Shown here piece after piece: positions 1-64,000 of a stretch of DNA of 64,000 nt; the stretch's first letter is position 1, and each line of letters opens with the position of its first letter. The notes under the pieces were generated by a model, which saw only the letters and a program-made list of their open reading frames with translations, ran no database searches and was not told where the DNA came from. This DNA is from Actinomycetota bacterium (GTDB taxonomy: Bacteria; Actinomycetota; Actinomycetes; Nanopelagicales; Nanopelagicaceae): positions 1 through 64,000 of the forward strand of contig VGAE01000002.1 in NCBI GenBank assembly GCA_016870975.1, read 5' to 3'. Both the position numbers and the translations under genes were made by a program.

Positions 1-222
1 CCTACGATTTTAATTGCCAAATTAGGCAAGATGAATGCAACACCATTTCACCTTGGTGTTGGAATTAGTCAAATTGGTGAATTTTCATTCGTTTTAGGTA
101 GTGTGGCCTATTCGCAAAATGCAATAACCCTTACCCAATACACCGGCCTTCTACTTGCAGTTGTTATCTCAATAACTGGATCTACCATCCTGGTGAGAAG
201 GCAAAGAGTTCAAAAACAATAA
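1..222 (+). CDS. Kef-type cation/proton antiporter, C-terminal end (partial)
   Basis: The frame is open from base 1 and ends at TAA 220-222, so only the last 73 codons of a gene that starts outside the window are present. The text GISQIGEFSFVLGSVA resembles the late transmembrane segment of monovalent cation:proton antiporter-2 (KefB/YbaL) proteins, followed by a last hydrophobic helix and a short basic tail (VRRQRVQKQ). The family exchanges K+ or Na+ for H+ across the inner membrane. No RCK/TrkA_N cytosolic domain follows, so this is the membrane-domain-only type. Substrate cannot be told from this fragment. Confidence 0.75.
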   Translation, partial: PTILIAKLGKMNATPFHLGVGISQIGEFSFVLGSVAYSQNAITLTQYTGLLLAVVISITGSTILVRRQRVQKQ

Positions 223-228
223 TTTATA

Positions 229-605
229 GAAGAGTCGCCCTATAAGCCGGATTCTGTCTTGCTATTTCTAGCGAGATCACCATCCATCTAGATCTGTAAT
301 TACTTACAGATTCAAGCAACCTACCCACCAGCTTGAACGAGCAGTTCTCAAGCGCTGGCCTACGTGGTCTTGCTCCAAGTGGGGTTTGCATAGCTACTGA
401 TATTGCTATCAGTACTGGTGGTCTCTTACACCACCGTTTCACCCTTACCAATATTGCTATTGGCGGTTTACTTTCTGTTGCACTATTCCCGCGGATCGCT
501 CCGGGAGGATGTTATCCACCACTTTGCTCTTTGGAGTCCGGACTTTCCTCGGTGCTTAAAAGTTAATTAGGCTCTTAAGTAACGCAGTGATCCGGGCAAC
601 TCTTC
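229..605 (-). ncRNA. rnpB: RNase P RNA (bacterial type A)
   Basis: This is the catalytic RNA that matures tRNA 5' ends. Read on the minus strand it contains the diagnostic blocks GAGGAAAGTCCGGACTCC (near the 5' side), ACAGAAA, GGTAAGGGTGAAACGGTGG and the 3' block GACAGAATCCGGCTTATAG. Helix P1 is visible: GAAGAGTTGCCC at the 5' end (605 downward) pairs over 12 bp, one G-U, with GGGCGACTCTTC at the 3' end (240-229). This sets the ends to within a few bases. Open frames here are shadows. Confidence 0.97.
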
Positions 606-626
606 GAGGCGAATTCTACTTTAGTT

Positions 627-1508
627 TTAGAGCTTGGCGTTAATCAGTTCTAACGGCCTGGAAGTAACGCTAGAAAGGGTTTTCTCTCTTGAATAACCCA
701 TCTCCTCCAAGATTTCTAATGAACGAGAGAGTTTCCCGATTCCACCAGCAAGAGTGCCGTCAGTTCGTTCAGCTCTACCATCGCGAATCTCGATCTCCAT
801 GTCGCCGAGACGATGCTTGCCAGAACCGAGTCCTGCGGCAGCAACAGAGTCAGTCGTGATGATTAGACGATGCAAAGCTTTGTCGCATGCTTTCTTGACT
901 AGTTCGCGTAAGACATGTACATCGTCAATAATCATCTGGAACTGGATATCTTCTCTTTCGAGTACTAAATCAACCAAACCGCCATCTTTTCGCATTCCGT
1001 TATATAGGTGCGTGACAGTTTTGGCGCCGGCGTTAAACGCCGCTTCCGCCTCCGGCCGCTCTGCTGTGGTATGCCCGAGTGATACAACGACACCGTTCTT
1101 CGTTAGCTCTTTAATAGCATCAATGGCGCCAGGAAGCTCGGGGGCGAGTGTGATCATTTTTAAATTGGGGATTGTCAACATCTCATTGATTAGTGTTTTG
1201 TCGGGATTACGTAAGAGTTCTGGAGTATGAACACCGCGGCGCTCATGAGAGAGACAGGGACCTTCAAAATGTAGACCGAGAATCTTCGCCTCATCTTCAT
1301 TTTGATTGGACATGGCTTCGTTAATTAATCGTGCGGCTCTTTTTAGTTGATTCAAATCGCTTGTGATAAGAGAAGCGAGGTAGCCCGCAACGCCTTCCTG
1401 CTTTAAAGCGCGACTGGCTTTTCGAATGTCTTCATGAGAGTTAGCATTAAGAAAATCAACGCCGGAATGGCCATTAACTTGGATATCAATCAGTTTGGCT
1501 GTTGTCAT
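627..1508 (-). CDS. nagA: N-acetylglucosamine-6-phosphate deacetylase, short form
   Basis: NagA removes acetate from GlcNAc-6-phosphate in amino-sugar and cell-wall recycling. All metal/catalytic positions of the amidohydrolase barrel are visible: E82 in LHFEGP, H146 in SLGHTTA, H167 in THLYNGM, H198 in IIDDVHV and catalytic D220 in IITTDS. It is only 293 residues against about 380 for E. coli NagA: it starts directly at the first barrel strand (LIDIQVNG), lacking the N-terminal beta-sandwich half, and stops before the C-terminal strands. ATG 1508 was chosen because it forms an ATGA overlap with the stop of the upstream binding-protein gene; a longer reading frame upstream has no homology. 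Last gene of the operon reading from 5119. Confidence 0.85.
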   Translation of the reverse strand: MTTAKLIDIQVNGHSGVDFLNANSHEDIRKASRALKQEGVAGYLASLITSDLNQLKRAARLINEAMSNQNEDEAKILGLHFEGPCLSHERRGVHTPELLRNPDKTLINEMLTIPNLKMITLAPELPGAIDAIKELTKNGVVVSLGHTTAERPEAEAAFNAGAKTVTHLYNGMRKDGGLVDLVLEREDIQFQMIIDDVHVLRELVKKACDKALHRLIITTDSVAAAGLGSGKHRLGDMEIEIRDGRAERTDGTLAGGIGKLSRSLEILEEMGYSREKTLSSVTSRPLELINAKL

Positions 1509-3334
1509 TTCTTTATCCAAATCTTTCCAAAGGCAGGAGCGGAGAAAGCATCCCAAATAACAACGCTCTGCACTGAGGACCCCCAAATTGTCTGTGTCTT
1601 GCCAAAGTGTGTCGGTAGATGCCAGAAAAATCTAGCAGCATCTAAATCTAACTCTTTCCAAAGATTTGCTCGAGCTTTTGAATCTAGAGTTTTGCGAGCT
1701 TTTTCGACTTTAGCGGCAAAATTCTTGTACTTCTCATCTGTCTCATTCTGCGTGAGATTGAACTCCCCCTTTGCTAGAAAAATCTCTGGAATTACCGCTG
1801 AGGCTCTCGGCCAATCTGCAAACCAACCAGCCGACGAAAGATCGCTCTGCTTGCTTGGTTGGCGAACAGTTGAGATGTAATCAGAAGTAATTTCATTCCA
1901 TATGACAGGTATTCCTATCTTGGCAAGCGCTTCATTGACCAGCGCTGAAGTCGCTCCAAAATCGTCTGACTTTCTAACATCGACTCTTAACCCCGTGCTA
2001 GTTAATTTATTCACAACAAAAGGACACGCACTTCTCGCAAGATCTAAAGAGGCTCGGGCTGTTTCGTAATTACCTTCGGGGATGAACTCTGGACTTCCGG
2101 GGCCAACTTGCTTTGTGGGAGCAAAATCAAGGTGTAGTAGCGGACTTATTGATCCAGTTGCATAGGTGCCAACAAATTTCTCGCCACCTTGGATATCCGT
2201 CAAGGCTTTGGTTGGCCAAGCTAGATAAATGGCTTTACGTGCTTCTACACACGGAATCGCTCTTGTATTGAAGGCAAAATATCTCACGTAATTGTTCGTT
2301 GCAATAATATTTCGAGCACGCAACTTCTTTGTGGCCTGGAACTTCTCTCGATTGGCGCGAAGCGGTTCAACGAGGCTAATTGCGTTAGGGATTGAATCAT
2401 CAAGTATCGCTTGATCAATGGCTTCACGACTCATATTAAATTTAACAATTACCTCTTTGGGCATTGGAATCCGATTTGGATCAGTTTTCGCGCTCCAATA
2501 CTTATTCTTTGTAAGACGAAGCTGGATATCGCTATTTTCAGCAATTTTGTAAGGGCCGGTTGATTCAGGCTTAAGATCATAGAGATCTCGAGTGTCTTTC
2601 TCGGGCTGTATCGGTGACACATAGCCAAAGGTGGCCATGTAATTGAAATCAGGTTCTGGTCTACTTAACTTAAAAGTAATAGTTTTCTTATCCTTGGCAC
2701 AAGTAACGGCTTTATCAAAAGCTGTAAGACCCTCTAGGGAATTTGTATAGGGCCCTGAGTAAATCGACTTGCCTTTAGCATCCATTGGTATATCGAGAAG
2801 TGAAATCAAGTGCATGGGTCCATCTGTTATTACATCTTGGGCGAAGACGCGTGAGACTGAGTACTTAATATGTTCACACCTAATTTCTTTACCATCCTCA
2901 AACTTAATTCCATTCTTTAATTTAAAGCTCCAGGCAGTTGCATCCTTCGATACTTGACCTAAATTAGTTGCGAGATCAGGTACCAACTCTGTCCCTTTAG
3001 CGCCAGCTACTTGTCGATAGGTCAAAAGGGTTCTAAATAAGAATGATGAGGCAAAAGCGCGATCACGCGATAGGTAGATGCGAGCAGGATCGAGGTGGGC
3101 AAAGTGTGGTGTAGAGAGTAGCAAATTTAAAGTGCCGCCAGGAGTTGGCTTAAGAACCGCTGGTTTACTGCTCTTACTCTTACTTGCCTTCGGTTTTTCC
3201 GCCCAAGCAAACTGAACCGGCTGAGAGGAGAGAAAAAGTGTTAATCCGCAAGCAACCGCAAAACTTCGCAACGCTCTAGATCTCAAGACTTCTCCTTGCC
3301 AACCTGTTGGCCTATCGTAGATGTCCACGCTCAT
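1505..3334 (-). CDS. Family-5 extracellular solute-binding protein (peptide/oligopeptide ABC type)
   Basis: Predicted secreted 609-residue protein of the SBP_bac_5 family, which captures peptides, nickel or other solutes for ABC importers. A hydrophobic stretch near residues 22-40 ending AWA precedes a Lys/Ser/Pro-rich linker and the mature start GGTLNLLLSTP. Typical family texts follow: LDPARIY, DLATNLGQVS, WSFKLKNGIKFEDGKEI and a late GWFADWP. No cysteine lipobox is visible, so anchoring is unclear. The ATG at 3334 overlaps the RNase H-phosphatase gene by 23 bp. No permease or ATPase gene is adjacent; instead the gene is coupled to nagA, which suggests (inference) uptake of a cell-wall or chitin-derived compound. 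Confidence 0.82.
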   Translation of the reverse strand: MSVDIYDRPTGWQGEVLRSRALRSFAVACGLTLFLSSQPVQFAWAEKPKASKSKSSKPAVLKPTPGGTLNLLLSTPHFAHLDPARIYLSRDRAFASSFLFRTLLTYRQVAGAKGTELVPDLATNLGQVSKDATAWSFKLKNGIKFEDGKEIRCEHIKYSVSRVFAQDVITDGPMHLISLLDIPMDAKGKSIYSGPYTNSLEGLTAFDKAVTCAKDKKTITFKLSRPEPDFNYMATFGYVSPIQPEKDTRDLYDLKPESTGPYKIAENSDIQLRLTKNKYWSAKTDPNRIPMPKEVIVKFNMSREAIDQAILDDSIPNAISLVEPLRANREKFQATKKLRARNIIATNNYVRYFAFNTRAIPCVEARKAIYLAWPTKALTDIQGGEKFVGTYATGSISPLLHLDFAPTKQVGPGSPEFIPEGNYETARASLDLARSACPFVVNKLTSTGLRVDVRKSDDFGATSALVNEALAKIGIPVIWNEITSDYISTVRQPSKQSDLSSAGWFADWPRASAVIPEIFLAKGEFNLTQNETDEKYKNFAAKVEKARKTLDSKARANLWKELDLDAARFFWHLPTHFGKTQTIWGSSVQSVVIWDAFSAPAFGKIWIKK

Positions 3335-4391
3335 TAACTGAGCGAATCGCCATCAAACCATCCGACGGCCAGATTGAAATAGAAGAAATACTTGCTGGAG
3401 ATACATCAAGATTAAAAATAACATTTGGCTCGGCTTTGAGAGCGGCCGCAAGCGCCGCCTTTATCATGCCGTTATGTGTAACTACACAGACTTTCTTATG
3501 TGGAAATTCAGCAGAAATATCTTGTAACCCTTGAAGAGCGCGCGCCATTGCTGAGTCGTAAGACTCACCTCCCGGAGGAGCGAATGATGAAGTAGAGACC
3601 CACATGGCGTACTCATCAGGATAATCAGCCTTTACCTCATCAATTGAAAGTCCATCCCACATCCCAAAGTCACATTCTTGCCACATTTCATCTAAAGTAA
3701 TATCGAGGTCCGTTAACTTAGAGATTGCTTCAGCCGTCTGCTTGGTTCTTAGAAGCGGGGATGAAACAAGAACATCAGGTTTGATACGAGCGATTTCTTT
3801 TGCGACCAACTCTGCCTCTTTCAATCCAGGCGGAATTAGCTCGGGATTAAGTGGGCCAGAGCCTGAAAATTTGCGCTGCGGCGTCAGAATAGTTTGTCCA
3901 TGGCGAACCAGATGAATCATTGTTGGAATTTCGCTCGACAACAATCTTTCGGTCAAATAATTTCTTCTTAGTGGGCCGCTATGCTCAGCAATAATTCCGT
4001 CTAAGGCCTCATTTACTAACCGATCTGCATGAACATTCACATCTCTCGGAATCCATTCATATCGAACTAGGTTTGTCGGGTGGGCATTTTTCGCCTCAAT
4101 CGCTAAGCGCTTCATCTCCGAATTTTTAATTTTCCAATTTCCACTCATCTGTTCCACAATTAATTTTGAATCCATCTTCACATGAACATGGGCGGTTGCA
4201 TCAAGTTCATTTACTGCTCGCAATCCTGCGATTAAGCCATTGTATTCCGCTACATTGTTGGTTGTTTCACCAATCTTCTCCGATAATTCGATTAACACTT
4301 TTGACTCTTCCAGAACCACTGCACCATAAGCAGCCGGCCCCGGATTGCCTCGGGAACCGCCATCTGCGAAAAGAGTGAGACTTCGAGCCAT
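3312..4391 (-). CDS. Bifunctional RNase H / histidine-phosphatase protein (Rv2228c-like)
   Basis: Two domains. Residues 1-130 are RNase HI-like with the acidic set D10 (FADGGSRGNPG), E49, D74 and D123, so it should cut RNA in RNA-DNA hybrids. Residues 158-359 are a phosphoglycerate-mutase-like acid phosphatase with LVRHGQT (catalytic H164). Mycobacterium Rv2228c has the same fusion, where the phosphatase half resembles CobC-type alpha-ribazole phosphatase. The ATG at 4391 shares one base with the TAA stop of the zinc-ribbon gene, as in the Rv2228c-Rv2229c pair. The phosphatase substrate is not evident from the sequence. Confidence 0.9.
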   Translation of the reverse strand: MARSLTLFADGGSRGNPGPAAYGAVVLEESKVLIELSEKIGETTNNVAEYNGLIAGLRAVNELDATAHVHVKMDSKLIVEQMSGNWKIKNSEMKRLAIEAKNAHPTNLVRYEWIPRDVNVHADRLVNEALDGIIAEHSGPLRRNYLTERLLSSEIPTMIHLVRHGQTILTPQRKFSGSGPLNPELIPPGLKEAELVAKEIARIKPDVLVSSPLLRTKQTAEAISKLTDLDITLDEMWQECDFGMWDGLSIDEVKADYPDEYAMWVSTSSFAPPGGESYDSAMARALQGLQDISAEFPHKKVCVVTHNGMIKAALAAALKAEPNVIFNLDVSPASISSISIWPSDGLMAIRSVNERGHLR

Positions 4392-5119
4392 TACTTAACT
4401 CTAATCAATATCCGTCGACATTCCTCGCAACGAAATACTTCATCATCAGAAAGAGACTTAATTTTTTCCATTTCCGCAGCATTTAATTTTAGATGGCAGC
4501 CACCGCAGCTATCTCCGACTAGTTGCGCTGCACCTAATCCATCAGATGAGCCTCTGATCTTTTCGTATAGAGTAAGTAATTCCTTTTCGATTTGCGGAGT
4601 AAGTGCCTCGCGGGCAGTGAGACTGCTCTGCTTGGCCGATTCCAAATTTCTTACTTCAATTTCTAGTTCGGATTGAACTTTGGTTAGTTCTACTTCAAGA
4701 GAAGTAAGTTGCTTCCGTAGATCTGTAATTCGCTTACTCGCATCATCAATTCGTACCATAATTTCAAGTTCAACTTCTTCTAACTCTGATCTTCTTTTTG
4801 CAAGAGTTCCTAGTTCGTGTTGAATTTGCTCAAGCTCTTTCGGCGTTCCAGTTCCCGAAGCAAGTCTCTTCTCATCCTTTTCGATTCTTGAAACAACTTG
4901 CTCGACATCAATCTCAGATCTAGATAGTTCGTGTTGAATATCGCTTTTCTCCGTTTCTGCCGCAATCAGAAGATTCTTTATATCAATTAAGCTTCGATTC
5001 AAACTCTCTAAGTTTGAATTTAGCGAAAACTTTTTGATTTTATGTGCAATTTTTAATAGATCGATGTCGATCTGTTGTAGAGCCAGCAATCGCTCTTGGT
5101 CTAAATGCGACGCTTTCAT
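4391..5119 (-). CDS. Coiled-coil protein with C-terminal zinc ribbon (DUF164/CdsZ-like, Rv2229c-like)
   Basis: A 242-residue protein. Residues about 20-190 are a long charged coiled coil. The C-terminus carries a four-cysteine zinc ribbon, CGGCHLKL then CEEC. This domain layout is that of the DUF164 zinc-ribbon family conserved beside the RNase H-phosphatase fusion in Actinobacteria; the molecular role is not settled. It is the first gene of the operon running to nagA. ATG 5119 is preceded at exactly six bases by TAGGAT, suggesting a leaderless mRNA. Confidence 0.88.
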   Translation of the reverse strand: MKASHLDQERLLALQQIDIDLLKIAHKIKKFSLNSNLESLNRSLIDIKNLLIAAETEKSDIQHELSRSEIDVEQVVSRIEKDEKRLASGTGTPKELEQIQHELGTLAKRRSELEEVELEIMVRIDDASKRITDLRKQLTSLEVELTKVQSELEIEVRNLESAKQSSLTAREALTPQIEKELLTLYEKIRGSSDGLGAAQLVGDSCGGCHLKLNAAEMEKIKSLSDDEVFRCEECRRILIRVK

Positions 5120-5125
5120 GTCGTA

Positions 5126-5131
5126 ATCCTA
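5126..5131 (-). promoter_or_regulatory. -10 hexamer TAGGAT, leaderless start of the zinc-ribbon operon
   Basis: On the minus strand TAGGAT is followed by six bases (TACGAC) and then the ATG at 5119. No ribosome-binding site fits in between. The spacing is the same as at eleven other genes of the window. No clear -35 element was found. Confidence 0.55.
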
Positions 5132-5139
5132 GTGGCGTT

Positions 5140-5538
5140 TTACTTGATTAAATCCTGCAGAAGACTTTTTACTCTCGCTTCGATTTGATCTCGAATTCTT
5201 CTCACATCTTCAATGCTCTTACCTGCAGGGTCATCCAAAACCCAATCTTCGTATCGCTTTCCAGGAAAGAATGGACATGCATCTCCGCACCCCATTGTTA
5301 TGACTACATCGCTGGCTTGTACTGATTCGGTTGTGAGAACATTTGGAGAACGCCCAGAAATATCGATTCCCTTTTCTCTCATTGCCTGAACTGCTATTGG
5401 ATTAATTGAATCCTTCGGCGCGCTACCAGCCGAGTAAACATTTAATTTCTGGCCGCCTAAATGTTCTAGGAAGCCAGCCGCCATTTGAGATCTACCGGCA
5501 TTATGAACACATACAAAAAGCACACTTGGTTTACTCAT
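5140..5538 (-). CDS. arsC: Arsenate reductase, low-molecular-weight phosphatase family
   Basis: Cytosolic enzyme reducing arsenate to arsenite. The catalytic P-loop C10-x5-R16 lies in VLFVCVHNAGRSQ, and the general-acid aspartate is in LDDPAG (102-103). C84 and C88 (MGCGDACPF) are candidates for the thiol relay of thioredoxin-coupled ArsC. Length, 132 residues, is normal. The ATG at 5538 overlaps the stop of the aquaporin gene as ATGA, so the two are translationally coupled. The pair matches the AqpS-ArsC layout of some bacteria, in which arsenite leaves by the channel instead of an ArsB pump. Confidence 0.9.
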   Translation of the reverse strand: MSKPSVLFVCVHNAGRSQMAAGFLEHLGGQKLNVYSAGSAPKDSINPIAVQAMREKGIDISGRSPNVLTTESVQASDVVITMGCGDACPFFPGKRYEDWVLDDPAGKSIEDVRRIRDQIEARVKSLLQDLIK

Positions 5539-6194
5539 CGCTGAATCGCACGCTCCTTAGACAGATAATTGTTTATAGCGAACGCGACCAAGCCACCCAA
5601 TGCCTGGACGGGAATGAATAAGAGAAGTGAGTTGGGGCTAATTCCAGCGAGTGACTCCGTGAACATACGACCAAGAGATACTGCAGGATTCGCAAATGAG
5701 GTTGAAGAGGTGAAAAAATATGCAGAAGCAATCCAGAGGGAAACTAGAGTTGCGCGTTGTTGCGTCTCGATTCTTTTCCAACTCGCTACTGCAATAAGCA
5801 CTAAGCCAGCACTGGCGACTAATTCGGCAGCTAGAAGATTGGTACTGTTTCGCTCGATAGCCGAAATTGATAGTAATGGTCGGTCAAATAAACTTTGAGC
5901 AATCAATGAACCAGAGATAGCCCCTATAAGTTGGGCAAACACATAAAAAATAAATTCCTGAGGCCTTAATTTTCGATTTAAAAGAATCACCATAGAAACG
6001 ACCGGATTGAAGTGAGCGCCGCTTATCTCTGCAAAAAGGTTAATGGCAATGTAGAGGGCTGCGACTGTGCTGATCATGTTGACTAGAAGCCATAGGGCGC
6101 CGTCTTTAGTCCAAATAGAGGCCATATGAGCAGAACCAATAACAGACGTTGTGATTAGCGCTGTTCCAAAAAACTCTGCGAAAAGTTTTTTCAT
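5535..6194 (-). CDS. aqpS: MIP-family channel (aquaglyceroporin / arsenite channel, AqpS-like)
   Basis: A 219-residue channel with six hydrophobic segments and the two half-helix loops of the MIP family. The first NPA box is altered to NPV (63-65, GAHFNPVVS). The second is intact (NPA 169-171, followed by R176 of the selectivity filter). MIP proteins pass water, glycerol or uncharged arsenite. Coupling to arsC argues for arsenite efflux (inference). ATG 6194 was chosen because MKKLFAEFFGTALI is the usual family start and because TATATT lies exactly six bases upstream. The longer frame to 6227 adds no homologous sequence. Confidence 0.87.
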   Translation of the reverse strand: MKKLFAEFFGTALITTSVIGSAHMASIWTKDGALWLLVNMISTVAALYIAINLFAEISGAHFNPVVSMVILLNRKLRPQEFIFYVFAQLIGAISGSLIAQSLFDRPLLSISAIERNSTNLLAAELVASAGLVLIAVASWKRIETQQRATLVSLWIASAYFFTSSTSFANPAVSLGRMFTESLAGISPNSLLLFIPVQALGGLVAFAINNYLSKERAIQR

Positions 6195-6200
6195 ACAAGT

Positions 6201-6206
6201 AATATA
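6201..6206 (-). promoter_or_regulatory. -10 hexamer TATATT, leaderless start of aqpS-arsC
   Basis: Minus strand TATATT, six bases (ACTTGT), then the aqpS ATG at 6194. The 20-bp palindrome at 6232-6251 lies 26-45 bases further upstream, where a regulator could act. Confidence 0.55.
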
Positions 6207-6231
6207 CACTTCAAGGCTCAGCAGCATCGTT

Positions 6232-6251
6232 ACCTAAAATGTATTTTAGGT
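6232..6251. repeat. Perfect 9+9 inverted repeat upstream of aqpS-arsC (candidate operator)
   Basis: ACCTAAAAT and ATTTTAGGT flank a 2-bp centre (GT). The palindrome sits just upstream of the aqpS-arsC promoter and touches the TAA stop of the GNAT gene. Its AT-rich composition and lack of a T-run argue for a protein-binding dyad over an intrinsic terminator. No arsR gene is in the window, so the binding protein is unknown. Confidence 0.45.
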
Positions 6252-6952
6252 TAACTTGAAGTTTTATTTATGAAGGTGAAATCAAAAAGCTTTTCATAAC
6301 CTATGTTTTGATAGAGCTTAACTGCGCCTAAATTAGAACTTGTCACTCCAAGGCAAACTTGTTTAATTCCAAGCGTTGCAAGCTCTTTCGATACCACTTT
6401 CATTAAGTGCTTACCCAAGCCTTTATTGCGGCGAGCGCTATCTGTGACCACGGATGCGACAACATGCTCACCAGATTGCCACTTACAGATTGCAGCCACT
6501 CCTTCTAGCTCGCCAGAGTCACTTCGAATGCTGCTCCAACGAACAATCTCCGGATTACCTGGAGATACCGATAGATCGCGGCCGTGCTCCTTTAAAAAAT
6601 CCGCAATCTCTTCATCTTTTGGTTCTTCAGTTAACTCAAGGCGCGGCTCGCTTGGCACATGGAGTGAATAGGCTTCCCATTCATTCTTTTCGTACTTTGT
6701 AAGTTCCTTTAACCAGCTTGAGCTTCGTTCAAAACTAATTTTCGACCACTCCAGCCTTAACGGAGCTCGCTTTCCGAGAGCAAAAACAAATTTTCCATTA
6801 TCTTCTCGACAGATTGAAACACCCGATTCATCAATCAATAATTCAACAAACTTTTCTTTCGGTATCCAAAAGCGAATCAGCGTTGATGATTTCCAATCGT
6901 TCTTCAAAAAATCGAGCGCTGCAGAGTAATCTGTAATTGAGCGAGTGCTCAT
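6251..6952 (-). CDS. GNAT-family N-acetyltransferase
   Basis: A 234-residue protein. The C-terminal half (about 125-225) carries the GNAT fold: VVASVVTDSARRNKGLGKHL is acetyl-CoA-binding motif A (R/Q-x-x-G-x-G type) and NLGAVKLYQNIGYEKL is motif B. The N-terminal 120 residues look like a diverged second lobe. It transfers an acetyl group from acetyl-CoA; the acceptor is unknown. ATG 6952 was preferred over a TTG at 6961 because it forms an ATGA overlap with the upstream small gene. Confidence 0.82.
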   Translation of the reverse strand: MSTRSITDYSAALDFLKNDWKSSTLIRFWIPKEKFVELLIDESGVSICREDNGKFVFALGKRAPLRLEWSKISFERSSSWLKELTKYEKNEWEAYSLHVPSEPRLELTEEPKDEEIADFLKEHGRDLSVSPGNPEIVRWSSIRSDSGELEGVAAICKWQSGEHVVASVVTDSARRNKGLGKHLMKVVSKELATLGIKQVCLGVTSSNLGAVKLYQNIGYEKLFDFTFINKTSS

Positions 6953-7146
6953 GCATACCAAGAGAAAACGGCTACTGCGATTACTGCAACTACTATCAAC
7001 CAGCGAAAGAATTCATCCTCGGCTCTTCGATGGTTTCGACTCTTGGCATCCGGATTGAGATAGGCGCTACCCATTTTTTGATACGCCCTAAACCCGGCAA
7101 GGATCGTGAAAGCGATCACGCTGTAAAGGAATGTCTTTAAATCCAT
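6949..7146 (-). CDS. Small two-helix membrane protein, unknown function
   Basis: A 65-residue protein starting MDLKTFLYSVIAFT. One hydrophobic helix lies near residues 4-19 and another at the C-terminus (WLIVVAVIAVAVFSW), joined by a charged loop (KSRNHRRAEDEFFR). ATG 7146 has a good ribosome site (AGGAG, six bases away), and the stop overlaps the GNAT start as ATGA, so it is very probably translated. I do not recognise a family. Coupling to an acetyltransferase is the only clue. Confidence 0.6.
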   Translation of the reverse strand: MDLKTFLYSVIAFTILAGFRAYQKMGSAYLNPDAKSRNHRRAEDEFFRWLIVVAVIAVAVFSWYA

Positions 7147-7230
7147 CGTTGGCTCCTGACTCCCCAAGTATGCCAAGCCCTGGAAGAATCTGCGCCATGG
7201 CCCGTATTTACCACGAAATTTTGGAAAAGG

Positions 7231-7236
7231 TAGACT
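7231..7236 (+). promoter_or_regulatory. -10 hexamer TAGACT, leaderless start of the PLP enzyme gene
   Basis: TAGACT, six bases (TAGTAA), then ATG 7243. No Shine-Dalgarno sequence is present between the hexamer and the start. Confidence 0.55.
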
Positions 7237-7242
7237 TAGTAA

Positions 7243-8388
7243 ATGTTTGAGAAATCGGCTTACCAAAAAAGCGTCCCGATTGAAGAAGAATGGTCTGAAG
7301 AAACTGTCGTTGTCCAGGCGGGGCGACCAGAGCGGGTTCCTACGGCGCCGATGAATACGCCAATTACTTTAAGCAGTACTTACATCCATCCTGCGCTAAT
7401 TGGATATGCCAGAGATGGCAATGAGGTTTGGGCAGCCCTTGAAATCGCCCTTGGCGAATTAGACGGTGGATACGCAATTTCATTTGCCTCAGGGCTAGCG
7501 GCGGCTAGCGCAATAGCAGAGTTAATTCCTGCCAGTGGAACATTGGTTCTTCCCCGTGCCTCTTACTACGGCGTTAAAAATATCTTTGATATTTTAAGTA
7601 AACGCGGACAAGTAAAACTTCGCTTTGTGGATGGTGGCAATACTGAAGAAGTTATTGCAAATATCCCAGGCGCTGACATGGTTTGGATGGAGTCAATAGC
7701 CAACCCCACATTGGTGGTTGCTGATATTCCAGCTATTGCTGCTGCAGCAAAAGCCAATGGCACAATCTCAGTAGCTGATGCAACCTTTGCCACTCCAATG
7801 CGGCAACACCCAATTGCGCTTGGTGCCGACATCGTCCTTCACTCTGCGACTAAGGCCATCGGTGGACATCTAGATTTATTGCTAGGAATCGTAGTTTGTA
7901 AAAGTAAAGAACACGCTGCCGTCATCGATTCCTATCGCCATGATCGCGGTGCAACCCCAGGATCTCTAGAAGCCTATTTAGCGCTCCGCGGACTCAGAAC
8001 ACTCTCAATACGAATAGATAAATCCGAAGAGAGCGCGCTGGAGCTGTCCAAGCGATTAAAAGCTCATCCAAAAGTTAAAGCAGTTTATTACCCGGGCCTT
8101 GAAGGTGATTCACAATATGCAATTGCTCAAAAGGTTCTTCCTAAAGGCGCCGGCTCTATGGTTTCTTTTGAAATCGATGCTTCCCCAACAAAAGTAGATG
8201 AGATGCTCGGTAATTTAAAACTTATTGCTCATACAACAAGCCTTGGCGGAGTTGCTAGCTCTATCGAACGTCGAACTCGTTGGCCAGCTGAGGAAGCGGC
8301 TGGAGTGCCTATGACGCTCTGTCGATTCTCAGTTGGAATTGAAAATGTTGAGGATATCTGGCGCGATCTCAAATCTGTATTAGGGTAA
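7243..8388 (+). CDS. Cys/Met-metabolism PLP enzyme (cystathionine gamma-synthase/lyase family)
   Basis: A 381-residue cytosolic PLP enzyme of trans-sulfuration. The Schiff-base lysine is in HSATKAIGGH, the substrate/PLP region is YARDGNEVWAALEIALGE, FASGLAAASA is the glycine-rich phosphate segment, and SLGGVASSIERRTRW is the C-terminal substrate loop. The family includes MetB, cystathionine gamma-lyase and O-acylhomoserine sulfhydrylases; sequence alone does not separate them here. It stands alone between a divergent small-protein operon and a truncated ccdA. Confidence 0.85.
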   Translation: MFEKSAYQKSVPIEEEWSEETVVVQAGRPERVPTAPMNTPITLSSTYIHPALIGYARDGNEVWAALEIALGELDGGYAISFASGLAAASAIAELIPASGTLVLPRASYYGVKNIFDILSKRGQVKLRFVDGGNTEEVIANIPGADMVWMESIANPTLVVADIPAIAAAAKANGTISVADATFATPMRQHPIALGADIVLHSATKAIGGHLDLLLGIVVCKSKEHAAVIDSYRHDRGATPGSLEAYLALRGLRTLSIRIDKSEESALELSKRLKAHPKVKAVYYPGLEGDSQYAIAQKVLPKGAGSMVSFEIDASPTKVDEMLGNLKLIAHTTSLGGVASSIERRTRWPAEEAAGVPMTLCRFSVGIENVEDIWRDLKSVLG

Positions 8389-8475
8389 AAAGGTCCAAAT
8401 CTCTACGGCGAGACTTCCATTAATTTATATTGATGAGAAGTCGAGTAAAGAGAATTCTTCTATTTCGCAATTTTT

Positions 8476-8847
8476 CTACGGTATGAAATTTGAATCTATC
8501 TCCCAGGGGCGAATTGGTGAGTTATCCAGAATCCCGGTTTGTAAATCTTTATCCCAGCCGGCAATAATGACAACGCCCACCGCAATGAAAACCCAACCTA
8601 AACTCCGTCGGAAGATTCCTTCAGATTTAATAGCCCAGCCCGCCGATTTAATTAATCGCTGACCAGTAAGGGCCACTGCCAAGAGAGTTCCATAAAGCCC
8701 GAGCGAGTAGGCGAACAGAAGTGCTAAGCCTTCGGCAAAGGAAGCTGGCTGCACGGTGACAATTACATATGCATACAGAGGACTACATGATGAGAAGACT
8801 GGTCCAAGAGCCGCGCCCGTAAGGATTGCTCCAGCTTTTCCTTCTCG
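8476..8847 (-). pseudogene. CcdA/DsbD-like membrane protein, 3' remnant
   Basis: The frame reads GAALGPVFSSCSPLYAYVIV then VQPASFAEGLALLFAYSLGL and ends with one more hydrophobic helix. This is the second half of a CcdA-type electron-transfer membrane protein (family signature GPVFSSCSP, with one of its cysteines). In frame, an amber codon at 8848-8850 blocks it, and none of the three minus frames upstream to 9003 shows hydrophobic or homologous sequence, so the N-terminal half is missing. A short product from the GTG at 8754 is possible but would lack the cysteine loop. Read as a decayed gene. Confidence 0.7.
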
Positions 8848-8991
8848 CTATCGAGCCTTACTCAATAGAGGCGTGCTCCTACTTTGTAATGAAAGATGCA
8901 CTTGACGGATATAAGCGACGTTTCACACACCCTGCCCGGTTGAATTATCTTGCAAGGCAGAGCACCCCAGCGTTTACACGAGCCGCCTCAT

Positions 8992-8997
8992 TAGAAT
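8992..8997 (+). promoter_or_regulatory. -10 hexamer TAGAAT, leaderless start of the nitroreductase gene
   Basis: TAGAAT, six bases (CTTGCC), then ATG 9004. Near-consensus -10 with no room for a ribosome-binding site. Confidence 0.55.
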
Positions 8998-9003
8998 CTT
9001 GCC

Positions 9004-9762
9004 ATGGACACAAGTCAAGGTGATGCCAAGTGGATGTCGCAATTCATGGCATCGAGACGAACCACTAGAGACTTTTTACCAATACCTGTCCCCCATGAAA
9101 TTTTGATGCAAATCCTTACGGACTCTTTGACTGCTCCAAGTTGGTCGAACACTAGACCATTTAAAGTAGCAATAGCAACGGGCAAAGTGAGAGATCAGAT
9201 CAGCAATGAATTCCTATCACGCTGGTCGATCTTGTCAGCAATTATGCGCAAGGGAGTAAAAAACAAGTTACGGCTTCTTTACTCTCGCTACGGCTTGCCT
9301 ACTAGCAACAGAACAATTGTAAAGCCCTACGTAGCAGAGCTTAGGCCAAGAGCAGAGAGGGTTGGCAAAGAGCTCTATGAATTGTGTGGTATCAAACGTG
9401 GCGATCGTGCAGCCCGAGATAGGCAATGGGGGAAAAACTATGCATTTTTTGGGGCACCAGTTGAGTTATTCGTTTATATCCATAAAAGTCTTCATATTTA
9501 TGCTGCTTCTGATGCTGGCTTGATGATGCAAAACTTAATGTTATCGGCGCATGCTCATGGTTTAGGAACCTGTGCACAAGGAGCTGTGAATATTTGGGAT
9601 GACGTAATTCGCAAAGAATTTTACATACCAAAGAAATACCGACTCCTATGCGGCCTCGCAATCGGATATCAAAGTAATGATCCAGTTAATTCCTTTAGCG
9701 CTCATAGGCTTGATGTTCATGAAATAATTGTTCTGCCAAAAAATAAGACAGACGTTGAGTGA
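9004..9762 (+). CDS. Nitroreductase-family FMN oxidoreductase
   Basis: A 252-residue flavoenzyme. SRRTTRDFLPIPVP is the N-terminal FMN-phosphate motif, APSWSNTRPF the next conserved loop, and LMMQNLMLSAHAHGLGTC the helix and turn that close the FMN site. Members reduce nitro groups, quinones or enones with NAD(P)H; the substrate is unknown. It is longer than the minimal 200-residue enzymes because of a basic insertion around residues 80-140 (KNKLRLLYSRYG and following). It lies between a ccdA relic and an ABC operon, with no partner gene. Confidence 0.85.
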   Translation: MDTSQGDAKWMSQFMASRRTTRDFLPIPVPHEILMQILTDSLTAPSWSNTRPFKVAIATGKVRDQISNEFLSRWSILSAIMRKGVKNKLRLLYSRYGLPTSNRTIVKPYVAELRPRAERVGKELYELCGIKRGDRAARDRQWGKNYAFFGAPVELFVYIHKSLHIYAASDAGLMMQNLMLSAHAHGLGTCAQGAVNIWDDVIRKEFYIPKKYRLLCGLAIGYQSNDPVNSFSAHRLDVHEIIVLPKNKTDVE

Positions 9763-9909
9763 ATCTGCGTTATCAAGCTTTATGACAAGTTCGTCTTCGT
9801 GGGTGCTGGGGGCCTCTGGTTGTAGGTGAGATTGAATTCGCGCGCGAAATAAAAATCATTCTGGTATCGAAGAAGAATTGAGCATTGGAGGAGACAGTGT
9901 GTGATTCTT

Positions 9910-10722
9910 TTAACCCTTCAGTGCTCCTGACATAAGTCCACGAAGGAAATAACGGCCAAGGATTATGTAGACCAGAACTGTCGGAAGTGAGGCAATGAGT
10001 GCGCCAGCCATCTGCACGTTCCACTGGACTATCTGGCTTCCCGCGATGTTGTTGAGCGCTACGGTTACTGGCCAAGAAGATGGACCAGTGAGGACGACTG
10101 CGAAGAGGAAGTCATTCCAAATCGAAGTGAATTCCCAGATAATGGCAACGATGAAGGCCGGGATAGATATCGGAAGAACCACTCGAAAATAAGTGCCAAG
10201 CATCCCCGCTCCGTCGATTTTGGCCGCCTCTATCAACTCAGACGGAACAGATGCATAGTAGTTACGGAATATGAGGGTCATGATTGGAAGCCCATAAATA
10301 ACGTGAACCAGAATCAATCCGGGGATACCGCCGTAGATTCCAAGCTCGCGCATGGTGGTAACGAGCGGAATCAAGATTGATTGATAGGGAATGAACATCC
10401 CGAAGAGGATTACCGGAAATACGATATCTGCGCCCGGAAACTTCCATTTAGCCAAGACGAAACCATTCATGCTGCCTAGGAATGATGCGATCACGGCAGC
10501 AGGGATGACAAGTTGAAAGCTATTGATGACCGAAGGACCGAGTTTCTCCCAAGCAAGGGAGTAATTGACAAAGTCAAAAGACTTCGGCGACGACCACATC
10601 GTATCGAGTGAGATATCACCAAGTGGCTTAAGTGAGGTCACTATAACCACATAGACTGGAAGCAAGAAGAAGATGAGGAAAAAGATCAGTGCTGGATATA
10701 GAAGGAGGCGAGACTTTTTCAT
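9910..10722 (-). CDS. Carbohydrate ABC transporter permease (MalG/GtsC type)
   Basis: A 270-residue inner-membrane permease with six hydrophobic helices. The EAA loop that contacts the ATPase is EAAKIDGAGMLGTYFRVVLP, and the N-terminus (LLPVYVVIVTSLKP) is typical of the MalG side of family-1 sugar importers. ATG 10722 overlaps the stop of the other permease gene as ATGA. Third and last gene of the operon starting at 12937. Confidence 0.93.
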   Translation of the reverse strand: MKKSRLLLYPALIFFLIFFLLPVYVVIVTSLKPLGDISLDTMWSSPKSFDFVNYSLAWEKLGPSVINSFQLVIPAAVIASFLGSMNGFVLAKWKFPGADIVFPVILFGMFIPYQSILIPLVTTMRELGIYGGIPGLILVHVIYGLPIMTLIFRNYYASVPSELIEAAKIDGAGMLGTYFRVVLPISIPAFIVAIIWEFTSIWNDFLFAVVLTGPSSWPVTVALNNIAGSQIVQWNVQMAGALIASLPTVLVYIILGRYFLRGLMSGALKG

Positions 10723-11606
10723 GACTTTCGCTCCTGACGCATGGTGAAAATCAGGTAAGGAAGGATGACTATCGCGACGCTAAAAAGAATGTATGTCGCA
10801 AGAGTCGCGCCTTTGCCGAAGTTGTATGCATCAAAAGATGTCTGCCACATATATATTGCTGGGACATCAAGGGCGAGTTGTTTTCCTGCAATAGCAATAA
10901 TCAAGTCAAAGACTTTGAGTGAGATATGGCCAAGTATCACGATTGCAGATAGTGCAATAGGGCGCAGTTGTGGCAAGATCACATAGCGATAGATGCGCCA
11001 TTCCGATGCACCATCCACTCGAGCAGCTTCACGAGTCTCTTCAGGGATGCTTCGGATTCCTGCTAAGAAAAGCGCCATTGTGTAGCCAGCCATCTGCCAA
11101 ACCGCAGGCAGGGCGATTCCGGCCATCCCCCAGTTGGGAGTCAGGTGCCATTGATTGACCAAGGGATCAAGACCAACCTTTGTGAAGAGCAGATTAATTC
11201 CACTTATTCGATCATCAGTCGCAGGATTCATCAACCAGCGCCAGACAACACCCGTGACGATAAATGAAATCGCCATAGGTAGGAGATAAACGCTTCTGAA
11301 GAGTCCTTCGAATTTCAGTTTCTGATCCAGCAAGATTGCCAAAAGCAAACCTAAGAGTAGGCATGCAACCATGAAGACCACGGTGAAGATAAGAGAGTTC
11401 TTGATATCAATCTTGAATCGTTCATCGACGAGTAAGTCTCGGTAGTTCTGCAATCCGATGAAGTTGAAGTCAGGTGAGAGCGCTTTCCAATCGGTGAGAG
11501 AGATTCGAAAATTCCAACCGATGAAGCCATAGACAAAGACGGCGAGTGCGATAAGAGATGGTGCGGTCAAGAGCAAGCCTGGCATCCAGTCCTTGGCTCG
11601 CTTCAT
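10719..11606 (-). CDS. Carbohydrate ABC transporter permease (MalF/GtsB type)
   Basis: A 295-residue permease with six hydrophobic helices. EAA loop: EAARVDGASEWRIYRYVILP. The N-terminal KDWMPGLLLTAPSLIALAVF and the WFNFRISLTDW-like segment fit the MalF/UgpA side. It follows the binding-protein gene by 62 bp and is coupled to the second permease. Confidence 0.93.
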   Translation of the reverse strand: MKRAKDWMPGLLLTAPSLIALAVFVYGFIGWNFRISLTDWKALSPDFNFIGLQNYRDLLVDERFKIDIKNSLIFTVVFMVACLLLGLLLAILLDQKLKFEGLFRSVYLLPMAISFIVTGVVWRWLMNPATDDRISGINLLFTKVGLDPLVNQWHLTPNWGMAGIALPAVWQMAGYTMALFLAGIRSIPEETREAARVDGASEWRIYRYVILPQLRPIALSAIVILGHISLKVFDLIIAIAGKQLALDVPAIYMWQTSFDAYNFGKGATLATYILFSVAIVILPYLIFTMRQERKS

Positions 11607-11668
11607 GGGATTCCTTACTAGTAAAAGAACTGGGAGCGACCCAAAGGCCGCTCCCAGTTGTTCAGTTA

Positions 11669-12937
11669 CTACTTACCTGAGTTTGTTGCGGCAGTAGCGA
11701 GCGCTGCTTGGAACTTCGCTACATCTTTATTCTGTAGGAGGAGGCCAAGTGCAGTGTCAATTTCTGCCTTCCATGCATTAGATGCAGTCACACCGTGAGT
11801 CAGTGATCCTGCAATCTTATTGCTACCCCAGTCATCCATCGCGGACTGGAGGTATGGAGGATAGATAGCCTTCTCGGCATCGCTACGTGCAGGGATTGAA
11901 CCCTTCTTCACGTTGAACGCATCCTGTCCTGCTGCAGATCCAGCGACCTTGAGCCATGCAATCGATGCATCACGATTCTTCGCACCTAGTGGAAGTGTAA
12001 ATGAATCTGAGAGGAACTGGAAAGTTCCCGCTGTGCCTGGAGCTGGTGCCCAGGTGTAACCCTCTTGTTCAACAAGTGAGTTATCTACGCGGAAATAACC
12101 TTCTGCCCAGTCACCCATGATGTTGAAAGCTGCCTTGCCGTCAATGACGAGCTTGGAGGCATCCTGCCAACTAAGGCTTGCTGCATCAGAGTTTGTGTAA
12201 GTAAGGACCTTCTTGAAGGTGTCAAGTGCGCCCTTAACTTCTGCAGAGTTCCAACCAGTTGATCCATCCCAGAGGCCGTTGTAGGCGTCAGTACCAAGAA
12301 CGCCAAGAAGAACGGTCTCGAATAGATGTAGTTGTGTCCACTGCTCACCAAGTGCGAGTGGAGTAACTCCTTTTGCCTTCAACTTATCTGCTGCGGCAAA
12401 GAAATCAGCCCATGAACCTGGCATCGAGATGCCATTGTCAGCGAGGACCTTTGGATTCCCCCACATGACGTTCGCACGGTGGATGTTTACTGGAACGGAG
12501 TAAATCTTTCCGTCGACAGTGATGAGCGGAAGAAGTGTTGCTGGCATGACATCACGCCATCCCTCCTCGTCATAGAGGAAGGAGAGATCCTCAAGTTGAC
12601 CTGCGGTGATGTAATCCATCAACTCCGCGCCAGCGTGACCCTGGAATGAATCTGGTGCTTCGCCTGCTTGTAGACGAGTAGCTAGGACAGCGCGAGCGTT
12701 TGTACCTGCACCACCTGCAACAGCAGCGTTGACGAATTCAACCTCTGGATATTCCTGCTTGAACACTTCAACGAGTGCGTTGAGGCCTGCTTCTTCACCT
12801 CCACCGGTCCACCAAGAAAACACTTCTACTTGACCGCTTGCGTTGCCGCCCTCATCTGAGCTGCAGCCCGTTGCAGTCAAAGCAATTGAAGCCGCGATGG
12901 CGATTGCGCCAAATAGCCTCGACGTTCTTAACTTCAT
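11669..12937 (-). CDS. Glucose/sugar ABC transporter substrate-binding lipoprotein (GtsA-like)
   Basis: A 422-residue family-1 solute-binding protein. The signal ends in a lipobox (ALTATGC), so it is a lipoprotein on the outer face of the membrane. The mature text VEVFSWWTGGGEEAGLNAL, then RLQAGEAPDSFQGHAG and IMGDWAEGYF, matches the glucose/mannose-binding GtsA branch better than maltose binders. ATG 12937 follows AAAGGG at about six bases. No ATPase gene is near; Actinobacteria often share one MsiK-like ATPase between sugar importers. Expression is probably high and carbon-regulated (inference). Confidence 0.92.
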   Translation of the reverse strand: MKLRTSRLFGAIAIAASIALTATGCSSDEGGNASGQVEVFSWWTGGGEEAGLNALVEVFKQEYPEVEFVNAAVAGGAGTNARAVLATRLQAGEAPDSFQGHAGAELMDYITAGQLEDLSFLYDEEGWRDVMPATLLPLITVDGKIYSVPVNIHRANVMWGNPKVLADNGISMPGSWADFFAAADKLKAKGVTPLALGEQWTQLHLFETVLLGVLGTDAYNGLWDGSTGWNSAEVKGALDTFKKVLTYTNSDAASLSWQDASKLVIDGKAAFNIMGDWAEGYFRVDNSLVEQEGYTWAPAPGTAGTFQFLSDSFTLPLGAKNRDASIAWLKVAGSAAGQDAFNVKKGSIPARSDAEKAIYPPYLQSAMDDWGSNKIAGSLTHGVTASNAWKAEIDTALGLLLQNKDVAKFQAALATAATNSGK

Positions 12938-12962
12938 ATTTGCCCTTTCGAATTATTTAAAT

Positions 12963-12978
12963 GGGGGCTGCTGCCCCC
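12963..12978 (-). promoter_or_regulatory. GC-rich hairpin in the leader of the glucose-type ABC operon
   Basis: GGGGGC-TGCT-GCCCCC forms a 6-bp all-GC stem with a 4-base loop, 26 bases upstream of the binding-protein ATG. No T-run follows on the minus strand, so it is more likely an mRNA-stabilising or regulatory leader element than a terminator. Confidence 0.4.
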
Positions 12979-13308
12979 CCGTGTTACTTTGAATCGGAGC
13001 AAATCTATCTCTTGATCCAAGATTATGGAAACCTTCAGTCTTGTTATTTGAGAGGGCTTAGATAGCGATTCGGTAAAAAGTCCGAGCCGTGAAAGAGGCC
13101 CACTTCAGTACCCTTAGCTAAGTGTCATAACCATCTAACCAGCAATCGGATCCGCAGGCTTCCGGCCCGGCAGAGCTCATGGCCGAGGCGACCGCTCAAG
13201 TCGTATCCAGCGAAGTCTCAGGCGGGCGACTTTCCGGAGATGTATCAATATTGCAAGGTTAAAGACTTAGCGTCCAAAGCGAATTGAAATGTCTGAAAAG
13301 AGTGAATC
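12979..13308. other. Intergenic stretch between the ABC operon and tRNA-Val, largely unexplained
   Basis: About 330 bp. The part nearest the ABC operon should hold its promoter; a minus-strand TAATCT at 13020-13025 is a possible -10. The segment around 13145-13230 is visibly richer in G and C than its surroundings (AGGCTTCCGGCCCGGCAGAG is a sample). It has one 43-codon open frame on the plus strand, from CCA at 13132 to a TAA near 13262, without a recognisable product. It could be a decayed gene or a structured RNA; I cannot decide. Confidence 0.4.
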
Positions 13309-13383
13309 TGGTGGGCGCTGAGGGTTTTGAACCCCCGGCCTACTCGGTGTAAACGAGCCGCTCTACCACTGAGCTAAGCGCCC
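13309..13383 (-). tRNA. tRNA-Val (anticodon TAC)
   Basis: Minus strand: acceptor GGGCGCT pairs with AGCGCCC, the D arm is AGCTCAGTGGTAGAGC, the anticodon loop TTTACAC reads TAC, and the T arm is GGGGGTTCAAAACCCTC. The CCA end is encoded (13309-13311). TAGACT at 13394-13399, overlapping the TAG stop of the peroxiredoxin gene, may serve as -10. Confidence 0.97.
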
Positions 13384-13396
13384 TAAGTGCTAAAGT

Positions 13397-13855
13397 CTAT
13401 AACGATGCGAGTGCGCTCTTGTAATCAGCAAGATTTCGCGCTTCCGCTGGGCTATTTACCACGCTCCAACGGACGATTCCGGCTTTATCAATGATGAATG
13501 TTCCACGAAGTGCAAGTCCGCGTTCTTCGTTGAAGACGCCGTACTTTTTCGCGATTTTGCCATGTGGCCAGAAATCAGAGAGAAGTGGGAATTGATAACC
13601 CTCTTTTTCGGCAAAAACTTTGAGTGAGTAAGCAGCATCGCATGAGATTGCTAATAATTGAACTTTGTCGTTCTGGAAAAGGGAAATGTCATCGCGAAGT
13701 GCGCAAAGTTCCCCGGTACATGTGCCAGTGAAGGCGAATGGGTAAAAAACGACCACGACAATTTTGTTCCCACGGAAAGATGAGAGCTTTACTTTTTCGC
13801 CATTTTGATTAGTTAGTTCGAAATCTGGCGCTTCTTGACCAATAGTTATTTTCAT
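13397..13855 (-). CDS. Peroxiredoxin (AhpE-like, two-cysteine)
   Basis: A 152-residue thiol peroxidase that detoxifies H2O2 and organic peroxides. The active-site loop is PFAFTGTCTGELCALRDD: peroxidatic C46 preceded by the P-x-x-x-T motif, and C51 four residues later in the position of the resolving cysteine of BCP/PrxQ. Mycobacterial AhpE is one-Cys. ATG 13855 was chosen because MKITIGQEAPDFEL is the natural start and overlaps the DUF3052 stop as ATGA. The order peroxiredoxin-DUF3052-aceE parallels Rv2238c-Rv2239c-aceE. Confidence 0.92.
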   Translation of the reverse strand: MKITIGQEAPDFELTNQNGEKVKLSSFRGNKIVVVVFYPFAFTGTCTGELCALRDDISLFQNDKVQLLAISCDAAYSLKVFAEKEGYQFPLLSDFWPHGKIAKKYGVFNEERGLALRGTFIIDKAGIVRWSVVNSPAEARNLADYKSALASL

Positions 13856-14268
13856 TTCTTTCCGCTCTTCCTTGCGACTAATCGGGTCGCAGTCCAATCT
13901 TTCGAAACTTGCATGGTTGAGGTGAGGCTTAGCCCTGCTGTTGGCGCTGCATCTTGAATATCACTTGGCTCAACATGACCGTCGCGACCGACTTTTGGAG
14001 TGAGCAACCAAACTTGTCCGCCATCTGTGAGATAAGTAAGGCAGTCGACGAGTTCATCAACAAGATCTCCGTCGTCTTCGCGCCACCAGGTAATGACTGC
14101 ATCAACGACTTCTTTAGAATTCTCATCAAGGAGTTCATTGCCAGTAGTTTCTGCAATCTCTTTACTTAACTGCGAATCGGAATCATCAGCGAAACCCCGC
14201 TGAAGAACTAAAAATCCAGATTGGATTCCCAACCGGGCTGCTACGCCCAACCCCGCCGGGGTGCTCAA
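13852..14268 (-). CDS. DUF3052 family protein (Rv2239c-like)
   Basis: A 138-residue actinobacterial protein of unknown function. Conserved text: LGIQSGFLVLQRGFADD, AVITWWREDDGDLVDELVD, WLLTPKVGRDGHVEPSDI and AAPTAGLSLTS. The start is the TTG at 14268, giving LSTPAGLGVAARLGI: it follows a strong AAAGGAGAGG site at three to six bases, whereas the longer frame to 14307 has none. It is coupled to the peroxiredoxin gene and transcribed divergently from aceE. Confidence 0.88.
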   Translation of the reverse strand: MSTPAGLGVAARLGIQSGFLVLQRGFADDSDSQLSKEIAETTGNELLDENSKEVVDAVITWWREDDGDLVDELVDCLTYLTDGGQVWLLTPKVGRDGHVEPSDIQDAAPTAGLSLTSTMQVSKDWTATRLVARKSGKK

Positions 14269-14381
14269 TGACCTCTCCTTTCGAAAGCGAGTGAGATAAG
14301 TCCACACTTTGAGAGGAAGTTACGCAACTTAGCCTCGACTTTCGATTTCGCCCTATCGCCATTACGCGGAAGAATAGGGAT

Positions 14382-17114
14382 GTGAGCCTTGAGCAATCGC
14401 ACTCAATCCAAGATCTCCATCTTTCCCAGCTGGTTGATACCAACCCGGAGGAGACCCAGGAATGGCTCGCCTCTCTAGACGCGCTTCTCAAAAACGCCGG
14501 CACGGTAAGAGCTAGATATTTGATGCTCTCACTCCTTCGCGAAGCACATGATAAAAATATTGGTCTACCAAATCTTCGTGTAACCGATTACATGAACACT
14601 ATTCCACCGGAAGAAGAACCAGCTTTTCCCGGTGATGAATTTCTCGAGCGCCGTATTCGCGCATATGTTCGCTGGAATGCCGCAATCATGGTCCATCGTG
14701 CGCAACGTCCGGGTGTGGGAGTTGGCGGACATATTTCGACTTTTGCATCCTCGGCTGCGCTATATGAAGTTGGCTTTAACCATTTTTTCAAAGGTAAAGA
14801 ACATCCTGGTGGCGGAGACCAAATATTTTTCCAAGGTCACGCTTCTCCTGGAATGTATGCGCGTGCTTATCTTGAGGGGAGATTTAATGAACACCAACTA
14901 GATGGATTTAGACAGGAACTCTCTCACCCTGGCGGTGGGCTCTCTTCATACCCACATCCAAGATTGATGCCGGAATTCTGGGAGTTTCCAACTGTCTCAA
15001 TGGGCCTTGGTCCAATCAATGCTATTTATCAAGCGCGCTTTAATCGATATCTACAGAATCGTGGAATTAAGGACACCTCTCAACAACACGTCTGGGCATT
15101 CCTTGGCGACGGCGAGATGGATGAGCCAGAGAGCGTCTCTGCATTAACTCTCGCGGCGCGAGAAAATTTAGATAATTTAACTTTTGTAATTAACTGCAAC
15201 CTACAACGCCTTGATGGTCCGGTACGCGGAAATGGAAAGATTATTCAAGAGCTAGAGGCTCTCTTCACCGGAGCCGGTTGGAATGTATTGAAAGTTATCT
15301 GGGGTCGCGAATGGGATCCGCTATTTGCCAAAGATAATGAAGGTGCACTAGTTGATTTGATGAATCGAACCCCGGATGGAGATTTCCAGACTTTCAAAGC
15401 CGAGAATGGAAAGTATGTTCGAGATAATTTCTTCGGCCGTGATCCTCGCACCGCAGCAATGGTTGCTAGTTGGAGCGATGATGATATTTGGAATTTGAAG
15501 CGCGGCGGCCATGATTACCAGAAGCTATATGCCGCTTATAAATCAGCTACTGAATTTAAAGGTCAGCCAACCGTGATTCTCGCAAAAACAATTAAGGGTT
15601 GGACATTGGGTTCACATTTTGAAGGACGTAACGCAACCCATCAGATGAAGAAGTTGAAGAAAGATGACTTGATTGCGTTACGCGATCGCCTTTATCTGGA
15701 GATTCCTGACGATAAATTAGATGAGAAATTACCGCCGTATTTCCATCCCGGCGTGGAGTCTCCTGAATTCAAGTACATGATGGAGCGCAGAAATTCGCTT
15801 GGCGGTTCAATTCCAAAGCGACGCAGCAAATCCCGCGCACTTCCACAACCAGATGATTCGCATTATGAGGTAGTAAAAAGAGGTTCTGGTCATCAGGAAG
15901 TCGCAACTACTATGGCATTTGTACGTTTACTTAAAGATCTTGCGAAAGACCAAGGTCTCGGAAATCGAATCGTTCCTATCATTCCGGATGAAGCGCGCAC
16001 TTTTGGTATGGATTCTCTCTTCCCAACAATGAAAATTTATTCACCTCATGGCCAGAAGTACACGGCGGTTGATCGAGAGTTGATGTTAAGTTACAAAGAA
16101 TCGACAACTGGAGTGATTCTTCATGAAGGTATAAACGAAGCTGGTTCAACTGCTTCATTTACTGCCGTTGGAACTTCATACTCAACCCACGATGAACCGA
16201 TGATTCCGGTTTATATCTTCTATTCCATGTTTGGCTTCCAACGTACCGGTGACGCTTTCTGGGCTGCTGCTGATCAGATGGCTCGCGGTTTTGTTTTAGG
16301 CGCAACCGCGGGGCGAACAACTCTAAATGGCGAAGGTTTACAGCATGAAGACGGCCATTCTCATTTACTTGCCTCTACCAATCCCGCAGTAGTTGCCTAC
16401 GATCCGGCATTTGCCTTCGAAATCGGCCATATCGTTAAAGATGGTCTTCGTAGAATGTATGGTGAAGATAGCGAGAATATTTTCTATTACTTAACGGTTT
16501 ACAACGAGCCATATCTTCAGCCAGAAGAGCCGGCAAACCTTGATGTTGATGGGTTATTGCGCGGAATTTATCTTTATTCACAATCAGCAAAACCAGGCAG
16601 AAAAAAGCGCCGTGCAAATATCTTGGCCTCTGGCGTCGCAGTAAATGCTGCGCTTAAAGCACAGAAATTGCTCGCTGATGATTGGGGTATACAAGCGAAT
16701 GTTTGGAGCGTAACTTCTTGGAACGAATTGCGCCGAAATGGACTTGAAGTAGATCGTCATAATCTTCTAAATCCTCAAGATAAGCGCCGCGCCTACTTAA
16801 CCGAGAAATTGGATGGATTTAGTGGGAGCGTTCTTGCGGTAAGCGATTTTATGAGAGCGGTTCAAGACCAGATTTCTCCTTGGGTGGAAGAGGGATTCGC
16901 ATCCCTTGGTACAGATGGCTTTGGTTTATCAGATACACGTGGCGCACTTCGTAGACATTTCAAAGTTGACGCAGAGTCAATTGTCGTTGGAGTTTTAGCG
17001 CAACTAGCTAAGGAAGGAAAGCTCTCCGAAAAGAAGGTTGAGAAGGCTATAAGTAAATATCGCTTAGCCGACGTAACTGCGGCAGATCCGGGTAACACTG
17101 AAGGCACTGGATGA
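14382..17114 (+). CDS. aceE: Pyruvate dehydrogenase E1 component, homodimeric
   Basis: A 910-residue thiamine-diphosphate enzyme that decarboxylates pyruvate and passes acetyl to the E2 lipoyl domain. The ThDP/Mg motif is [10 protein letters not shown] (near residue 245) with the N-residue about 25-30 further on ([11 protein letters not shown]). [20 protein letters not shown] and [15 protein letters not shown] are characteristic AceE segments. Length is normal. GTG 14382 is used, preceded by AGGGA. E2 and E3 genes are not in the window. Immediately downstream lies a decayed glgB tail. Confidence 0.96.
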
Positions 17115-17146
17115 TTGGTCGCTTTCCCATCCTCGATATCTCGCCA

Positions 17147-17631
17147 AGCGGTGAATTTGCGCAAAATGATGAATGACAAGAGGGCAAATCACTTGATTGG
17201 CATCTTGTGCAATATGCAGAGCACCATCAAATCCAAAGTTTGATTAAGGATTTGAATAAGATTTATCGAGTTAATCGAACACTTTGGGAGAAAGACACTT
17301 CTCCCTCGGGTTTTAAGTGGTAATTGACGATGATAGATCCGGGAACATCATCGCCTTTACTAGATTTAGCGATGCTGGCGAGACATTGATTTCAGTTATT
17401 AATTTTTCACCAGTTGCTCAAGAGCAGTTTTGCCTTTCACTTCCGAGTGGAAGAAATTGGCATGAAATACTCAATACCGATGCCACAAAATTCGGCGGTT
17501 CGGGAGTGGTCAACGATATTGTGGTTGCAGAAGCAAAACCGCTTCGTAATGAGTTGCACTCGGCACTTCTCAGGGTGCCCCCACTAGGAACGCTTTGGTT
17601 GGCTCGCAGCGACAACAAAAAAGGCAACTAA
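17147..17631 (+). pseudogene. glgB: 1,4-alpha-glucan branching enzyme, 3' remnant with nonsense and frameshift
   Basis: Homology to the last 160 or so residues of GlgB is plain: SGEFAQNDE, then SLDWHLVQYAEH, LIKDLNKIYRVNRTLWEKD, SGFKW, and in the next frame DDDRSGNIIAFTRFS, ISVINFSPV, WHEILNTD and VPPLGTLWLARSD. The W that should follow NDE is TGA (17174-17176). After GFKW the frame meets TAA at 17321-17323 and homology continues in the -1 frame from GTG 17317 to TAA 17631. The N-terminal 550 or so residues are absent; aceE ends at 17114. Its 3' end overlaps the stop region of the MFS gene by 48 bp. Confidence 0.85.
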
Positions 17632-18783
17632 AATCAACATTAGCGAAGGCATTAACATCGCGATTGGAAGAGAAGTTGCTCCTGCAATAACAGCAAATAT
17701 GGTTCGAGCAAAGAACGAGAGAATTTGATTAACCGCTCCTAATTCAGCAACTGTCACGCCGCCCGGCTTTCCAGATCTAGCTGATGCATACCCAAAGAAA
17801 AGCGGTCCGGCGAATGAGATTCCAAAGCCTGCTAGTAGCGTTCCAATACAGAAAATTGTGTAACCTAAATAGAGATTAACATCTTTAAGGTAGAGCCCAA
17901 GAAACAAGCCAACTAAAAAGATGGTTCCACCCGAAACTACAAATGGTTGCACAATCTCAGCATCGCTGCGACCTCCCCGCCACCGGTTATAACCAAATCG
18001 CCCGATAATCATCGCCGACATAAATAGGAAGTACGGAATCACGGCGATAGATTTCGATACCCCAAACTCTTGTCTCGCCAGAATCGTGGCCCAATCACCC
18101 ATCACAAATTCCAACATAAGAGCGCAGAGAAATCCGATACTGACTACCCAATCAATGGAAAATGATTTCATCATCTTGCCAAAGGTGACAATTTCATCTT
18201 CTTCGGTGACCTCATTTCCAGAGAGCAAGATAGGTCGCAAACGATAAATCGTGCGGATTTTTAGAAAAAGAACTATCGCAATCAGCGGGAGAATGTGCCA
18301 ATTCAATGAGACTCTCGATGAAATAAGTAACGCGATGAAGGCAGTTGTGACAGCTCCGGCTGACCAGAGACCATGAAGCATTGGAATTACATGCTCGCCA
18401 CTCTCAGATTGGCGATGTAACGCCTGGGCGTTGATTGCGATGTGATACGAGGCCCAAGCAAATCCTGAGATCACATTCACAATTAGAAATAGCCAGGGGC
18501 TCTTCGACTCCACCAAAATCGCAATTGTGAGATAAGTAAAAGAGGCGCTGGCTAAGAGCACCTTAAAGACTCCAAATTTGTGTACTGTGTATCCCATAGT
18601 TAAATGAGCTAAGAGCGCTCCTATAGATCCTGTGCCAAGTAAAATTCCAAAGAACGTAGTGGAGACATCTAGGTTCGCCTTTATATCTGGAAGGCGAGGG
18701 GCCAAACTCATTACCCCAATGCCAAAAAGATAAAAGAGCGCAGCAAGATCACGTTTCTCACCAGCTTCGATAGGTTTAACCAT
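17584..18783 (-). CDS. MFS transporter
   Basis: A 399-residue protein with about twelve hydrophobic segments and the MFS A-motif region after helix 2 (GYTVHKFGVFKVLLASA). It belongs to the FucP/YbjJ-like permeases of unknown substrate. ATG 18783 shares an ATGA overlap with the stop of the YbbN-like gene; a TTG one codon upstream is less likely. Last gene of a three-gene operon (DUF4032, YbbN-like, MFS). Confidence 0.85.
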   Translation of the reverse strand: MVKPIEAGEKRDLAALFYLFGIGVMSLAPRLPDIKANLDVSTTFFGILLGTGSIGALLAHLTMGYTVHKFGVFKVLLASASFTYLTIAILVESKSPWLFLIVNVISGFAWASYHIAINAQALHRQSESGEHVIPMLHGLWSAGAVTTAFIALLISSRVSLNWHILPLIAIVLFLKIRTIYRLRPILLSGNEVTEEDEIVTFGKMMKSFSIDWVVSIGFLCALMLEFVMGDWATILARQEFGVSKSIAVIPYFLFMSAMIIGRFGYNRWRGGRSDAEIVQPFVVSGGTIFLVGLFLGLYLKDVNLYLGYTIFCIGTLLAGFGISFAGPLFFGYASARSGKPGGVTVAELGAVNQILSFFARTIFAVIAGATSLPIAMLMPSLMLILVAFFVVAASQPKRS

Positions 18784-19655
18784 CAAAAGAGCGCGCTAGC
18801 CAGCACTTGCCGAGCCTTTATTAGATCTGGGTCGCTTTGATCTACGAGTTGAAAAAGTAAGAGCAGATGATCCTTGGCGCGGTTTCTATCTTCGCCCTTA
18901 AACCTGGATACAGCGCGCAATAAACGCTCAAAGCCTTCTTTCCGTCTACCCGATGCAAATTCGACATCGGCTGCCATTAGCTGATGTTGTAACAAACTTG
19001 GGTTTGCATCTCCATCACGCAAAGTTCGCTCAAAATCTAGAGATGAGATTCGTAGCGCCAACTCGCATTGAGCTAAACCTAATTTAGCCATCTGTTCATT
19101 GGGGCTTCGCTGTAGCCAATTCTTGAAGGCCATCGCCGCTCCGAAGTAATCGCCTTTCTCCATGGCGGAGAGCGCGGCAATCTCTTCTGGTTCCATCCTT
19201 GGTTCCGGAATTTCCGGAACATTTACCAGCAATCCACGCTCGCTTGCAATTTTGAAAACTTGAGCCAGCAGAATTCTTATTTGATCTTCGCGTGCTGGTA
19301 TTTCTGGAAGCGGGAGAACTTGTTCAGCAATAAATGCGAAGGCTGCAGGTAGTGATTGGATTCTCAAGGCCTGAACTAACTGCGGCTCCGTCTCAATATT
19401 TACGCCGCCAAATTTCCATGATTCGCCATCATCTTTACTCAATTTAGCGAGTAAATCTTTTAATTCAAGAGTTTGCGGCGCGCGATCGGTGTAGGCAACA
19501 AGAAGTACTGGTTTGGTCTTAGATATCTGCACAAAGTCTGTGAGAAAGTTTTCTGCGGTTGCTTCGTGAACTGTTGCTGCCGAAGTTGCTTTAGTTTTTC
19601 CTAGAGAGCTAAGATCAAAAGCCCTACCAAAGTTTGCAGGAATCGATGAACTCAT
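18783..19655 (-). CDS. Thioredoxin-fold / TPR protein (YbbN/CnoX-like)
   Basis: A 290-residue protein. Residues about 30-125 form a thioredoxin-like domain (PVLLVAYTDRAPQTLELKDLL, then FGGVNIETEPQLVQALRIQSLPAAFAF). Residues about 145-290 are helical repeats of the C-terminal YbbN type (EKGDYFGAAMAFKNWLQRSPNEQ). The CxxC is absent, as in many YbbN/CnoX co-chaperones, so it is more probably a holdase or scaffold than a reductase. Coupled on both sides by 4-bp overlaps to DUF4032 and MFS genes. Confidence 0.85.
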   Translation of the reverse strand: MSSSIPANFGRAFDLSSLGKTKATSAATVHEATAENFLTDFVQISKTKPVLLVAYTDRAPQTLELKDLLAKLSKDDGESWKFGGVNIETEPQLVQALRIQSLPAAFAFIAEQVLPLPEIPAREDQIRILLAQVFKIASERGLLVNVPEIPEPRMEPEEIAALSAMEKGDYFGAAMAFKNWLQRSPNEQMAKLGLAQCELALRISSLDFERTLRDGDANPSLLQHQLMAADVEFASGRRKEGFERLLRAVSRFKGEDRNRAKDHLLLLFQLVDQSDPDLIKARQVLASALF

Positions 19656-20893
19656 ATCTTGCCTCCCATCGCGCCTGAATCTAGTCGGTTTGGCAGAATC
19701 TCACGAATGTAATCCGCAGTTGCAAAATCAAGGCCAGGATCATGTCCGTTGCGTTCTCCGAGATACCAACGATGTTCAAGCACTTCGTGGAAGAACTGAG
19801 CGTCCTCGATGCGGCCGGCCAAGTTGGCGGGGACTGAATTAACCACTTTATAAAAAACCTCTTTTAGCCAACGTTGAGCAGCTTCACTGCGATCGGGCGT
19901 CTTTGCAATCTCGCGAGAGTGAAAGCGATCAAAGGAAGCCAAAATTCGTTTAGCCTGCAACTCTTCTACTTCCAGGCCCATCAATTCTTTCAAGCGAAGT
20001 GAGTGGTAATTAGGTGCTACCAATTTTGGAGTAAACTTCAAAGTTCCGTTATCACCTTGTACCTGCAGATCTACCTCCTCGACAGCAAAACCAAGATCTT
20101 GAAGAGAACGCATCGCGCGCTCCACTGCATGACGATCATTTGCTGGGAGTACTTGAGGCTCGCTCAGTGCGCTCCAAATTCTGCGATATCGCTTGATTAC
20201 AGACTCACTCGCGCGAATTGGTTCCATACCTGGAAACAAGACACCAGAGAGTCGAAGATCTTCCAATTCAGCAGCTACATTGAAACGCGCGATATCTAGA
20301 TCGTGTTCGCGCTGTCCATGACTTAATTTCTTTTGGAACTCTCCAGTTTCGGCATCGACTAAATGAGCAACAAAGGCCTCGGTATCCCTGCGAAACAGAG
20401 CATTTGAAAGAGAGCAATCGCCCCACCAAAATCCAAGTAAATGGAGTCTTACCAGTAAATATGCAAGAGCGTTTGCCATATTAAAAACTTCATGTGCGGT
20501 CACGCTTCCACTCAATAAAACGCGATAAGGCAATGAAAACGGCAGAAATCGAGTAGCTATTGCACATGGAAGTTCTTCTCCAGAGATACTTCTTCGGCCA
20601 TCCACAATCGCAACCTGGGCGACTGAGGGAGCACCTCTCTGTCCCAGTTCGCGAAGCGCTTCATATTCTCGCTTTGCAAATTCAGGCACCGTCTCTTTAA
20701 CGGCATAGATTTCGCTCTCGTGCATCTCGTCAGCGCGAACTAGTCGCACTATGTGTCGAGAAATTCCGCGCTGCGATGCCAGCGAAGGGTCCTCTGGCCA
20801 CTCCTCCAAAGGAAGATGCCAAGGGAGTCGTGCAAGCTTTGCAATTTCATCACCTAAACCCGTAATTCGTAATTGGGCGCTCGCGTTCGACAT
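19652..20893 (-). CDS. DUF4032 protein with kinase-like fold
   Basis: A 413-residue actinobacterial protein. The first 200 residues resemble an atypical protein/lipopolysaccharide kinase: YAVKETVPEFAKREYEAL looks like the K and E of the N-lobe, LHLLGFWWGDCSLSNALF is a catalytic loop with GDCSLSN in place of HGDLxxxN, and LVDAETGEF the metal-binding D. The C-terminal half is the DUF4032 domain. Substrate is unknown. ATG 20893 gives MSNASAQLRI; a TTG at 20935 would overlap the divergent permease gene. Confidence 0.8.
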   Translation of the reverse strand: MSNASAQLRITGLGDEIAKLARLPWHLPLEEWPEDPSLASQRGISRHIVRLVRADEMHESEIYAVKETVPEFAKREYEALRELGQRGAPSVAQVAIVDGRRSISGEELPCAIATRFLPFSLPYRVLLSGSVTAHEVFNMANALAYLLVRLHLLGFWWGDCSLSNALFRRDTEAFVAHLVDAETGEFQKKLSHGQREHDLDIARFNVAAELEDLRLSGVLFPGMEPIRASESVIKRYRRIWSALSEPQVLPANDRHAVERAMRSLQDLGFAVEEVDLQVQGDNGTLKFTPKLVAPNYHSLRLKELMGLEVEELQAKRILASFDRFHSREIAKTPDRSEAAQRWLKEVFYKVVNSVPANLAGRIEDAQFFHEVLEHRWYLGERNGHDPGLDFATADYIREILPNRLDSGAMGGKI

Positions 20894-20914
20894 AGGCGCA
20901 ATTCTTTCAGGCTC

Positions 20915-20920
20915 TAGACT
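20915..20920 (+). promoter_or_regulatory. -10 hexamer TAGACT, leaderless start of the AI-2E permease gene
   Basis: TAGACT, six bases (TATATC), then ATG 20927. It lies within the 33-bp space between this gene and the divergent DUF4032 gene. Confidence 0.55.
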
Positions 20921-20926
20921 TATATC

Positions 20927-22057
20927 ATGGCGCAAATTAAAAGAGTCTTCCGCAAATCAAGTGATAAATCTCCCCAAACCAAGAAATCTGATATTGATTT
21001 TGGTGAATCTGGGTCTTCGATAAATACTTCTCACCCCTTTTATTTTGGATTTTTGGCAGCAACTGGCGCCCTAGTTGCCATCGCAATTCTTCAGGCTCTC
21101 CAATCGGCGAGCCAAGTATTTATCCTCCTAATTTTTTCCCTTTTCTTAGCGATGGGTCTGAATCCAGCGGTCTCTTTTCTACAATCTAGAACTAGAAAAC
21201 GTGGTCTTTCGGTCAGCTTAGTTGTCGTGGGAGTTCTGCTAGTTGTTACTACCGCGGCTCTCGTTGTAATTCCCCCAGTTTTCAATCAAATTAATGATTT
21301 CGTTGCCGGCGCGCCGCAATTAATTGATTCGCTTCGCAATAACCAAACTATTTCGAAGCTAGATCAACATTATGGACTCATTAAATCACTTCAAGATAAA
21401 TTCCAAACTTGGTTTGCAGATGGCAAGATTCTTACCGGTGCGTTTGGCGGCGTATTAGGAGTAGGAAAAACTGTTCTCTCCGGTGCATTTGCAACATTAA
21501 CAGTCTTAGTTCTCACGCTGTATTTTCTTTATTCACTCCCCTCGGTTACCAAGGTCTTCTATCGTTTAACACCAAGGTCTCGTCGGGAGCGTGTTTCAAA
21601 AATCGGTGATGCAATCATCGCGCGAATCGGTTCCTTTGTTGGCAGCCAGATCCTGATTGCATTCTTTGCCTCAATCTTTGTCTTCGTTCTCGGTCTAGCA
21701 CTTTCCTTGCCATATGTCGCGGCGCTTGGCACCTTAATTCTCTTTGTTGCTCTTATTCCACTCGTAGGTCATTTCATCGGAAGCGCGATTGTTACCCTGG
21801 TTGCTCTTACTCAATCGCCAACAAAGGCCTTGCTTGCCCTAATTCTTTACACAGCTTATGTTCAAATTGAAAATTACATCATTACTCCGCGCATAATGCG
21901 CCGCACTCTTGCTATCCCCGGCCTCGTGACCATCGTGGCTGCGCTACTTGGTACCTCTTTGCTCGGATTAGTTGGCGGTGTTCTAGCGGTGCCAATTGCT
22001 GCGGCCGTTCTATTGTTAATGGATGAAGTGGTATTCAAGAAGACTGATAATTCGTAG
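20927..22057 (+). CDS. AI-2E family transporter (PerM/TqsA/YdiK-like)
   Basis: A 376-residue membrane protein with a charged 35-residue N-terminus and eight or so hydrophobic segments. SLFLAMGLNPAVSFLQSR, FLYSLP, GSQILIAFFASIFVF and YVQIENYIITPRIM are family hallmarks. Members export autoinducer-2-like molecules or act as Na+/H+ antiporters; the role here is open. The end of a decayed ABC ATPase gene lies antisense just after it. Confidence 0.9.
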   Translation: MAQIKRVFRKSSDKSPQTKKSDIDFGESGSSINTSHPFYFGFLAATGALVAIAILQALQSASQVFILLIFSLFLAMGLNPAVSFLQSRTRKRGLSVSLVVVGVLLVVTTAALVVIPPVFNQINDFVAGAPQLIDSLRNNQTISKLDQHYGLIKSLQDKFQTWFADGKILTGAFGGVLGVGKTVLSGAFATLTVLVLTLYFLYSLPSVTKVFYRLTPRSRRERVSKIGDAIIARIGSFVGSQILIAFFASIFVFVLGLALSLPYVAALGTLILFVALIPLVGHFIGSAIVTLVALTQSPTKALLALILYTAYVQIENYIITPRIMRRTLAIPGLVTIVAALLGTSLLGLVGGVLAVPIAAAVLLLMDEVVFKKTDNS

Positions 22058-22330
22058 AACCATTCTTCTGGAAAGTGGCAAGCAACTTCACTAGCGCCAA
22101 TCCGAGCTAATTTCGGTTCTAGAGTTCGACATTTCTCTTGGGCTTTCCAGCACCTTGTATTGAAAACACATCCTTTTGGTGGATTCGTACTTGAGGGAAT
22201 CTCACCCTGGAGCAAAATCTGCTTTCGAGTTCGCTCCTTCTCTGGATCGGGAATCGGAATAGCAGAGAGAAGGGCGCGTGTATTGGGAAACGGGTCGCCG
22301 GCAGGACTGGGCTCGGCCGAATCAACTCAG
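22058..22330 (-). pseudogene. Oligopeptide/dipeptide ABC ATPase (OppD/DppF-like), 3' remnant
   Basis: On the minus strand one frame reads GDPFPNTRALLSAIPIPDPE, then LLQGEIPSSTNPPKGCVFNT, RCWKAQEKCRTLEPKLA and VACHFPE. This is the C-terminal oligo_HPY region that follows the nucleotide-binding domain in OppD/OppF-type ATPases. Walker A, signature and Walker B parts are missing: a TGA precedes the homologous stretch near 22330, and the aldehyde dehydrogenase promoter lies beside it. The original stop is lost too, so the frame runs on antisense into the permease gene. A relic of a lost peptide importer. Confidence 0.8.
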
Positions 22331-22345
22331 ACACGGTTTAGAGCT

Positions 22346-22351
22346 TAGTCT
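22346..22351 (+). promoter_or_regulatory. -10 hexamer TAGTCT, leaderless start of the aldehyde dehydrogenase gene
   Basis: TAGTCT, six bases (TATCCA), then ATG 22358. No ribosome-binding site between. Confidence 0.55.
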
Positions 22352-22357
22352 TATCCA

Positions 22358-23845
22358 ATGGCAGTTAAGTCAACGACCTTCGAATCTTATAATCCCGCGA
22401 CTGGCGAGATTGTCGGCACATTTCCAATTCAGGGAAGAGCGGAGGTTGAAGAGGCGGTCTCCCTTGCGCAACGAGCTTTTGAAAATTGGTGCCAACTTGG
22501 TTTTCGTGGTCGTCATATAGTGCTGCGAGATTTTGCTTCAATATTGACGAAAGAGATAGATCTAGCTGCAAACTTAATCCATAACGAAACTGGAAAACCT
22601 TTCAGCGATGCCAAACTTGAAGTGGCTCTAGCTATTGAACATATCGGTTGGTCAAGTAAGAACGCTGCTAGAGTTCTTGGAAAGCAGAATCGACCATCTG
22701 GGCTACTTATGTTCAATATGGCCTCACAGGTCCAGCGGGTTCCTTATGGAGTTGTTGGAGTTATCGGTCCTTGGAACTATCCCATCTTTACTCCAATTGG
22801 TTCGATTGCTTATGCGCTCGCCGCAGGCAATACCGTGGTTTTTAAACCTAGTGAATACACACCAGCTATCGCAAAATTCATCGAAGAGCTCTGGAATCGA
22901 ATTGCGCCATTTAGTGGAATTTTCCAAGTAGTTAGCGGAACCGGAGATACTGGTGTTGCGCTAACGCAATCTCGAGTTGGAAAGATTTCTTTTACCGGCT
23001 CAACTAGAACTGCTAAAAAAGTTGCAGCTGCTTGCGCAGAGAATATGACTCCGGTAATTCTTGAGTGCGGTGGCAAAGACGCGGTTCTAATTGATCAAGA
23101 TGCCAATATTAAAAAAGCTGCAGAACTAACGCTCTGGCATGCCATGTCTAATGCAGGTCAATCTTGCATCGGAGCCGAACGGGTTTATGTACATCGAGCC
23201 GTATCAGCAAAATTCAAAGAGGAGATTGTCCGGCAAGCGAGAGAACTTAAACCTGGCTTTGCTGGCGATGCGAATTATGGACCAGCCACTATGCCCTCTC
23301 AACTTAAAGTGATACAGCGCCACCTTGATGACGCCGCTGAGCGCGGTGGAAAATTCTTAATCGGTGATACTAATTCCATAAAAGAAGGCTATGTAGACCC
23401 AGTAATCATTGAAGATGTCCCTGAGGATTCAAGCGCAGTCACAGAAGAAACTTTCGGACCGATTCTGATAATTAATACGGTAAATAACATGGATGAAGCA
23501 GTCGACCTGGCAAATGCCACAGGTTATGGACTCGGCGCTGCCGTCTGGTCAAAGAAGAATGGAAAAAGGATTGCGTCACTACTTAAGTGTGGCATGGTTT
23601 CCATTAATTCCGCATTCTCATTTGCTGCTGTTGGATCACTGCCGTTTGGAGGTGTACAAGATAGTGGTTATGGGCGAATTCATGGTGCGGAAGGACTCCT
23701 TGAATTTACTTATCCACGCACGGTAATTCGACCTAAGTTTAGGATTCCTTTCGAATTTACTTCGTTTCAGAGGAGCAAATTTGCAGATCAAATCTTGGTT
23801 AGATTAGTGCGAATACTTCATAAACGCCGAATCAGAAAAAAATAA
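22358..23845 (+). CDS. Aldehyde dehydrogenase (succinate-semialdehyde dehydrogenase-like)
   Basis: A 495-residue NAD(P)-dependent aldehyde dehydrogenase. Landmarks in order: GVIGPWNYPIFTPIG (cofactor-binding Asn), FKPSEYTP (Lys), ISFTGSTRTAKKVA (Rossmann turn), VILECGGKDAVLI (general-base Glu), NAGQSCIGAERVYV (catalytic Cys), EETFGPIL. The C-terminus ends in a basic tail. The start MAVKSTTFESYNPATGEI is the standard family start. The exact aldehyde is not decided by sequence. Confidence 0.92.
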   Translation: MAVKSTTFESYNPATGEIVGTFPIQGRAEVEEAVSLAQRAFENWCQLGFRGRHIVLRDFASILTKEIDLAANLIHNETGKPFSDAKLEVALAIEHIGWSSKNAARVLGKQNRPSGLLMFNMASQVQRVPYGVVGVIGPWNYPIFTPIGSIAYALAAGNTVVFKPSEYTPAIAKFIEELWNRIAPFSGIFQVVSGTGDTGVALTQSRVGKISFTGSTRTAKKVAAACAENMTPVILECGGKDAVLIDQDANIKKAAELTLWHAMSNAGQSCIGAERVYVHRAVSAKFKEEIVRQARELKPGFAGDANYGPATMPSQLKVIQRHLDDAAERGGKFLIGDTNSIKEGYVDPVIIEDVPEDSSAVTEETFGPILIINTVNNMDEAVDLANATGYGLGAAVWSKKNGKRIASLLKCGMVSINSAFSFAAVGSLPFGGVQDSGYGRIHGAEGLLEFTYPRTVIRPKFRIPFEFTSFQRSKFADQILVRLVRILHKRRIRKK

Positions 23846-23846
23846 T

Positions 23847-24179
23847 TTAATATCTGGGAGCGTTGCGCGTTCTTTCAATGTTTGGTTTTCGCTTATCTCT
23901 CTTATTCCAACAAGGTGTATGCCAGTGTCGACGTGACTCAACATCGCCCTCTATCCATGCCACAGTATGTGGCGTAGCAGTTCGAATTAATTGATCGCAT
24001 CCTGGACAGCGATACGGCTTAGTAGAACTCGAACCGGTAATACGCCGTACTCGGTAGATACCCTCTTCGTGCTCCTCGATTGTCTCGTGCGATGTAGCGA
24101 TATCCCGCTCGGGCCTTACTGAATTTTTACGACCTTTCGCAGGTTTTCTTCGTGGGCTCACAGGGAGATTTTCACCCAT
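23847..24179 (-). CDS. Conserved actinobacterial protein with cysteine/histidine motif, unknown function
   Basis: About 110 residues. After a basic N-terminus it reads YRVRRITGSSSTKPYRCPGC, then IRTATPHTVAW and RRHWHTPCW. The CPGC, PH and HxxCW set suggests a small zinc-binding fold. Homologues in Actinobacteria are often labelled ATP/GTP-binding protein without evidence. Start is uncertain: ATG 24179, a TTG at 24188 or a GTG at 24161 (giving VSPRRKPAKG, the usual family start) are all possible. Confidence 0.75.
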   Translation of the reverse strand: MGENLPVSPRRKPAKGRKNSVRPERDIATSHETIEEHEEGIYRVRRITGSSSTKPYRCPGCDQLIRTATPHTVAWIEGDVESRRHWHTPCWNKRDKRKPNIERTRNAPRY

Positions 24180-24197
24180 TTCAGGCAAGATGGATCC

Positions 24198-24719
24198 ATG
24201 ATTCGCCGCCTAATTGCACTATCGCTAGTCTTTTTCGTTTTGGCCGTGCCCTCGGTTAAAGCGGCAACAAAGAAACGAGTTCCCAATCCACCGCCAAGAG
24301 AGACCTGGCCTCCCGAAGGTTTCCGTGAGAAAGATGGTGTCTTTGCAAAGGTTCCAAAGTGGCGCGAAGTTGTTGGTCAACTTTCCTCAAAGAAGTTTCC
24401 GCAACGAGATGTTGCTGCCTGTAAAGAGTTTGCTTGTGGCGCCGTATTGGTAGCAGCTGAGACTGGGTGTGAGTGGTGGGAAGTCAACTCATCAGTTCGA
24501 AAATTAGATCCAATTACTCAAAATAGAGATCGGGTTGGAACCCTAGTAACAATTTCTACGGGAACCAAAGAACGTCAATTAGCAACTCTTATTTTAGTTA
24601 GCGGTGAACCTCTTGATAGCAGTATTTCAATAGGTGGCATTAAAGTTATTTGCCATCGCGAACCAGGCGCTAAACCGAAACCCGGAAATGTATACAACCC
24701 GGTGAATCGAAGTAGTTGA
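24198..24719 (+). CDS. Secreted protein, unknown function
   Basis: 173 residues with a clear signal peptide (RRLIALSLVFFVLAVPSVKA, cut after AXA). The mature part has a Pro-rich start, four cysteines (in VAACKEFACGAV, TGCEWWEV and VICHRE) that could form disulfides, and a beta-rich core (VGTLVTISTG, QLATLILVSGEPL). No family recognised. CAAGAT lies six bases before ATG 24198, a near-match to the leaderless -10 seen elsewhere. The stop overlaps the next start (TGATG). Confidence 0.75.
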   Translation: MIRRLIALSLVFFVLAVPSVKAATKKRVPNPPPRETWPPEGFREKDGVFAKVPKWREVVGQLSSKKFPQRDVAACKEFACGAVLVAAETGCEWWEVNSSVRKLDPITQNRDRVGTLVTISTGTKERQLATLILVSGEPLDSSISIGGIKVICHREPGAKPKPGNVYNPVNRSS

Positions 24720-25039
24720 TGCTTGGCGGAATAAATAACGAACTCTTTCTCAAATCACTTGCCGGTTTTGCGGTAATGGGAGTCCTCATGATTCTCTTGA
24801 GATGGGCTTTCGCGCGAGGTAAATCTGTAGTGGAGAAACCTCGAGAGATGGGCGAAGATAATAAGTATGGGATGTTAAAAGTTGCAGCTAAGCCAAAGAA
24901 TCATATTGAGGGAGAGATTATTCGTCAGAAACTTATTGAAAACGGCATTAAAGCAAATCTGACCCAGACAAAAGAGGGTCCTAGAGTATTTGTCTTTCCA
25001 GAGGAATTGAAAGCGGCCGAAGCGATACTTAGAAGTTAG
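24719..25039 (+). CDS. Membrane-anchored DUF2007-like protein
   Basis: 107 residues: one hydrophobic helix (about 12-29, AGFAVMGVLMILLRWAF) and a cytosolic C-terminal domain LKVAAKPKNHIEGEIIRQKL, then GIKANLTQTKEGPRVFVFPE, which matches the DUF2007 fold related to PII-like proteins and ACT-type small domains. ATG 24719 was chosen over the TTG one codon upstream because it makes a TGATG junction with the secreted-protein gene. Its TAG stop shares three bases with the TAA of the convergent cobalamin gene. Confidence 0.78.
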   Translation: MLGGINNELFLKSLAGFAVMGVLMILLRWAFARGKSVVEKPREMGEDNKYGMLKVAAKPKNHIEGEIIRQKLIENGIKANLTQTKEGPRVFVFPEELKAAEAILRS

Positions 25040-25608
25040 CGATTCTTTCCAGGAATCCAGAGTTGATCGCCCAGAGTTTTATTTTCATATCTGGCAAGAA
25101 CGAACAACAAATCTGAGAGGCGATTTAAATATTTCGCTGTTAACTTATTTACACCTTCTCCAAAACCATGAATAGCTAACCAAGTTTTGCGCTCAGCGCG
25201 TCGCACAATGGTTCGAGCTACGTGAAGATGGGCCGCGGCCGGTGTGCCAGATGGAAGAACAAATGATTGCAAAGGCTTTAAGTGCGAGTTGTACTTATCA
25301 ATCTGTTCTTCGATATATGTAACTTGAGATTCAAGTATTCGTAGTGGTTCATGCTTTGGCTCGTCTACGACTGGAGTGCATAAGTCTGCTCCTACATCGA
25401 ATAAATCATTTTGGATTCGAACAAGTAGCTTGCGGATATCGCCACCTAATGACTCAACTGTGAGAACTACCCCTAGATATGAGTTGGCCTCATCAACTGT
25501 GGCATATGCTTCAAGTCGCGCATCATTCTTCGAGGTCCGACTCATATCGCCAAGCGAAGTTGTTCCATCATCGCCAGTTTTTGTGTAAATCCGTGTCAGA
25601 TTAACCAT
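25036..25608 (-). CDS. Cob(I)alamin adenosyltransferase, PduO type
   Basis: 190 residues. Uses ATP to adenosylate corrinoid, giving adenosylcobalamin. RIYTKTGDDGTTSLGD is the N-terminal ATP-binding motif, YATVDEANSYLGV the conserved helix, and ARTIVRRAERKTW the C-terminal nucleotide-binding region. No other cobalamin genes are nearby, consistent with salvage of imported corrinoids. TAGGCT stands exactly six bases before ATG 25608. Confidence 0.92.
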   Translation of the reverse strand: MVNLTRIYTKTGDDGTTSLGDMSRTSKNDARLEAYATVDEANSYLGVVLTVESLGGDIRKLLVRIQNDLFDVGADLCTPVVDEPKHEPLRILESQVTYIEEQIDKYNSHLKPLQSFVLPSGTPAAAHLHVARTIVRRAERKTWLAIHGFGEGVNKLTAKYLNRLSDLLFVLARYENKTLGDQLWIPGKNR

Positions 25609-25614
25609 GGGGTG

Positions 25615-25620
25615 AGCCTA
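25615..25620 (-). promoter_or_regulatory. -10 hexamer TAGGCT, leaderless start of the cobalamin adenosyltransferase gene
   Basis: Minus strand TAGGCT, six bases (CACCCC), then ATG 25608. Confidence 0.5.
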
Positions 25621-25664
25621 TTGGACTGACTACCATGTGACCACTTGAGCGCCGAGGAGCATTG

Positions 25665-26939
25665 ATGTCCGAGCAGGTTAAAGACCGATTCCAAATCATC
25701 GGCGGCGCCCATCTAACTGGTGAAGTTTCAATTTCTGGTGCGAAGAACTCAATTTTGAAATTGATGGCGGTCTCCCTCATGGCGGCGGGAAAATATCGTT
25801 TGGGTAATGTCCCTGCGATCGCTGATGTAACCATGATGGGTGAATTACTTGAAAGTCTAGGTTGCAAGGTTATTCACGATAAGAGTAGATCAGAGTTACT
25901 CATCGAAGTTCCAGATCAACCTGGACATAAAGCAGACTACCAATTTGTGAGAAAACTCCGCGCCTCTATCAATGTTCTAGGTCCGCTCGTTGCCAAACTC
26001 GGACGTGCTGAAGTAGCTCTACCAGGCGGCGATGCGATTGGCTCGCGCGGTTTAGATTTTCATACCAGAGGTTTAAAGGAACTAGGTGCAGTGACCCAGA
26101 GTAAACATGGTTATATTGTCGCAACCGCTCCGAATGGATTGAAGGGAGCGAAAGTTGAGCTGGAGTTTCCTAGTGTTGGTGCCACTGAAAATTTGCTTAC
26201 CGCAGCCGTCTTAGCAAAAGGCACTACAGTTCTGGAAAATGCTGCGCGCGAACCTGATCTAGTAGATATTGGAAACTTCCTAAATGCAATGGGCGCCAAG
26301 ATTCAGGGATTAGGAACTCCAACATTAGTTATTGAAGGTGTTTCTAAGTTAAACCAAATCGACTATGTTGCAATTCCGGATCGAATCGTTACCGGTACTT
26401 GGGCATTTGCCGCAGCAATTACTCAAGGTGATATAACTATAAAAAACGCCAACGCAAGCCATTTAGAGTTGCCGTTAGAGAAATTAACTTCAGCGGGTGC
26501 AGTCGTAACGACAACTGCGGATGGTCTACGTGTAAAGATGTCGCGCCGCCCTAGCGCTATCGATATTTCTACTCTTCCCTACCCTGGTTTTCCGACCGAC
26601 CTCCAACCCTTTGCCGTCACACTAAATTCAATAGCAGAGGGCGATGCGCTAGTGACTGAAAATGTCTTTGAAGGACGATTTATGTTTGTTAATGAGTTGA
26701 TGCGACTGGGTGCGAATATTCGAGTCGATGGACATCACGCCTCAATCATCGGCATCCCAAAACTCTCCTCAGCTCCGGTAGCAGCCTCGGATATCCGAGC
26801 AGGGGCTGGCTTAGTTCTAGCTGGTCTAGTAGCTGAAGGCACCACATTTGTGGAAGGCGCTTCTCATGTAGATCGCGGCTACCCAAAGTTTTCCGAACAA
26901 CTTAGAGCACTCGGCGCAAATGTAACTAGAGTTGATTAA
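25665..26939 (+). CDS. murA: UDP-N-acetylglucosamine 1-carboxyvinyltransferase
   Basis: 424 residues; first committed step of peptidoglycan synthesis, adding enolpyruvate from PEP to UDP-GlcNAc in the cytosol. The SGAKNS motif starts the N-lobe. The active-site loop reads [15 protein letters not shown]: position 123 is Asp where most bacteria have the Cys that fosfomycin alkylates, the same change as in Mycobacterium. ATG 25665 follows GAGGAG; a TTG directly before it is less likely. Converges on the next gene with stop codons sharing bases (TTAA). Confidence 0.95.
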
Positions 26940-27760
26940 CTTATAGTTATGTCAGTTATTTGACCGTCCTTAATGAATGCATTAATACGATTAGGTCTGT
27001 AATCCTTGGTTGCAGGTAAATCTTTGCCATCACGTTGAATAGTACGAAAAATCCAATTATTCAAAGAAGCACAGATCTCTGCGGCTCTCTCTGAGATTCC
27101 AATAAGTTGTGAGCCACGTTCGGTGGAAATTTCACTTTCAGTTTCAATCCTCTTTGGACAAGTGCCTCTGGAAGATCCAATATTTAAAACTTCGCCACGG
27201 ATTTCGCGAGTTCCTACGGCAAGTATCGCTGTTGATTTCGCTCTGGCGCTAACTTGAACTTTGTAAACCCCCGGCTCGCCAATTTGGTCCATTCTTGCAA
27301 GAAAGAAATAATTCTGTCCGCCATAAGGTTCATAAAATGTTGTGCGCTCTGAGATTTTCAATCTTGAAACTTTTCCGCTAGGGGAAGTAACTGTAACTAC
27401 AGGCAACCTTTTATTTGATAATCGATTTTCTGGTGCTCGGTCAAGAATCAGATACTCAAGCCGCATCCGCTCATTAGAATTTAAAGCAAATCTAAAATAT
27501 TTCTTCTCACTTTTTTGATTAAAACTAGCCGTAACCGCAAACGAAATTGTTCCCTCGACCAGCACCGGACTTAGGCTTACATCCCTACTTTCTGGAGATA
27601 GAAAGACCGGTTGGTGTGCGAAACTGATTGCGCTTGCACCGATCAATAGTGCGAGCGCAATTATTGAACTCTTAAGCGCTCGCTTCGCCGAGAATCGAGA
27701 CGCGATTGTTAGCAACGGAGAGGAAGCCACCGTGAACCTCAAATTCTTCATTGGCTCCAT
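26936..27760 (-). CDS. Secreted or membrane-anchored protein, unknown function
   Basis: Up to 274 residues. A hydrophobic segment ([20 protein letters not shown], about residues 31-50) acts as signal peptide or anchor. The rest is beta-rich with a PPC/bacterial pre-peptidase-like look ([46 protein letters not shown]) and two cysteines. Start uncertain: ATG 27760, ATG 27751 and GTG 27730 all lie inside atpC, the last after TTGAGG; each would overlap atpC by 59-89 bp in another frame. No family recognised. Confidence 0.65.
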
Positions 27761-27931
27761 CAGCTCCCTTAATAGTTACTTTTCCATCGACCAAAGCTCC
27801 CAGCAACGGTGAGTGGTTAGGCAAGATTCCCAGATTGCCCTCGAGTGTGCGAGCTGAAACCATCTTTGCTTTACCAGACCAGACGCGAGCTTCTGGAGTT
27901 ACAAATTCGACGGTGAGTAATGAATCGCTCA

Positions 27932-27932
<1 letters not shown>
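27672..27932 (-). CDS. atpC: ATP synthase F1 subunit epsilon
   Basis: 86 residues: the N-terminal beta-sandwich only ([49 protein letters not shown]). The C-terminal helical hairpin that inhibits ATP hydrolysis in E. coli is missing, as in some other actinobacteria. ATG 27932 shares one base with the atpD stop. Its 3' end is overlapped by the next gene. Confidence 0.96.
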
Positions 27933-30267
<2,335 letters not shown>

Positions 30268-30270
30268 TTT

Positions 30271-31896
30271 CTACTTCTTAAACCTCATAATCTGTTCGGT
30301 GCCATCGCTGCCTTGAGCTTCTGCTTCCGCCTCATTTACCTGCTTTGCAACAGATGAGACGAACTCATTCTTACAGGAGTTAATTGCTGAAGTTAACTTG
30401 GCGACGGTGTCATCGTTAAGTTCTTTAGTTTCTGCAATCACATTAAAGATTTCTTTATGTGAACGTACCACGTATTCCAAGAATTCGCTCTCAAAACGGC
30501 GAATATCCTGGACTGCAACGGAATCTAATTGGCCGGTTGTGCCAGCCCAGATTGAGACGACCATGCGCTCCAATGAATAAGGGGTGTACTGAGCTTGTTT
30601 GAGGAGCTCAACTAATCGAGAGCCTCGCTCTAACTGAGCCTTTGAAGCTGCATCAAGATCGGAACCGAAAGCAGCGAATGCTTCCAATTCTCGGAACTGT
30701 GCAAGATCGAGTCGAAGTCGACCAGCGATTTTCTTCATCGCTTTCGTTTGTGCTGAACCGCCAACGCGCGATACCGAGATACCGACGTTGATTGCAGGTC
30801 TTACGCCTGAGTTAAACAAATCAGTTTCAAGGAAGCACTGACCATCGGTAATTGAGATTACGTTTGTCGGAATGAAGGCGGATACGTCATTACCTTTAGT
30901 TTCAATGATTGGTAAACCTGTCATTGAACCGCCACCCATTTCATCTGAGAGCTTTGCGCAGCGCTCTAAGAGACGTGAATGTAAATAAAAGACATCGCCA
31001 GGGTAAGCCTCGCGACCTGGTGGACGGCGAAGCAAGAGCGAGACTGCGCGATAAGCCTCTGCTTGTTTTGATAGGTCATCAAAAACGATTAGAACGTGCT
31101 CGCCTTTATACATCCAGTGCTGTCCAATTGCAGAACCGGTGTAAGGCGCCAAATATTTAAAGCCAGCTGGATCAGATGCAGGAGCCGCAACGATAGTTGT
31201 GTACTCCATGGCACCAGCTTCTTCTAGCGCACCTCTTACAGATGCAATCGTTGAACCTTTCTGACCGATGGCAACGTAAATGCACTTAACTTGTTTCTTC
31301 TTATCGCCGCTCTTCCAGTTTTCGCGTTGATTAATAATGGTATCGATTGCCACAGCAGTCTTTCCGGTCTGGCGATCGCCGATAATCAACTGACGCTGCC
31401 CGCGGCCGATTGCGGTCATCGCATCAATTGCTTTGATACCAGTTGCTAGTGGTTCCTTAACTGGTTGACGTTGCACCACTGAAGGCGCCTGTAGTTCTAG
31501 AGCGCGCATTCCTTCTGACTTGATTTCACCCTTGCCATCAATTGGACGACCAAGTGGATCAACCACGCGACCTAAGAAGCCATCGCCAATCGGTACTGAG
31601 AGAATCTCGCCAGTTCTGCGAACTGTTTGGCCCTCTTCAATTCCACTGAAATCACCAAGAACGACAACGCCGATTTCACGAACGTCTAGGTTTAGCGCGA
31701 TTCCTAGCGTGCCATCGTCGAACTTCAATAGCTCATTTGTCATCGTGGAAGGTAGACCGGAGATTCGCGCGATGCCATCTGCGGCTTCGACAACAGTTCC
31801 GATCTCATCACGTGAGGCTTTGCTGGGCTCATATGACTTAACGAAGTTCGCTAAGGCATCACGGATCTCTTCAGGTCTAATCGTGAGCTCTGCCAT
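30271..31896 (-). CDS. atpA: ATP synthase F1 subunit alpha
   Basis: 541 residues, non-catalytic nucleotide-binding subunit. Walker A GDRQTGKT, followed by [12 protein letters not shown] and the conserved [13 protein letters not shown] with the arginine finger region just before ([11 protein letters not shown]). The C-terminal tail after the conserved end is charged and about 30 residues long. Confidence 0.98.
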
Positions 31897-31908
31897 GGTT
31901 TCTTCTCC

Positions 31909-32745
31909 CTATCCTGCGAACGCTCGGCTCGCGTCGGCCAAACGATTGACGATTGTGGCGTCAATCAATTCATCTGCGAATCGGATTGAAATTCCACCGA
32001 TAACAGATGGATCAATCTCGACATTTAATCGGACCGGTTGTCCAATTTTTGCTGCAAGCGTTGTGGCTAGCTTCTCTCGCTGTTGATTTGTAATGGCGAT
32101 TGCGGTCTTTACGACAGCAATCATTCGATTGCGGCGGGCGGCTGTCGCCTTGATATAAAAATCAATTGTGGCTTCTAAACTTCGGCCCCGTAATCCGCTG
32201 ACAAGATGGCCCAACATCCCACCGGTAATTTGTGAAACTTTCCCGCCGAATAATTTGGCAACCAAAACCCGCTTATCCTCAGCGGAATAAGCACTCGAAC
32301 TTAGCGCCTGTCGAAGTTCGATATCGCCAGCAACAATTCTGGAGAAGGCAAAAAGCTCCTCTTCAAGACGATCAAACTCCCCGCCGACATTAGCGGCAGA
32401 AGCTTCCGCCTCGACGGCAAGATGCTCCAAGGTATCAACTAAATCGTTGGGCTTGGACCACTTAAGAGCGCTCAACTCTCCTATTAATCCCGCCGCAACT
32501 GGTGCGCCTTTGCCAAAGACATCGCTTACCAATTTCGACTTATCTTTCGCATCGCGCGAAACATCAGTTATGGAACGGCGTAGTGGCGCAGAAGAATCGA
32601 GCGCCGAGAGCGCGGTAAATAACTCTGAGGCGAATTTTGAAATATCTGCTTCAGATTTACCTTTTAAAGCGAGATCAAGGGCAGACCGAGCAGCCAGAAT
32701 CGCCTGGCGACTCGTTCCACCCATCTCCGTCAATTCGCGCGTCAT
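31909..32745 (-). CDS. atpH: ATP synthase F1 subunit delta
   Basis: 278 residues, longer than the 180 of E. coli as usual in Actinobacteria. The C-terminal OSCP part is recognisable: TAIAITNQQREKLATTLAAK, then VRLNVEIDPSVIGGISIRFA. It joins F1 to the peripheral stalk. Starts directly after the atpF stop. Confidence 0.95.
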   Translation of the reverse strand: MTRELTEMGGTSRQAILAARSALDLALKGKSEADISKFASELFTALSALDSSAPLRRSITDVSRDAKDKSKLVSDVFGKGAPVAAGLIGELSALKWSKPNDLVDTLEHLAVEAEASAANVGGEFDRLEEELFAFSRIVAGDIELRQALSSSAYSAEDKRVLVAKLFGGKVSQITGGMLGHLVSGLRGRSLEATIDFYIKATAARRNRMIAVVKTAIAITNQQREKLATTLAAKIGQPVRLNVEIDPSVIGGISIRFADELIDATIVNRLADASRAFAG

Positions 32746-33303
32746 TTAATTACTCCGTTTTGTCTCAGACTTCTCAAGATCAGAGAGGAATCGGTCAACA
32801 ATTCTTGATTGTCTAACCTGGTCATCCAACGCCTCTCCAACAATCTTCGATGCTAACTCCGTTGCTAAGGCACCCATTTCATTTCTAAGTGAATTGACCG
32901 CCTGTTGTCGTTCGGCCTCAATCGCTGCTTGAGCTTGTGAAGTTATTCGAGCGGCTTCTTCTTGGGCTTTGCTTCTCATCTCTTCGATGATTGCTGCGCC
33001 TTGAACTCGAGCCTCTTCCCTAATTACTTGCGCTTCACCGCGAGCATCAGCAAGTTGAGCTTTGTATTGATTTAACGCAACTTCCGCTTCGCGCTGCGCT
33101 TGTTCCGCTCGCTCCATGCCACCTTGAATCGCATCAGTGCGGGCTGCAAAAGCTTTTTCAAACCTTGGCACGACCGCTCTGCGAAGAAGTATGTATAGAA
33201 GTGAGAAGGCGATGAATCCAGCGATGATTTCCGCGGTATGCGGAATCAGCGGATTCAACTCTTCGGCTGCCAATTCAATCGAATTCATAAATAAATCCGT
33301 CAT
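32746..33303 (-). CDS. atpF: ATP synthase F0 subunit b
   Basis: 185 residues: one N-terminal membrane helix (AGFIAFSLLYILLRRAVVP) and a long charged helix (ERAEQAQREAEVALNQYKAQ) forming the peripheral stalk. Confidence 0.96.
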   Translation of the reverse strand: MTDLFMNSIELAAEELNPLIPHTAEIIAGFIAFSLLYILLRRAVVPRFEKAFAARTDAIQGGMERAEQAQREAEVALNQYKAQLADARGEAQVIREEARVQGAAIIEEMRSKAQEEAARITSQAQAAIEAERQQAVNSLRNEMGALATELASKIVGEALDDQVRQSRIVDRFLSDLEKSETKRSN

Positions 33304-33310
33304 GGGCCGA

Positions 33311-33514
33311 TTAGAGTACGAATGCTAGGACTAGACCAAAAAGCGCCAACGCTTCAGCAAGTGCGAAGCCTAGGAACGCGATCGGCTGTAGGACGTTTCG
33401 TGCCTCAGGTTGACGAGCCACGCCATTGATATAAGCGGCGAAGATCATTCCCGTTGCAATACCCGGGCCAATCGCTGCGAGGCCAAAACCGACCAGGTTG
33501 AGTGTGCCTTCCAT
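33311..33514 (-). CDS. atpE: ATP synthase F0 subunit c
   Basis: 67 residues, two helices. The loop reads ARQPEA (RQP at 34-36). The ion-binding carboxylate is E54 in [11 protein letters not shown]. The Ser/Thr that follows Glu in sodium-type rings is absent (AEAL), so the ring should be proton-coupled. Confidence 0.97.
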
Positions 33515-33565
33515 GTTTATTACCTTTCTATCTACTCCCGCATTCCGGTTGGAATGGGAAAATTG

Positions 33566-34360
33566 TTAGTGCTCATCTACTAGCGCGCCAGCAATATAGA
33601 GCGCTGTTAGAAGTGTGAATATGTATGCCTGTAGGCACTGGACCATAAATTCAAAGAAGGTTAGTGCAATACCAATGGCAAAAGAGAATGGGCTAATCAA
33701 CTTTAGGCCGATTACTCCTTGCAATAGATGTTCACCTCCCAAGAAAAAAACTAGAAGTAAGAGATGGCCTGCGAACATATTTGCGAATAGACGGAGACTT
33801 AAAGTGAGTGGGCGTACTAAGAAATACGTTGCTAATTCTAGCGGCGTGATAAGTACATACGCCGGCCTTGGTACTCCCGGAATGAACATAATACCCTTCA
33901 AATAGGAGATCAGGCCATGTCGTTTTATACCAACATAATGGAATACAAAGAAGGTAAACGCTGCCAACACATATGGGAATGAGATGCGCGACATCGTTGG
34001 AAATTGAATTAATGGCACAATGCCGAATAGATTATTGACGAGAATAAATGTAAATAGCGTGAAAAGATATGGAACGAAGCGCATAAACTCGTGACCGATT
34101 ACATCTCTTCCTAAATCATTACGAACAAAGGTGTAAACGCTCTCACCAGCGAACTGCAGCTTCGACGGTACAACCGAGGCTTTTCTTGCGGCGAGGATAA
34201 AGAAAGTTGCAATGAGTAATGCAGATAAAAATGCTAGAAGGATTGGTTTGGTCGCGAATACATTTCCTTCAATAAATGGAGGGAGGTTGAAGTCACCAGC
34301 GTCGGGAGGATTGAAACCCTCACCTTCGACACCTTTCGTAGCGGCTAGAACGCGCAACAC
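33566..34360 (-). CDS. atpB: ATP synthase F0 subunit a
   Basis: 264 residues with five to six hydrophobic helices. The essential arginine is in LSLRLFANMFAGH. The start is GTG 34360 or the next codon TTG 34357; AAGGAG lies two or five bases upstream respectively, so the TTG has the better spacing. Confidence 0.96.
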   Translation of the reverse strand: MLRVLAATKGVEGEGFNPPDAGDFNLPPFIEGNVFATKPILLAFLSALLIATFFILAARKASVVPSKLQFAGESVYTFVRNDLGRDVIGHEFMRFVPYLFTLFTFILVNNLFGIVPLIQFPTMSRISFPYVLAAFTFFVFHYVGIKRHGLISYLKGIMFIPGVPRPAYVLITPLELATYFLVRPLTLSLRLFANMFAGHLLLLVFFLGGEHLLQGVIGLKLISPFSFAIGIALTFFEFMVQCLQAYIFTLLTALYIAGALVDEH

Positions 34361-34439
34361 GACTCCTTGGAACGATGGTTACGCAACCCTATTAGGAAGT
34401 CGCCAAGTCAGAGAAATCGAAAAGAGATGATAAGTGACC

Positions 34440-34631
34440 TCAGTTGCGCCCGAAGCGGAGCCAGATCAGATAGAGGGATGAACCCATGCCAAGCAGGAGT
34501 CCGCCCAGAAGAAAGAAGCCAGACCCCAACCATCGGTCGAGGCCGTATCCAATACCACCCCAGATTAGAAGTCCTGACAGTAGATAGCCGAAGATTGTCC
34601 AGAATGTATTTTCATCATTTCGGGGAGACAT
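34440..34631 (-). CDS. AtpZ/AtpI-like small membrane protein
   Basis: 63 residues with two hydrophobic helices around a GYGLDRWLGSG loop, the pattern of AtpZ/AtpI-family proteins encoded at the head of atp operons, thought to help Mg2+ supply or c-ring assembly. ATG 34631 follows GGAGAA at five bases. Confidence 0.75.
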   Translation of the reverse strand: MSPRNDENTFWTIFGYLLSGLLIWGGIGYGLDRWLGSGFFLLGGLLLGMGSSLYLIWLRFGRN

Positions 34632-34666
34632 CGTTTTCTCCTTTTCTCTCTAGATTACTGCCTAGG

Positions 34667-35098
34667 TTACTGCTCTAGTTTCGGTGAATTCTCAGGAAGG
34701 GGCAACTGTAACCGGAGGCGGAAGAAGACACGAATCTCGCCTCCAAGCCATGCGATAGCTATCAGTAGCGCGCTCACGCCAAAGGCGGTTCGATCAACGT
34801 CACCGGGATCTGTCAATCTGGTGACCAAAATCAAAAATAAGGCCATCAAAATTAGTTTTGAAAAGTATGAAAACATCGCAAGCGCCATCGTCGTAATTGG
34901 ATTGGCATCTTTAGTCAATCGGGAAACTAGCATCGAGACTGAAAAGAAAAATACGACCGTAGTAGCGGCCAAGAGCGCACCCCAAAAACCCGGAAGATTC
35001 CTAAGTATTGATGAAATAATTATTGTTAATAGAGAAACAATTAGCGAGGGTGTTAATGCGCCTCGCCAAAGAGCTGAATTTGAGTTTGCGATATTCAT
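34667..35098 (-). CDS. atpI: ATP synthase assembly protein, AtpI-like
   Basis: 143 residues, four hydrophobic helices (LTPSLIVSLLTIIISSIL, GALLAATTVVFFFSVSMLV, FSYFSKLILMALFLILV, FGVSALLIAIAWLGGEIRVF). Position between wecA and atpB matches Rv1303/AtpI of mycobacteria. Confidence 0.8.
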   Translation of the reverse strand: MNIANSNSALWRGALTPSLIVSLLTIIISSILRNLPGFWGALLAATTVVFFFSVSMLVSRLTKDANPITTMALAMFSYFSKLILMALFLILVTRLTDPGDVDRTAFGVSALLIAIAWLGGEIRVFFRLRLQLPLPENSPKLEQ

Positions 35099-35103
35099 AT
35101 AGG

Positions 35104-36183
35104 TTACTTAACTAGATCTCGCTTTCGCTTTGTTAACGAAAGTGCAATAAGAAAGAGTAGGGGTCCGCTCAGAAGGGCGAGCCACATCGGAAAGAATGCC
35201 GAGAGCATTGCGGGAAATGCCAACATAGCTGTTGCAAAGTAGAGGATTACTGCCGTTCTCTGTTGCGAGTTGCCTAACTCCATCAATTTATGATGAAGAT
35301 GTTCCTTATCTGGAGTAAATGGTGATTTTCCCTTACGCAGACGGCGCAATACTGCGAGTCCAAAATCCAGAAGCGGAACCGCAAGAACTGCCAGCGGAAG
35401 CAGTAATGGCAAAGCAGCAGGGCCAATCTCTTCAGCGAAAACTGCATTCGCGTCTATCTGGCCCATCAGGGTGATGGCTGAAGCTGCAAGTAATAATCCA
35501 AGAAACATGGAACCGGAATCCCCCATAAAAATTCGAGCTGGATGAAGATTGTGTGGCAAGAAACCAAGACAGGCGCCAATCATTACCGCCGAAATTAGTG
35601 AGGGGGCGCCGGCGCGACTAAAACCATTTTCAATAGCTAGAAGATAAGAGAATCCAAAGAAAGCGGCAGCCGATATGGAGACAATTCCTGTTGCTAGGCC
35701 ATCAAGACCGTCGACGAAATTAACTGCATTTATTATCACTATTACTATAAGAACTGTCAGAAATTGTCCGATGTTTGTGGGGAGAATGAGAATTCCATTT
35801 ATCGGTAGCCAGAGCAGTTGAATTCCAAAAATCAGTAGGATTCCTGCAGCAAGTCCCTGGCCAGCCAGCTTCGTTATGGCATCTAATTCGAAACGATCAT
35901 CGAGCGCGCCAATAAGAAGTACAAAACTTCCAGCAAGGAAGATTCCCAACAGCTCTCGACCATAGGCTTTTCCGACTAGGTTGAGATTTTGAACAGCAAT
36001 TAAAGTAGCTCCGGTTGCTAACCACATCGCGACGCCGCCCCAGCGCGCCGTTGCTTCTTGATGAATATCGCGCTCTCTTACTGTTGCGACAGCGCGAAAC
36101 TTCAAAGCTAGATCTCTAACGATTGGCGTCAACATATAAGTTAAGGCCGCAGCAATTAGTAGCGCTAGTGAATATTCGCGCAT
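35104..36183 (-). CDS. wecA: Undecaprenyl-phosphate GlcNAc-1-phosphate transferase, WecA/TagO type
   Basis: 359 residues, about ten to eleven membrane helices. It loads a sugar-phosphate onto the polyprenyl carrier to start cell-wall polymer (arabinogalactan/teichoic-like) synthesis. Motifs: NAVNFVDGLDGLATG (Mg-binding Asp), ARIFMGDSGSMFLG and DKEHLHHKLMELG (the HHxL substrate loop). Neighbour of atpI as Rv1302 is in mycobacteria. ATG 36183 overlaps the glyA stop by one base. Confidence 0.93.
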   Translation of the reverse strand: MREYSLALLIAAALTYMLTPIVRDLALKFRAVATVRERDIHQEATARWGGVAMWLATGATLIAVQNLNLVGKAYGRELLGIFLAGSFVLLIGALDDRFELDAITKLAGQGLAAGILLIFGIQLLWLPINGILILPTNIGQFLTVLIVIVIINAVNFVDGLDGLATGIVSISAAAFFGFSYLLAIENGFSRAGAPSLISAVMIGACLGFLPHNLHPARIFMGDSGSMFLGLLLAASAITLMGQIDANAVFAEEIGPAALPLLLPLAVLAVPLLDFGLAVLRRLRKGKSPFTPDKEHLHHKLMELGNSQQRTAVILYFATAMLAFPAMLSAFFPMWLALLSGPLLFLIALSLTKRKRDLVK

Positions 36184-37445
36184 TACCTGGGATAGGCCGG
36201 AAACTTTGAAGTCAATGCGCTTACTTCCTTTTTAATTGCGGCGGCCTTTCCTTCATCTACGCCATCTCTGATTGCGCGCGAAATCAAGGAGGCAATCTCA
36301 GGCATCTCACTCGTTTTCATTCCCTGAGTAGTTACCGCAGGAGTTCCAACTCTTATTCCGCTGGTTACTGCGGGTGTTTCTGGATCGTATGGAATTGCAT
36401 TCTTATTTAATGTAATTCCAGATTTACCGCATCTATCATCTGCAACTTTGCCTGTTACTCCGGTACTTCTGACATCGATTAGAGCCAGATGCGTATCTGT
36501 TCCTCCAGATACCGCTCGCATTCCCTCTTTCTCTAGCGCGCTTGCTAGAGCTCTGGCATTTTCAATTACCTGTTTTGCGTAAGCTTGATAAGCAGGTTGA
36601 AGGCATTCTCTAAGTGCTACCGCTTTCGCTGCGACCGCGTTCATAGCGGGGCCGCCTTGCATTCCAGGAAATACGGCTTTATCAACGGCGGCGGCATGCT
36701 CGGCTTTAGCCAGAATCATTCCGCCCCTTGGGCCGCGAAGAACTTTATGAGTCGTGAAGGAGACGACATCTGCATAAGGAACCGGCGAAGGAATTGCCTT
36801 ACCTGCGACGAGGCCAATGAAGTGCGCCGCATCTACCCACATGATTGCGTCAACTTCATCGCAAATCTCGCGAATCTTCTTAAAGTCAATCAATCTTGGG
36901 TATGCGGTAGCTCCTGAACAAATCATTCTCGGCTTTACCCGCTTAGCAGTTTCGCTCAGTTCATCGTAATCAATTAGTTCATCTTCACTTCGAACCCCGT
37001 AGGATTCAATATTGAACCATTTGCCGGAGAAATTAACTTTGGAACCATGAGTGAGATGGCCACCGTGCGGTAGCGACATCGCAAGAACGGTATCGCCTGG
37101 TTTTGTGAAAGCTAGATAGACCGCAACATTTGCACTTGCGCCAGAATGCGGTTGGAGATTTGCGTGCTCGGCTCCAAATAATTCTTTGGCACGCTCAATT
37201 CCGATTATTTCAACTTTATCTACTTCTTCGCACCCACCGTAATAACGCTTTCCTGGATAGCCTTCCGCATACTTATTAGAGAGCGTAGATCCCATCGCAG
37301 CCAGAACAGCCGGTGACGTTAAATTCTCACTTGCGATTAACTGAAGATTTGTTCTTAAGCGGGCCAGTTCTGACAATAAAACTTCTGCAATATCTGGATC
37401 TTGTGAACTTAACGCATCGAAGTCTGGTCCGTAGAACTCGGTCAT
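36183..37445 (-). CDS. glyA: Serine hydroxymethyltransferase
   Basis: 420 residues, PLP enzyme interconverting serine and glycine with tetrahydrofolate. PLP lysine in SFTTHKVLRGPRGG; NLQPHSGASANVAVY and MWVDAAHFIGLVAG are typical. It stands between tsaC and wecA. TAGGAT, whose TAG is the tsaC stop, lies six bases before ATG 37445, so glyA may have its own leaderless promoter inside the operon. Confidence 0.97.
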   Translation of the reverse strand: MTEFYGPDFDALSSQDPDIAEVLLSELARLRTNLQLIASENLTSPAVLAAMGSTLSNKYAEGYPGKRYYGGCEEVDKVEIIGIERAKELFGAEHANLQPHSGASANVAVYLAFTKPGDTVLAMSLPHGGHLTHGSKVNFSGKWFNIESYGVRSEDELIDYDELSETAKRVKPRMICSGATAYPRLIDFKKIREICDEVDAIMWVDAAHFIGLVAGKAIPSPVPYADVVSFTTHKVLRGPRGGMILAKAEHAAAVDKAVFPGMQGGPAMNAVAAKAVALRECLQPAYQAYAKQVIENARALASALEKEGMRAVSGGTDTHLALIDVRSTGVTGKVADDRCGKSGITLNKNAIPYDPETPAVTSGIRVGTPAVTTQGMKTSEMPEIASLISRAIRDGVDEGKAAAIKKEVSALTSKFPAYPR

Positions 37446-37451
37446 ACTGGA

Positions 37452-37457
37452 ATCCTA
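37452..37457 (-). promoter_or_regulatory. -10 hexamer TAGGAT of glyA, overlapping the tsaC stop codon
   Basis: Minus strand TAGGAT, six bases (TCCAGT), ATG 37445. The first three bases are the TAG stop of tsaC. Confidence 0.5.
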
Positions 37458-38102
37458 AGCCGGAATTGCGATATTTGGAGTGACAGTTCGAAGTTCTTCG
37501 AGAGAAATTGCTCCCTGACGCACCAGCGTGAGCCCATCAGATTTAACTGAGATAATTGTAGATGGCGGGCCGTCCGGCAATTCACCGGCATCAAAGAAAA
37601 ATGCATAGTCCGCATCGAGTGCCGGGAAGAGTCGACCTTTTCGATTAGGCGGGGTTCCAGTTCTACTAGCTGAAGCCACGGCGAGCGGTCCAGTTGCTAA
37701 CGCGACTTCCCGGAGAAAATCAGAAGAGGGAACGCGGAGCGCAATTTCTTCGAGAGAGCGACCATCACCTAGATCCCAAACTAAACCTTGTGCTGGAGCG
37801 ATCTTTAGCGTTAGTAAACCTGGCCAGAATTTTTCACATAAAATCTTAGTGGTATTTCCAAATTCGTTTGTTACACCAGTAGCCGTTTTGATATCGCCAA
37901 CGATAACTTGTGCAGCTACACCGCGGTCATCACCACGCATAATATGCATCTTTTTTACCGCACCATGATTAAATGCATCTGCGACAAATACATACCCATG
38001 CTCTAATGGCGCAATTAAAAGTTTACCTTCGCGAAGCGCATTACTTGCGCTTAAGATTTGTGAATCTCTCTGTTTCAAATCTAGTTTCAGAGTCTCAGCC
38101 AT
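37455..38102 (-). CDS. Sua5/YciO/YrdC family protein, diverged TsaC
   Basis: 215 residues. The family makes threonylcarbamoyl-AMP for t6A37 of tRNAs. Conserved text remains: FWPGLLTLKI, ALRVPSSDFLREVALATGPL, PPSTIISVKSDGLTLVRQGA. Two signature segments are altered: the PTDTVYGLGADAF-type strand reads APLEHGYVFVADAF, and the KxRxxxxP motif is MRGDDRGVAA; SANxSG reads SASRTG. Synteny with Rv1301 between prmC and wecA supports orthology, but activity is uncertain. Confidence 0.8.
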   Translation of the reverse strand: MAETLKLDLKQRDSQILSASNALREGKLLIAPLEHGYVFVADAFNHGAVKKMHIMRGDDRGVAAQVIVGDIKTATGVTNEFGNTTKILCEKFWPGLLTLKIAPAQGLVWDLGDGRSLEEIALRVPSSDFLREVALATGPLAVASASRTGTPPNRKGRLFPALDADYAFFFDAGELPDGPPSTIISVKSDGLTLVRQGAISLEELRTVTPNIAIPA

Positions 38103-38979
38103 TTGACACCGATCTTGCTAATCTTCTTGCTGAAATCCATCGAGGTCTTTGATTTAGATCATTAAAAGAAACCAAATCATTGAAATCAAGATTAATCTTC
38201 TCTGCGAGGGCCGCTAATTGGGTTTCATGATGTTCCATCAATAACAAACCCCTATTTTTGAGAATTCGACTAGCAGCATCGATAAAAGCAAATGGAGCAT
38301 CAAGGCCATCTCTGCCTCCGTATAAAGAGGTAATTGGTTCATAACTCAGCTCTTTTGGCAGATCAATTCCTATCTTCAGTTCGCTAGGAATATACGGTGG
38401 ATTGGCAATCACTAGATCACATTTCACATCTGGTAGCGCAGTTTCAACTCGACTTTCGACAACACGCACATCGACTTCATATTTAGCGATATTTTGTTTT
38501 AGCCAAGATAACGCCTCAGACTCACTTTCGACCGCAACTACCTGCACGGGCATTCCTCGCAGCTCTGCCTCAAAAGCGATGGAAATCGCAATTGCGCCGC
38601 TTCCAGATCCGAGATCCACAATAGAAGTCGGTTGCTGACTCCAATTGAGCGCCGCCTGAATCCGCTCGATTTCAACTAGAGCGGCATCTACGAGAAGTTC
38701 CGTCTCAGGTCTTGGAATCAAAACGCCTGGACCAACTTGAAAATCTAAATACCGAAATGGCGCGGCACCCGTTAAATACTGGAGCGGAATTCCCTTGAGC
38801 CGCTCCTCCAACAATTCTTCAAATTCCCTCTCTTGATCTGAACTAAATTCAAATTCACGCGCATGAAGTTGCATTCGCTCAACGCCTAAAATGTAGGCGA
38901 CGATGTGCTCAGCATCTGAAGTTGGAATATTTATATCTTTAAATAGTTCTCGAGCAGCTCTTAATTTCTCCTTCAGCAT
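38095..38979 (-). CDS. prmC: Peptide chain release factor N5-glutamine methyltransferase
   Basis: 294 residues. Methylates the GGQ glutamine of release factors. SAM-binding VDLGSGSGAIAISIAF and catalytic NPPYIP are present, with PLQYLTGAAPFRYLDFQVG in the N-terminal helical domain. ATG 38979 (MLKEKLRAARELF) was chosen: it lies one base after the prfA stop and follows AGAGG; a TTG at 39024 would extend far into prfA. Sits next to its substrate gene prfA. Confidence 0.95.
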   Translation of the reverse strand: MLKEKLRAARELFKDINIPTSDAEHIVAYILGVERMQLHAREFEFSSDQEREFEELLEERLKGIPLQYLTGAAPFRYLDFQVGPGVLIPRPETELLVDAALVEIERIQAALNWSQQPTSIVDLGSGSGAIAISIAFEAELRGMPVQVVAVESESEALSWLKQNIAKYEVDVRVVESRVETALPDVKCDLVIANPPYIPSELKIGIDLPKELSYEPITSLYGGRDGLDAPFAFIDAASRILKNRGLLLMEHHETQLAALAEKINLDFNDLVSFNDLNQRPRWISARRLARSVSNG

Positions 38980-38980
38980 C

Positions 38981-40066
38981 TCAAGCCTCTGCTGCCGCCA
39001 ATCTTTCTGATTTATCAGCTTCAAGTAAGGCGCCGATTACCTCATCTAATTCGCCATTTAATACCGCATCAAGATTATTAGCTTTGAAATTTACTCGATG
39101 ATCAGTCAATCTGTTCTCTGGAAAGTTATATGTACGAATTCTTTCAGATCGATCAACGGTTCGGACCTGGCTCTTACGTGTTGCAGCCGCTTCAGCATCG
39201 GCAGCTTCTTGGGCTGCGGCTAAGAGGCGCGCTCGCAAAATTCTTAGTGCCGATTCTTTATTCTGTAATTGGCTCTTCTCATTTTGACATGAGACAACTA
39301 TGCCGGTTGGAAGGTGAGTAATTCGAACCGCTGAATCAGTTGTATTAACGCTCTGGCCGCCGGGTCCAGAAGAGCGATAAACATCAATTCTCAACTCATT
39401 CATATTTATCTGGACATCTATCTCTTCGGCTTCCGGAAGCACAAGTACGCCAGCGGCCGATGTGTGAATTCGCCCTTGTGATTCAGTCTCGGGAACGCGC
39501 TGCACGCGATGAACTCCGCCTTCAAATTTCAACTTTGCAAAAGGAGCGCTCGCCGGATTGGAATTTCCCCGAGATTTAACTGCGACTGAGACATCTTTAT
39601 AGCCACCAAGATCACTCTCGGTTGCATCAATAATTTCAGTCCTCCAGCCTTGGCGTTCGGCATATCGCAGATACATTCGCAATAAGTTTCCAGCAAAGAG
39701 CGCTGACTCATCTCCCCCTGCACCGGATTTAATCTCCAAAATCACATCTCGATCATCATTGGGATCTTTCGGCAATAACAATTCTTCTAGTTCAACCGCC
39801 GCTTGTTGTAATTCTGCTTGGAGACTCGGAATTTCAGAGGCGAAGTCAGGATCATCAGCTAACTCCTCGGCTGCCTTTAAATTATCTTCACACTTCTTAA
39901 ATTTTCGATAACCAGCGATGATCGGTCCAAGTTGAGCATATTTCTTACCAAGTTGCCGAGCTTTTCCTTGATCGGCGTGAATTGCTGGATCAGCCATCTG
40001 GGTTTCCAAGCTTTCATACTCACGGAGAATTTCCGGCATGCTCGCAAATCTCTCTTGCTTACTCAT
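38981..40066 (-). CDS. prfA: Peptide chain release factor 1
   Basis: 361 residues. Recognises UAA/UAG and triggers peptide release. GGQ in [32 protein letters not shown] before it, and the PxT-type stop-codon loop region upstream. ATG 40066 follows AGGAGGT at four to six bases; a GTG two codons upstream lies within that site. Confidence 0.97.
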
Positions 40067-40120
40067 CTTCACCTCCTAATACCTTCAGTTTCAATACCCT
40101 CAAATACCAAGTAAACAAAT

Positions 40121-40157
40121 GAAGACCGGCACCCCAAAGAAGGGGTATTCGGTCTTC
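40121..40157 (-). terminator. Intrinsic terminator after rpmE
   Basis: GAAGACCG (40121-40128) and CGGTCTTC (40150-40157) pair; inside, CCCC pairs with GGGG around AAAGAA. Read on the minus strand the stem is followed by ATTTGTTT. It lies between rpmE and prfA. Confidence 0.7.
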
Positions 40158-40167
40158 TTTAAGAAAG

Positions 40168-40395
40168 CTACTTCTTATTTGACTTAGAACTTGCCTTTGT
40201 TAATCGCTCTTGGAATTTAGCAACTCGACCACCGGTATCGAGAATTCGTTGCTTGCCGGTATAGAACGGATGGCAGACAGAGCAGACTTCAACGAAAAGT
40301 GAGCCAGACTCAATTGTGGAGCGAGTTTGAAATGTCTCGCCGCAACCGCAGGTGACGGTCGTCGCCACATAATTTGGATGTATCTCGTTCCTCAT
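40168..40395 (-). CDS. rpmE: 50S ribosomal protein L31, zinc-binding form
   Basis: 75 residues. Zinc ligands CGC (after VATTVT) and CSVC followed by HPFYTGKQR show the C+ type of L31. Basic C-terminus. ATG 40395 follows AGGAG at about seven bases. Located between rho and prfA as in mycobacteria. Confidence 0.98.
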
Positions 40396-40415
40396 TTACT
40401 TCTCCTTGTGGTTTC

Positions 40416-40462
40416 GCTGGGCCGGAAAGCCGGTGAACCAGCAGAGCGTTAGGTTACCTAAC
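40416..40462 (-). promoter_or_regulatory. Hairpin region in the rpmE leader (candidate L31 autoregulatory element)
   Basis: Two elements lie between rho and rpmE: GCTGG-G-CCGG...CCGG...CCAGC (40416-40442, about 9 paired bases around AAAG) and the palindrome GTTAGGT-T-ACCTAAC (40448-40462). Leaders regulated by L31 itself are known upstream of rpmE in Actinobacteria; whether this one belongs to that class needs a covariance search. Part may instead end rho transcription. Confidence 0.45.
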
Positions 40463-40476
40463 CAAGTTAGAAAGGG

Positions 40477-42027
40477 CTAATTTCCGTTCTGGTCTGGACC
40501 AACGGTGGTCTTCTGGACTTGCATCAAGAATTCTACGTTGGACTTGGTCCCCTTCATCTTCTCGAGTAAGAGTTCAAGGGCTTGTTGTGAATCAAGAGCA
40601 TGGAGAACTCGACGAAGTTTCCAGACGATATTTAATTCTTCTGGACCCATCAAGATTTCTTCTTTACGAGTACCTGAAGCATCAACATCGACCGCTGGGA
40701 AAATTCGCTTATCGGCAAACTTACGATCTAGTTTTAATTCCATATTTCCAGTGCCTTTGAATTCTTCAAAGATAACTTCATCCATCTTCGAACCAGTCTC
40801 AACAAGAGCCGTTGCCAGAATAGTCAGCGATCCACCATCTTCGATATTTCGGGCAGCTCCAAAGAACTTCTTTGGTGGGTAAAGTGCCGCTGAATCAACG
40901 CCACCGGAGAGAATTCGACCAGAGGCTGGCGCTGCAATGTTGTAAGCGCGACCAAGTCGAGTTATCGAATCAAGAAGTACAACAACATCGTGTCCTAATT
41001 CGACTAGGCGTTTGGCGCGTTCGATAGCAAGTTCAGCTACTGAAGTGTGGTCATCAGCAGGTCGGTCGAATGTAGATGCAATAACTTCACCCTTTACCGA
41101 GCGTTGCATATCGGTAACTTCTTCGGGGCGTTCATCAACCAAAACAACCATTAGATGGCATTCTGGATTGTTGGTTGTAATTGCATTGGCAATCGATTGC
41201 AGAACCATGGTCTTACCGGCTTTAGGCGGAGACACAATTAAGCCACGTTGACCTTTTCCAATTGGTGAGATCAAATCAATCACGCGAGTTGTCAGAATAT
41301 TTGGTTCAGTTTCAAGTCTTAATCGTTCCTGCGGATATAGCGGAACTAACTTGGAGAATTCGACGCGATCTCGTGTGGTTTCTGGATCATTGCCGTTGAC
41401 AGTGTCAACACGAACCAGCGCATTAAATTTCTCTCTACGTTCACCCTCTCGTGGCTGGCGAACCTGTCCGGTTACAACATCGCCTTTACGAAGTCCGTTA
41501 CGTCTTACCTGTTGAAGGGAGACATAGACGTCATTCGGTCCTGGCAGATATCCGCCAGTTCTAATGAAGGCATAATTTTCCAATATATCTAGAAGACCTC
41601 CGACAGGAATCAAAACATCATCCTCAGATATAACTATCTCTCGATCGCGCTCGCGACCACGATCACGGTTTCGGTCACGGCCTCGATGACGATCACGTCG
41701 CCATTCACGATCTCCACGATCTTCCTGGTTCTCGTTGGTGGACGTGTTGGCGCCCTGTGCGCCATCTTTTTCATCATCTTTCATTTCTTCATCCTCTTCT
41801 GAATTCTTACGACGCTGTGAGCGAGCGGCTCGACGTGCCTCACGTTCGGCACGAGCGGCTTCACGGTTTGCTGCTTGTAAATCTGAGATCGCTTGGACAA
41901 GGTCAGGCTTCTTTAGATCAGTTGCGCCTTCAATGCCAAGGTTTGCCGCAATCTTCCGAAGATCAGGAAGGAGCATTGCCGAAAGATCTCCGGCTTCTCT
42001 GCGAGCACGGGTGCTGGTATCTGCCAT
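40477..42027 (-). CDS. rho: Transcription termination factor Rho
   Basis: 516 residues against about 420 in E. coli. A Rho_N domain (about 15-50) is followed by a very charged stretch, about residues 58-132, rich in Arg, Asp and Glu ([20 protein letters not shown]), the low-complexity insertion typical of actinobacterial Rho. Then the RNA-binding cold-shock fold ([20 protein letters not shown]) and the ATPase with P-loop SPPKAGKT and Walker [13 protein letters not shown]. Starts at ATG 42027. Confidence 0.97.
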
Positions 42028-42246
42028 GGTCTTGCTTGCTACTTTCTTTTAATTTTGATTTGTTTACTAAGTGATTGTTGCGGATTCTGTTTTGAGAGCC
42101 TCGCCTCTGCTGATTAATTTCTTTGGGATCGAAATTTCTTCCGCGTCCCGCTTTGGATTTAGAGACCAGAGAGGATTGTTGGCTCACTTACCGCCGTACC
42201 CCACAAAGGTATCAGTTATCCCGGGAACTCCGCAAAACCGAGGGAA

Positions 42247-43194
42247 TTATGCGTTGGAGGTGATAGCTCCGGATGGGGAGATCTCGACATCTATCGGTCG
42301 GAAGCTATCCCCCGCACTTCTAATAATGTCATCATGTTCTGCAGCCGAACTGTTGTGAAGAACTAGTACTGAAGGTCCAGCTCCTGAGATAACTGCAGCT
42401 ACACCTGCGCCTCGTAATTTGTTGACAAGATCAACCGACTTTGGCATTGCTTCGCGGCGATATTTCTGGTGCAAGAAATCTTCGGTCGCTGCAAATAGTA
42501 GATCTGGTCGTACCGATAGCGCATGAACAAGTAACGCAGCTCTTCCAGAGTTCTTTGTGGCATCTTGATGAGAAATATTTTCTGGAAGGAGTTTACGAGC
42601 CTTACCCGTTGAGAGTTGAGAATTTGGTACTAAAAGAAGAGCTCGGATAGAGGCATCGACCGAGAATCTGGCGGCACATCCAGTTGGCACGCCAACTCGA
42701 TCCTCCATCCAAGAGATTATTGCGCCGCCTAAAGCCGCTGCCGCAACATTATCGGGATGCCCCTCAAGATCCGTTGCAAGCGCAATCAAATCTTCATCGC
42801 TCATTAAAGAGTTTCCAGAAAGCACCAAAAAGCGAGCGAGATTAAGGCCGCCAACAATTGCGGCAGCTGATGAACCCAGGCCTCTGCCATGAGGAATCTG
42901 GTTTAGCGCCCGCAGTGCGATTCCGCGCGGTTTTCCACCCATAAATTCAAAGCCACGCATCATCGCTTTGATTACCAAATGTTTACCATCGCGCTTTACT
43001 TCTTCGGCTCCTTCGCCAGTTACATCAACATCAAAAAGTTCTTCATCAAGTATTTGTGCAACATAAATATCGCGCATCTCAAATGCGATCGCCAGTGCAT
43101 CAAAACCAGGACCTAAATTGGCGGCGGAAGCCGGCACTGTTACCTGAATTGGAGTCGCTTTATATGTGAGTCGGTCTTTAAATCCTCTTGCCAT
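42247..43194 (-). CDS. thrB: Homoserine kinase
   Basis: 315 residues, GHMP kinase. VTVPASAANLGPGFDALA is motif 1, IPHGRGLGSSAAAIVGG the ATP loop (motif 2) and AAVISGAGPSVLVL motif 3. Phosphorylates homoserine on the way to threonine. Last gene of the lysA-hom-thrC-thrB operon; ATG 43194 shares one base with the thrC stop. Confidence 0.97.
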   Translation of the reverse strand: MARGFKDRLTYKATPIQVTVPASAANLGPGFDALAIAFEMRDIYVAQILDEELFDVDVTGEGAEEVKRDGKHLVIKAMMRGFEFMGGKPRGIALRALNQIPHGRGLGSSAAAIVGGLNLARFLVLSGNSLMSDEDLIALATDLEGHPDNVAAAALGGAIISWMEDRVGVPTGCAARFSVDASIRALLLVPNSQLSTGKARKLLPENISHQDATKNSGRAALLVHALSVRPDLLFAATEDFLHQKYRREAMPKSVDLVNKLRGAGVAAVISGAGPSVLVLHNSSAAEHDDIIRSAGDSFRPIDVEISPSGAITSNA

Positions 43195-44273
43195 TAGCTC
43201 AATCCAATCACTTCAGCAGCCCGCTTAACATCAACCGGTACGACGACTGGAGCTGGCGCGCCATCCAAAACCCATTGGACATCCTTAAGCCCATTTCCAG
43301 TTACCGTGATAACGATTCGCTTGCCCTTTGGCAACTTATCTAAGGATTTATATTTTAAGAGGCCGGCGATTCCCGCAGCGCTAGATGGCTCAACAAAAAT
43401 TCCCTCTTTAGCTGAGACTGATCTGTAGGCAGCCAAAATTTCATCATCGGTCACCATATCTATCAAACCTCTTGATTCATCCCGTGCGGCGATGGCTTGT
43501 TGCCATGAAGCTGGATTGCCAATACGAATTGCAGTTGCGATTGTTTCTGGATTCTTTACAGGCGAGCCGCTTACCAGCGGCGCCGCGCCAGCTGCCTGAA
43601 ATCCCCACATTGCTGGAAGTGATTTGCTCCGTCCTAATTTTTGATACTCGAGATATCCCTTCCAATATGCCGTGACATTTCCAGCATTTCCAACTGGCAT
43701 AACATGAATATCGGGCGCTCCGCCTAGCGCATCAATAACCTCAAACGATGCGGTTTTCTGTCCTTCAATGCGAAAAGGATTAACAGAATTAACGAGAGAG
43801 ACTGGATACTTTTCTGATAACTCTCGCGCTAGCGTTAAACAGTCATCAAAATTGCCCTCTACCTGAAGTAGTTTGGCACCATGTGCAATTGCTTGCGCTA
43901 ACTTTCCCATCGCAATTTTTCCTTGTGGCACCAAGACAACCAGTGTCATTCCAGCCTTCACGGCATATGCAGCCGCACTTGCACTGGTATTTCCAGTTGA
44001 AGCGCAAATGACTGCACGCGCACCAGCTTCGGCAGCTTTGGAAATCGCCATAGTCATTCCGCGATCTTTAAATGATCCGGTGGGATTACTTCCCTCAACT
44101 TTTAACCAAATATCGTTTTCCAACATATCCGATAATTGGCAAGCAGAAACAAGAGGAGTCCCGCCTTCAAGAAGAGTGATTACCGGAGTTTTAGAGGTTA
44201 CAGGTAGATGTTTTCGGTATTCCGCGATAACTCCACGCCACTGGTGTGCGCCCCGAGGCTTCAATAGCCTCAT
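43194..44273 (-). CDS. thrC: Threonine synthase
   Basis: 359 residues, PLP enzyme converting phosphohomoserine to threonine. PLP lysine in [20 protein letters not shown]; glycine loop [14 protein letters not shown]. Class of short (about 350-residue) threonine synthases found in Actinobacteria. ATGA overlap with hom. Confidence 0.97.
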
Positions 44274-45568
44274 CGAGAATTGCCCTCTGCTCGAATAACA
44301 CTTTCAACACGTTTAACGACATCATTCTTTGCGAGAGCCGCAACAGTTGCGGCCAGTGAACCTTCGCTTGCTTGATGAGTCATCACGATCAGCTCCGCGC
44401 TAGCGTCGTGGCCAGATTGACGTACTGTCTCGATTGAAACTGAGTTTGAGGCAAAGATCTGGGCAATGGCAGCAAGAACTCCGGGCTTATCCACAACATC
44501 CATCCGAATTAAATATCGCGTTAAAACTTGACCACGGTCCGCAAATCGCAATTCAGCATAATCACTCTCACCATGGCCTTCGCCACCTCTTATTTTATTT
44601 CTTGCAATTGCAATTAAGTCTCCGAGAATTGCGCTAGCAGTAGGCGCTCCGCCAGCTCCTCTGCCATAGAACATCAGTTCTCCAGCCGATTCAGCTTCCA
44701 CAAAGATCGCATTAAATGAGCCACGCACCGCTGCGAGCGGGTGTTCTCTTGAGATCAAGGTCGGCTGAACGCGCACATTTATCTCACCCTTGTCATTAAT
44801 CTCAGCGATCGCAAGCAACTTAATTAAATGATCAATGTCGCGCGCAACAGCGATATCACGGGCGGAAATCTTTGTAATTCCTTCACAGGAAACATCTTTG
44901 ATGTTCACTCTTGTATGGAATGCAAGTCCTGCCAGAATCGCAGCTTTGGCGGCAGCGTCATGTCCCTCCACATCTGCAGTTGGATCGGCTTCTGCAAATC
45001 CAAGTTCTTGCGCCTCTCGTAAAGCAATGGCAAAATCGCTTCCAGATTCATCCATCTTTGTAAGAATAAAATTGGTTGTGCCATTAACGATACCCATTAC
45101 TCGATAGACGTGATCGCCAACAATTGATTCACGGAGTGGACGAAGAATCGGGATTGCGCCGCCGACGGCTGCTTCGTAATAAAGATCAACACCATTCTTA
45201 TCTGCGGCTTCAAAAAGTTCCGCTCCATGGTGCGCCAAGAGCGCTTTGTTGGCGGTTATCACTGCTTTGCCATTTCCGATTGCACTTAACAATAACTTTC
45301 TAGCCGGCTCAAGTCCTCCCATAACTTCAATAACAATGTCTATTTCAGGATCATTTACAACGGAATCCGCATCGGTGGTAAGCAAATTTGCCAGCACCTT
45401 GGCGCGATCTGTTTTCAGGTCACGCACTGCGATCTTCTTCAAAGTTAATTTCGCACCTGATCGTGCTGCAAAGTCTCCGGAATCTTCTAGTAAGAGGCGA
45501 CCGACTTGCGAGCCAACTACGCCGCAGCCGAGCATGCCAATGGTGAGCTCCTTCTTGGCATCACTCAA
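44270..45568 (-). CDS. hom: Homoserine dehydrogenase with ACT domain
   Basis: 432 residues. N-terminal Rossmann [16 protein letters not shown], catalytic [50 protein letters not shown], and a C-terminal ACT domain from about 350 ([20 protein letters not shown]) that likely mediates threonine feedback. The start codon is TTG 45568, overlapping the lysA stop as TTGA and preceded by GGAG inside lysA. Confidence 0.96.
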
Positions 45569-46929
45569 GATCGTTCTCCAATCGGTTTCGCGCCTTCTGC
45601 AATATCCAAGGCTAGAAGGTCTGAGGTAGTTTCGCTGCGAATTATGGTTCGAGCCATGCCTGATTGGACTGCAATCACACCAGGTCGTGGCACATGGTTG
45701 TAATTGCTCGCCATACTTCTTCCATAAGCGCCAGTAGCGGCTACTGCGATGAGATCGCCAGGCTCAACATCGCTGGGTAGCAAAATGCTATTAATAATCA
45801 CATCACCACTCTCGCAATGTTTACCAACAATTCGACAATCACGTTTCGTAGCAATTGAATCACGATTAGCTAACACGGCTGTGTAATCCGCGTCGTATAG
45901 AGAGGTACGAATGTTGTCACTCATTCCACCATCGACGGCAACATACAGTCGCGTTGCACCATCTTTTAGCTTAATCTCTTTGGTGGTTCCAACCTTATAT
46001 AAAGTGACCATGGCCGGCCCGATGATGGCTCTTCCTGGTTCAATCGAAAATCGGGCAATAGATAAACCTAATCTTTCGCAATTGGTGAGTACTACTTTGT
46101 GAATCTGTCGAAGAAGATTTCCAGGTGAGATCGGCTGGTCGGATTCGACGTACGCAATTCCAAACCCGCCACCAATAATTAACTCTGGAAGCTCTACTCT
46201 GTTTTCATCTTTATATCTCTTTAGAAATTCAAGAAGTTTTACCGCTGTGGCATCGAAAGCTTCGCTGGAAAATATCTGAGAGCCAATATGTGAATGTACG
46301 CCGACTAGTCTCAAGTTGGGAGATTTGGCAATCTCCGTTACTGCGCTCCACGCTGCTCCGCTTGCGATCGAGAAACCAAATTTCACATCTTCAATTGCCG
46401 TAGTTATGTACTCATGGGTATGCGCCTCAACTCCGGGATTTAGACGAATCACAATCTGCTGATTTTTACCTTGGAGTCCTGCCAAGCGAGAAACACGTTC
46501 AATCTCTTGCAGCGAATCGACCACAATAGTTGCAACACCATAATCGAGCGCCTGAGCGATTTCAGTTTCGGATTTGTTATTTCCATGCATTTCAATTCGT
46601 TCGCCTGGAAAATTAGCAGCAGCAACAACCGCAAGTTCGCCACCGGTACAAACGTCGATATTTAATCCGAGTTCCTTAATCATTTTGGCAACCTCAACAG
46701 AGACGAAGGCCTTTGCGGCGTAAAAAACATCGCCGGCATGCTCTTGGAAAGTCTCCTGAAGAGATTTCTGCCAAATCGTTGCTCGAGACTTTAAATCGCT
46801 CTCATCAAGTATAAATATTGGCGTACCAAATTTTGCCGCAATTGATGTAACCGAGCAACCGCCAATATTGATTTCGCCCTTAACTCGAGTAACACTATGC
46901 GGCCAAATTAGTGGATTTAAATCGCTCAT
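45565..46929 (-). CDS. lysA: Diaminopimelate decarboxylase
   Basis: 454 residues, fold-III PLP enzyme, last step of lysine synthesis. PLP lysine in VFYAAKAFVSVE, HSHIGSQIF, GGGFGIAY, SIEPGRAIIGPA, and the second-subunit CESGD and GAYGRSMASNYN segments are visible. Between argS (2-bp gap) and hom. Confidence 0.97.
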   Translation of the reverse strand: MSDLNPLIWPHSVTRVKGEINIGGCSVTSIAAKFGTPIFILDESDLKSRATIWQKSLQETFQEHAGDVFYAAKAFVSVEVAKMIKELGLNIDVCTGGELAVVAAANFPGERIEMHGNNKSETEIAQALDYGVATIVVDSLQEIERVSRLAGLQGKNQQIVIRLNPGVEAHTHEYITTAIEDVKFGFSIASGAAWSAVTEIAKSPNLRLVGVHSHIGSQIFSSEAFDATAVKLLEFLKRYKDENRVELPELIIGGGFGIAYVESDQPISPGNLLRQIHKVVLTNCERLGLSIARFSIEPGRAIIGPAMVTLYKVGTTKEIKLKDGATRLYVAVDGGMSDNIRTSLYDADYTAVLANRDSIATKRDCRIVGKHCESGDVIINSILLPSDVEPGDLIAVAATGAYGRSMASNYNHVPRPGVIAVQSGMARTIIRSETTSDLLALDIAEGAKPIGERS

Positions 46930-46931
46930 AA

Positions 46932-48629
46932 TTACATCCGCTCCGGTGCACTCACGCCAAGTAGCGATAAACCATTCTTAATGGTTTGTGCGGTCGCCGC
47001 ACACAACGAGGCTCGAGCGCTATGCAAAGCTGACACCCTCTCCTCGCCCATCGGTAAGACTCGGCAATCGTTATAGAAGCCATGATACAAAGTTGCTAAC
47101 TCTTCGATAAATCTCACGATTCTATGAGGTCGGCGTAGTCGAGCGGCTTGCGCAACTATCTCTGGGTACTCAGCAAGTGCGCCCAACAGTTCCCGCTCGC
47201 GGCCATGCTCCAACAATTCTGGGTTGTACGAATCTAAACCATATGCAACTTTAAGTTCCTCGGCATTGCGCAATAGTGCGGTAATTCGAGCATGAGCATA
47301 TTGCACGTAATATACCGGATTTTCATTAGTTCGCCTCTTTAGTAAATCCAAATCCATCACCATCGGAGTATCGGTCGGATAGCGAATCAACGTATATCGA
47401 GCAGCATCTACGCCAACTTTCTCAACCAGTTCTTCTAAAGTGACAATAGTGCCGGCTCTCTTGGAAAGTTTTAACTCTTCGCCACCCTCGATTATTTTGA
47501 CCATCTGGCCGATTAAAACTTCGATGTTAGAATCAGGGTTATCGCCGACACAGGCAGCCGTCGTTTTTAAACGTGCGACATATCCATGGTGATCTGCGCC
47601 GAGCATATAAATGCAGATATCAAATCCGCGGTCACGTTTATTTAAGTAATATGCGGTATCGGATGCGAAGTAAGTTAATTCGCCCCCTGACTTAACTAAC
47701 ACGCGATCTTTATCATCTCCAAAGTCAGTGGTGCGTAACCAGATTGCACCCTCTGATTCAAATATATGTCCTTGGTTGCGTAACTTTTTGAGGGATTTAT
47801 TCCAGTCCTCACCGGAGTGAAGAGTTCGCTCAGAAAACCAGATATCGAAATGTGTACCAAATTCAGCTAAAACATCTTTCTGTTGCTGCAGCTGTAATGC
47901 ATAACCGGCCTCTCGGAATTCCGCAATTGATTCTGCTTCAGGAAGTTGCTTTAACTCAGGCCGTTGCGCATCTATCAATTTACCCAGATCTACTATGTAT
48001 TCGCCCTGGTAACCATCTTCTGGTCTTGGAATTCCTAAAATCGAAGCGCGAATTGATGCTCCAAAAAGATCCATTTGATTGCCGCGATCATTGATATAAA
48101 ACTCTCTAACTACCTTGGCGCCAACAGCCGAGAGCACACGAGCCAGCGCATCGCCCACCGCTGCCCAACGTGTATGTCCAAGATGCAACGGGCCGGTCGG
48201 ATTGGCGCTGATGAATTCGAGATTTACAGAGATTCTGGAGAGCAAATCTGATTTGCCAAAATTTTCTCGCTCTTGAAGGATCCGGTTCACGATAGATCCT
48301 TGCCAGGATTTGTTTAAAGTTATATTTATAAAGCCGGGTCCGGCAACTTCTATCTTTGCCAGAGACTTATTGGAAATCAATTTAGCTTTAATTAATGTTG
48401 CGATATCACGGGGCGCCTTACCTTCATTCTTCGCGAGCGCTAATGCGATCGAACTTGCGTAGTCACCATGATCCCGATTTTTTGGGCGCTCCAGTGGAAT
48501 ATTTTCTATGGCTCCAGTTTTATCAGCCAAAGATTTTGCGATATCACTTGTTAAATCGCCATCTCGCAAGGCATCCGAAATCGCCTCAGCCAAAGCTTCG
48601 GCTACCGTGTATTGGGGCGATATGGACAC
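46932..48629 (-). CDS. argS: Arginyl-tRNA synthetase
   Basis: 565 residues, class I. HIGH motif as HLGH in NPTGPLHLGHTRWAAVGDAL; LKLSKRAGT replaces KMSKR. C-terminal DALR anticodon-binding domain from about 450. Start is GTG 48629; TACCCT stands seven bases upstream, again fitting a leaderless start. First gene of the block reading down to thrB. Confidence 0.96.
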   Translation of the reverse strand: MSISPQYTVAEALAEAISDALRDGDLTSDIAKSLADKTGAIENIPLERPKNRDHGDYASSIALALAKNEGKAPRDIATLIKAKLISNKSLAKIEVAGPGFINITLNKSWQGSIVNRILQERENFGKSDLLSRISVNLEFISANPTGPLHLGHTRWAAVGDALARVLSAVGAKVVREFYINDRGNQMDLFGASIRASILGIPRPEDGYQGEYIVDLGKLIDAQRPELKQLPEAESIAEFREAGYALQLQQQKDVLAEFGTHFDIWFSERTLHSGEDWNKSLKKLRNQGHIFESEGAIWLRTTDFGDDKDRVLVKSGGELTYFASDTAYYLNKRDRGFDICIYMLGADHHGYVARLKTTAACVGDNPDSNIEVLIGQMVKIIEGGEELKLSKRAGTIVTLEELVEKVGVDAARYTLIRYPTDTPMVMDLDLLKRRTNENPVYYVQYAHARITALLRNAEELKVAYGLDSYNPELLEHGRERELLGALAEYPEIVAQAARLRRPHRIVRFIEELATLYHGFYNDCRVLPMGEERVSALHSARASLCAATAQTIKNGLSLLGVSAPERM

Positions 48630-48814
48630 CCAACTAAGGGTACTGAGTCAGCGTTGTAAGAGGGCTCAAATTTTCACCTAAACGTTACTTTGTAGGCGTG
48701 GCGCTCTGCCTGGTAAATGCTTCTCTTTCTCTCCCGAATTGCCCTAGATGGGTTAGATTTCGCCAGAATCAAATCCAAGGTATCTACCTCTTGAGATGAT
48801 TGATGATCAGTTGA
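48630..48814. other. Gap upstream of argS, no gene seen
   Basis: Together with the following relic this is a 389-bp stretch without an intact protein gene. This part should contain the argS promoter (minus-strand TACCCT at 48637-48642). No further homology to the xylH relic was found upstream of 48815 in any frame. Confidence 0.5.
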
Positions 48815-48985
48815 AAAGGTAAAGCAAGTGATGCAATTCTGGGCGGTTTAGTTGTTGCGGTTATTGATAACGGAATGGCGCTTCTCGGGTATCCGGCCGG
48901 AATTAAGTTCATGGTTACCGAAGCTGTGCTATTAAATTCCGCCTCGGTTGATGCGTTCTCTAGGCGGGGCGCAGCCACAACTTAA
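48815..48985 (+). pseudogene. Sugar ABC permease (XylH-like), C-terminal remnant
   Basis: A plus-strand frame after a TGA at 48812-48814 reads ILGGLVVAVIDNGMALLGYP, then AGIKFMVTEAVLLNSASVDA and FSRRGAATT, ending TAA 48983-48985. This is the last 55 residues of XylH/MmsB-type branched sugar permeases (IGGLVVASIDNGMxLLG, VTGLVLLLAVxVDAxSRR). It lacks a start codon, ribosome site and the other seven or so helices. Its neighbours are argS and tRNA-Leu, and no other xyl gene is nearby. Confidence 0.8.
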
Positions 48986-49018
48986 CGATAAATTTTTGCG
49001 GTATTCTCAGCGACTCTC

Positions 49019-49102
49019 GCGGGAGTGGTGAAATGGCAGACACGCAGGTCTTAGGAACCTGTGTCCTCGGACGTGTGGGTTCAAGTCCCACCTCCCGCAC
49101 CA
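49019..49102 (+). tRNA. tRNA-Leu (anticodon TAG)
   Basis: Acceptor GCGGGAG pairs with CTCCCGC, anticodon stem CAGGT/ACCTG with loop CTTAGGA reads TAG, a long variable arm (TGTCCTCGGACG) typical of tRNA-Leu, T arm GTGGGTTCAAGTCCCAC. CCA is encoded. TATTCT near 49002 could be its -10. Confidence 0.97.
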
Positions 49103-49181
49103 ATCACCCCATTCCCAGCACCTGGTAGGTCGTGGCAGGATGCCGCTCTTGATAAAACTTTTAAGGGACCAGGAGCGCTAA

Positions 49182-49985
49182 ATGGCTGAAAAAAACTTCC
49201 TTTCATGGGTTGGTTTTAAAGGTGAAGAACACCCTAAACCTGGTGCCGCCGATAATTCACAACCTCTTGAAAGAATCAGACAGCTTGAATCTCAATTAGC
49301 TGATCTTCGATCACGTAGAGATATCACTGCGCTTTCGAAAGAAGAATTTGAAATTCTCGCAACCGAGACCGCGATGTCAATCATTAAAACTGCGCAACAA
49401 CGCGAATCTAAGGCGAATGCAATTGCAGATCGCACTGTTAATGAAAGCAAGAAGAGCGCTGCGGCTGCGTTGGAAAGTGCTCAAGCTAAAGCAAATTCAA
49501 TTCTCACCTCCGCTGAATCGCGAGGTCGCAAATACTTAGAGGCCGCTCAGGTTGATGCAGCTGAATTAGTATCTGCAGCCGAACAAGAGAGTTCAGATCT
49601 GCTAGCCGCGCGCAAACGCGAGGCAAGTGGAATCGTAAGTGGCGCAAAACGCGAAGCTGACCGATTGGTTCAGAGCGCTGCTACCGAAATTGTTGGATAC
49701 AAGAGTTGGCTCAACCAGGTAATTTCAGAGGCCGAACGTCTATATCGAATTCAATCTCAATCGCTTGATGCCGCCGAAGGTGCGATTCGCCAATCTCGGG
49801 ATCGCCTTGAGACCGCCTTCAATCGCTTAAATGGTTTTCAACGCCAGATTGACGCAGTCGCAGGTTCTGATGGCCGACTCTCTGATAAAGCAAAGAGTAA
49901 AAATTCTGAGAATTCAGGAAATACAAAGAAGGAATCTGCCACTAAGTCTAAGAACTCTAAGGCAGCACCGCGACGTCGTCGTTGA
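49182..49985 (+). CDS. Coiled-coil protein, unknown (DivIVA/scaffold-like)
   Basis: 267 residues. After a 30-residue lead, residues about 30-225 are a near-continuous alanine-rich coiled coil with repeated units such as SKKSAAAALESAQAKANSIL and REASGIVSGAKREADRLVQS; the C-terminal 40 residues are Lys/Ser-rich and end in RRRR. It resembles bacterial scaffold or DivIVA/FilP-type proteins and the dimerising stalk of subunit b, without the membrane helix. ATG 49182 follows CAGGAG. Stop and next start share a base with the acyltransferase gene, suggesting a joint envelope role. Confidence 0.75.
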   Translation: MAEKNFLSWVGFKGEEHPKPGAADNSQPLERIRQLESQLADLRSRRDITALSKEEFEILATETAMSIIKTAQQRESKANAIADRTVNESKKSAAAALESAQAKANSILTSAESRGRKYLEAAQVDAAELVSAAEQESSDLLAARKREASGIVSGAKREADRLVQSAATEIVGYKSWLNQVISEAERLYRIQSQSLDAAEGAIRQSRDRLETAFNRLNGFQRQIDAVAGSDGRLSDKAKSKNSENSGNTKKESATKSKNSKAAPRRRR

Positions 49986-51742
49986 TGTCTAATTCAAGTA
50001 ATCGCTACATACATTCAGTCGACGGCTTACGGGCCGTTGCTGTTATCGCTGTTCTTCTCTACCACTTAGGTATTGGTTGGATTCCTGGTGGCTTTCTTGG
50101 CGTAGATCTTTTCTTTGTTATATCGGGTTATGTAATTACCGGCTTAATTTTAGATTCAATCGAACGTTCTGGTGGACTTGATCTTCGCGCCTTTTACTTA
50201 AGTCGAGTTAGGCGATTACTCCCGGCTCTGGTTGCGATGGTGGTATTCACGACTCTTTTTATCGGTGTTTATGCTCCCGAAACAGTGCGGAGATTTTTAT
50301 CAGATCTCCCCTACGTTTTTACGGGAACCATAAATTGGTCGCTGGTCAATCGCCAACAAGATTACTTCGAGGCCATTGGGCGGCCGCCATTACTTCAGCA
50401 CACTTGGTCTCTAGCAGTAGAGGCGCAGTTTTATCTGATTTGGCCACTAGTGCTTCTCTTTGTCCTTCGCTTTCTCGGAAGAAGAAATATCTCATTCGTC
50501 GCGCTGGGTATTGCCCTGGCATCCGGTGCAGCGCTATTTGCATACTCAATTCAGATAGATATAAAGGAGTCAGCAGTAAGTCATGTTTATTTTGGCACTG
50601 ATACCCACTCGATTGGCTTGTTCTTAGGGTCGGCTCTAGCGGTTAGTTGGAAGCCCCAGAATTTAACTAGAGAAATTACTAAGCGAGCTCAAGATTTCAT
50701 CGACCTTATTGGCGTCATCGGCCTTCTCGGACTACTAAGCACTTTTCTCTTTATCCGGGAGAACGATCCGACGCTTTATCGAATCGCCTTTCCTTTATCG
50801 GCGATCTTCGCTTGTGCGACGCTCGCTTCAGTTGTACATCCAGCTTCACGCTTTGCTCCAATTCTTAGCACCAAGCCTTTGCTTTGGATTGGTGAGCGTT
50901 CTTATGGAATTTATATCTGGCACTGGATTGTCTTTCAATTAACTAGACCGTCAATAGATCTAGTCGGAGATGATTGGGCGCTTTATGTGCTTCGGGTTCT
51001 GATTGTCTTTGCCCTGGCCGATATATCACTTAGATATATCGAAGTTCCAATCCGCCGAGGGTATTTCGAGCTCTGGTTACGCGGCATGAAATATCGGGCT
51101 AAATCGGTTCAGATTCGCCAGAAATTAATGATGCTGGCTTTCATTATCACGACTCTTGTTGCAACTTCTGTTGTCTCGGTAAATGCGATACAACGCGCTG
51201 ATCAAATCGTTGCAGCTGAGGCCGCTCAAGCCGCCGCAAATGCAAAGGCCTCTGATGATGGAGTAATAACTGAGGCCACAACTCCCGGACTTTGGGTTAC
51301 GGGAGATTCAGTAATTCTCGGTATTAGAAATATTTTGGCTTCTCACGAAAAAATAGAGTTGATTAATGCTCGCGTCGGGCGCCAGATTGGTGAGTTAATC
51401 GAAGTTGCTCAAACTGATCAGAAATTTGTCTCCGATTCACCGGTCGTCCTAAATCTGGGCAATAACAATCGTCTAAGCGAATCTGATGTAATAGAATTGA
51501 TGGAGATAGTTAAGGGTCAGCCTCGCATCGTTGTCGTAAACACCGCAGTTCCAAGAAGTTGGCGTGATGCAAATAATGAATTGATCGCTAAAGTTGTTTC
51601 GCGTTATCCAAATACCACAATTGTGGATTGGCAGCGAATATCAGAGAACCACCCAGAATATTTCGCATCGGACGGCGTGCACCTTAACCCGCCAGGAGTA
51701 AATGCTTACGTCTCGGCGATATTAGAGGTCTTGAAGAGTTGA
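49985..51742 (+). CDS. OatA-like acyltransferase-3 / SGNH two-domain membrane protein
   Basis: 585 residues. About ten membrane helices of the acyltransferase-3 family (SVDGLRAVAVIAVLLYHLG, GGFLGVDLFFVISGYVITGL, QHTWSLAVEAQFYLIWPL) carry acyl groups across the membrane. From about 430 a periplasmic SGNH domain follows: VTGDSVILGI (nucleophile Ser block), LNLGNNN (Asn block) and SDGVHLNPPG (Asp/His block). Such proteins O-acetylate peptidoglycan or other wall sugars. ATG 49985 shares its A with the TGA of the coiled-coil gene. Confidence 0.92.
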   Translation: MSNSSNRYIHSVDGLRAVAVIAVLLYHLGIGWIPGGFLGVDLFFVISGYVITGLILDSIERSGGLDLRAFYLSRVRRLLPALVAMVVFTTLFIGVYAPETVRRFLSDLPYVFTGTINWSLVNRQQDYFEAIGRPPLLQHTWSLAVEAQFYLIWPLVLLFVLRFLGRRNISFVALGIALASGAALFAYSIQIDIKESAVSHVYFGTDTHSIGLFLGSALAVSWKPQNLTREITKRAQDFIDLIGVIGLLGLLSTFLFIRENDPTLYRIAFPLSAIFACATLASVVHPASRFAPILSTKPLLWIGERSYGIYIWHWIVFQLTRPSIDLVGDDWALYVLRVLIVFALADISLRYIEVPIRRGYFELWLRGMKYRAKSVQIRQKLMMLAFIITTLVATSVVSVNAIQRADQIVAAEAAQAAANAKASDDGVITEATTPGLWVTGDSVILGIRNILASHEKIELINARVGRQIGELIEVAQTDQKFVSDSPVVLNLGNNNRLSESDVIELMEIVKGQPRIVVVNTAVPRSWRDANNELIAKVVSRYPNTTIVDWQRISENHPEYFASDGVHLNPPGVNAYVSAILEVLKS

Positions 51743-51750
51743 AGTGCGAG

Positions 51751-52500
51751 TTACTCGTACTTACCCCTAAGAGCGAACTTTGCGCCATCAGCTTTTGTTC
51801 CATCGGAGTAAACCGATTGGATAAAGAACTGGGTGCCGCCCTCATCGCCAACACGTGCGACATCGAGATTTAACTGATCAGCAGGAACAGTTGCAACTTC
51901 GATGAAGTCACGAGCGTTGTAAGAGATTGAGACCAAATAACCGGTAAGTCCCTCAGTTGCCATCGGCGCTACCCAACGAAGAGTTACTCCACCCGATGCG
52001 TTATTGATTGCAACAAACTTAGTTGGAGCCTCATAAACCAAATCATCTGCGGGTTCTTCGCTTGGCTCTTCTGTTGGTTCAGCAGTTGGCTCCTCTGTCA
52101 CGGATTCAGTTGGAGTTGGTTCAGCAGTTGTGCTGTCATCGTTAGGTGAATTTGAGAGCGCGAAGATTGCCAATAAAACAACGCCTGCGATTACCAAGAA
52201 AAATATGCCATTTGAATTCTTTTTTTTTGCAACTGGTTTAGCTGAGGAAGAAGATGTTGCTGGCTTAGGAGTACTTGAAGTTGGGGTGAAAGATGATGAG
52301 CCACGAGTTGGAACTGGTGGAATTACTAATTTTGAGACATCTACTGTCTTAGCGCTGCGCTTGGGCGACTTCTTCGCTGGTCGCTTTGCACTTCGCGCAG
52401 ATTTCTTCGCGGTGCGCTTGACTGCGCGCTTTGCAGGACGTTTCGCTGCAGCTCTCTTTGCTGGACGCTTACGAGCCGCCGACTTCTTCTTTGCTGCCAC
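51751..52500 (-). CDS. Histone-H1-like basic N-terminus, membrane helix and FN3-like domain
   Basis: 249 residues in four parts. 1-50: Lys/Ala/Pro/Arg repeats of the H1/AlgP type (KRPAKR recurs). 51-95: Ser/Thr/Pro linker. 98-115: one hydrophobic helix (IFFLVIAGVVLLAIFAL). 121-153: Glu/Pro/Thr-rich acidic spacer, then 155-249 a fibronectin-III-like domain (APTKFVAINNASGGVTLRWV, GYLVSISYN). With positive-inside topology the basic tail is cytosolic and the FN3 domain outside. GTG 52500 follows AAGGAG. The basic tail could bind DNA or RNA at the membrane (inference). No orthologue recognised. Confidence 0.75.
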   Translation of the reverse strand: MAAKKKSAARKRPAKRAAAKRPAKRAVKRTAKKSARSAKRPAKKSPKRSAKTVDVSKLVIPPVPTRGSSSFTPTSSTPKPATSSSSAKPVAKKKNSNGIFFLVIAGVVLLAIFALSNSPNDDSTTAEPTPTESVTEEPTAEPTEEPSEEPADDLVYEAPTKFVAINNASGGVTLRWVAPMATEGLTGYLVSISYNARDFIEVATVPADQLNLDVARVGDEGGTQFFIQSVYSDGTKADGAKFALRGKYE

Positions 52501-52579
52501 TTGGTATCTCCTTATATTTGTGGATAGTTCTTTAAATCCACCTGAGGTAAAGCCTACCTTTTCACTCCCCTAGAACCAG

Positions 52580-53170
52580 TTAACGGAGGTTGAGGAAGGG
52601 CCTGATTCTTGGGGTGAGATCACGCAACGCTTTTGACCTATGGCTAATTGCATCCTTCTCTGCTGCGGACATTTCACCCAGCGTCCGATTGGAAGTTTCT
52701 GGTTGAAAAATCGGGTCGTAGCCAAACCCATTGGTGCCAACAGGTTGATTTCTAATCTTCCCGGGAAGTTCGCCGCGGACCAGCAGTTCCTGGCCATCTG
52801 GTTTAACCAAAGCTAAAACTGCGACGAATCTAGCTCCGCGATCCTCTTCTGCAACGCCCCTCAAATCTTCTAGCAGACGTTTGATATTAGCTTGATCATC
52901 ACCATGAACGCCCGACCATCTCGCAGAAAAAATTCCTGGCGCACCATCTAACGCCTCTACTGCCAGTCCACTATCGTCAGCAAGCGCCGGCAGCTTGGTA
53001 TGCCGACTAATGACATGAGCTTTCAGAAGTGCATTCTCTTCAAAAGTTGATCCGGTTTCTTCGACATCGGGAAATTCGATTTCAGTAATAATGGAGATTC
53101 CCACTTCTCCTAATATTCTTTTAAACTCTGCAATTTTCCCCAAATTCTTTGAGGCGATAACAATTTCTAT
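52580..53170 (-). CDS. rdgB: XTP/dITP diphosphatase (RdgB/HAM1)
   Basis: About 197 residues. Hydrolyses deaminated purine nucleotides to keep them out of DNA. LADDSGLAVEALDGAPGIFS, GKIRNQPVGTNGFGYDPIF and SAAEKDAISHRSKAL are the family core. The N-terminal IVIASKNLGKIAEF, needed for the substrate loop, lies upstream of the first TTG (53143), and no ATG/GTG/TTG occurs between it and the in-frame upstream region. GGAGGT is placed five bases before ATA 53168-53170, so the likely start codon is ATA, or ATT six bases further. rph lies 13 bp upstream, murI before that, as in mycobacteria. Confidence 0.88.
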   Translation of the reverse strand: MEIVIASKNLGKIAEFKRILGEVGISIITEIEFPDVEETGSTFEENALLKAHVISRHTKLPALADDSGLAVEALDGAPGIFSARWSGVHGDDQANIKRLLEDLRGVAEEDRGARFVAVLALVKPDGQELLVRGELPGKIRNQPVGTNGFGYDPIFQPETSNRTLGEMSAAEKDAISHRSKALRDLTPRIRPFLNLR

Positions 53171-53183
53171 TGGTGACCTCCAC

Positions 53184-53900
53184 TTATTCGTTGAGCGCTG
53201 CCGTCTGGAACTTAGCTAACTCCTTACAGCCAGCGGCGCCTAAATCAAGTAGTTGATTGAGTAGAGCCCGATCAAATGGTTTACCTTCTGCTGTTCCCTG
53301 CACTTCTACAAAATTTCCGTCACCCGTACAAACTATATTCATATCAGTTTCAGCGTTGACATCTTCTTCATAACAGAGATCAAGCATTGGTTCGCCCTTT
53401 GTTATTCCAACGCTAACCGCAGCAACTGATCCGGTGAGAGGTAGCGCGTTGATATGTCCTTTATCTTTCGCCCAATTAAGTGCGTCAACAAGAGCAACAT
53501 AGGCTCCGGTAATTGCAGCAGTTCTTGTTCCCCCATCGGCTTGAAGAACATCGCAGTCGAGAACAATCGTGTTCTCACCAAGCGCGTTCATATCAGCTAT
53601 TGAACGAAGTGATCTACCAACGAGTCGGGAAATCTCTTGGGTCCGTCCGCCTAATTTTCCTTTAACGCTCTCTCGATCGGATCGAGTATGAGTCGCGCGC
53701 GGCAGCATTGAGTATTCAGCAGTGACCCAACCTTTACCACTGCCAACTAACCATCTTGGAACTCCCGGGGTAAATGATGCAACGCATAGCACTCTTGTGT
53801 TTCCAAAAGAAATTAAAACAGAGCCTTCGGCTTGGCTCAACCAATTTCTTTCGAAGCCAATAGGGCGAAGCTGATTACTCTTTCGTCCATCATTACGCAT
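53184..53900 (-). CDS. rph: Ribonuclease PH
   Basis: 238 residues. Phosphorolytic 3'-5' exonuclease for tRNA ends. [14 protein letters not shown] start, [13 protein letters not shown], the [20 protein letters not shown] substrate/phosphate segment and [20 protein letters not shown] (catalytic acids). ATG 53900 follows GGGAGAGG at five bases; the longer frame to 53915 was rejected for that reason. Confidence 0.97.
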
Positions 53901-53914
53901 AACAGCCTCTCCCA

Positions 53915-54739
53915 CTAGTTCAATTCACCTTTACTTGACCTTACCTCGCCAACCTCGGGGCCGAGAAATCTTCGCGCCAGTTTTGCAAATGAATCGGTAT
54001 CTCCGCTGGAAAAGAATTTGTAGCTTGGCTTCGTATTTGCAGTCCGAAGCAGCCCTTTCTCAACCAAAGTTCGATAGAGATCTTTTGCAGTTTCATCGGC
54101 ACTGGAAACGAGCGTTACTTCATTTCCCATAACATAAGAGATAACTCCAGTAAGTAGCGGGTAATGGGTACAGCCAAGCACCAAGGTATCTATTCCCTTT
54201 GTTTTTAGATCCCTTAAATAATCTTCGGCAAGTTTCTGAAGCCCCGCCCCCGAAGTTTCACCTCGCTCCACAAAGCTAACAAACTCTGGACAGGCAATTG
54301 TTTTTAATTCGAGTTTGGTCGCGGCAGCAAATGCATCGTTGTAAGCTCGGGAATCAATCGTCGTCTGGGTGCCAATTACACCCACTTTGCCATTGCGAGT
54401 CGCAGATACCGCGCGGCGGACCGCCGGTTGAATTACTTCAACAACGGGAATCGAGTACCGCTCTCTTGCATCACCTAGCATCGCAGCGCTTGCTGTATTA
54501 CAAGCAATAACAATTGCTTTTACCCCAGATGCGACAAGTCGATCCATAATTTCAAGCGCATATGCGCGAACTTCAACAAGAGCTCGGGGACCATAAGGTC
54601 CCCGAGCAGTATCACCAAAATAGATAATTGATTCATTTGGAAGTTGATCAATGATTGCGCGCGCGACTGTTAATCCGCCTACGCCGGAATCGAAGATTCC
54701 AATTGGCCTATCGCTCATTGGATTAACAGCATCTGGCAT
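53915..54739 (-). CDS. murI: Glutamate racemase
   Basis: 274 residues. Makes D-glutamate for peptidoglycan. [17 protein letters not shown], catalytic Cys in [11 protein letters not shown] and [10 protein letters not shown]. Two ATG starts compete: 54739 and 54718. TAGACT stands exactly six bases before 54739, so a leaderless start there is favoured even though the extra seven residues are not conserved. Confidence 0.96.
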
Positions 54740-54745
54740 TGTGGG

Positions 54746-54751
54746 AGTCTA
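54746..54751 (-). promoter_or_regulatory. -10 hexamer TAGACT, leaderless start of murI
   Basis: Minus strand TAGACT, six bases (CCCACA), then ATG 54739. Decides between two possible murI starts. Confidence 0.55.
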
Positions 54752-54986
54752 AGCGAGCCAATGTCCGATTTGCCCGATAATCCAAATTATTTACCCTAAA
54801 TAACCGTCATTGTGAAGAATTTATCGTGAGTTTAGGTTGAACAACTCGCGAGTAAGTAGGACGCTTTCCCTCATTGCGGCCGAAGTCGTCCATTCCAGGG
54901 CGGAGAAAGTCACAATGGCTCACTTCAAACCGAAGTTTGAGCAAACCGAACGACTCATTTATTGAGCGAAGCCCACGGAGGCCAAT
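54752..54986 (+). promoter_or_regulatory. Promoter and leader region of the actinorhodopsin gene
   Basis: A 235-bp non-coding stretch, long for this genome, between murI and the rhodopsin. It holds the palindrome CTCGCGAG (near 54846), a hairpin GCTCACTTC-AAACC-GAAGTTTGAGC (54918-54942) and a 9-base direct repeat CAAACCGAA (54926-54934 and 54942-54950, 16 bp apart). GGAGG at 54977-54981 is the ribosome site. No -35/-10 pair can be fixed with confidence. The layout suggests a leadered, regulated mRNA, unlike the leaderless neighbours. Confidence 0.45.
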
Positions 54987-55775
54987 TTGTTAACAACCAT
55001 GGACTTAACTGCAACGCAGTGGAGCACCGTATATAACGTCCTTTCCTTTGGACTTATCTCGATGCTCGCGACAACGGTCTACACCCTTGTCTCAACAAAC
55101 CGCGTTCTACCAAAGTACCGAAATGCTCTAGTTCTATCCTCGATGGTTACATTCATCGCAGGATACCACTACATCCGCATTTTCGACTCATTCCACGCAG
55201 CATCAATGGTGGAAGGAAGCGTTGGCAAGGTAATAACAGCAGGTCACCCAGATGCATTTAACGAGGGTTATCGTTATGTTGACTGGATCCTTACTGTTCC
55301 GCTTCTTCTTGTTGAAGTAATCGCAGTTCTTGCTCTTGCAAGAGAAACTTCAAAGTCTTTGATTACCCGTCTCGTTCCTGCATCTGCAGCGATGATCGCT
55401 CTTGGTTACCCAGGCGAGATTTCCGCAGTTCAAGGCACCAAGATTCTCTACGGTGTTCTCTCGACAATTCCATTCCTCTATATCCTCTACATCCTATTTG
55501 TAGAGCTAAGCAAATCCCTCGATCGTCAGCCAGAAGGCGTCGCCGCAACAGTCGGTCGACTACGTCTCCTTTTGGTTGCTTCATGGGGCGTTTACCCAAT
55601 TGCTTACCTACTTCCAATTATCAACGCAGATGGCGCAGCAAGTACGGGCGCATATGTCGGTCGCCAGGTTGGCTACACGATCGCAGACATTCTCGCAAAG
55701 TGTGTCTGGGGTCTAACCCTCGTGAAGATCGCAAGAATGAAGTCGATTGCAGAGGGAATGAAGGACGATCACTAA
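54987..55775 (+). CDS. Actinorhodopsin, light-driven proton pump
   Basis: 262 residues, seven helices, retinal protein of the xanthorhodopsin/actinorhodopsin clade. Helix C reads YRYVDWILTVPLLLVE: proton acceptor D99, T103, donor E110, with L107 at the spectral-tuning site (green-type). H61 pairs with the counter-ion, and K238 in DILAKCVWG binds retinal. G156 in YGVLSTIPF occupies the place of a bulky Trp in bacteriorhodopsin, the gap through which xanthorhodopsin accepts a carotenoid antenna. TTG 54987 is the start: GGAGG is five bases away, while the next ATG is 17 away. An intrinsic terminator follows, so it is monocistronic. No retinal-synthesis gene is in the window. Confidence 0.97.
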   Translation: MLTTMDLTATQWSTVYNVLSFGLISMLATTVYTLVSTNRVLPKYRNALVLSSMVTFIAGYHYIRIFDSFHAASMVEGSVGKVITAGHPDAFNEGYRYVDWILTVPLLLVEVIAVLALARETSKSLITRLVPASAAMIALGYPGEISAVQGTKILYGVLSTIPFLYILYILFVELSKSLDRQPEGVAATVGRLRLLLVASWGVYPIAYLLPIINADGAASTGAYVGRQVGYTIADILAKCVWGLTLVKIARMKSIAEGMKDDH

Positions 55776-55792
55776 TTTTTAGTGATTTGCCT

Positions 55793-55820
55793 AAAAGGGC
55801 CTGGGAAACCGGGCCCTTTT
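55793..55820 (+). terminator. Strong intrinsic terminator of the rhodopsin gene
   Basis: AAAAGGGCCTGG and CCGGGCCCTTTT form a 12-bp stem (one T-G pair) closed by a GAAA tetraloop, followed by ACTTTTTGCTTTT. As a near-symmetrical stem it can also stop transcription from the convergent DUF2017 operon. Confidence 0.9.
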
Positions 55821-55850
55821 ACTTTTTGCTTTTAAGAACATAAATAGAAG

Positions 55851-56450
55851 TCATTCGATAGCTTCTAATAAAGATTGTTGGAGCCAACCCAGCCATGAAT
55901 AAACAGCGTAGACCGCTTTCATCGGATCGCTCTCGGTCGCCAATTCATATCGCGCTTTACCCTCTGAGCTGGAATCTGTGCCCTCCTTATCACCAATTCC
56001 AAGTCGGACAGCAAGAGCTAACCGTAGATCATTTAGTGAGCTTAGCCAGGATGCAACATCTACTAACTTGATACTTAATTCGATTGTTGCTCGCTCTAGT
56101 GGTTGATCCGCGCTCCACTCTTCCTCCGAGGGCGCTAGCGCTTGATAAATGAGATGCGCATTTGCTCGCTTCTTTTCCCGTAATCCATCTTCGGTATATC
56201 TGCGAAATTCAGAGGCCTCTTTCTCATCCTGATAGGCATTAGGTAAAAGCCTTCGAAGTACCGGGTCATCTGGTGGAGTTTCATTTCCATTCAATCCAAG
56301 GAGATTAAATAGTGGATCTGGTTCAGCAATTGATGGTTCTCCCAGTAACTCAAGAAGTTGTTCTAAGAGATTCATCAATACTTGTGCTTCTTGAGTCGTT
56401 AAAACGATTCTAAATTCGTCATCGTTTAATCTTTCAAATTTCGAACTCAT
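55851..56450 (-). CDS. DUF2017 family protein
   Basis: 199 residues, mostly helical, of the actinobacterial DUF2017 family that is regularly encoded after clpS. Conserved parts: FRIVLTTQEAQVLMNLLEQL, DDPVLRRLLPNAYQDEKEAS, LRLALAVRLGI and YSWLGWLQQSLLEAI. Function unknown; co-occurrence with clpS hints at proteolysis. Two bp after clpS. Confidence 0.88.
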   Translation of the reverse strand: MSSKFERLNDDEFRIVLTTQEAQVLMNLLEQLLELLGEPSIAEPDPLFNLLGLNGNETPPDDPVLRRLLPNAYQDEKEASEFRRYTEDGLREKKRANAHLIYQALAPSEEEWSADQPLERATIELSIKLVDVASWLSSLNDLRLALAVRLGIGDKEGTDSSSEGKARYELATESDPMKAVYAVYSWLGWLQQSLLEAIE

Positions 56451-56452
56451 AT

Positions 56453-56743
56453 TTAAAGCTCATCTGCGCGCTGAATTGTCGCCCAAAGGCCATACTCATG
56501 AAGACGCTGCACATCGCGCTCCATCTCCTCGCGCGTTCCCGAAGAGACCGTGGCACGCCCCTCGTTGTGAACTTTTAACATTAATTCATGTGCTTTCTCT
56601 TTTGAATATCCCAATACGACCATAAACACGTGAGTCACGTAAGTCATCAGATTCACTGGATCATCCCAGACCACACAAATCCACGGTCGATCTGGTTTAA
56701 GATCGATCTCTGTCTCTGAATCGGTAAGTGTGCTCTGCGCCAT
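56453..56743 (-). CDS. clpS: ATP-dependent Clp protease adaptor ClpS
   Basis: 96 residues. Delivers N-degron substrates to ClpC/Clp[21 protein letters not shown] is the substrate-pocket strand and helix; [20 protein letters not shown] the binding-site helix. Middle gene of the DUF3039-clpS-DUF2017 operon. Confidence 0.96.
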
Positions 56744-56745
56744 CG

Positions 56746-57039
56746 TTACTTTTTTGACCCATCAGAGGGCTCTTTTCTCAGTCCGGAATAAATCTCTTTA
56801 CAAGTTGGACAGATAGGAAAATTTTTTGGGTCGCGATTTGGAATCCACCGCTTTCCACATAGCGCGGTTACGGCTTTTCCAGTTACTGCGGACTCGACAA
56901 TCTTCTCTTTCTTTACATAGTGCGCAAATCTCTCGTGGTCACCAGATTCAAGATCCTCATTTAGGCGCTCATCTAGTTGAACATCGGATAACTCATCTAC
57001 GCCACTACGTCGCGTGAAGAGCCCCATGCGAAATGACAT
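56746..57039 (-). CDS. DUF3039 family protein
   Basis: 97 residues of an Actinobacteria-specific family: [40 protein letters not shown] and [10 protein letters not shown]. Cysteines in ALCG and CPTC may bind zinc. First gene of the clpS operon; ATG 57039 lies six bases after TATTAT. Confidence 0.9.
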
Positions 57040-57045
57040 GTCTCA

Positions 57046-57051
57046 ATAATA
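57046..57051 (-). promoter_or_regulatory. -10 hexamer TATTAT, leaderless start of the DUF3039-clpS operon
   Basis: Minus strand TATTAT, six bases (TGAGAC), then ATG 57039. Only 12 bp separate it from the divergent argF hexamer. Confidence 0.55.
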
Positions 57052-57063
57052 GGAGAGGTTGAT

Positions 57064-57069
57064 TAGGAT
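57064..57069 (+). promoter_or_regulatory. -10 hexamer TAGGAT, leaderless start of argF
   Basis: TAGGAT, six bases (AGGCAG), then GTG 57076. Confidence 0.55.
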
Positions 57070-57075
57070 AGGCAG

Positions 57076-58002
57076 GTGAAGGATCTACTGAGAACTGAAC
57101 ACCTCTCGTGCTCTCAAGTTGAGACGCTCCTCGCGACTGCGCGTGACTTTTCGAAAGATCCGTTGAGCGCAAGTACCGCCTTGGCTAATCGCACCGTAGC
57201 GATCTACATGACAAAGCCTTCAACTCGCACCCGACTCGCCTCCGAATCTGCAGTTGCGCATCTTGGTGGCACTCCGATTTTTATTCGGGGCGATGAGCTC
57301 CAGATTGGGAGAGGCGAAACTATCTCTGATACCGCGAGAGTCATAAGTCAATTCGCTGCCGCATTGATAGTTCGCACTTTTAAACAGAGCGATGTGGACC
57401 AACTAGGTGAAGCCGCCAGCATTCCAGTCATTAATGGATTAACCGATGATGATCATCCAACTCAATTACTCGCAGATTGGATGGTGCTCAATGAGAAATT
57501 TGGTGAGAATTTAACTGGGCGAAAATTCGCTTATATTGGCGATGGAAATAACATGGCTAATACTTGGCTTACTTTAGGCGCAATTATGGGTGCCCATATC
57601 GTGGTCGCAACCCCAAGTGGAAAGTTTGCAGTCAAACAATCTTTTATTGATCGAGCCAACTTAATTGCGGCCAAGACTGGTGGCAAATTAGAGATTAGTA
57701 ATGATCCCGAATCTGTAAAGGATGCATCGGCGATTTACACCGATGTCTGGCTCTCCATGGGTGACTCAGATGCTGAGAAAGCAGAGAGAGTTAAAGCTTT
57801 AACTCCATTTGCCGTAACGCCCAAGTTGATGTCTCTCGCAACCAAAGATGCCATTTTCATGCATTGTCTTCCGGCGCATCGCGGTGCGGAAGTTTCCGCT
57901 GAAGTCATTGATGGCAATCAGTCAGTTGTCTGGCAACAAGCATTTCACCGACGGACCACTATTCAATCAATTCTCTATCATTTAACCCGCGGCGGAATTT
58001 GA
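57076..58002 (+). CDS. argF: Ornithine carbamoyltransferase
   Basis: 308 residues. Makes citrulline from ornithine and carbamoyl phosphate. STRTR in MTKPSTRTRLASE binds carbamoyl phosphate; HCLPAHRG is the ornithine/catalytic segment; DDDHPTQLLADW the conserved central helix. The start GTG 57076 is fixed by TAGGAT six bases upstream. It is not accompanied by other arg genes here and reads on towards pntA (10-bp gap). Confidence 0.96.
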   Translation: MKDLLRTEHLSCSQVETLLATARDFSKDPLSASTALANRTVAIYMTKPSTRTRLASESAVAHLGGTPIFIRGDELQIGRGETISDTARVISQFAAALIVRTFKQSDVDQLGEAASIPVINGLTDDDHPTQLLADWMVLNEKFGENLTGRKFAYIGDGNNMANTWLTLGAIMGAHIVVATPSGKFAVKQSFIDRANLIAAKTGGKLEISNDPESVKDASAIYTDVWLSMGDSDAEKAERVKALTPFAVTPKLMSLATKDAIFMHCLPAHRGAEVSAEVIDGNQSVVWQQAFHRRTTIQSILYHLTRGGI

Positions 58003-58012
58003 TGGTGGTTCT

Positions 58013-59125
58013 GTGAGAGTATTTGTACCTAAAGAGAGTAGAACTGGCGAACGAAGAGTTGCCATGGTTCCTGAACTCGTCTCCAAATTGACTCGAGTTG
58101 GCTTTGCAGTTTCTGTGGAAAAGGGAGCGGGAAACTATGCTGGAGCCAGCGATAAAATGTTTATGGCTGCTGGCGCAAATATCGCGACCGCAAGTGATAT
58201 TGGTAGCGCTGATGTCATACTTTCTGTTCAGCCTCTTGGCGTGGCTCAATTTGGAAACTTAAAACGAGGCGCAATAACAATCTCTTTCTTATCGCCCATA
58301 AATTCAACGGATCTAATCGCAGCCGCCGCAAAATCTGGAGTTACAACTTTCTCGCTAGAGCTTGTACCAAGAATCTCTCGCGCCCAGTCAATGGATGCCC
58401 TGACCTCTCAGGCGCTCTGTGCTGGCTACCGCGCCGCCTTGGTAGCCGCCGAACTCTCACCGAGATTCTTTCCGCTCTTGATGACTGCCGCCGGAACGGT
58501 TACGCCAGCAAATGTATTGGTGCTCGGCGCCGGCGTTGCAGGATTACAGGCAATTGCGACTGCGCGCCGACTTGGCGCAGTTGTATTGGCTTATGACGTA
58601 CGTCCCTCTTCAGCTGACGAAGTTCGCTCTATGGGGGCAACTTTTATCGAACTTGAACTAGAGGCGTTAGAAGGTGCGGGCGGTTATGCCCGTGAGATGA
58701 CGGAAGAGCGCGCAGCTAAACAACGTGAATTACTAAAACCTTTTATCGAAAAATCCCACGTACTGATAACTACCGCTGCCGTCCCGGGCCGACCAGCGCC
58801 ACGTCTCGTTACCAAAGATATGTATTCGAATATGTCGACCGGTTCGGTAATTGTTGATTTAGCGGCAGAGTCAGGTGGAAATGTCGAAGGCTCAGTTGCC
58901 GGTGAAGTGATCACAACTGATAATGGTTTAACTATTTGGGGCGGTAAGGATGTTCCGAGCCAACTACCTTTCCATGCTTCATCACTTTATGCTCGAAACG
59001 TTGTAAATCTACTTCTTCTAATGGTCAAAGATGGTGCGATTAGCCTCGATTTCACCGATGAAATCATCAACGCTGCATCTCTCACTCATGAAGGTGCGAT
59101 TCGAACGATAAGGGGAGGCAAATGA
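58013..59125 (+). CDS. pntA: NAD(P) transhydrogenase subunit alpha, NAD-binding part
   Basis: 370 residues, domain I of the proton-translocating transhydrogenase. VFVPKESRTGERRVAMVPEL is the family start; the NAD fold is VLVLGAGVAGLQAIATARRL followed by YDVRPSSADEV. GTG 58013 is the start. Three-gene form (alpha1, alpha2, beta) with 4-bp overlaps. The enzyme drives NADPH formation from NADH using inward proton flow. Confidence 0.95.
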   Translation: MRVFVPKESRTGERRVAMVPELVSKLTRVGFAVSVEKGAGNYAGASDKMFMAAGANIATASDIGSADVILSVQPLGVAQFGNLKRGAITISFLSPINSTDLIAAAAKSGVTTFSLELVPRISRAQSMDALTSQALCAGYRAALVAAELSPRFFPLLMTAAGTVTPANVLVLGAGVAGLQAIATARRLGAVVLAYDVRPSSADEVRSMGATFIELELEALEGAGGYAREMTEERAAKQRELLKPFIEKSHVLITTAAVPGRPAPRLVTKDMYSNMSTGSVIVDLAAESGGNVEGSVAGEVITTDNGLTIWGGKDVPSQLPFHASSLYARNVVNLLLLMVKDGAISLDFTDEIINAASLTHEGAIRTIRGGK

Positions 59126-59436
59126 TGGAAGCCATAGCAATAATTTCCATTTTTGTTCTCGCCAGCTTTGTTGGTTTTGAAGTTGTTTCGAAAGTTTCTT
59201 CTACCTTACATACCCCGTTGATGAGTGGTGCCAATGCCATTCATGGAGTTATCTTGGTAGGTGCAATCATCGTCGCCGATCATGCCGAAACTTCGTTAGA
59301 GCTCGGCCTCTCCGTAACCGCAATAATTCTGGCGACGGTAAATATGGTCGGTGGATTTGTGGTAACTGATCGAATGCTAGAAATGTTTAAAGGTAAAGCG
59401 CGTGATAATTCAAATAAGTCAAAGGGCGAAAAATGA
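59122..59436 (+). CDS. pntA2: NAD(P) transhydrogenase subunit alpha, membrane part
   Basis: 104 residues with three to four helices (LASFVGFEVVSKVSSTLHTP, MSGANAIHGVILVGAIIVAD, AIILATVNMVGGFVVTDRML). STLHTPLMSGANAIHG is the transhydrogenase signature. ATG 59122 follows AGGGGAGG; overlaps both neighbours. Confidence 0.95.
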   Translation: MMEAIAIISIFVLASFVGFEVVSKVSSTLHTPLMSGANAIHGVILVGAIIVADHAETSLELGLSVTAIILATVNMVGGFVVTDRMLEMFKGKARDNSNKSKGEK

Positions 59437-60812
59437 ATTCCTCCGTTAATGACTTGATTGGCTTACTTGCCGGCGTCTGTTTCATTCTCTCGCTTAAAGG
59501 CTTATCTCATCCAAGAACTGCGCGCCGTGGAAATTTATTAGGAGTGCTAGGCGCAACAATTGCCACAATTTTGGTCTTTTTCCGTTCTGAAAACGAGGGA
59601 CGAAATCTAATTTGGATTATTGGCGCTATTGCAATTGGTGTCATTATTGGCGTGCCAGCCGCTCGGAAAGTTCAGATGACTGCTATGCCACAACTTGTGG
59701 CGCTATTCAACGGCGTAGGTGGTGGCGCAGCAGCTCTCGTAGCAATTGTTGAATATATCAAGTTAGGAGATAGCGCTTCACTTGCTGAAGTTATAGCTAC
59801 TGTCTTCACAGTTGTTGTTGGTTGCGTCTCCTTCTCTGGCTCAATTGTCACGTTCTTAAAGTTGCAAGAGTTAATGACGACCGCGCCAGTTATCTTCCCA
59901 GGAGGCCGATTTGTAATTGCAGCGACTTTGACGGGGGTTCTCGGAGTTTCCGGGTGGGTAGTTGGCGCTCTTGGCAATACGCCGTTATTGGTTTTAGCAC
60001 TCTTATCCGTAATTTTTGGGGTTCTATTTGTGCTTCCTGTGGGTGGCGCCGATGTGCCAATTGTTATCTCCTTATTAAATGCATTCACCGGCTTAACCGT
60101 TGCTGCATCTGGTTATGTATTAAATGCGACGTTATTGATTATTGCGGGAACCCTGGTTGGCGCATCAGGAACAATCTTGACGAGATTGATGGCCGAAGCA
60201 ATGGGCAGATCATTATTTGGAACTCTCTTTGGAGCATTCACGGCAAAGCCACAGAGCGGCACCGCGGCGGCGGAAAATCGCCCAGTTAAATCGGGAACGC
60301 CAGATGACGTCGCAATTCTTTTGAATTACGCGCGACGCGTAGTAATTGTTCCGGGTTTTGGTTTAGCAGTCGCGCAAGCGCAGCACACGGTTCGTGAACT
60401 TGCTGATTTGCTCACAAGTAAGGGAATTGATGTTGCTTATGGAATACATCCGGTGGCAGGTCGAATGCCGGGTCATTTGAATGTGCTTTTAGCGGAGGCT
60501 AATGTTCCTTACGAGCAATTATCTGAGATGGATGAAGTTAATCCCACATTTCCCCAGACCGATGTCGCGTTGGTAATCGGTGCAAATGATGTAGTCAATC
60601 CCGCTGCTAAGACCACACCCGGTTGCCCAATTTATGGAATGCCGATTCTTGATGTCGCACAGGCTGGCAATGTGATTTTCTTAAAGCGCTCAATGCGACC
60701 CGGATTTGCCGGTATCGAAAATGAACTTCTCTTTGATGCCAAGACCACTCTGTTATTTGGAGATGCGAAGGCCTCTCTGGCAAAAGTAGTTTCTAGCTTA
60801 AAGGGGCTATAG
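59433..60812 (+). CDS. pntB: NAD(P) transhydrogenase subunit beta
   Basis: 459 residues. About eight N-terminal helices (LKGLSHPRTARRGNLLG, MPQLVALFNGVGGGAAALVA) and a C-terminal NADP-binding domain from about 285 (VVIVPGFGLAVAQAQHTVRE, VAYGIHPVAGRMPGHLNVLL, VNPTFPQTDVALVIGANDVV). Completes the membrane complex with pntA and pntA2. Confidence 0.96.
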   Translation: MNSSVNDLIGLLAGVCFILSLKGLSHPRTARRGNLLGVLGATIATILVFFRSENEGRNLIWIIGAIAIGVIIGVPAARKVQMTAMPQLVALFNGVGGGAAALVAIVEYIKLGDSASLAEVIATVFTVVVGCVSFSGSIVTFLKLQELMTTAPVIFPGGRFVIAATLTGVLGVSGWVVGALGNTPLLVLALLSVIFGVLFVLPVGGADVPIVISLLNAFTGLTVAASGYVLNATLLIIAGTLVGASGTILTRLMAEAMGRSLFGTLFGAFTAKPQSGTAAAENRPVKSGTPDDVAILLNYARRVVIVPGFGLAVAQAQHTVRELADLLTSKGIDVAYGIHPVAGRMPGHLNVLLAEANVPYEQLSEMDEVNPTFPQTDVALVIGANDVVNPAAKTTPGCPIYGMPILDVAQAGNVIFLKRSMRPGFAGIENELLFDAKTTLLFGDAKASLAKVVSSLKGL

Positions 60813-60848
60813 CTTTTACGCCGAAACTACTTTTGTCAAAGAGAGAAG

Positions 60849-60854
60849 TACACT
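60849..60854 (+). promoter_or_regulatory. -10 hexamer TACACT, leaderless start of the small membrane protein gene
   Basis: TACACT, six bases (TAATCG), then GTG 60861. Supports the hydrophobic frame over the overlapping frame from 60833. Confidence 0.5.
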
Positions 60855-60860
60855 TAATCG

Positions 60861-61136
60861 GTGGAATCTTTGGCTTTTACTGTGAGCTTGATTGTTCTCC
60901 CGGCAATGTTTGGTGGACCATTGGCGCTGGTTCTGACTTTTTTACCTTTCATAAAAAGGAATCGAATTGCTCAATTTCTCCTGATCTATCTCGCAGTCCT
61001 CTCGATGATTGTGGGAGGTTATTTATTGATTTTGAATCTAAGCCGTGGTGGAACATTAATAGGTATAACGGGCTTATTTACCGGCGTTCTATCCCTTATG
61101 AAAATTCGTCGAATCAGAAAAGCACTTAACTGCTAG
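60861..61136 (+). CDS. Small three-helix membrane protein, unknown function
   Basis: 91 residues with three hydrophobic helices (AFTVSLIVLPAMFGGPLALV, AQFLLIYLAVLSMIVGGYLL, LIGITGLFTGVLSLMKI) and a basic tail. GTG start fixed by the hexamer at 60849. No family recognised. Lies between pntB and tmRNA. Confidence 0.65.
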   Translation: MESLAFTVSLIVLPAMFGGPLALVLTFLPFIKRNRIAQFLLIYLAVLSMIVGGYLLILNLSRGGTLIGITGLFTGVLSLMKIRRIRKALNC

Positions 61137-61170
61137 TCCCACTTTTTAATGAACACGTTTTTGATAAAGA

Positions 61171-61544
61171 TGGTGGAGGTGCCGGGAATCGAACCCGGGT
61201 CCTTCGACACTGATACAGGGCTTCTACGGGCGTAGTGTGCTAATCGCTTTCTCTGTCCCGGTTCTCACGCACACGTGTAACCGACGAACGCAGTTGTGTT
61301 AGATGTCCCTTCCGACAATCACAACGTTATCAGTTGGTAAGCCCTCTTACGACGTTGGTTCCTGAGTCGAAGGCGCGCTCAGGGCAACGGATTTCGGAGC
61401 TCGCTTAGGCAGCGAGAGCGAAATCAGACGAAGTTTTATCTGCGTCTGTATTTATGCGCGGGTTTTTGTGGTTAACGAGATCATCCCGGCTTCCTCGGCC
61501 CGCTTCCCCTGGCTCAACAATCGAAGTCGAGACCGTTCACCCCC
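61171..61544 (-). ncRNA. ssrA: tmRNA
   Basis: Rescues stalled ribosomes together with SmpB. Minus strand: 5' GGGGGTGAACGGTCTCGACT, 3' GGACCCGGGTTCGATTCCCG and an encoded CCA (61171-61173); acceptor GGGGGTG pairs with CACCTCC. The tag frame begins at GCA (61443-61441) and reads ADKTSSDFALAA, ending at TAA (61407-61405); ALAA is the expected degradation signal. TAGTTT at 61551-61556, six bases upstream of the 5' end, fits as -10. Confidence 0.97.
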
Positions 61545-61645
61545 AAGGTTAAACTACCTAAGTTTTCACCTATGTGGATTAGAAGCAATCTGTAATTGTA
61601 CGGTAGAAACCGAAAGTGAAGTTAATCGCGCATAAAACGGAGCTA

Positions 61646-62128
61646 TTAGTTGGTGGATTTACCACTCGAGCGCCGCGAGAGTTCTCTATTTATTTCGCGC
61701 GTTGCCTGCTTCTCCATGAGTGTTGCGCGCTTGTCACGTGCCTTTTTGCCCCGTCCTAACCCCATCTCAACTTTCGCCTTTCCATCCTTAAAATAGATTG
61801 AGAGCGGAATCAAAGTGAGGCCTGATTCCTTTAATTTCCCAATCAACTTGATCATCTCTCGCTTATGCATCAACATTTTTCTCTCACGTCTTGGTTCATG
61901 GTTCGTCCAAGAACCTTCGTTGTACTCGGGAATATGAACGCCACTAAGCCAGAGTTCGCCATCTTTTATGGAGGCAAATCCATCCGTGAGAGTCGCTCGG
62001 CCCGCCCTCAGTGATTTAACTTCTGTACCCATTAGAACTAAGCCTGCTTCAAAAACCTCATCAATAAAATAATCATGGCGGCCTTTTTTATTTTGGGCAA
62101 TTAATTTACGCCCAGTCTCCTTAACCAT
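61646..62128 (-). CDS. smpB: SsrA-binding protein
   Basis: 160 residues, binds tmRNA and the ribosome. [40 protein letters not shown] and [19 protein letters not shown] are standard; C-terminal basic tail [20 protein letters not shown]. Directly upstream of ssrA, the usual actinobacterial order ftsX-protease-smpB-ssrA. Confidence 0.97.
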
Positions 62129-62248
62129 AGTTACGTCACCATAAATTCGTTAGCGTTTTTGCCTGCTGAGATCACGCTCTAAGGGTAATCAAATTTGTTG
62201 AACAATTCCGACTATTGCAATTCAACTTTAGAGGCTTTTTATTGAGTC

Positions 62249-63577
62249 TCACTCATTGACTGGCCGATTTAGCACAGAAAGCCCACCAAGGATTTGTAAC
62301 GCCTTCAAGTTCAAATCTTCGGCTCTCACAACGAGATCAGGAGTCACGCCAACATTCTCAATTGTCCGACCAGATGGGGTTAGGTAAAGCGCGACCGTAA
62401 GCTCAATTCTTGAGCCATCTCGAAGAGTTACAAAGTCTTGTATGGAACCCTTTCCATATGAACGTTCTCCAATTACAACTCCACGATTTCTATCCTGGAT
62501 AGCGGCAGCAAGAAGTTCAGCGGCGCTTGATGTTCCACGATTTATCATCACAACAATTGGAGAAAGTATTGGATTTCTGTTTCTAGCATTGAATACCCGC
62601 TCTTCGCCCAAAACTTTGTAAGAAGTTATCAATCCATTGCCGATAAAAATTTCTGCGACACTCACTGCCTCTTGGATTTGTCCTCCCGGATTGTTCCTTA
62701 AGTCAAGAATAACTCCGTTACGAAAATCCAAGCTCGAGATCGCGCTTTTAGCTTCATCAGCAGTTCTCAAGGCGAAATTTGAAATTGCTAGATAAGCAAC
62801 TCCGTTATCAATTTGCGAGCCCTCAACTGTATTTAGATTTACTCGCTCGGTCGCAACTCTAAATTCAAACTTTTCAGAATTTCTTAGCACGCGCATCTGT
62901 AGTTCTCGACCTATCTCGCCACGAATCAAGGCGCCAACTGTCGCTAACGAGGCACCTTGTACATCTGTCTCATTCACCTCAAGAATCTGATCGCCAGCAA
63001 GCAAACCTGCTTTTTCTGCAGTTGTGCCACTAATCACCTTAACAATTTCAATGGCACCTGATCTGGCTTTCTTTAAAGTAACTCCGATTCCAGTCAAAAT
63101 ATTGGAATTTCGCTCCTCTAATTTATCAATCGCAGACGAAGGAAAATAATTTGCCCACTGATCACCAGAGGCTTTAAGTGCTCCCTCAATCGCTGCGCGT
63201 TCTAGCACTTGTCTACTAATTTCACTTGGCGCATTCTCTGTTAGTAAATCAATCGCGCTATCAACTACTGAATCTCTATCTCTGCCTCCGATGCCAATTC
63301 CAATAACTAGTGTGAGGATAAGTAAAAATACTATGAGAATAGAGTTTCGTATCTGCTCACTTCTCTCTTGATTCGTTATTGATGTGGCGCCCGCAAATCC
63401 CTCGTTTTTCGGCGATAATAAATTTTTGTGGCTCCTTGGTTTAGCGGTTTCGGCTTGTTTAGATATTTCGGCTTGTTTAACTTTCTCGATTTGCTTAACT
63501 ACTCCTGAGCGAGTTTTTGGGCTTGAGGCCATGCCAGATCGAATCGTTTTTTTGCGACGATTCGCGGCTTTGGACAC
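62249..63577 (-). CDS. S41 carboxy-terminal processing peptidase (CtpA-like)
   Basis: 442 residues. A basic, Lys-rich cytosolic segment (1-75), one membrane helix (about 79-96, SILIVFLLILTLVIGIGIGG), a PDZ domain (about 170-245, GTTAEKAGLLAGDQILEVN) and the S41 catalytic core with the Ser in NRGTSSAAELLAAA and Lys in GERSYGKGSIQDF. Cleaves envelope proteins near their C-termini outside the membrane. GTG 63577 follows TAGGAGA at six bases. The long basic lead is unusual for the family. Confidence 0.93.
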   Translation of the reverse strand: MSKAANRRKKTIRSGMASSPKTRSGVVKQIEKVKQAEISKQAETAKPRSHKNLLSPKNEGFAGATSITNQERSEQIRNSILIVFLLILTLVIGIGIGGRDRDSVVDSAIDLLTENAPSEISRQVLERAAIEGALKASGDQWANYFPSSAIDKLEERNSNILTGIGVTLKKARSGAIEIVKVISGTTAEKAGLLAGDQILEVNETDVQGASLATVGALIRGEIGRELQMRVLRNSEKFEFRVATERVNLNTVEGSQIDNGVAYLAISNFALRTADEAKSAISSLDFRNGVILDLRNNPGGQIQEAVSVAEIFIGNGLITSYKVLGEERVFNARNRNPILSPIVVMINRGTSSAAELLAAAIQDRNRGVVIGERSYGKGSIQDFVTLRDGSRIELTVALYLTPSGRTIENVGVTPDLVVRAEDLNLKALQILGGLSVLNRPVNE

Positions 63578-63632
63578 GAGGACTCTCCTAGGAATTTAAA
63601 TTATCTGCTGGGCGACCCTATCGAGTTCTTAA

Positions 63633-64000
63633 TTAGACCTTCAGATACTTTCTTAGGGTAAGAGTAGAGGCTACGGTCGCTACTAGTAAACCTGTCCCAA
63701 GTAAGTATGCGGAGCTCAGCCAAACATCGTTCCACGTAAAGAAATTTGTGAAAGATAGTAATGGCGCTATTCGGTCATCAATCACATATTTCAGTCCAGA
63801 AAGAAGTCCAACGCTAAAGCTCCAGCCGACTAAAGATGCAAATATACCTTCCAAGATAAAAGGTAATTGAATCGAAAATGATGTCGCTCCAACAAGTTTC
63901 ATAACGTTTGTTTCACGACGTCGATTAAATGCAGCAATTCTCAAGGTGTTGCTAATTAGCAACGCAGCCGTTAGCACGCTCGCAAAACCGATTGCTAAAG
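63633..64000 (-). CDS. ftsX: Cell division protein FtsX, C-terminal part (partial)
   Basis: Only the last 122 or so codons are in the window; the frame is open to base 64000. ALLISNTLRIAAFNRRRETN then VMKLVGATSFSIQLPFILEG is the FtsX signature between helices 2 and 3. FtsX with FtsE controls peptidoglycan hydrolases at division. Adjacent to the S41 protease as in other Actinobacteria. Confidence 0.93.
   Translation of the reverse strand, partial: LAIGFASVLTAALLISNTLRIAAFNRRRETNVMKLVGATSFSIQLPFILEGIFASLVGWSFSVGLLSGLKYVIDDRIAPLLSFTNFFTWNDVWLSSAYLLGTGLLVATVASTLTLRKYLKV

Follow-up and report, generated by a model that had tools for sequence, protein, structure and literature searches.

The gene described here encodes a rhodopsin and lies on the plus strand of the window, by which we mean the whole 64,000-nucleotide stretch that was analysed, in a Nanopelagicaceae (acI) genome of 1.45 Mb, 81 contigs, 88% completeness and 5.2% contamination. 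The features of the locus, with xanthorhodopsin abbreviated as XR, are the following.

54972..54981, plus strand: conserved CCCACGGAGG, which includes a ribosome-binding GGAGG (54977-54981); sequence reading and comparison with relatives
54987..55775, plus strand: actinorhodopsin gene, 262 aa, TTG start; ORF translation, Pfam and matches to solved relatives
55281..55283, plus strand: codon of D99, Schiff-base proton acceptor; residue numbering and homologue alignment
55293..55295, plus strand: codon of T103; residue numbering and homologue alignment
55305..55307, plus strand: codon of L107, green-type residue at the proteorhodopsin 105 position; numbering, alignment and PMC5301498
55314..55316, plus strand: codon of E110, proton donor; residue numbering and homologue alignment
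55452..55454, plus strand: codon of G156, carotenoid-site glycine; alignments to solved relatives and to homologues
55605..55607, plus strand: codon of Y207, equivalent of XR Tyr207; alignments
55617..55622, plus strand: codons of I211 and I212, hydrophobic floor of the putative carotenoid site (Kin4B8 Ser208/Tyr209); alignments
55698..55700, plus strand: codon of K238, retinal Schiff-base lysine; residue numbering and homologue alignment
55792..55821, plus strand: terminator-like hairpin directly after the stop, in DNA that overall holds no more hairpins than shuffles give

The open reading frame is a single frame with zero internal stops. Its product matches the Pfam family Bac_rhodopsin (PF01036) at 140.2 bits (E 9e-41), above the curated cut-off of 24.6 bits, and carries the Schiff-base lysine K238 in helix G, which together make it a type-1 microbial rhodopsin; an NCBIfam profile search of the protein returned zero matches. 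The TTG start is credible because CCCACGGAGG, a motif kept in most of the relatives compared, stops 5 nt upstream of it, whereas the next in-frame ATG, at 54999, would sit 17 nt away. A scan for sigma-70 promoters found nothing. Of 80 rhodopsin loci, many of them truncated at a contig end, 52 have murI in the retrieved flank of the gene. The window also holds a class A RNase P RNA (227-603) and a tmRNA (61171-61544), both on the minus strand.

Judged by its sequence, the protein is a member of the actinorhodopsin/xanthorhodopsin branch, with ActR, Gloeobacter rhodopsin (GR) and XR as its nearest solved relatives; identity over the aligned part is 54% to RlActR, 52% to psXR and GR, and 46% to XR and Kin4B8. 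In VIA-align, whose table we used for the overall fold only, the predicted structure reaches Z 26-28 against Kin4B8, GR and XR, with Kin4B8 as the best match (Z 27.6). The AlphaFold model, built from 27 sequences, is mediocre (pLDDT 70, worst at 140-158, the stretch that includes G156), so G156 was placed by sequence alignment at 46-54% identity. RlActR of Rhodoluna lacicola (PDB 9hfk; PMC11790970) is likewise an actinorhodopsin and has the same D/T/L/E/G/K residues, and its host also lacks blh (PMC7734400), but RlActR carries Phe where our protein has Y207, and its B-C loop is shorter.

All the residues of a DTE-type outward proton pump are present, namely the Asp acceptor D99, T103 and the Glu donor E110. 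In the alignment of the protein with 80 acI homologues of 71-97% identity, all 81 sequences agree at D99, T103, L107, E110, G156, Y207 and D234, so the pattern D99/T103/L107/E110/G156 is not due to chance; K238 is found in 80 of 81, the exception being a match that ends short of a clean C-terminus. The pump triad, the green-type L107 and G156, all named in the initial annotation, are numbered exactly and invariant. The same combination is common to the whole lineage and already published, the acI rhodopsins examined in PMC5301498 carrying the green-type leucine, hence it is not distinctive, and the rhodopsin sequence adds little that is new. In the expected mechanism, retinal bound to K238 would absorb green light, D99 would accept the Schiff-base proton and E110 would give one from the cytoplasmic side.

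The initial annotation had also equated G156 with the glycine at which XR holds its carotenoid, and had named alignment to XR and GR as the check. That equation holds, since G156 shares its column with the glycines of XR (Gly156), GR, Kin4B8 (Gly153) and indeed all five solved relatives. The preceding residue, 155 (55449-55451), is Tyr here, as in 55/81 of the acI sequences (Trp in 17/81, Phe in 9/81), whereas all five solved relatives have Trp. According to a 2025 study (PMC12308411), a carotenoid site is recognised first by Gly156/Gly153 and second by the tyrosine XR Tyr207/Kin4B8 Tyr204, and both marks of a carotenoid antenna are present in our protein as G156 and Y207. In the same study, 3-hydroxy carotenoids are linked to polar side chains at Kin4B8 208/209 and 4-keto carotenoids to hydrophobic side chains there, a rule based on few proteins. 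The protein has I211 and I212 at these positions and so lacks the Kin4B8-like mark of 3-hydroxy carotenoids; with G156 and Y207 present above an Ile-Ile floor, the site resembles that of XR and GR more than that of Kin4B8. GR (6nwd) and XR (3ddl) share the glycine, the tyrosine and the hydrophobic floor, but both are known 4-keto carotenoid binders, whereas the protein described here is a putative binder from sequence. Kin4B8 (7ytb, 8i2z), a xanthorhodopsin, shares the glycine and the tyrosine and differs in its polar Ser208/Tyr209 floor, which serves 3-hydroxy carotenoids. That an actinorhodopsin with the XR glycine can bind its native carotenoid has been measured for ActR-13023 of Candidatus Aquiluna IMCC13023 (its Gly145; PMC8113403), to which we liken our protein by description and not by sequence, and whose host, unlike ours, has blh. 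G156 would open a gap beside the retinal ring in which a carotenoid could dock.

The initial annotation had also called for a search of the rest of the genome for crtEBIY, carotenoid oxygenase and hydroxylase genes. Profile searches located a carotenoid cluster.

5411-15063 of locus L082 (G000:C3), contig C3: carotenoid cluster, in the order CrtA-like, CruF-like, CruG-like glycosyltransferase, CrtD-like desaturase, then crtE, crtI, crtB and the split cyclase crtYd/crtYc

The biosynthetic part of that search was therefore answered in the positive by crtE, crtI, crtB and crtYc/crtYd; no oxygenase of the Blh or RPE65 type and no CrtZ-type hydroxylase was found. The CruF-like gene scores above the cut-off of PF04240; the CrtA-, CruF-, CruG- and CrtD-like assignments fall below the NCBIfam equivalog cut-offs, so the exact functions of several of these genes are inferred. 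The likeliest product, as predicted from gene content, is a monocyclic carotenoid with its open end hydroxylated and glycosylated and perhaps a CrtA-type oxygen; salinixanthin or myxol would be closer analogues of it than zeaxanthin. A myxol-type ligand has precedent, since the chloride pump NM-R3 (9jow), a myxol-bound rhodopsin, is among the fold matches. Genes for metF and a CDP-alcohol phosphatidyltransferase are interspersed in the cluster. A thiamine riboswitch suspected by eye before a pnuC-like gene beside crtYc was rejected, as Rfam gave none at gathering score.

The suggestion that absorption may be widened to blue by a bound xanthophyll must be read in this light. The open carotenoid-site glycine supports an antenna as such, and a hydroxylated xanthophyll of the zeaxanthin or lutein type, possibly acquired from algae by uptake, would find G156 and Y207 in place; Kin4B8, 46% identical, uses 3-hydroxy xanthophylls efficiently (PMC12308411). 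The Ile-Ile floor in place of Ser-Tyr weakens the case for such a ligand, however, and profile searches of the 88% complete assembly for two families, neither of them of the P450 type, found no FA_hydroxylase (CrtZ type) and no FA_desaturase (CrtW/CrtR type). We therefore consider a hydroxy-xanthophyll antenna unlikely, though the cell might take up a foreign xanthophyll; any docked carotenoid would more probably be a product of the cell itself, monocyclic, glycosylated and possibly keto.

The source of the retinal is a separate question. In the assembly, 88% complete in 81 contigs with 5.2% contamination, we found no match to the BCD/Blh profile, no RPE65-type oxygenase and no close blh homologue; the BCD model itself works, as it matches 14 of 80 relatives. 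Since the assembly is incomplete and fragmented, blh could sit in the missing part and the species could make its own retinal as its blh-bearing congeners do. In the six blh loci that we read, blh is divergent and adjoins a crtYc/crtYd pair with an M23 peptidase behind. In our genome this peptidase lies mid-contig (C1:119963-120511, contig of 166 kb), and the genes to either side of it are collinear with those of G022, which bears blh; where G022 has the cassette, our genome has two other genes instead. Five other genomes of the clade (G003, G012, G013, G016 and G019) likewise have no cassette adjoining the peptidase, nor do G004, G021 and G024. Moreover, every blh-bearing genome within the CrtYc search has two CrtYc copies, whereas ours, like the blh-lacking congeners with a match, has one, so that it also lacks the second copy that relatives carry along with blh. 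An assembly gap is accordingly a highly improbable explanation. A CBM48 domain is encoded in a 115-aa frame at L151 7285-7632 (G000:C1), which resembles the start of a gene of about 790 aa that is full length in G003.

Because no known carotene-cutting enzyme was found, the usual locus is empty and blh-less precedents are published, the species probably uses scavenged retinal or a non-Blh, non-RPE65 enzyme, as far as gene content can tell. This is a known acI pattern: rhodopsin-bearing acI genomes without blh are described as widespread in PMC5301498, the blh-less Rhodoluna lacicola required added retinal, and Aurantimicrobium minutum, which has no blh either, produces retinal through an unknown pathway (both PMC7734400). 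The acI-A7 and acI-C1 genomes of Kang et al. 2017 (PMC5301498) similarly combine a Leu-type rhodopsin and crtEBIY with the absence of blh, but they are other strains, and the available part of that paper does not describe an empty blh locus or a separate second CrtYcd pair. The conclusion that the protein should pump protons in green light consequently stands as to type, that of a xanthorhodopsin-branch, actinorhodopsin-type proton pump with a green-type Leu; pumping itself would be conditional, since the searches turned up no known oxygenase that makes retinal and the place where its gene normally sits holds none.

An opsin without a retinal-making gene would also be explained if the protein were kept, free of retinal, mainly as a phospholipid scramblase, and a retinal-independent activity of this kind has been reported in vitro for a Nanopelagicus actinorhodopsin (PMC12805836). 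This explanation leaves unaccounted for that the Schiff-base lysine, acceptor, donor and pocket residues are all kept in the blh-less clade, whose eight members, none with a detected blh, group together in the protein tree. Between our gene and those of six close clade relatives without detected blh, dN/dS is 0.04-0.09 (0.01-0.25 among blh-bearing pairs), and the actinorhodopsin of the clade is thus under strong purifying selection. A heliorhodopsin, a second retinal protein, is retained as well in this apparently blh-less genome (G000:C4:85011-85730, L176) and would need retinal likewise. We regard a mainly scramblase role as quite improbable.

The reading that we favour, and consider likely, is an ordinary acI actinorhodopsin proton pump with a carotenoid-site glycine, which would probably run on retinal from outside or from an unknown enzyme and with which the cell's own carotenoid, if any, would be likelier to be associated than zeaxanthin or lutein. 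A bolder version is possible, though we consider it less likely than not: that a whole acI subclade lost or never had the retinal cassette and, under strong selection, keeps actinorhodopsin with its carotenoid site as a two-chromophore pump, fed by scavenged retinal and a home-made monocyclic, glycosylated, possibly keto antenna.

The gene is a new sequence of a well-known kind, and the comparison of retinal cassettes raises its interest slightly. acI bacteria are among the commonest cells of lakes, and the amount of light energy available to them hinges on whether they rely on neighbours for retinal and on the identity of the pocket carotenoid. The comparison separates carriers of the retinal genes from apparent non-carriers, so that retinal dependence becomes testable in pairs of close relatives. 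Congeners either have the whole cassette (blh and the second crtYc/crtYd pair, by the M23 peptidase) or lack all of it (loci L085-L090, L151 and L152). Cassettes in other genera of the family suggest loss, with gain elsewhere as the alternative. In G030, from another genus of the family, a rhodopsin match (5302-5988) and a blh match (6261-7037) are separated by about 270 nt (L175, G030:C9:1-9000).
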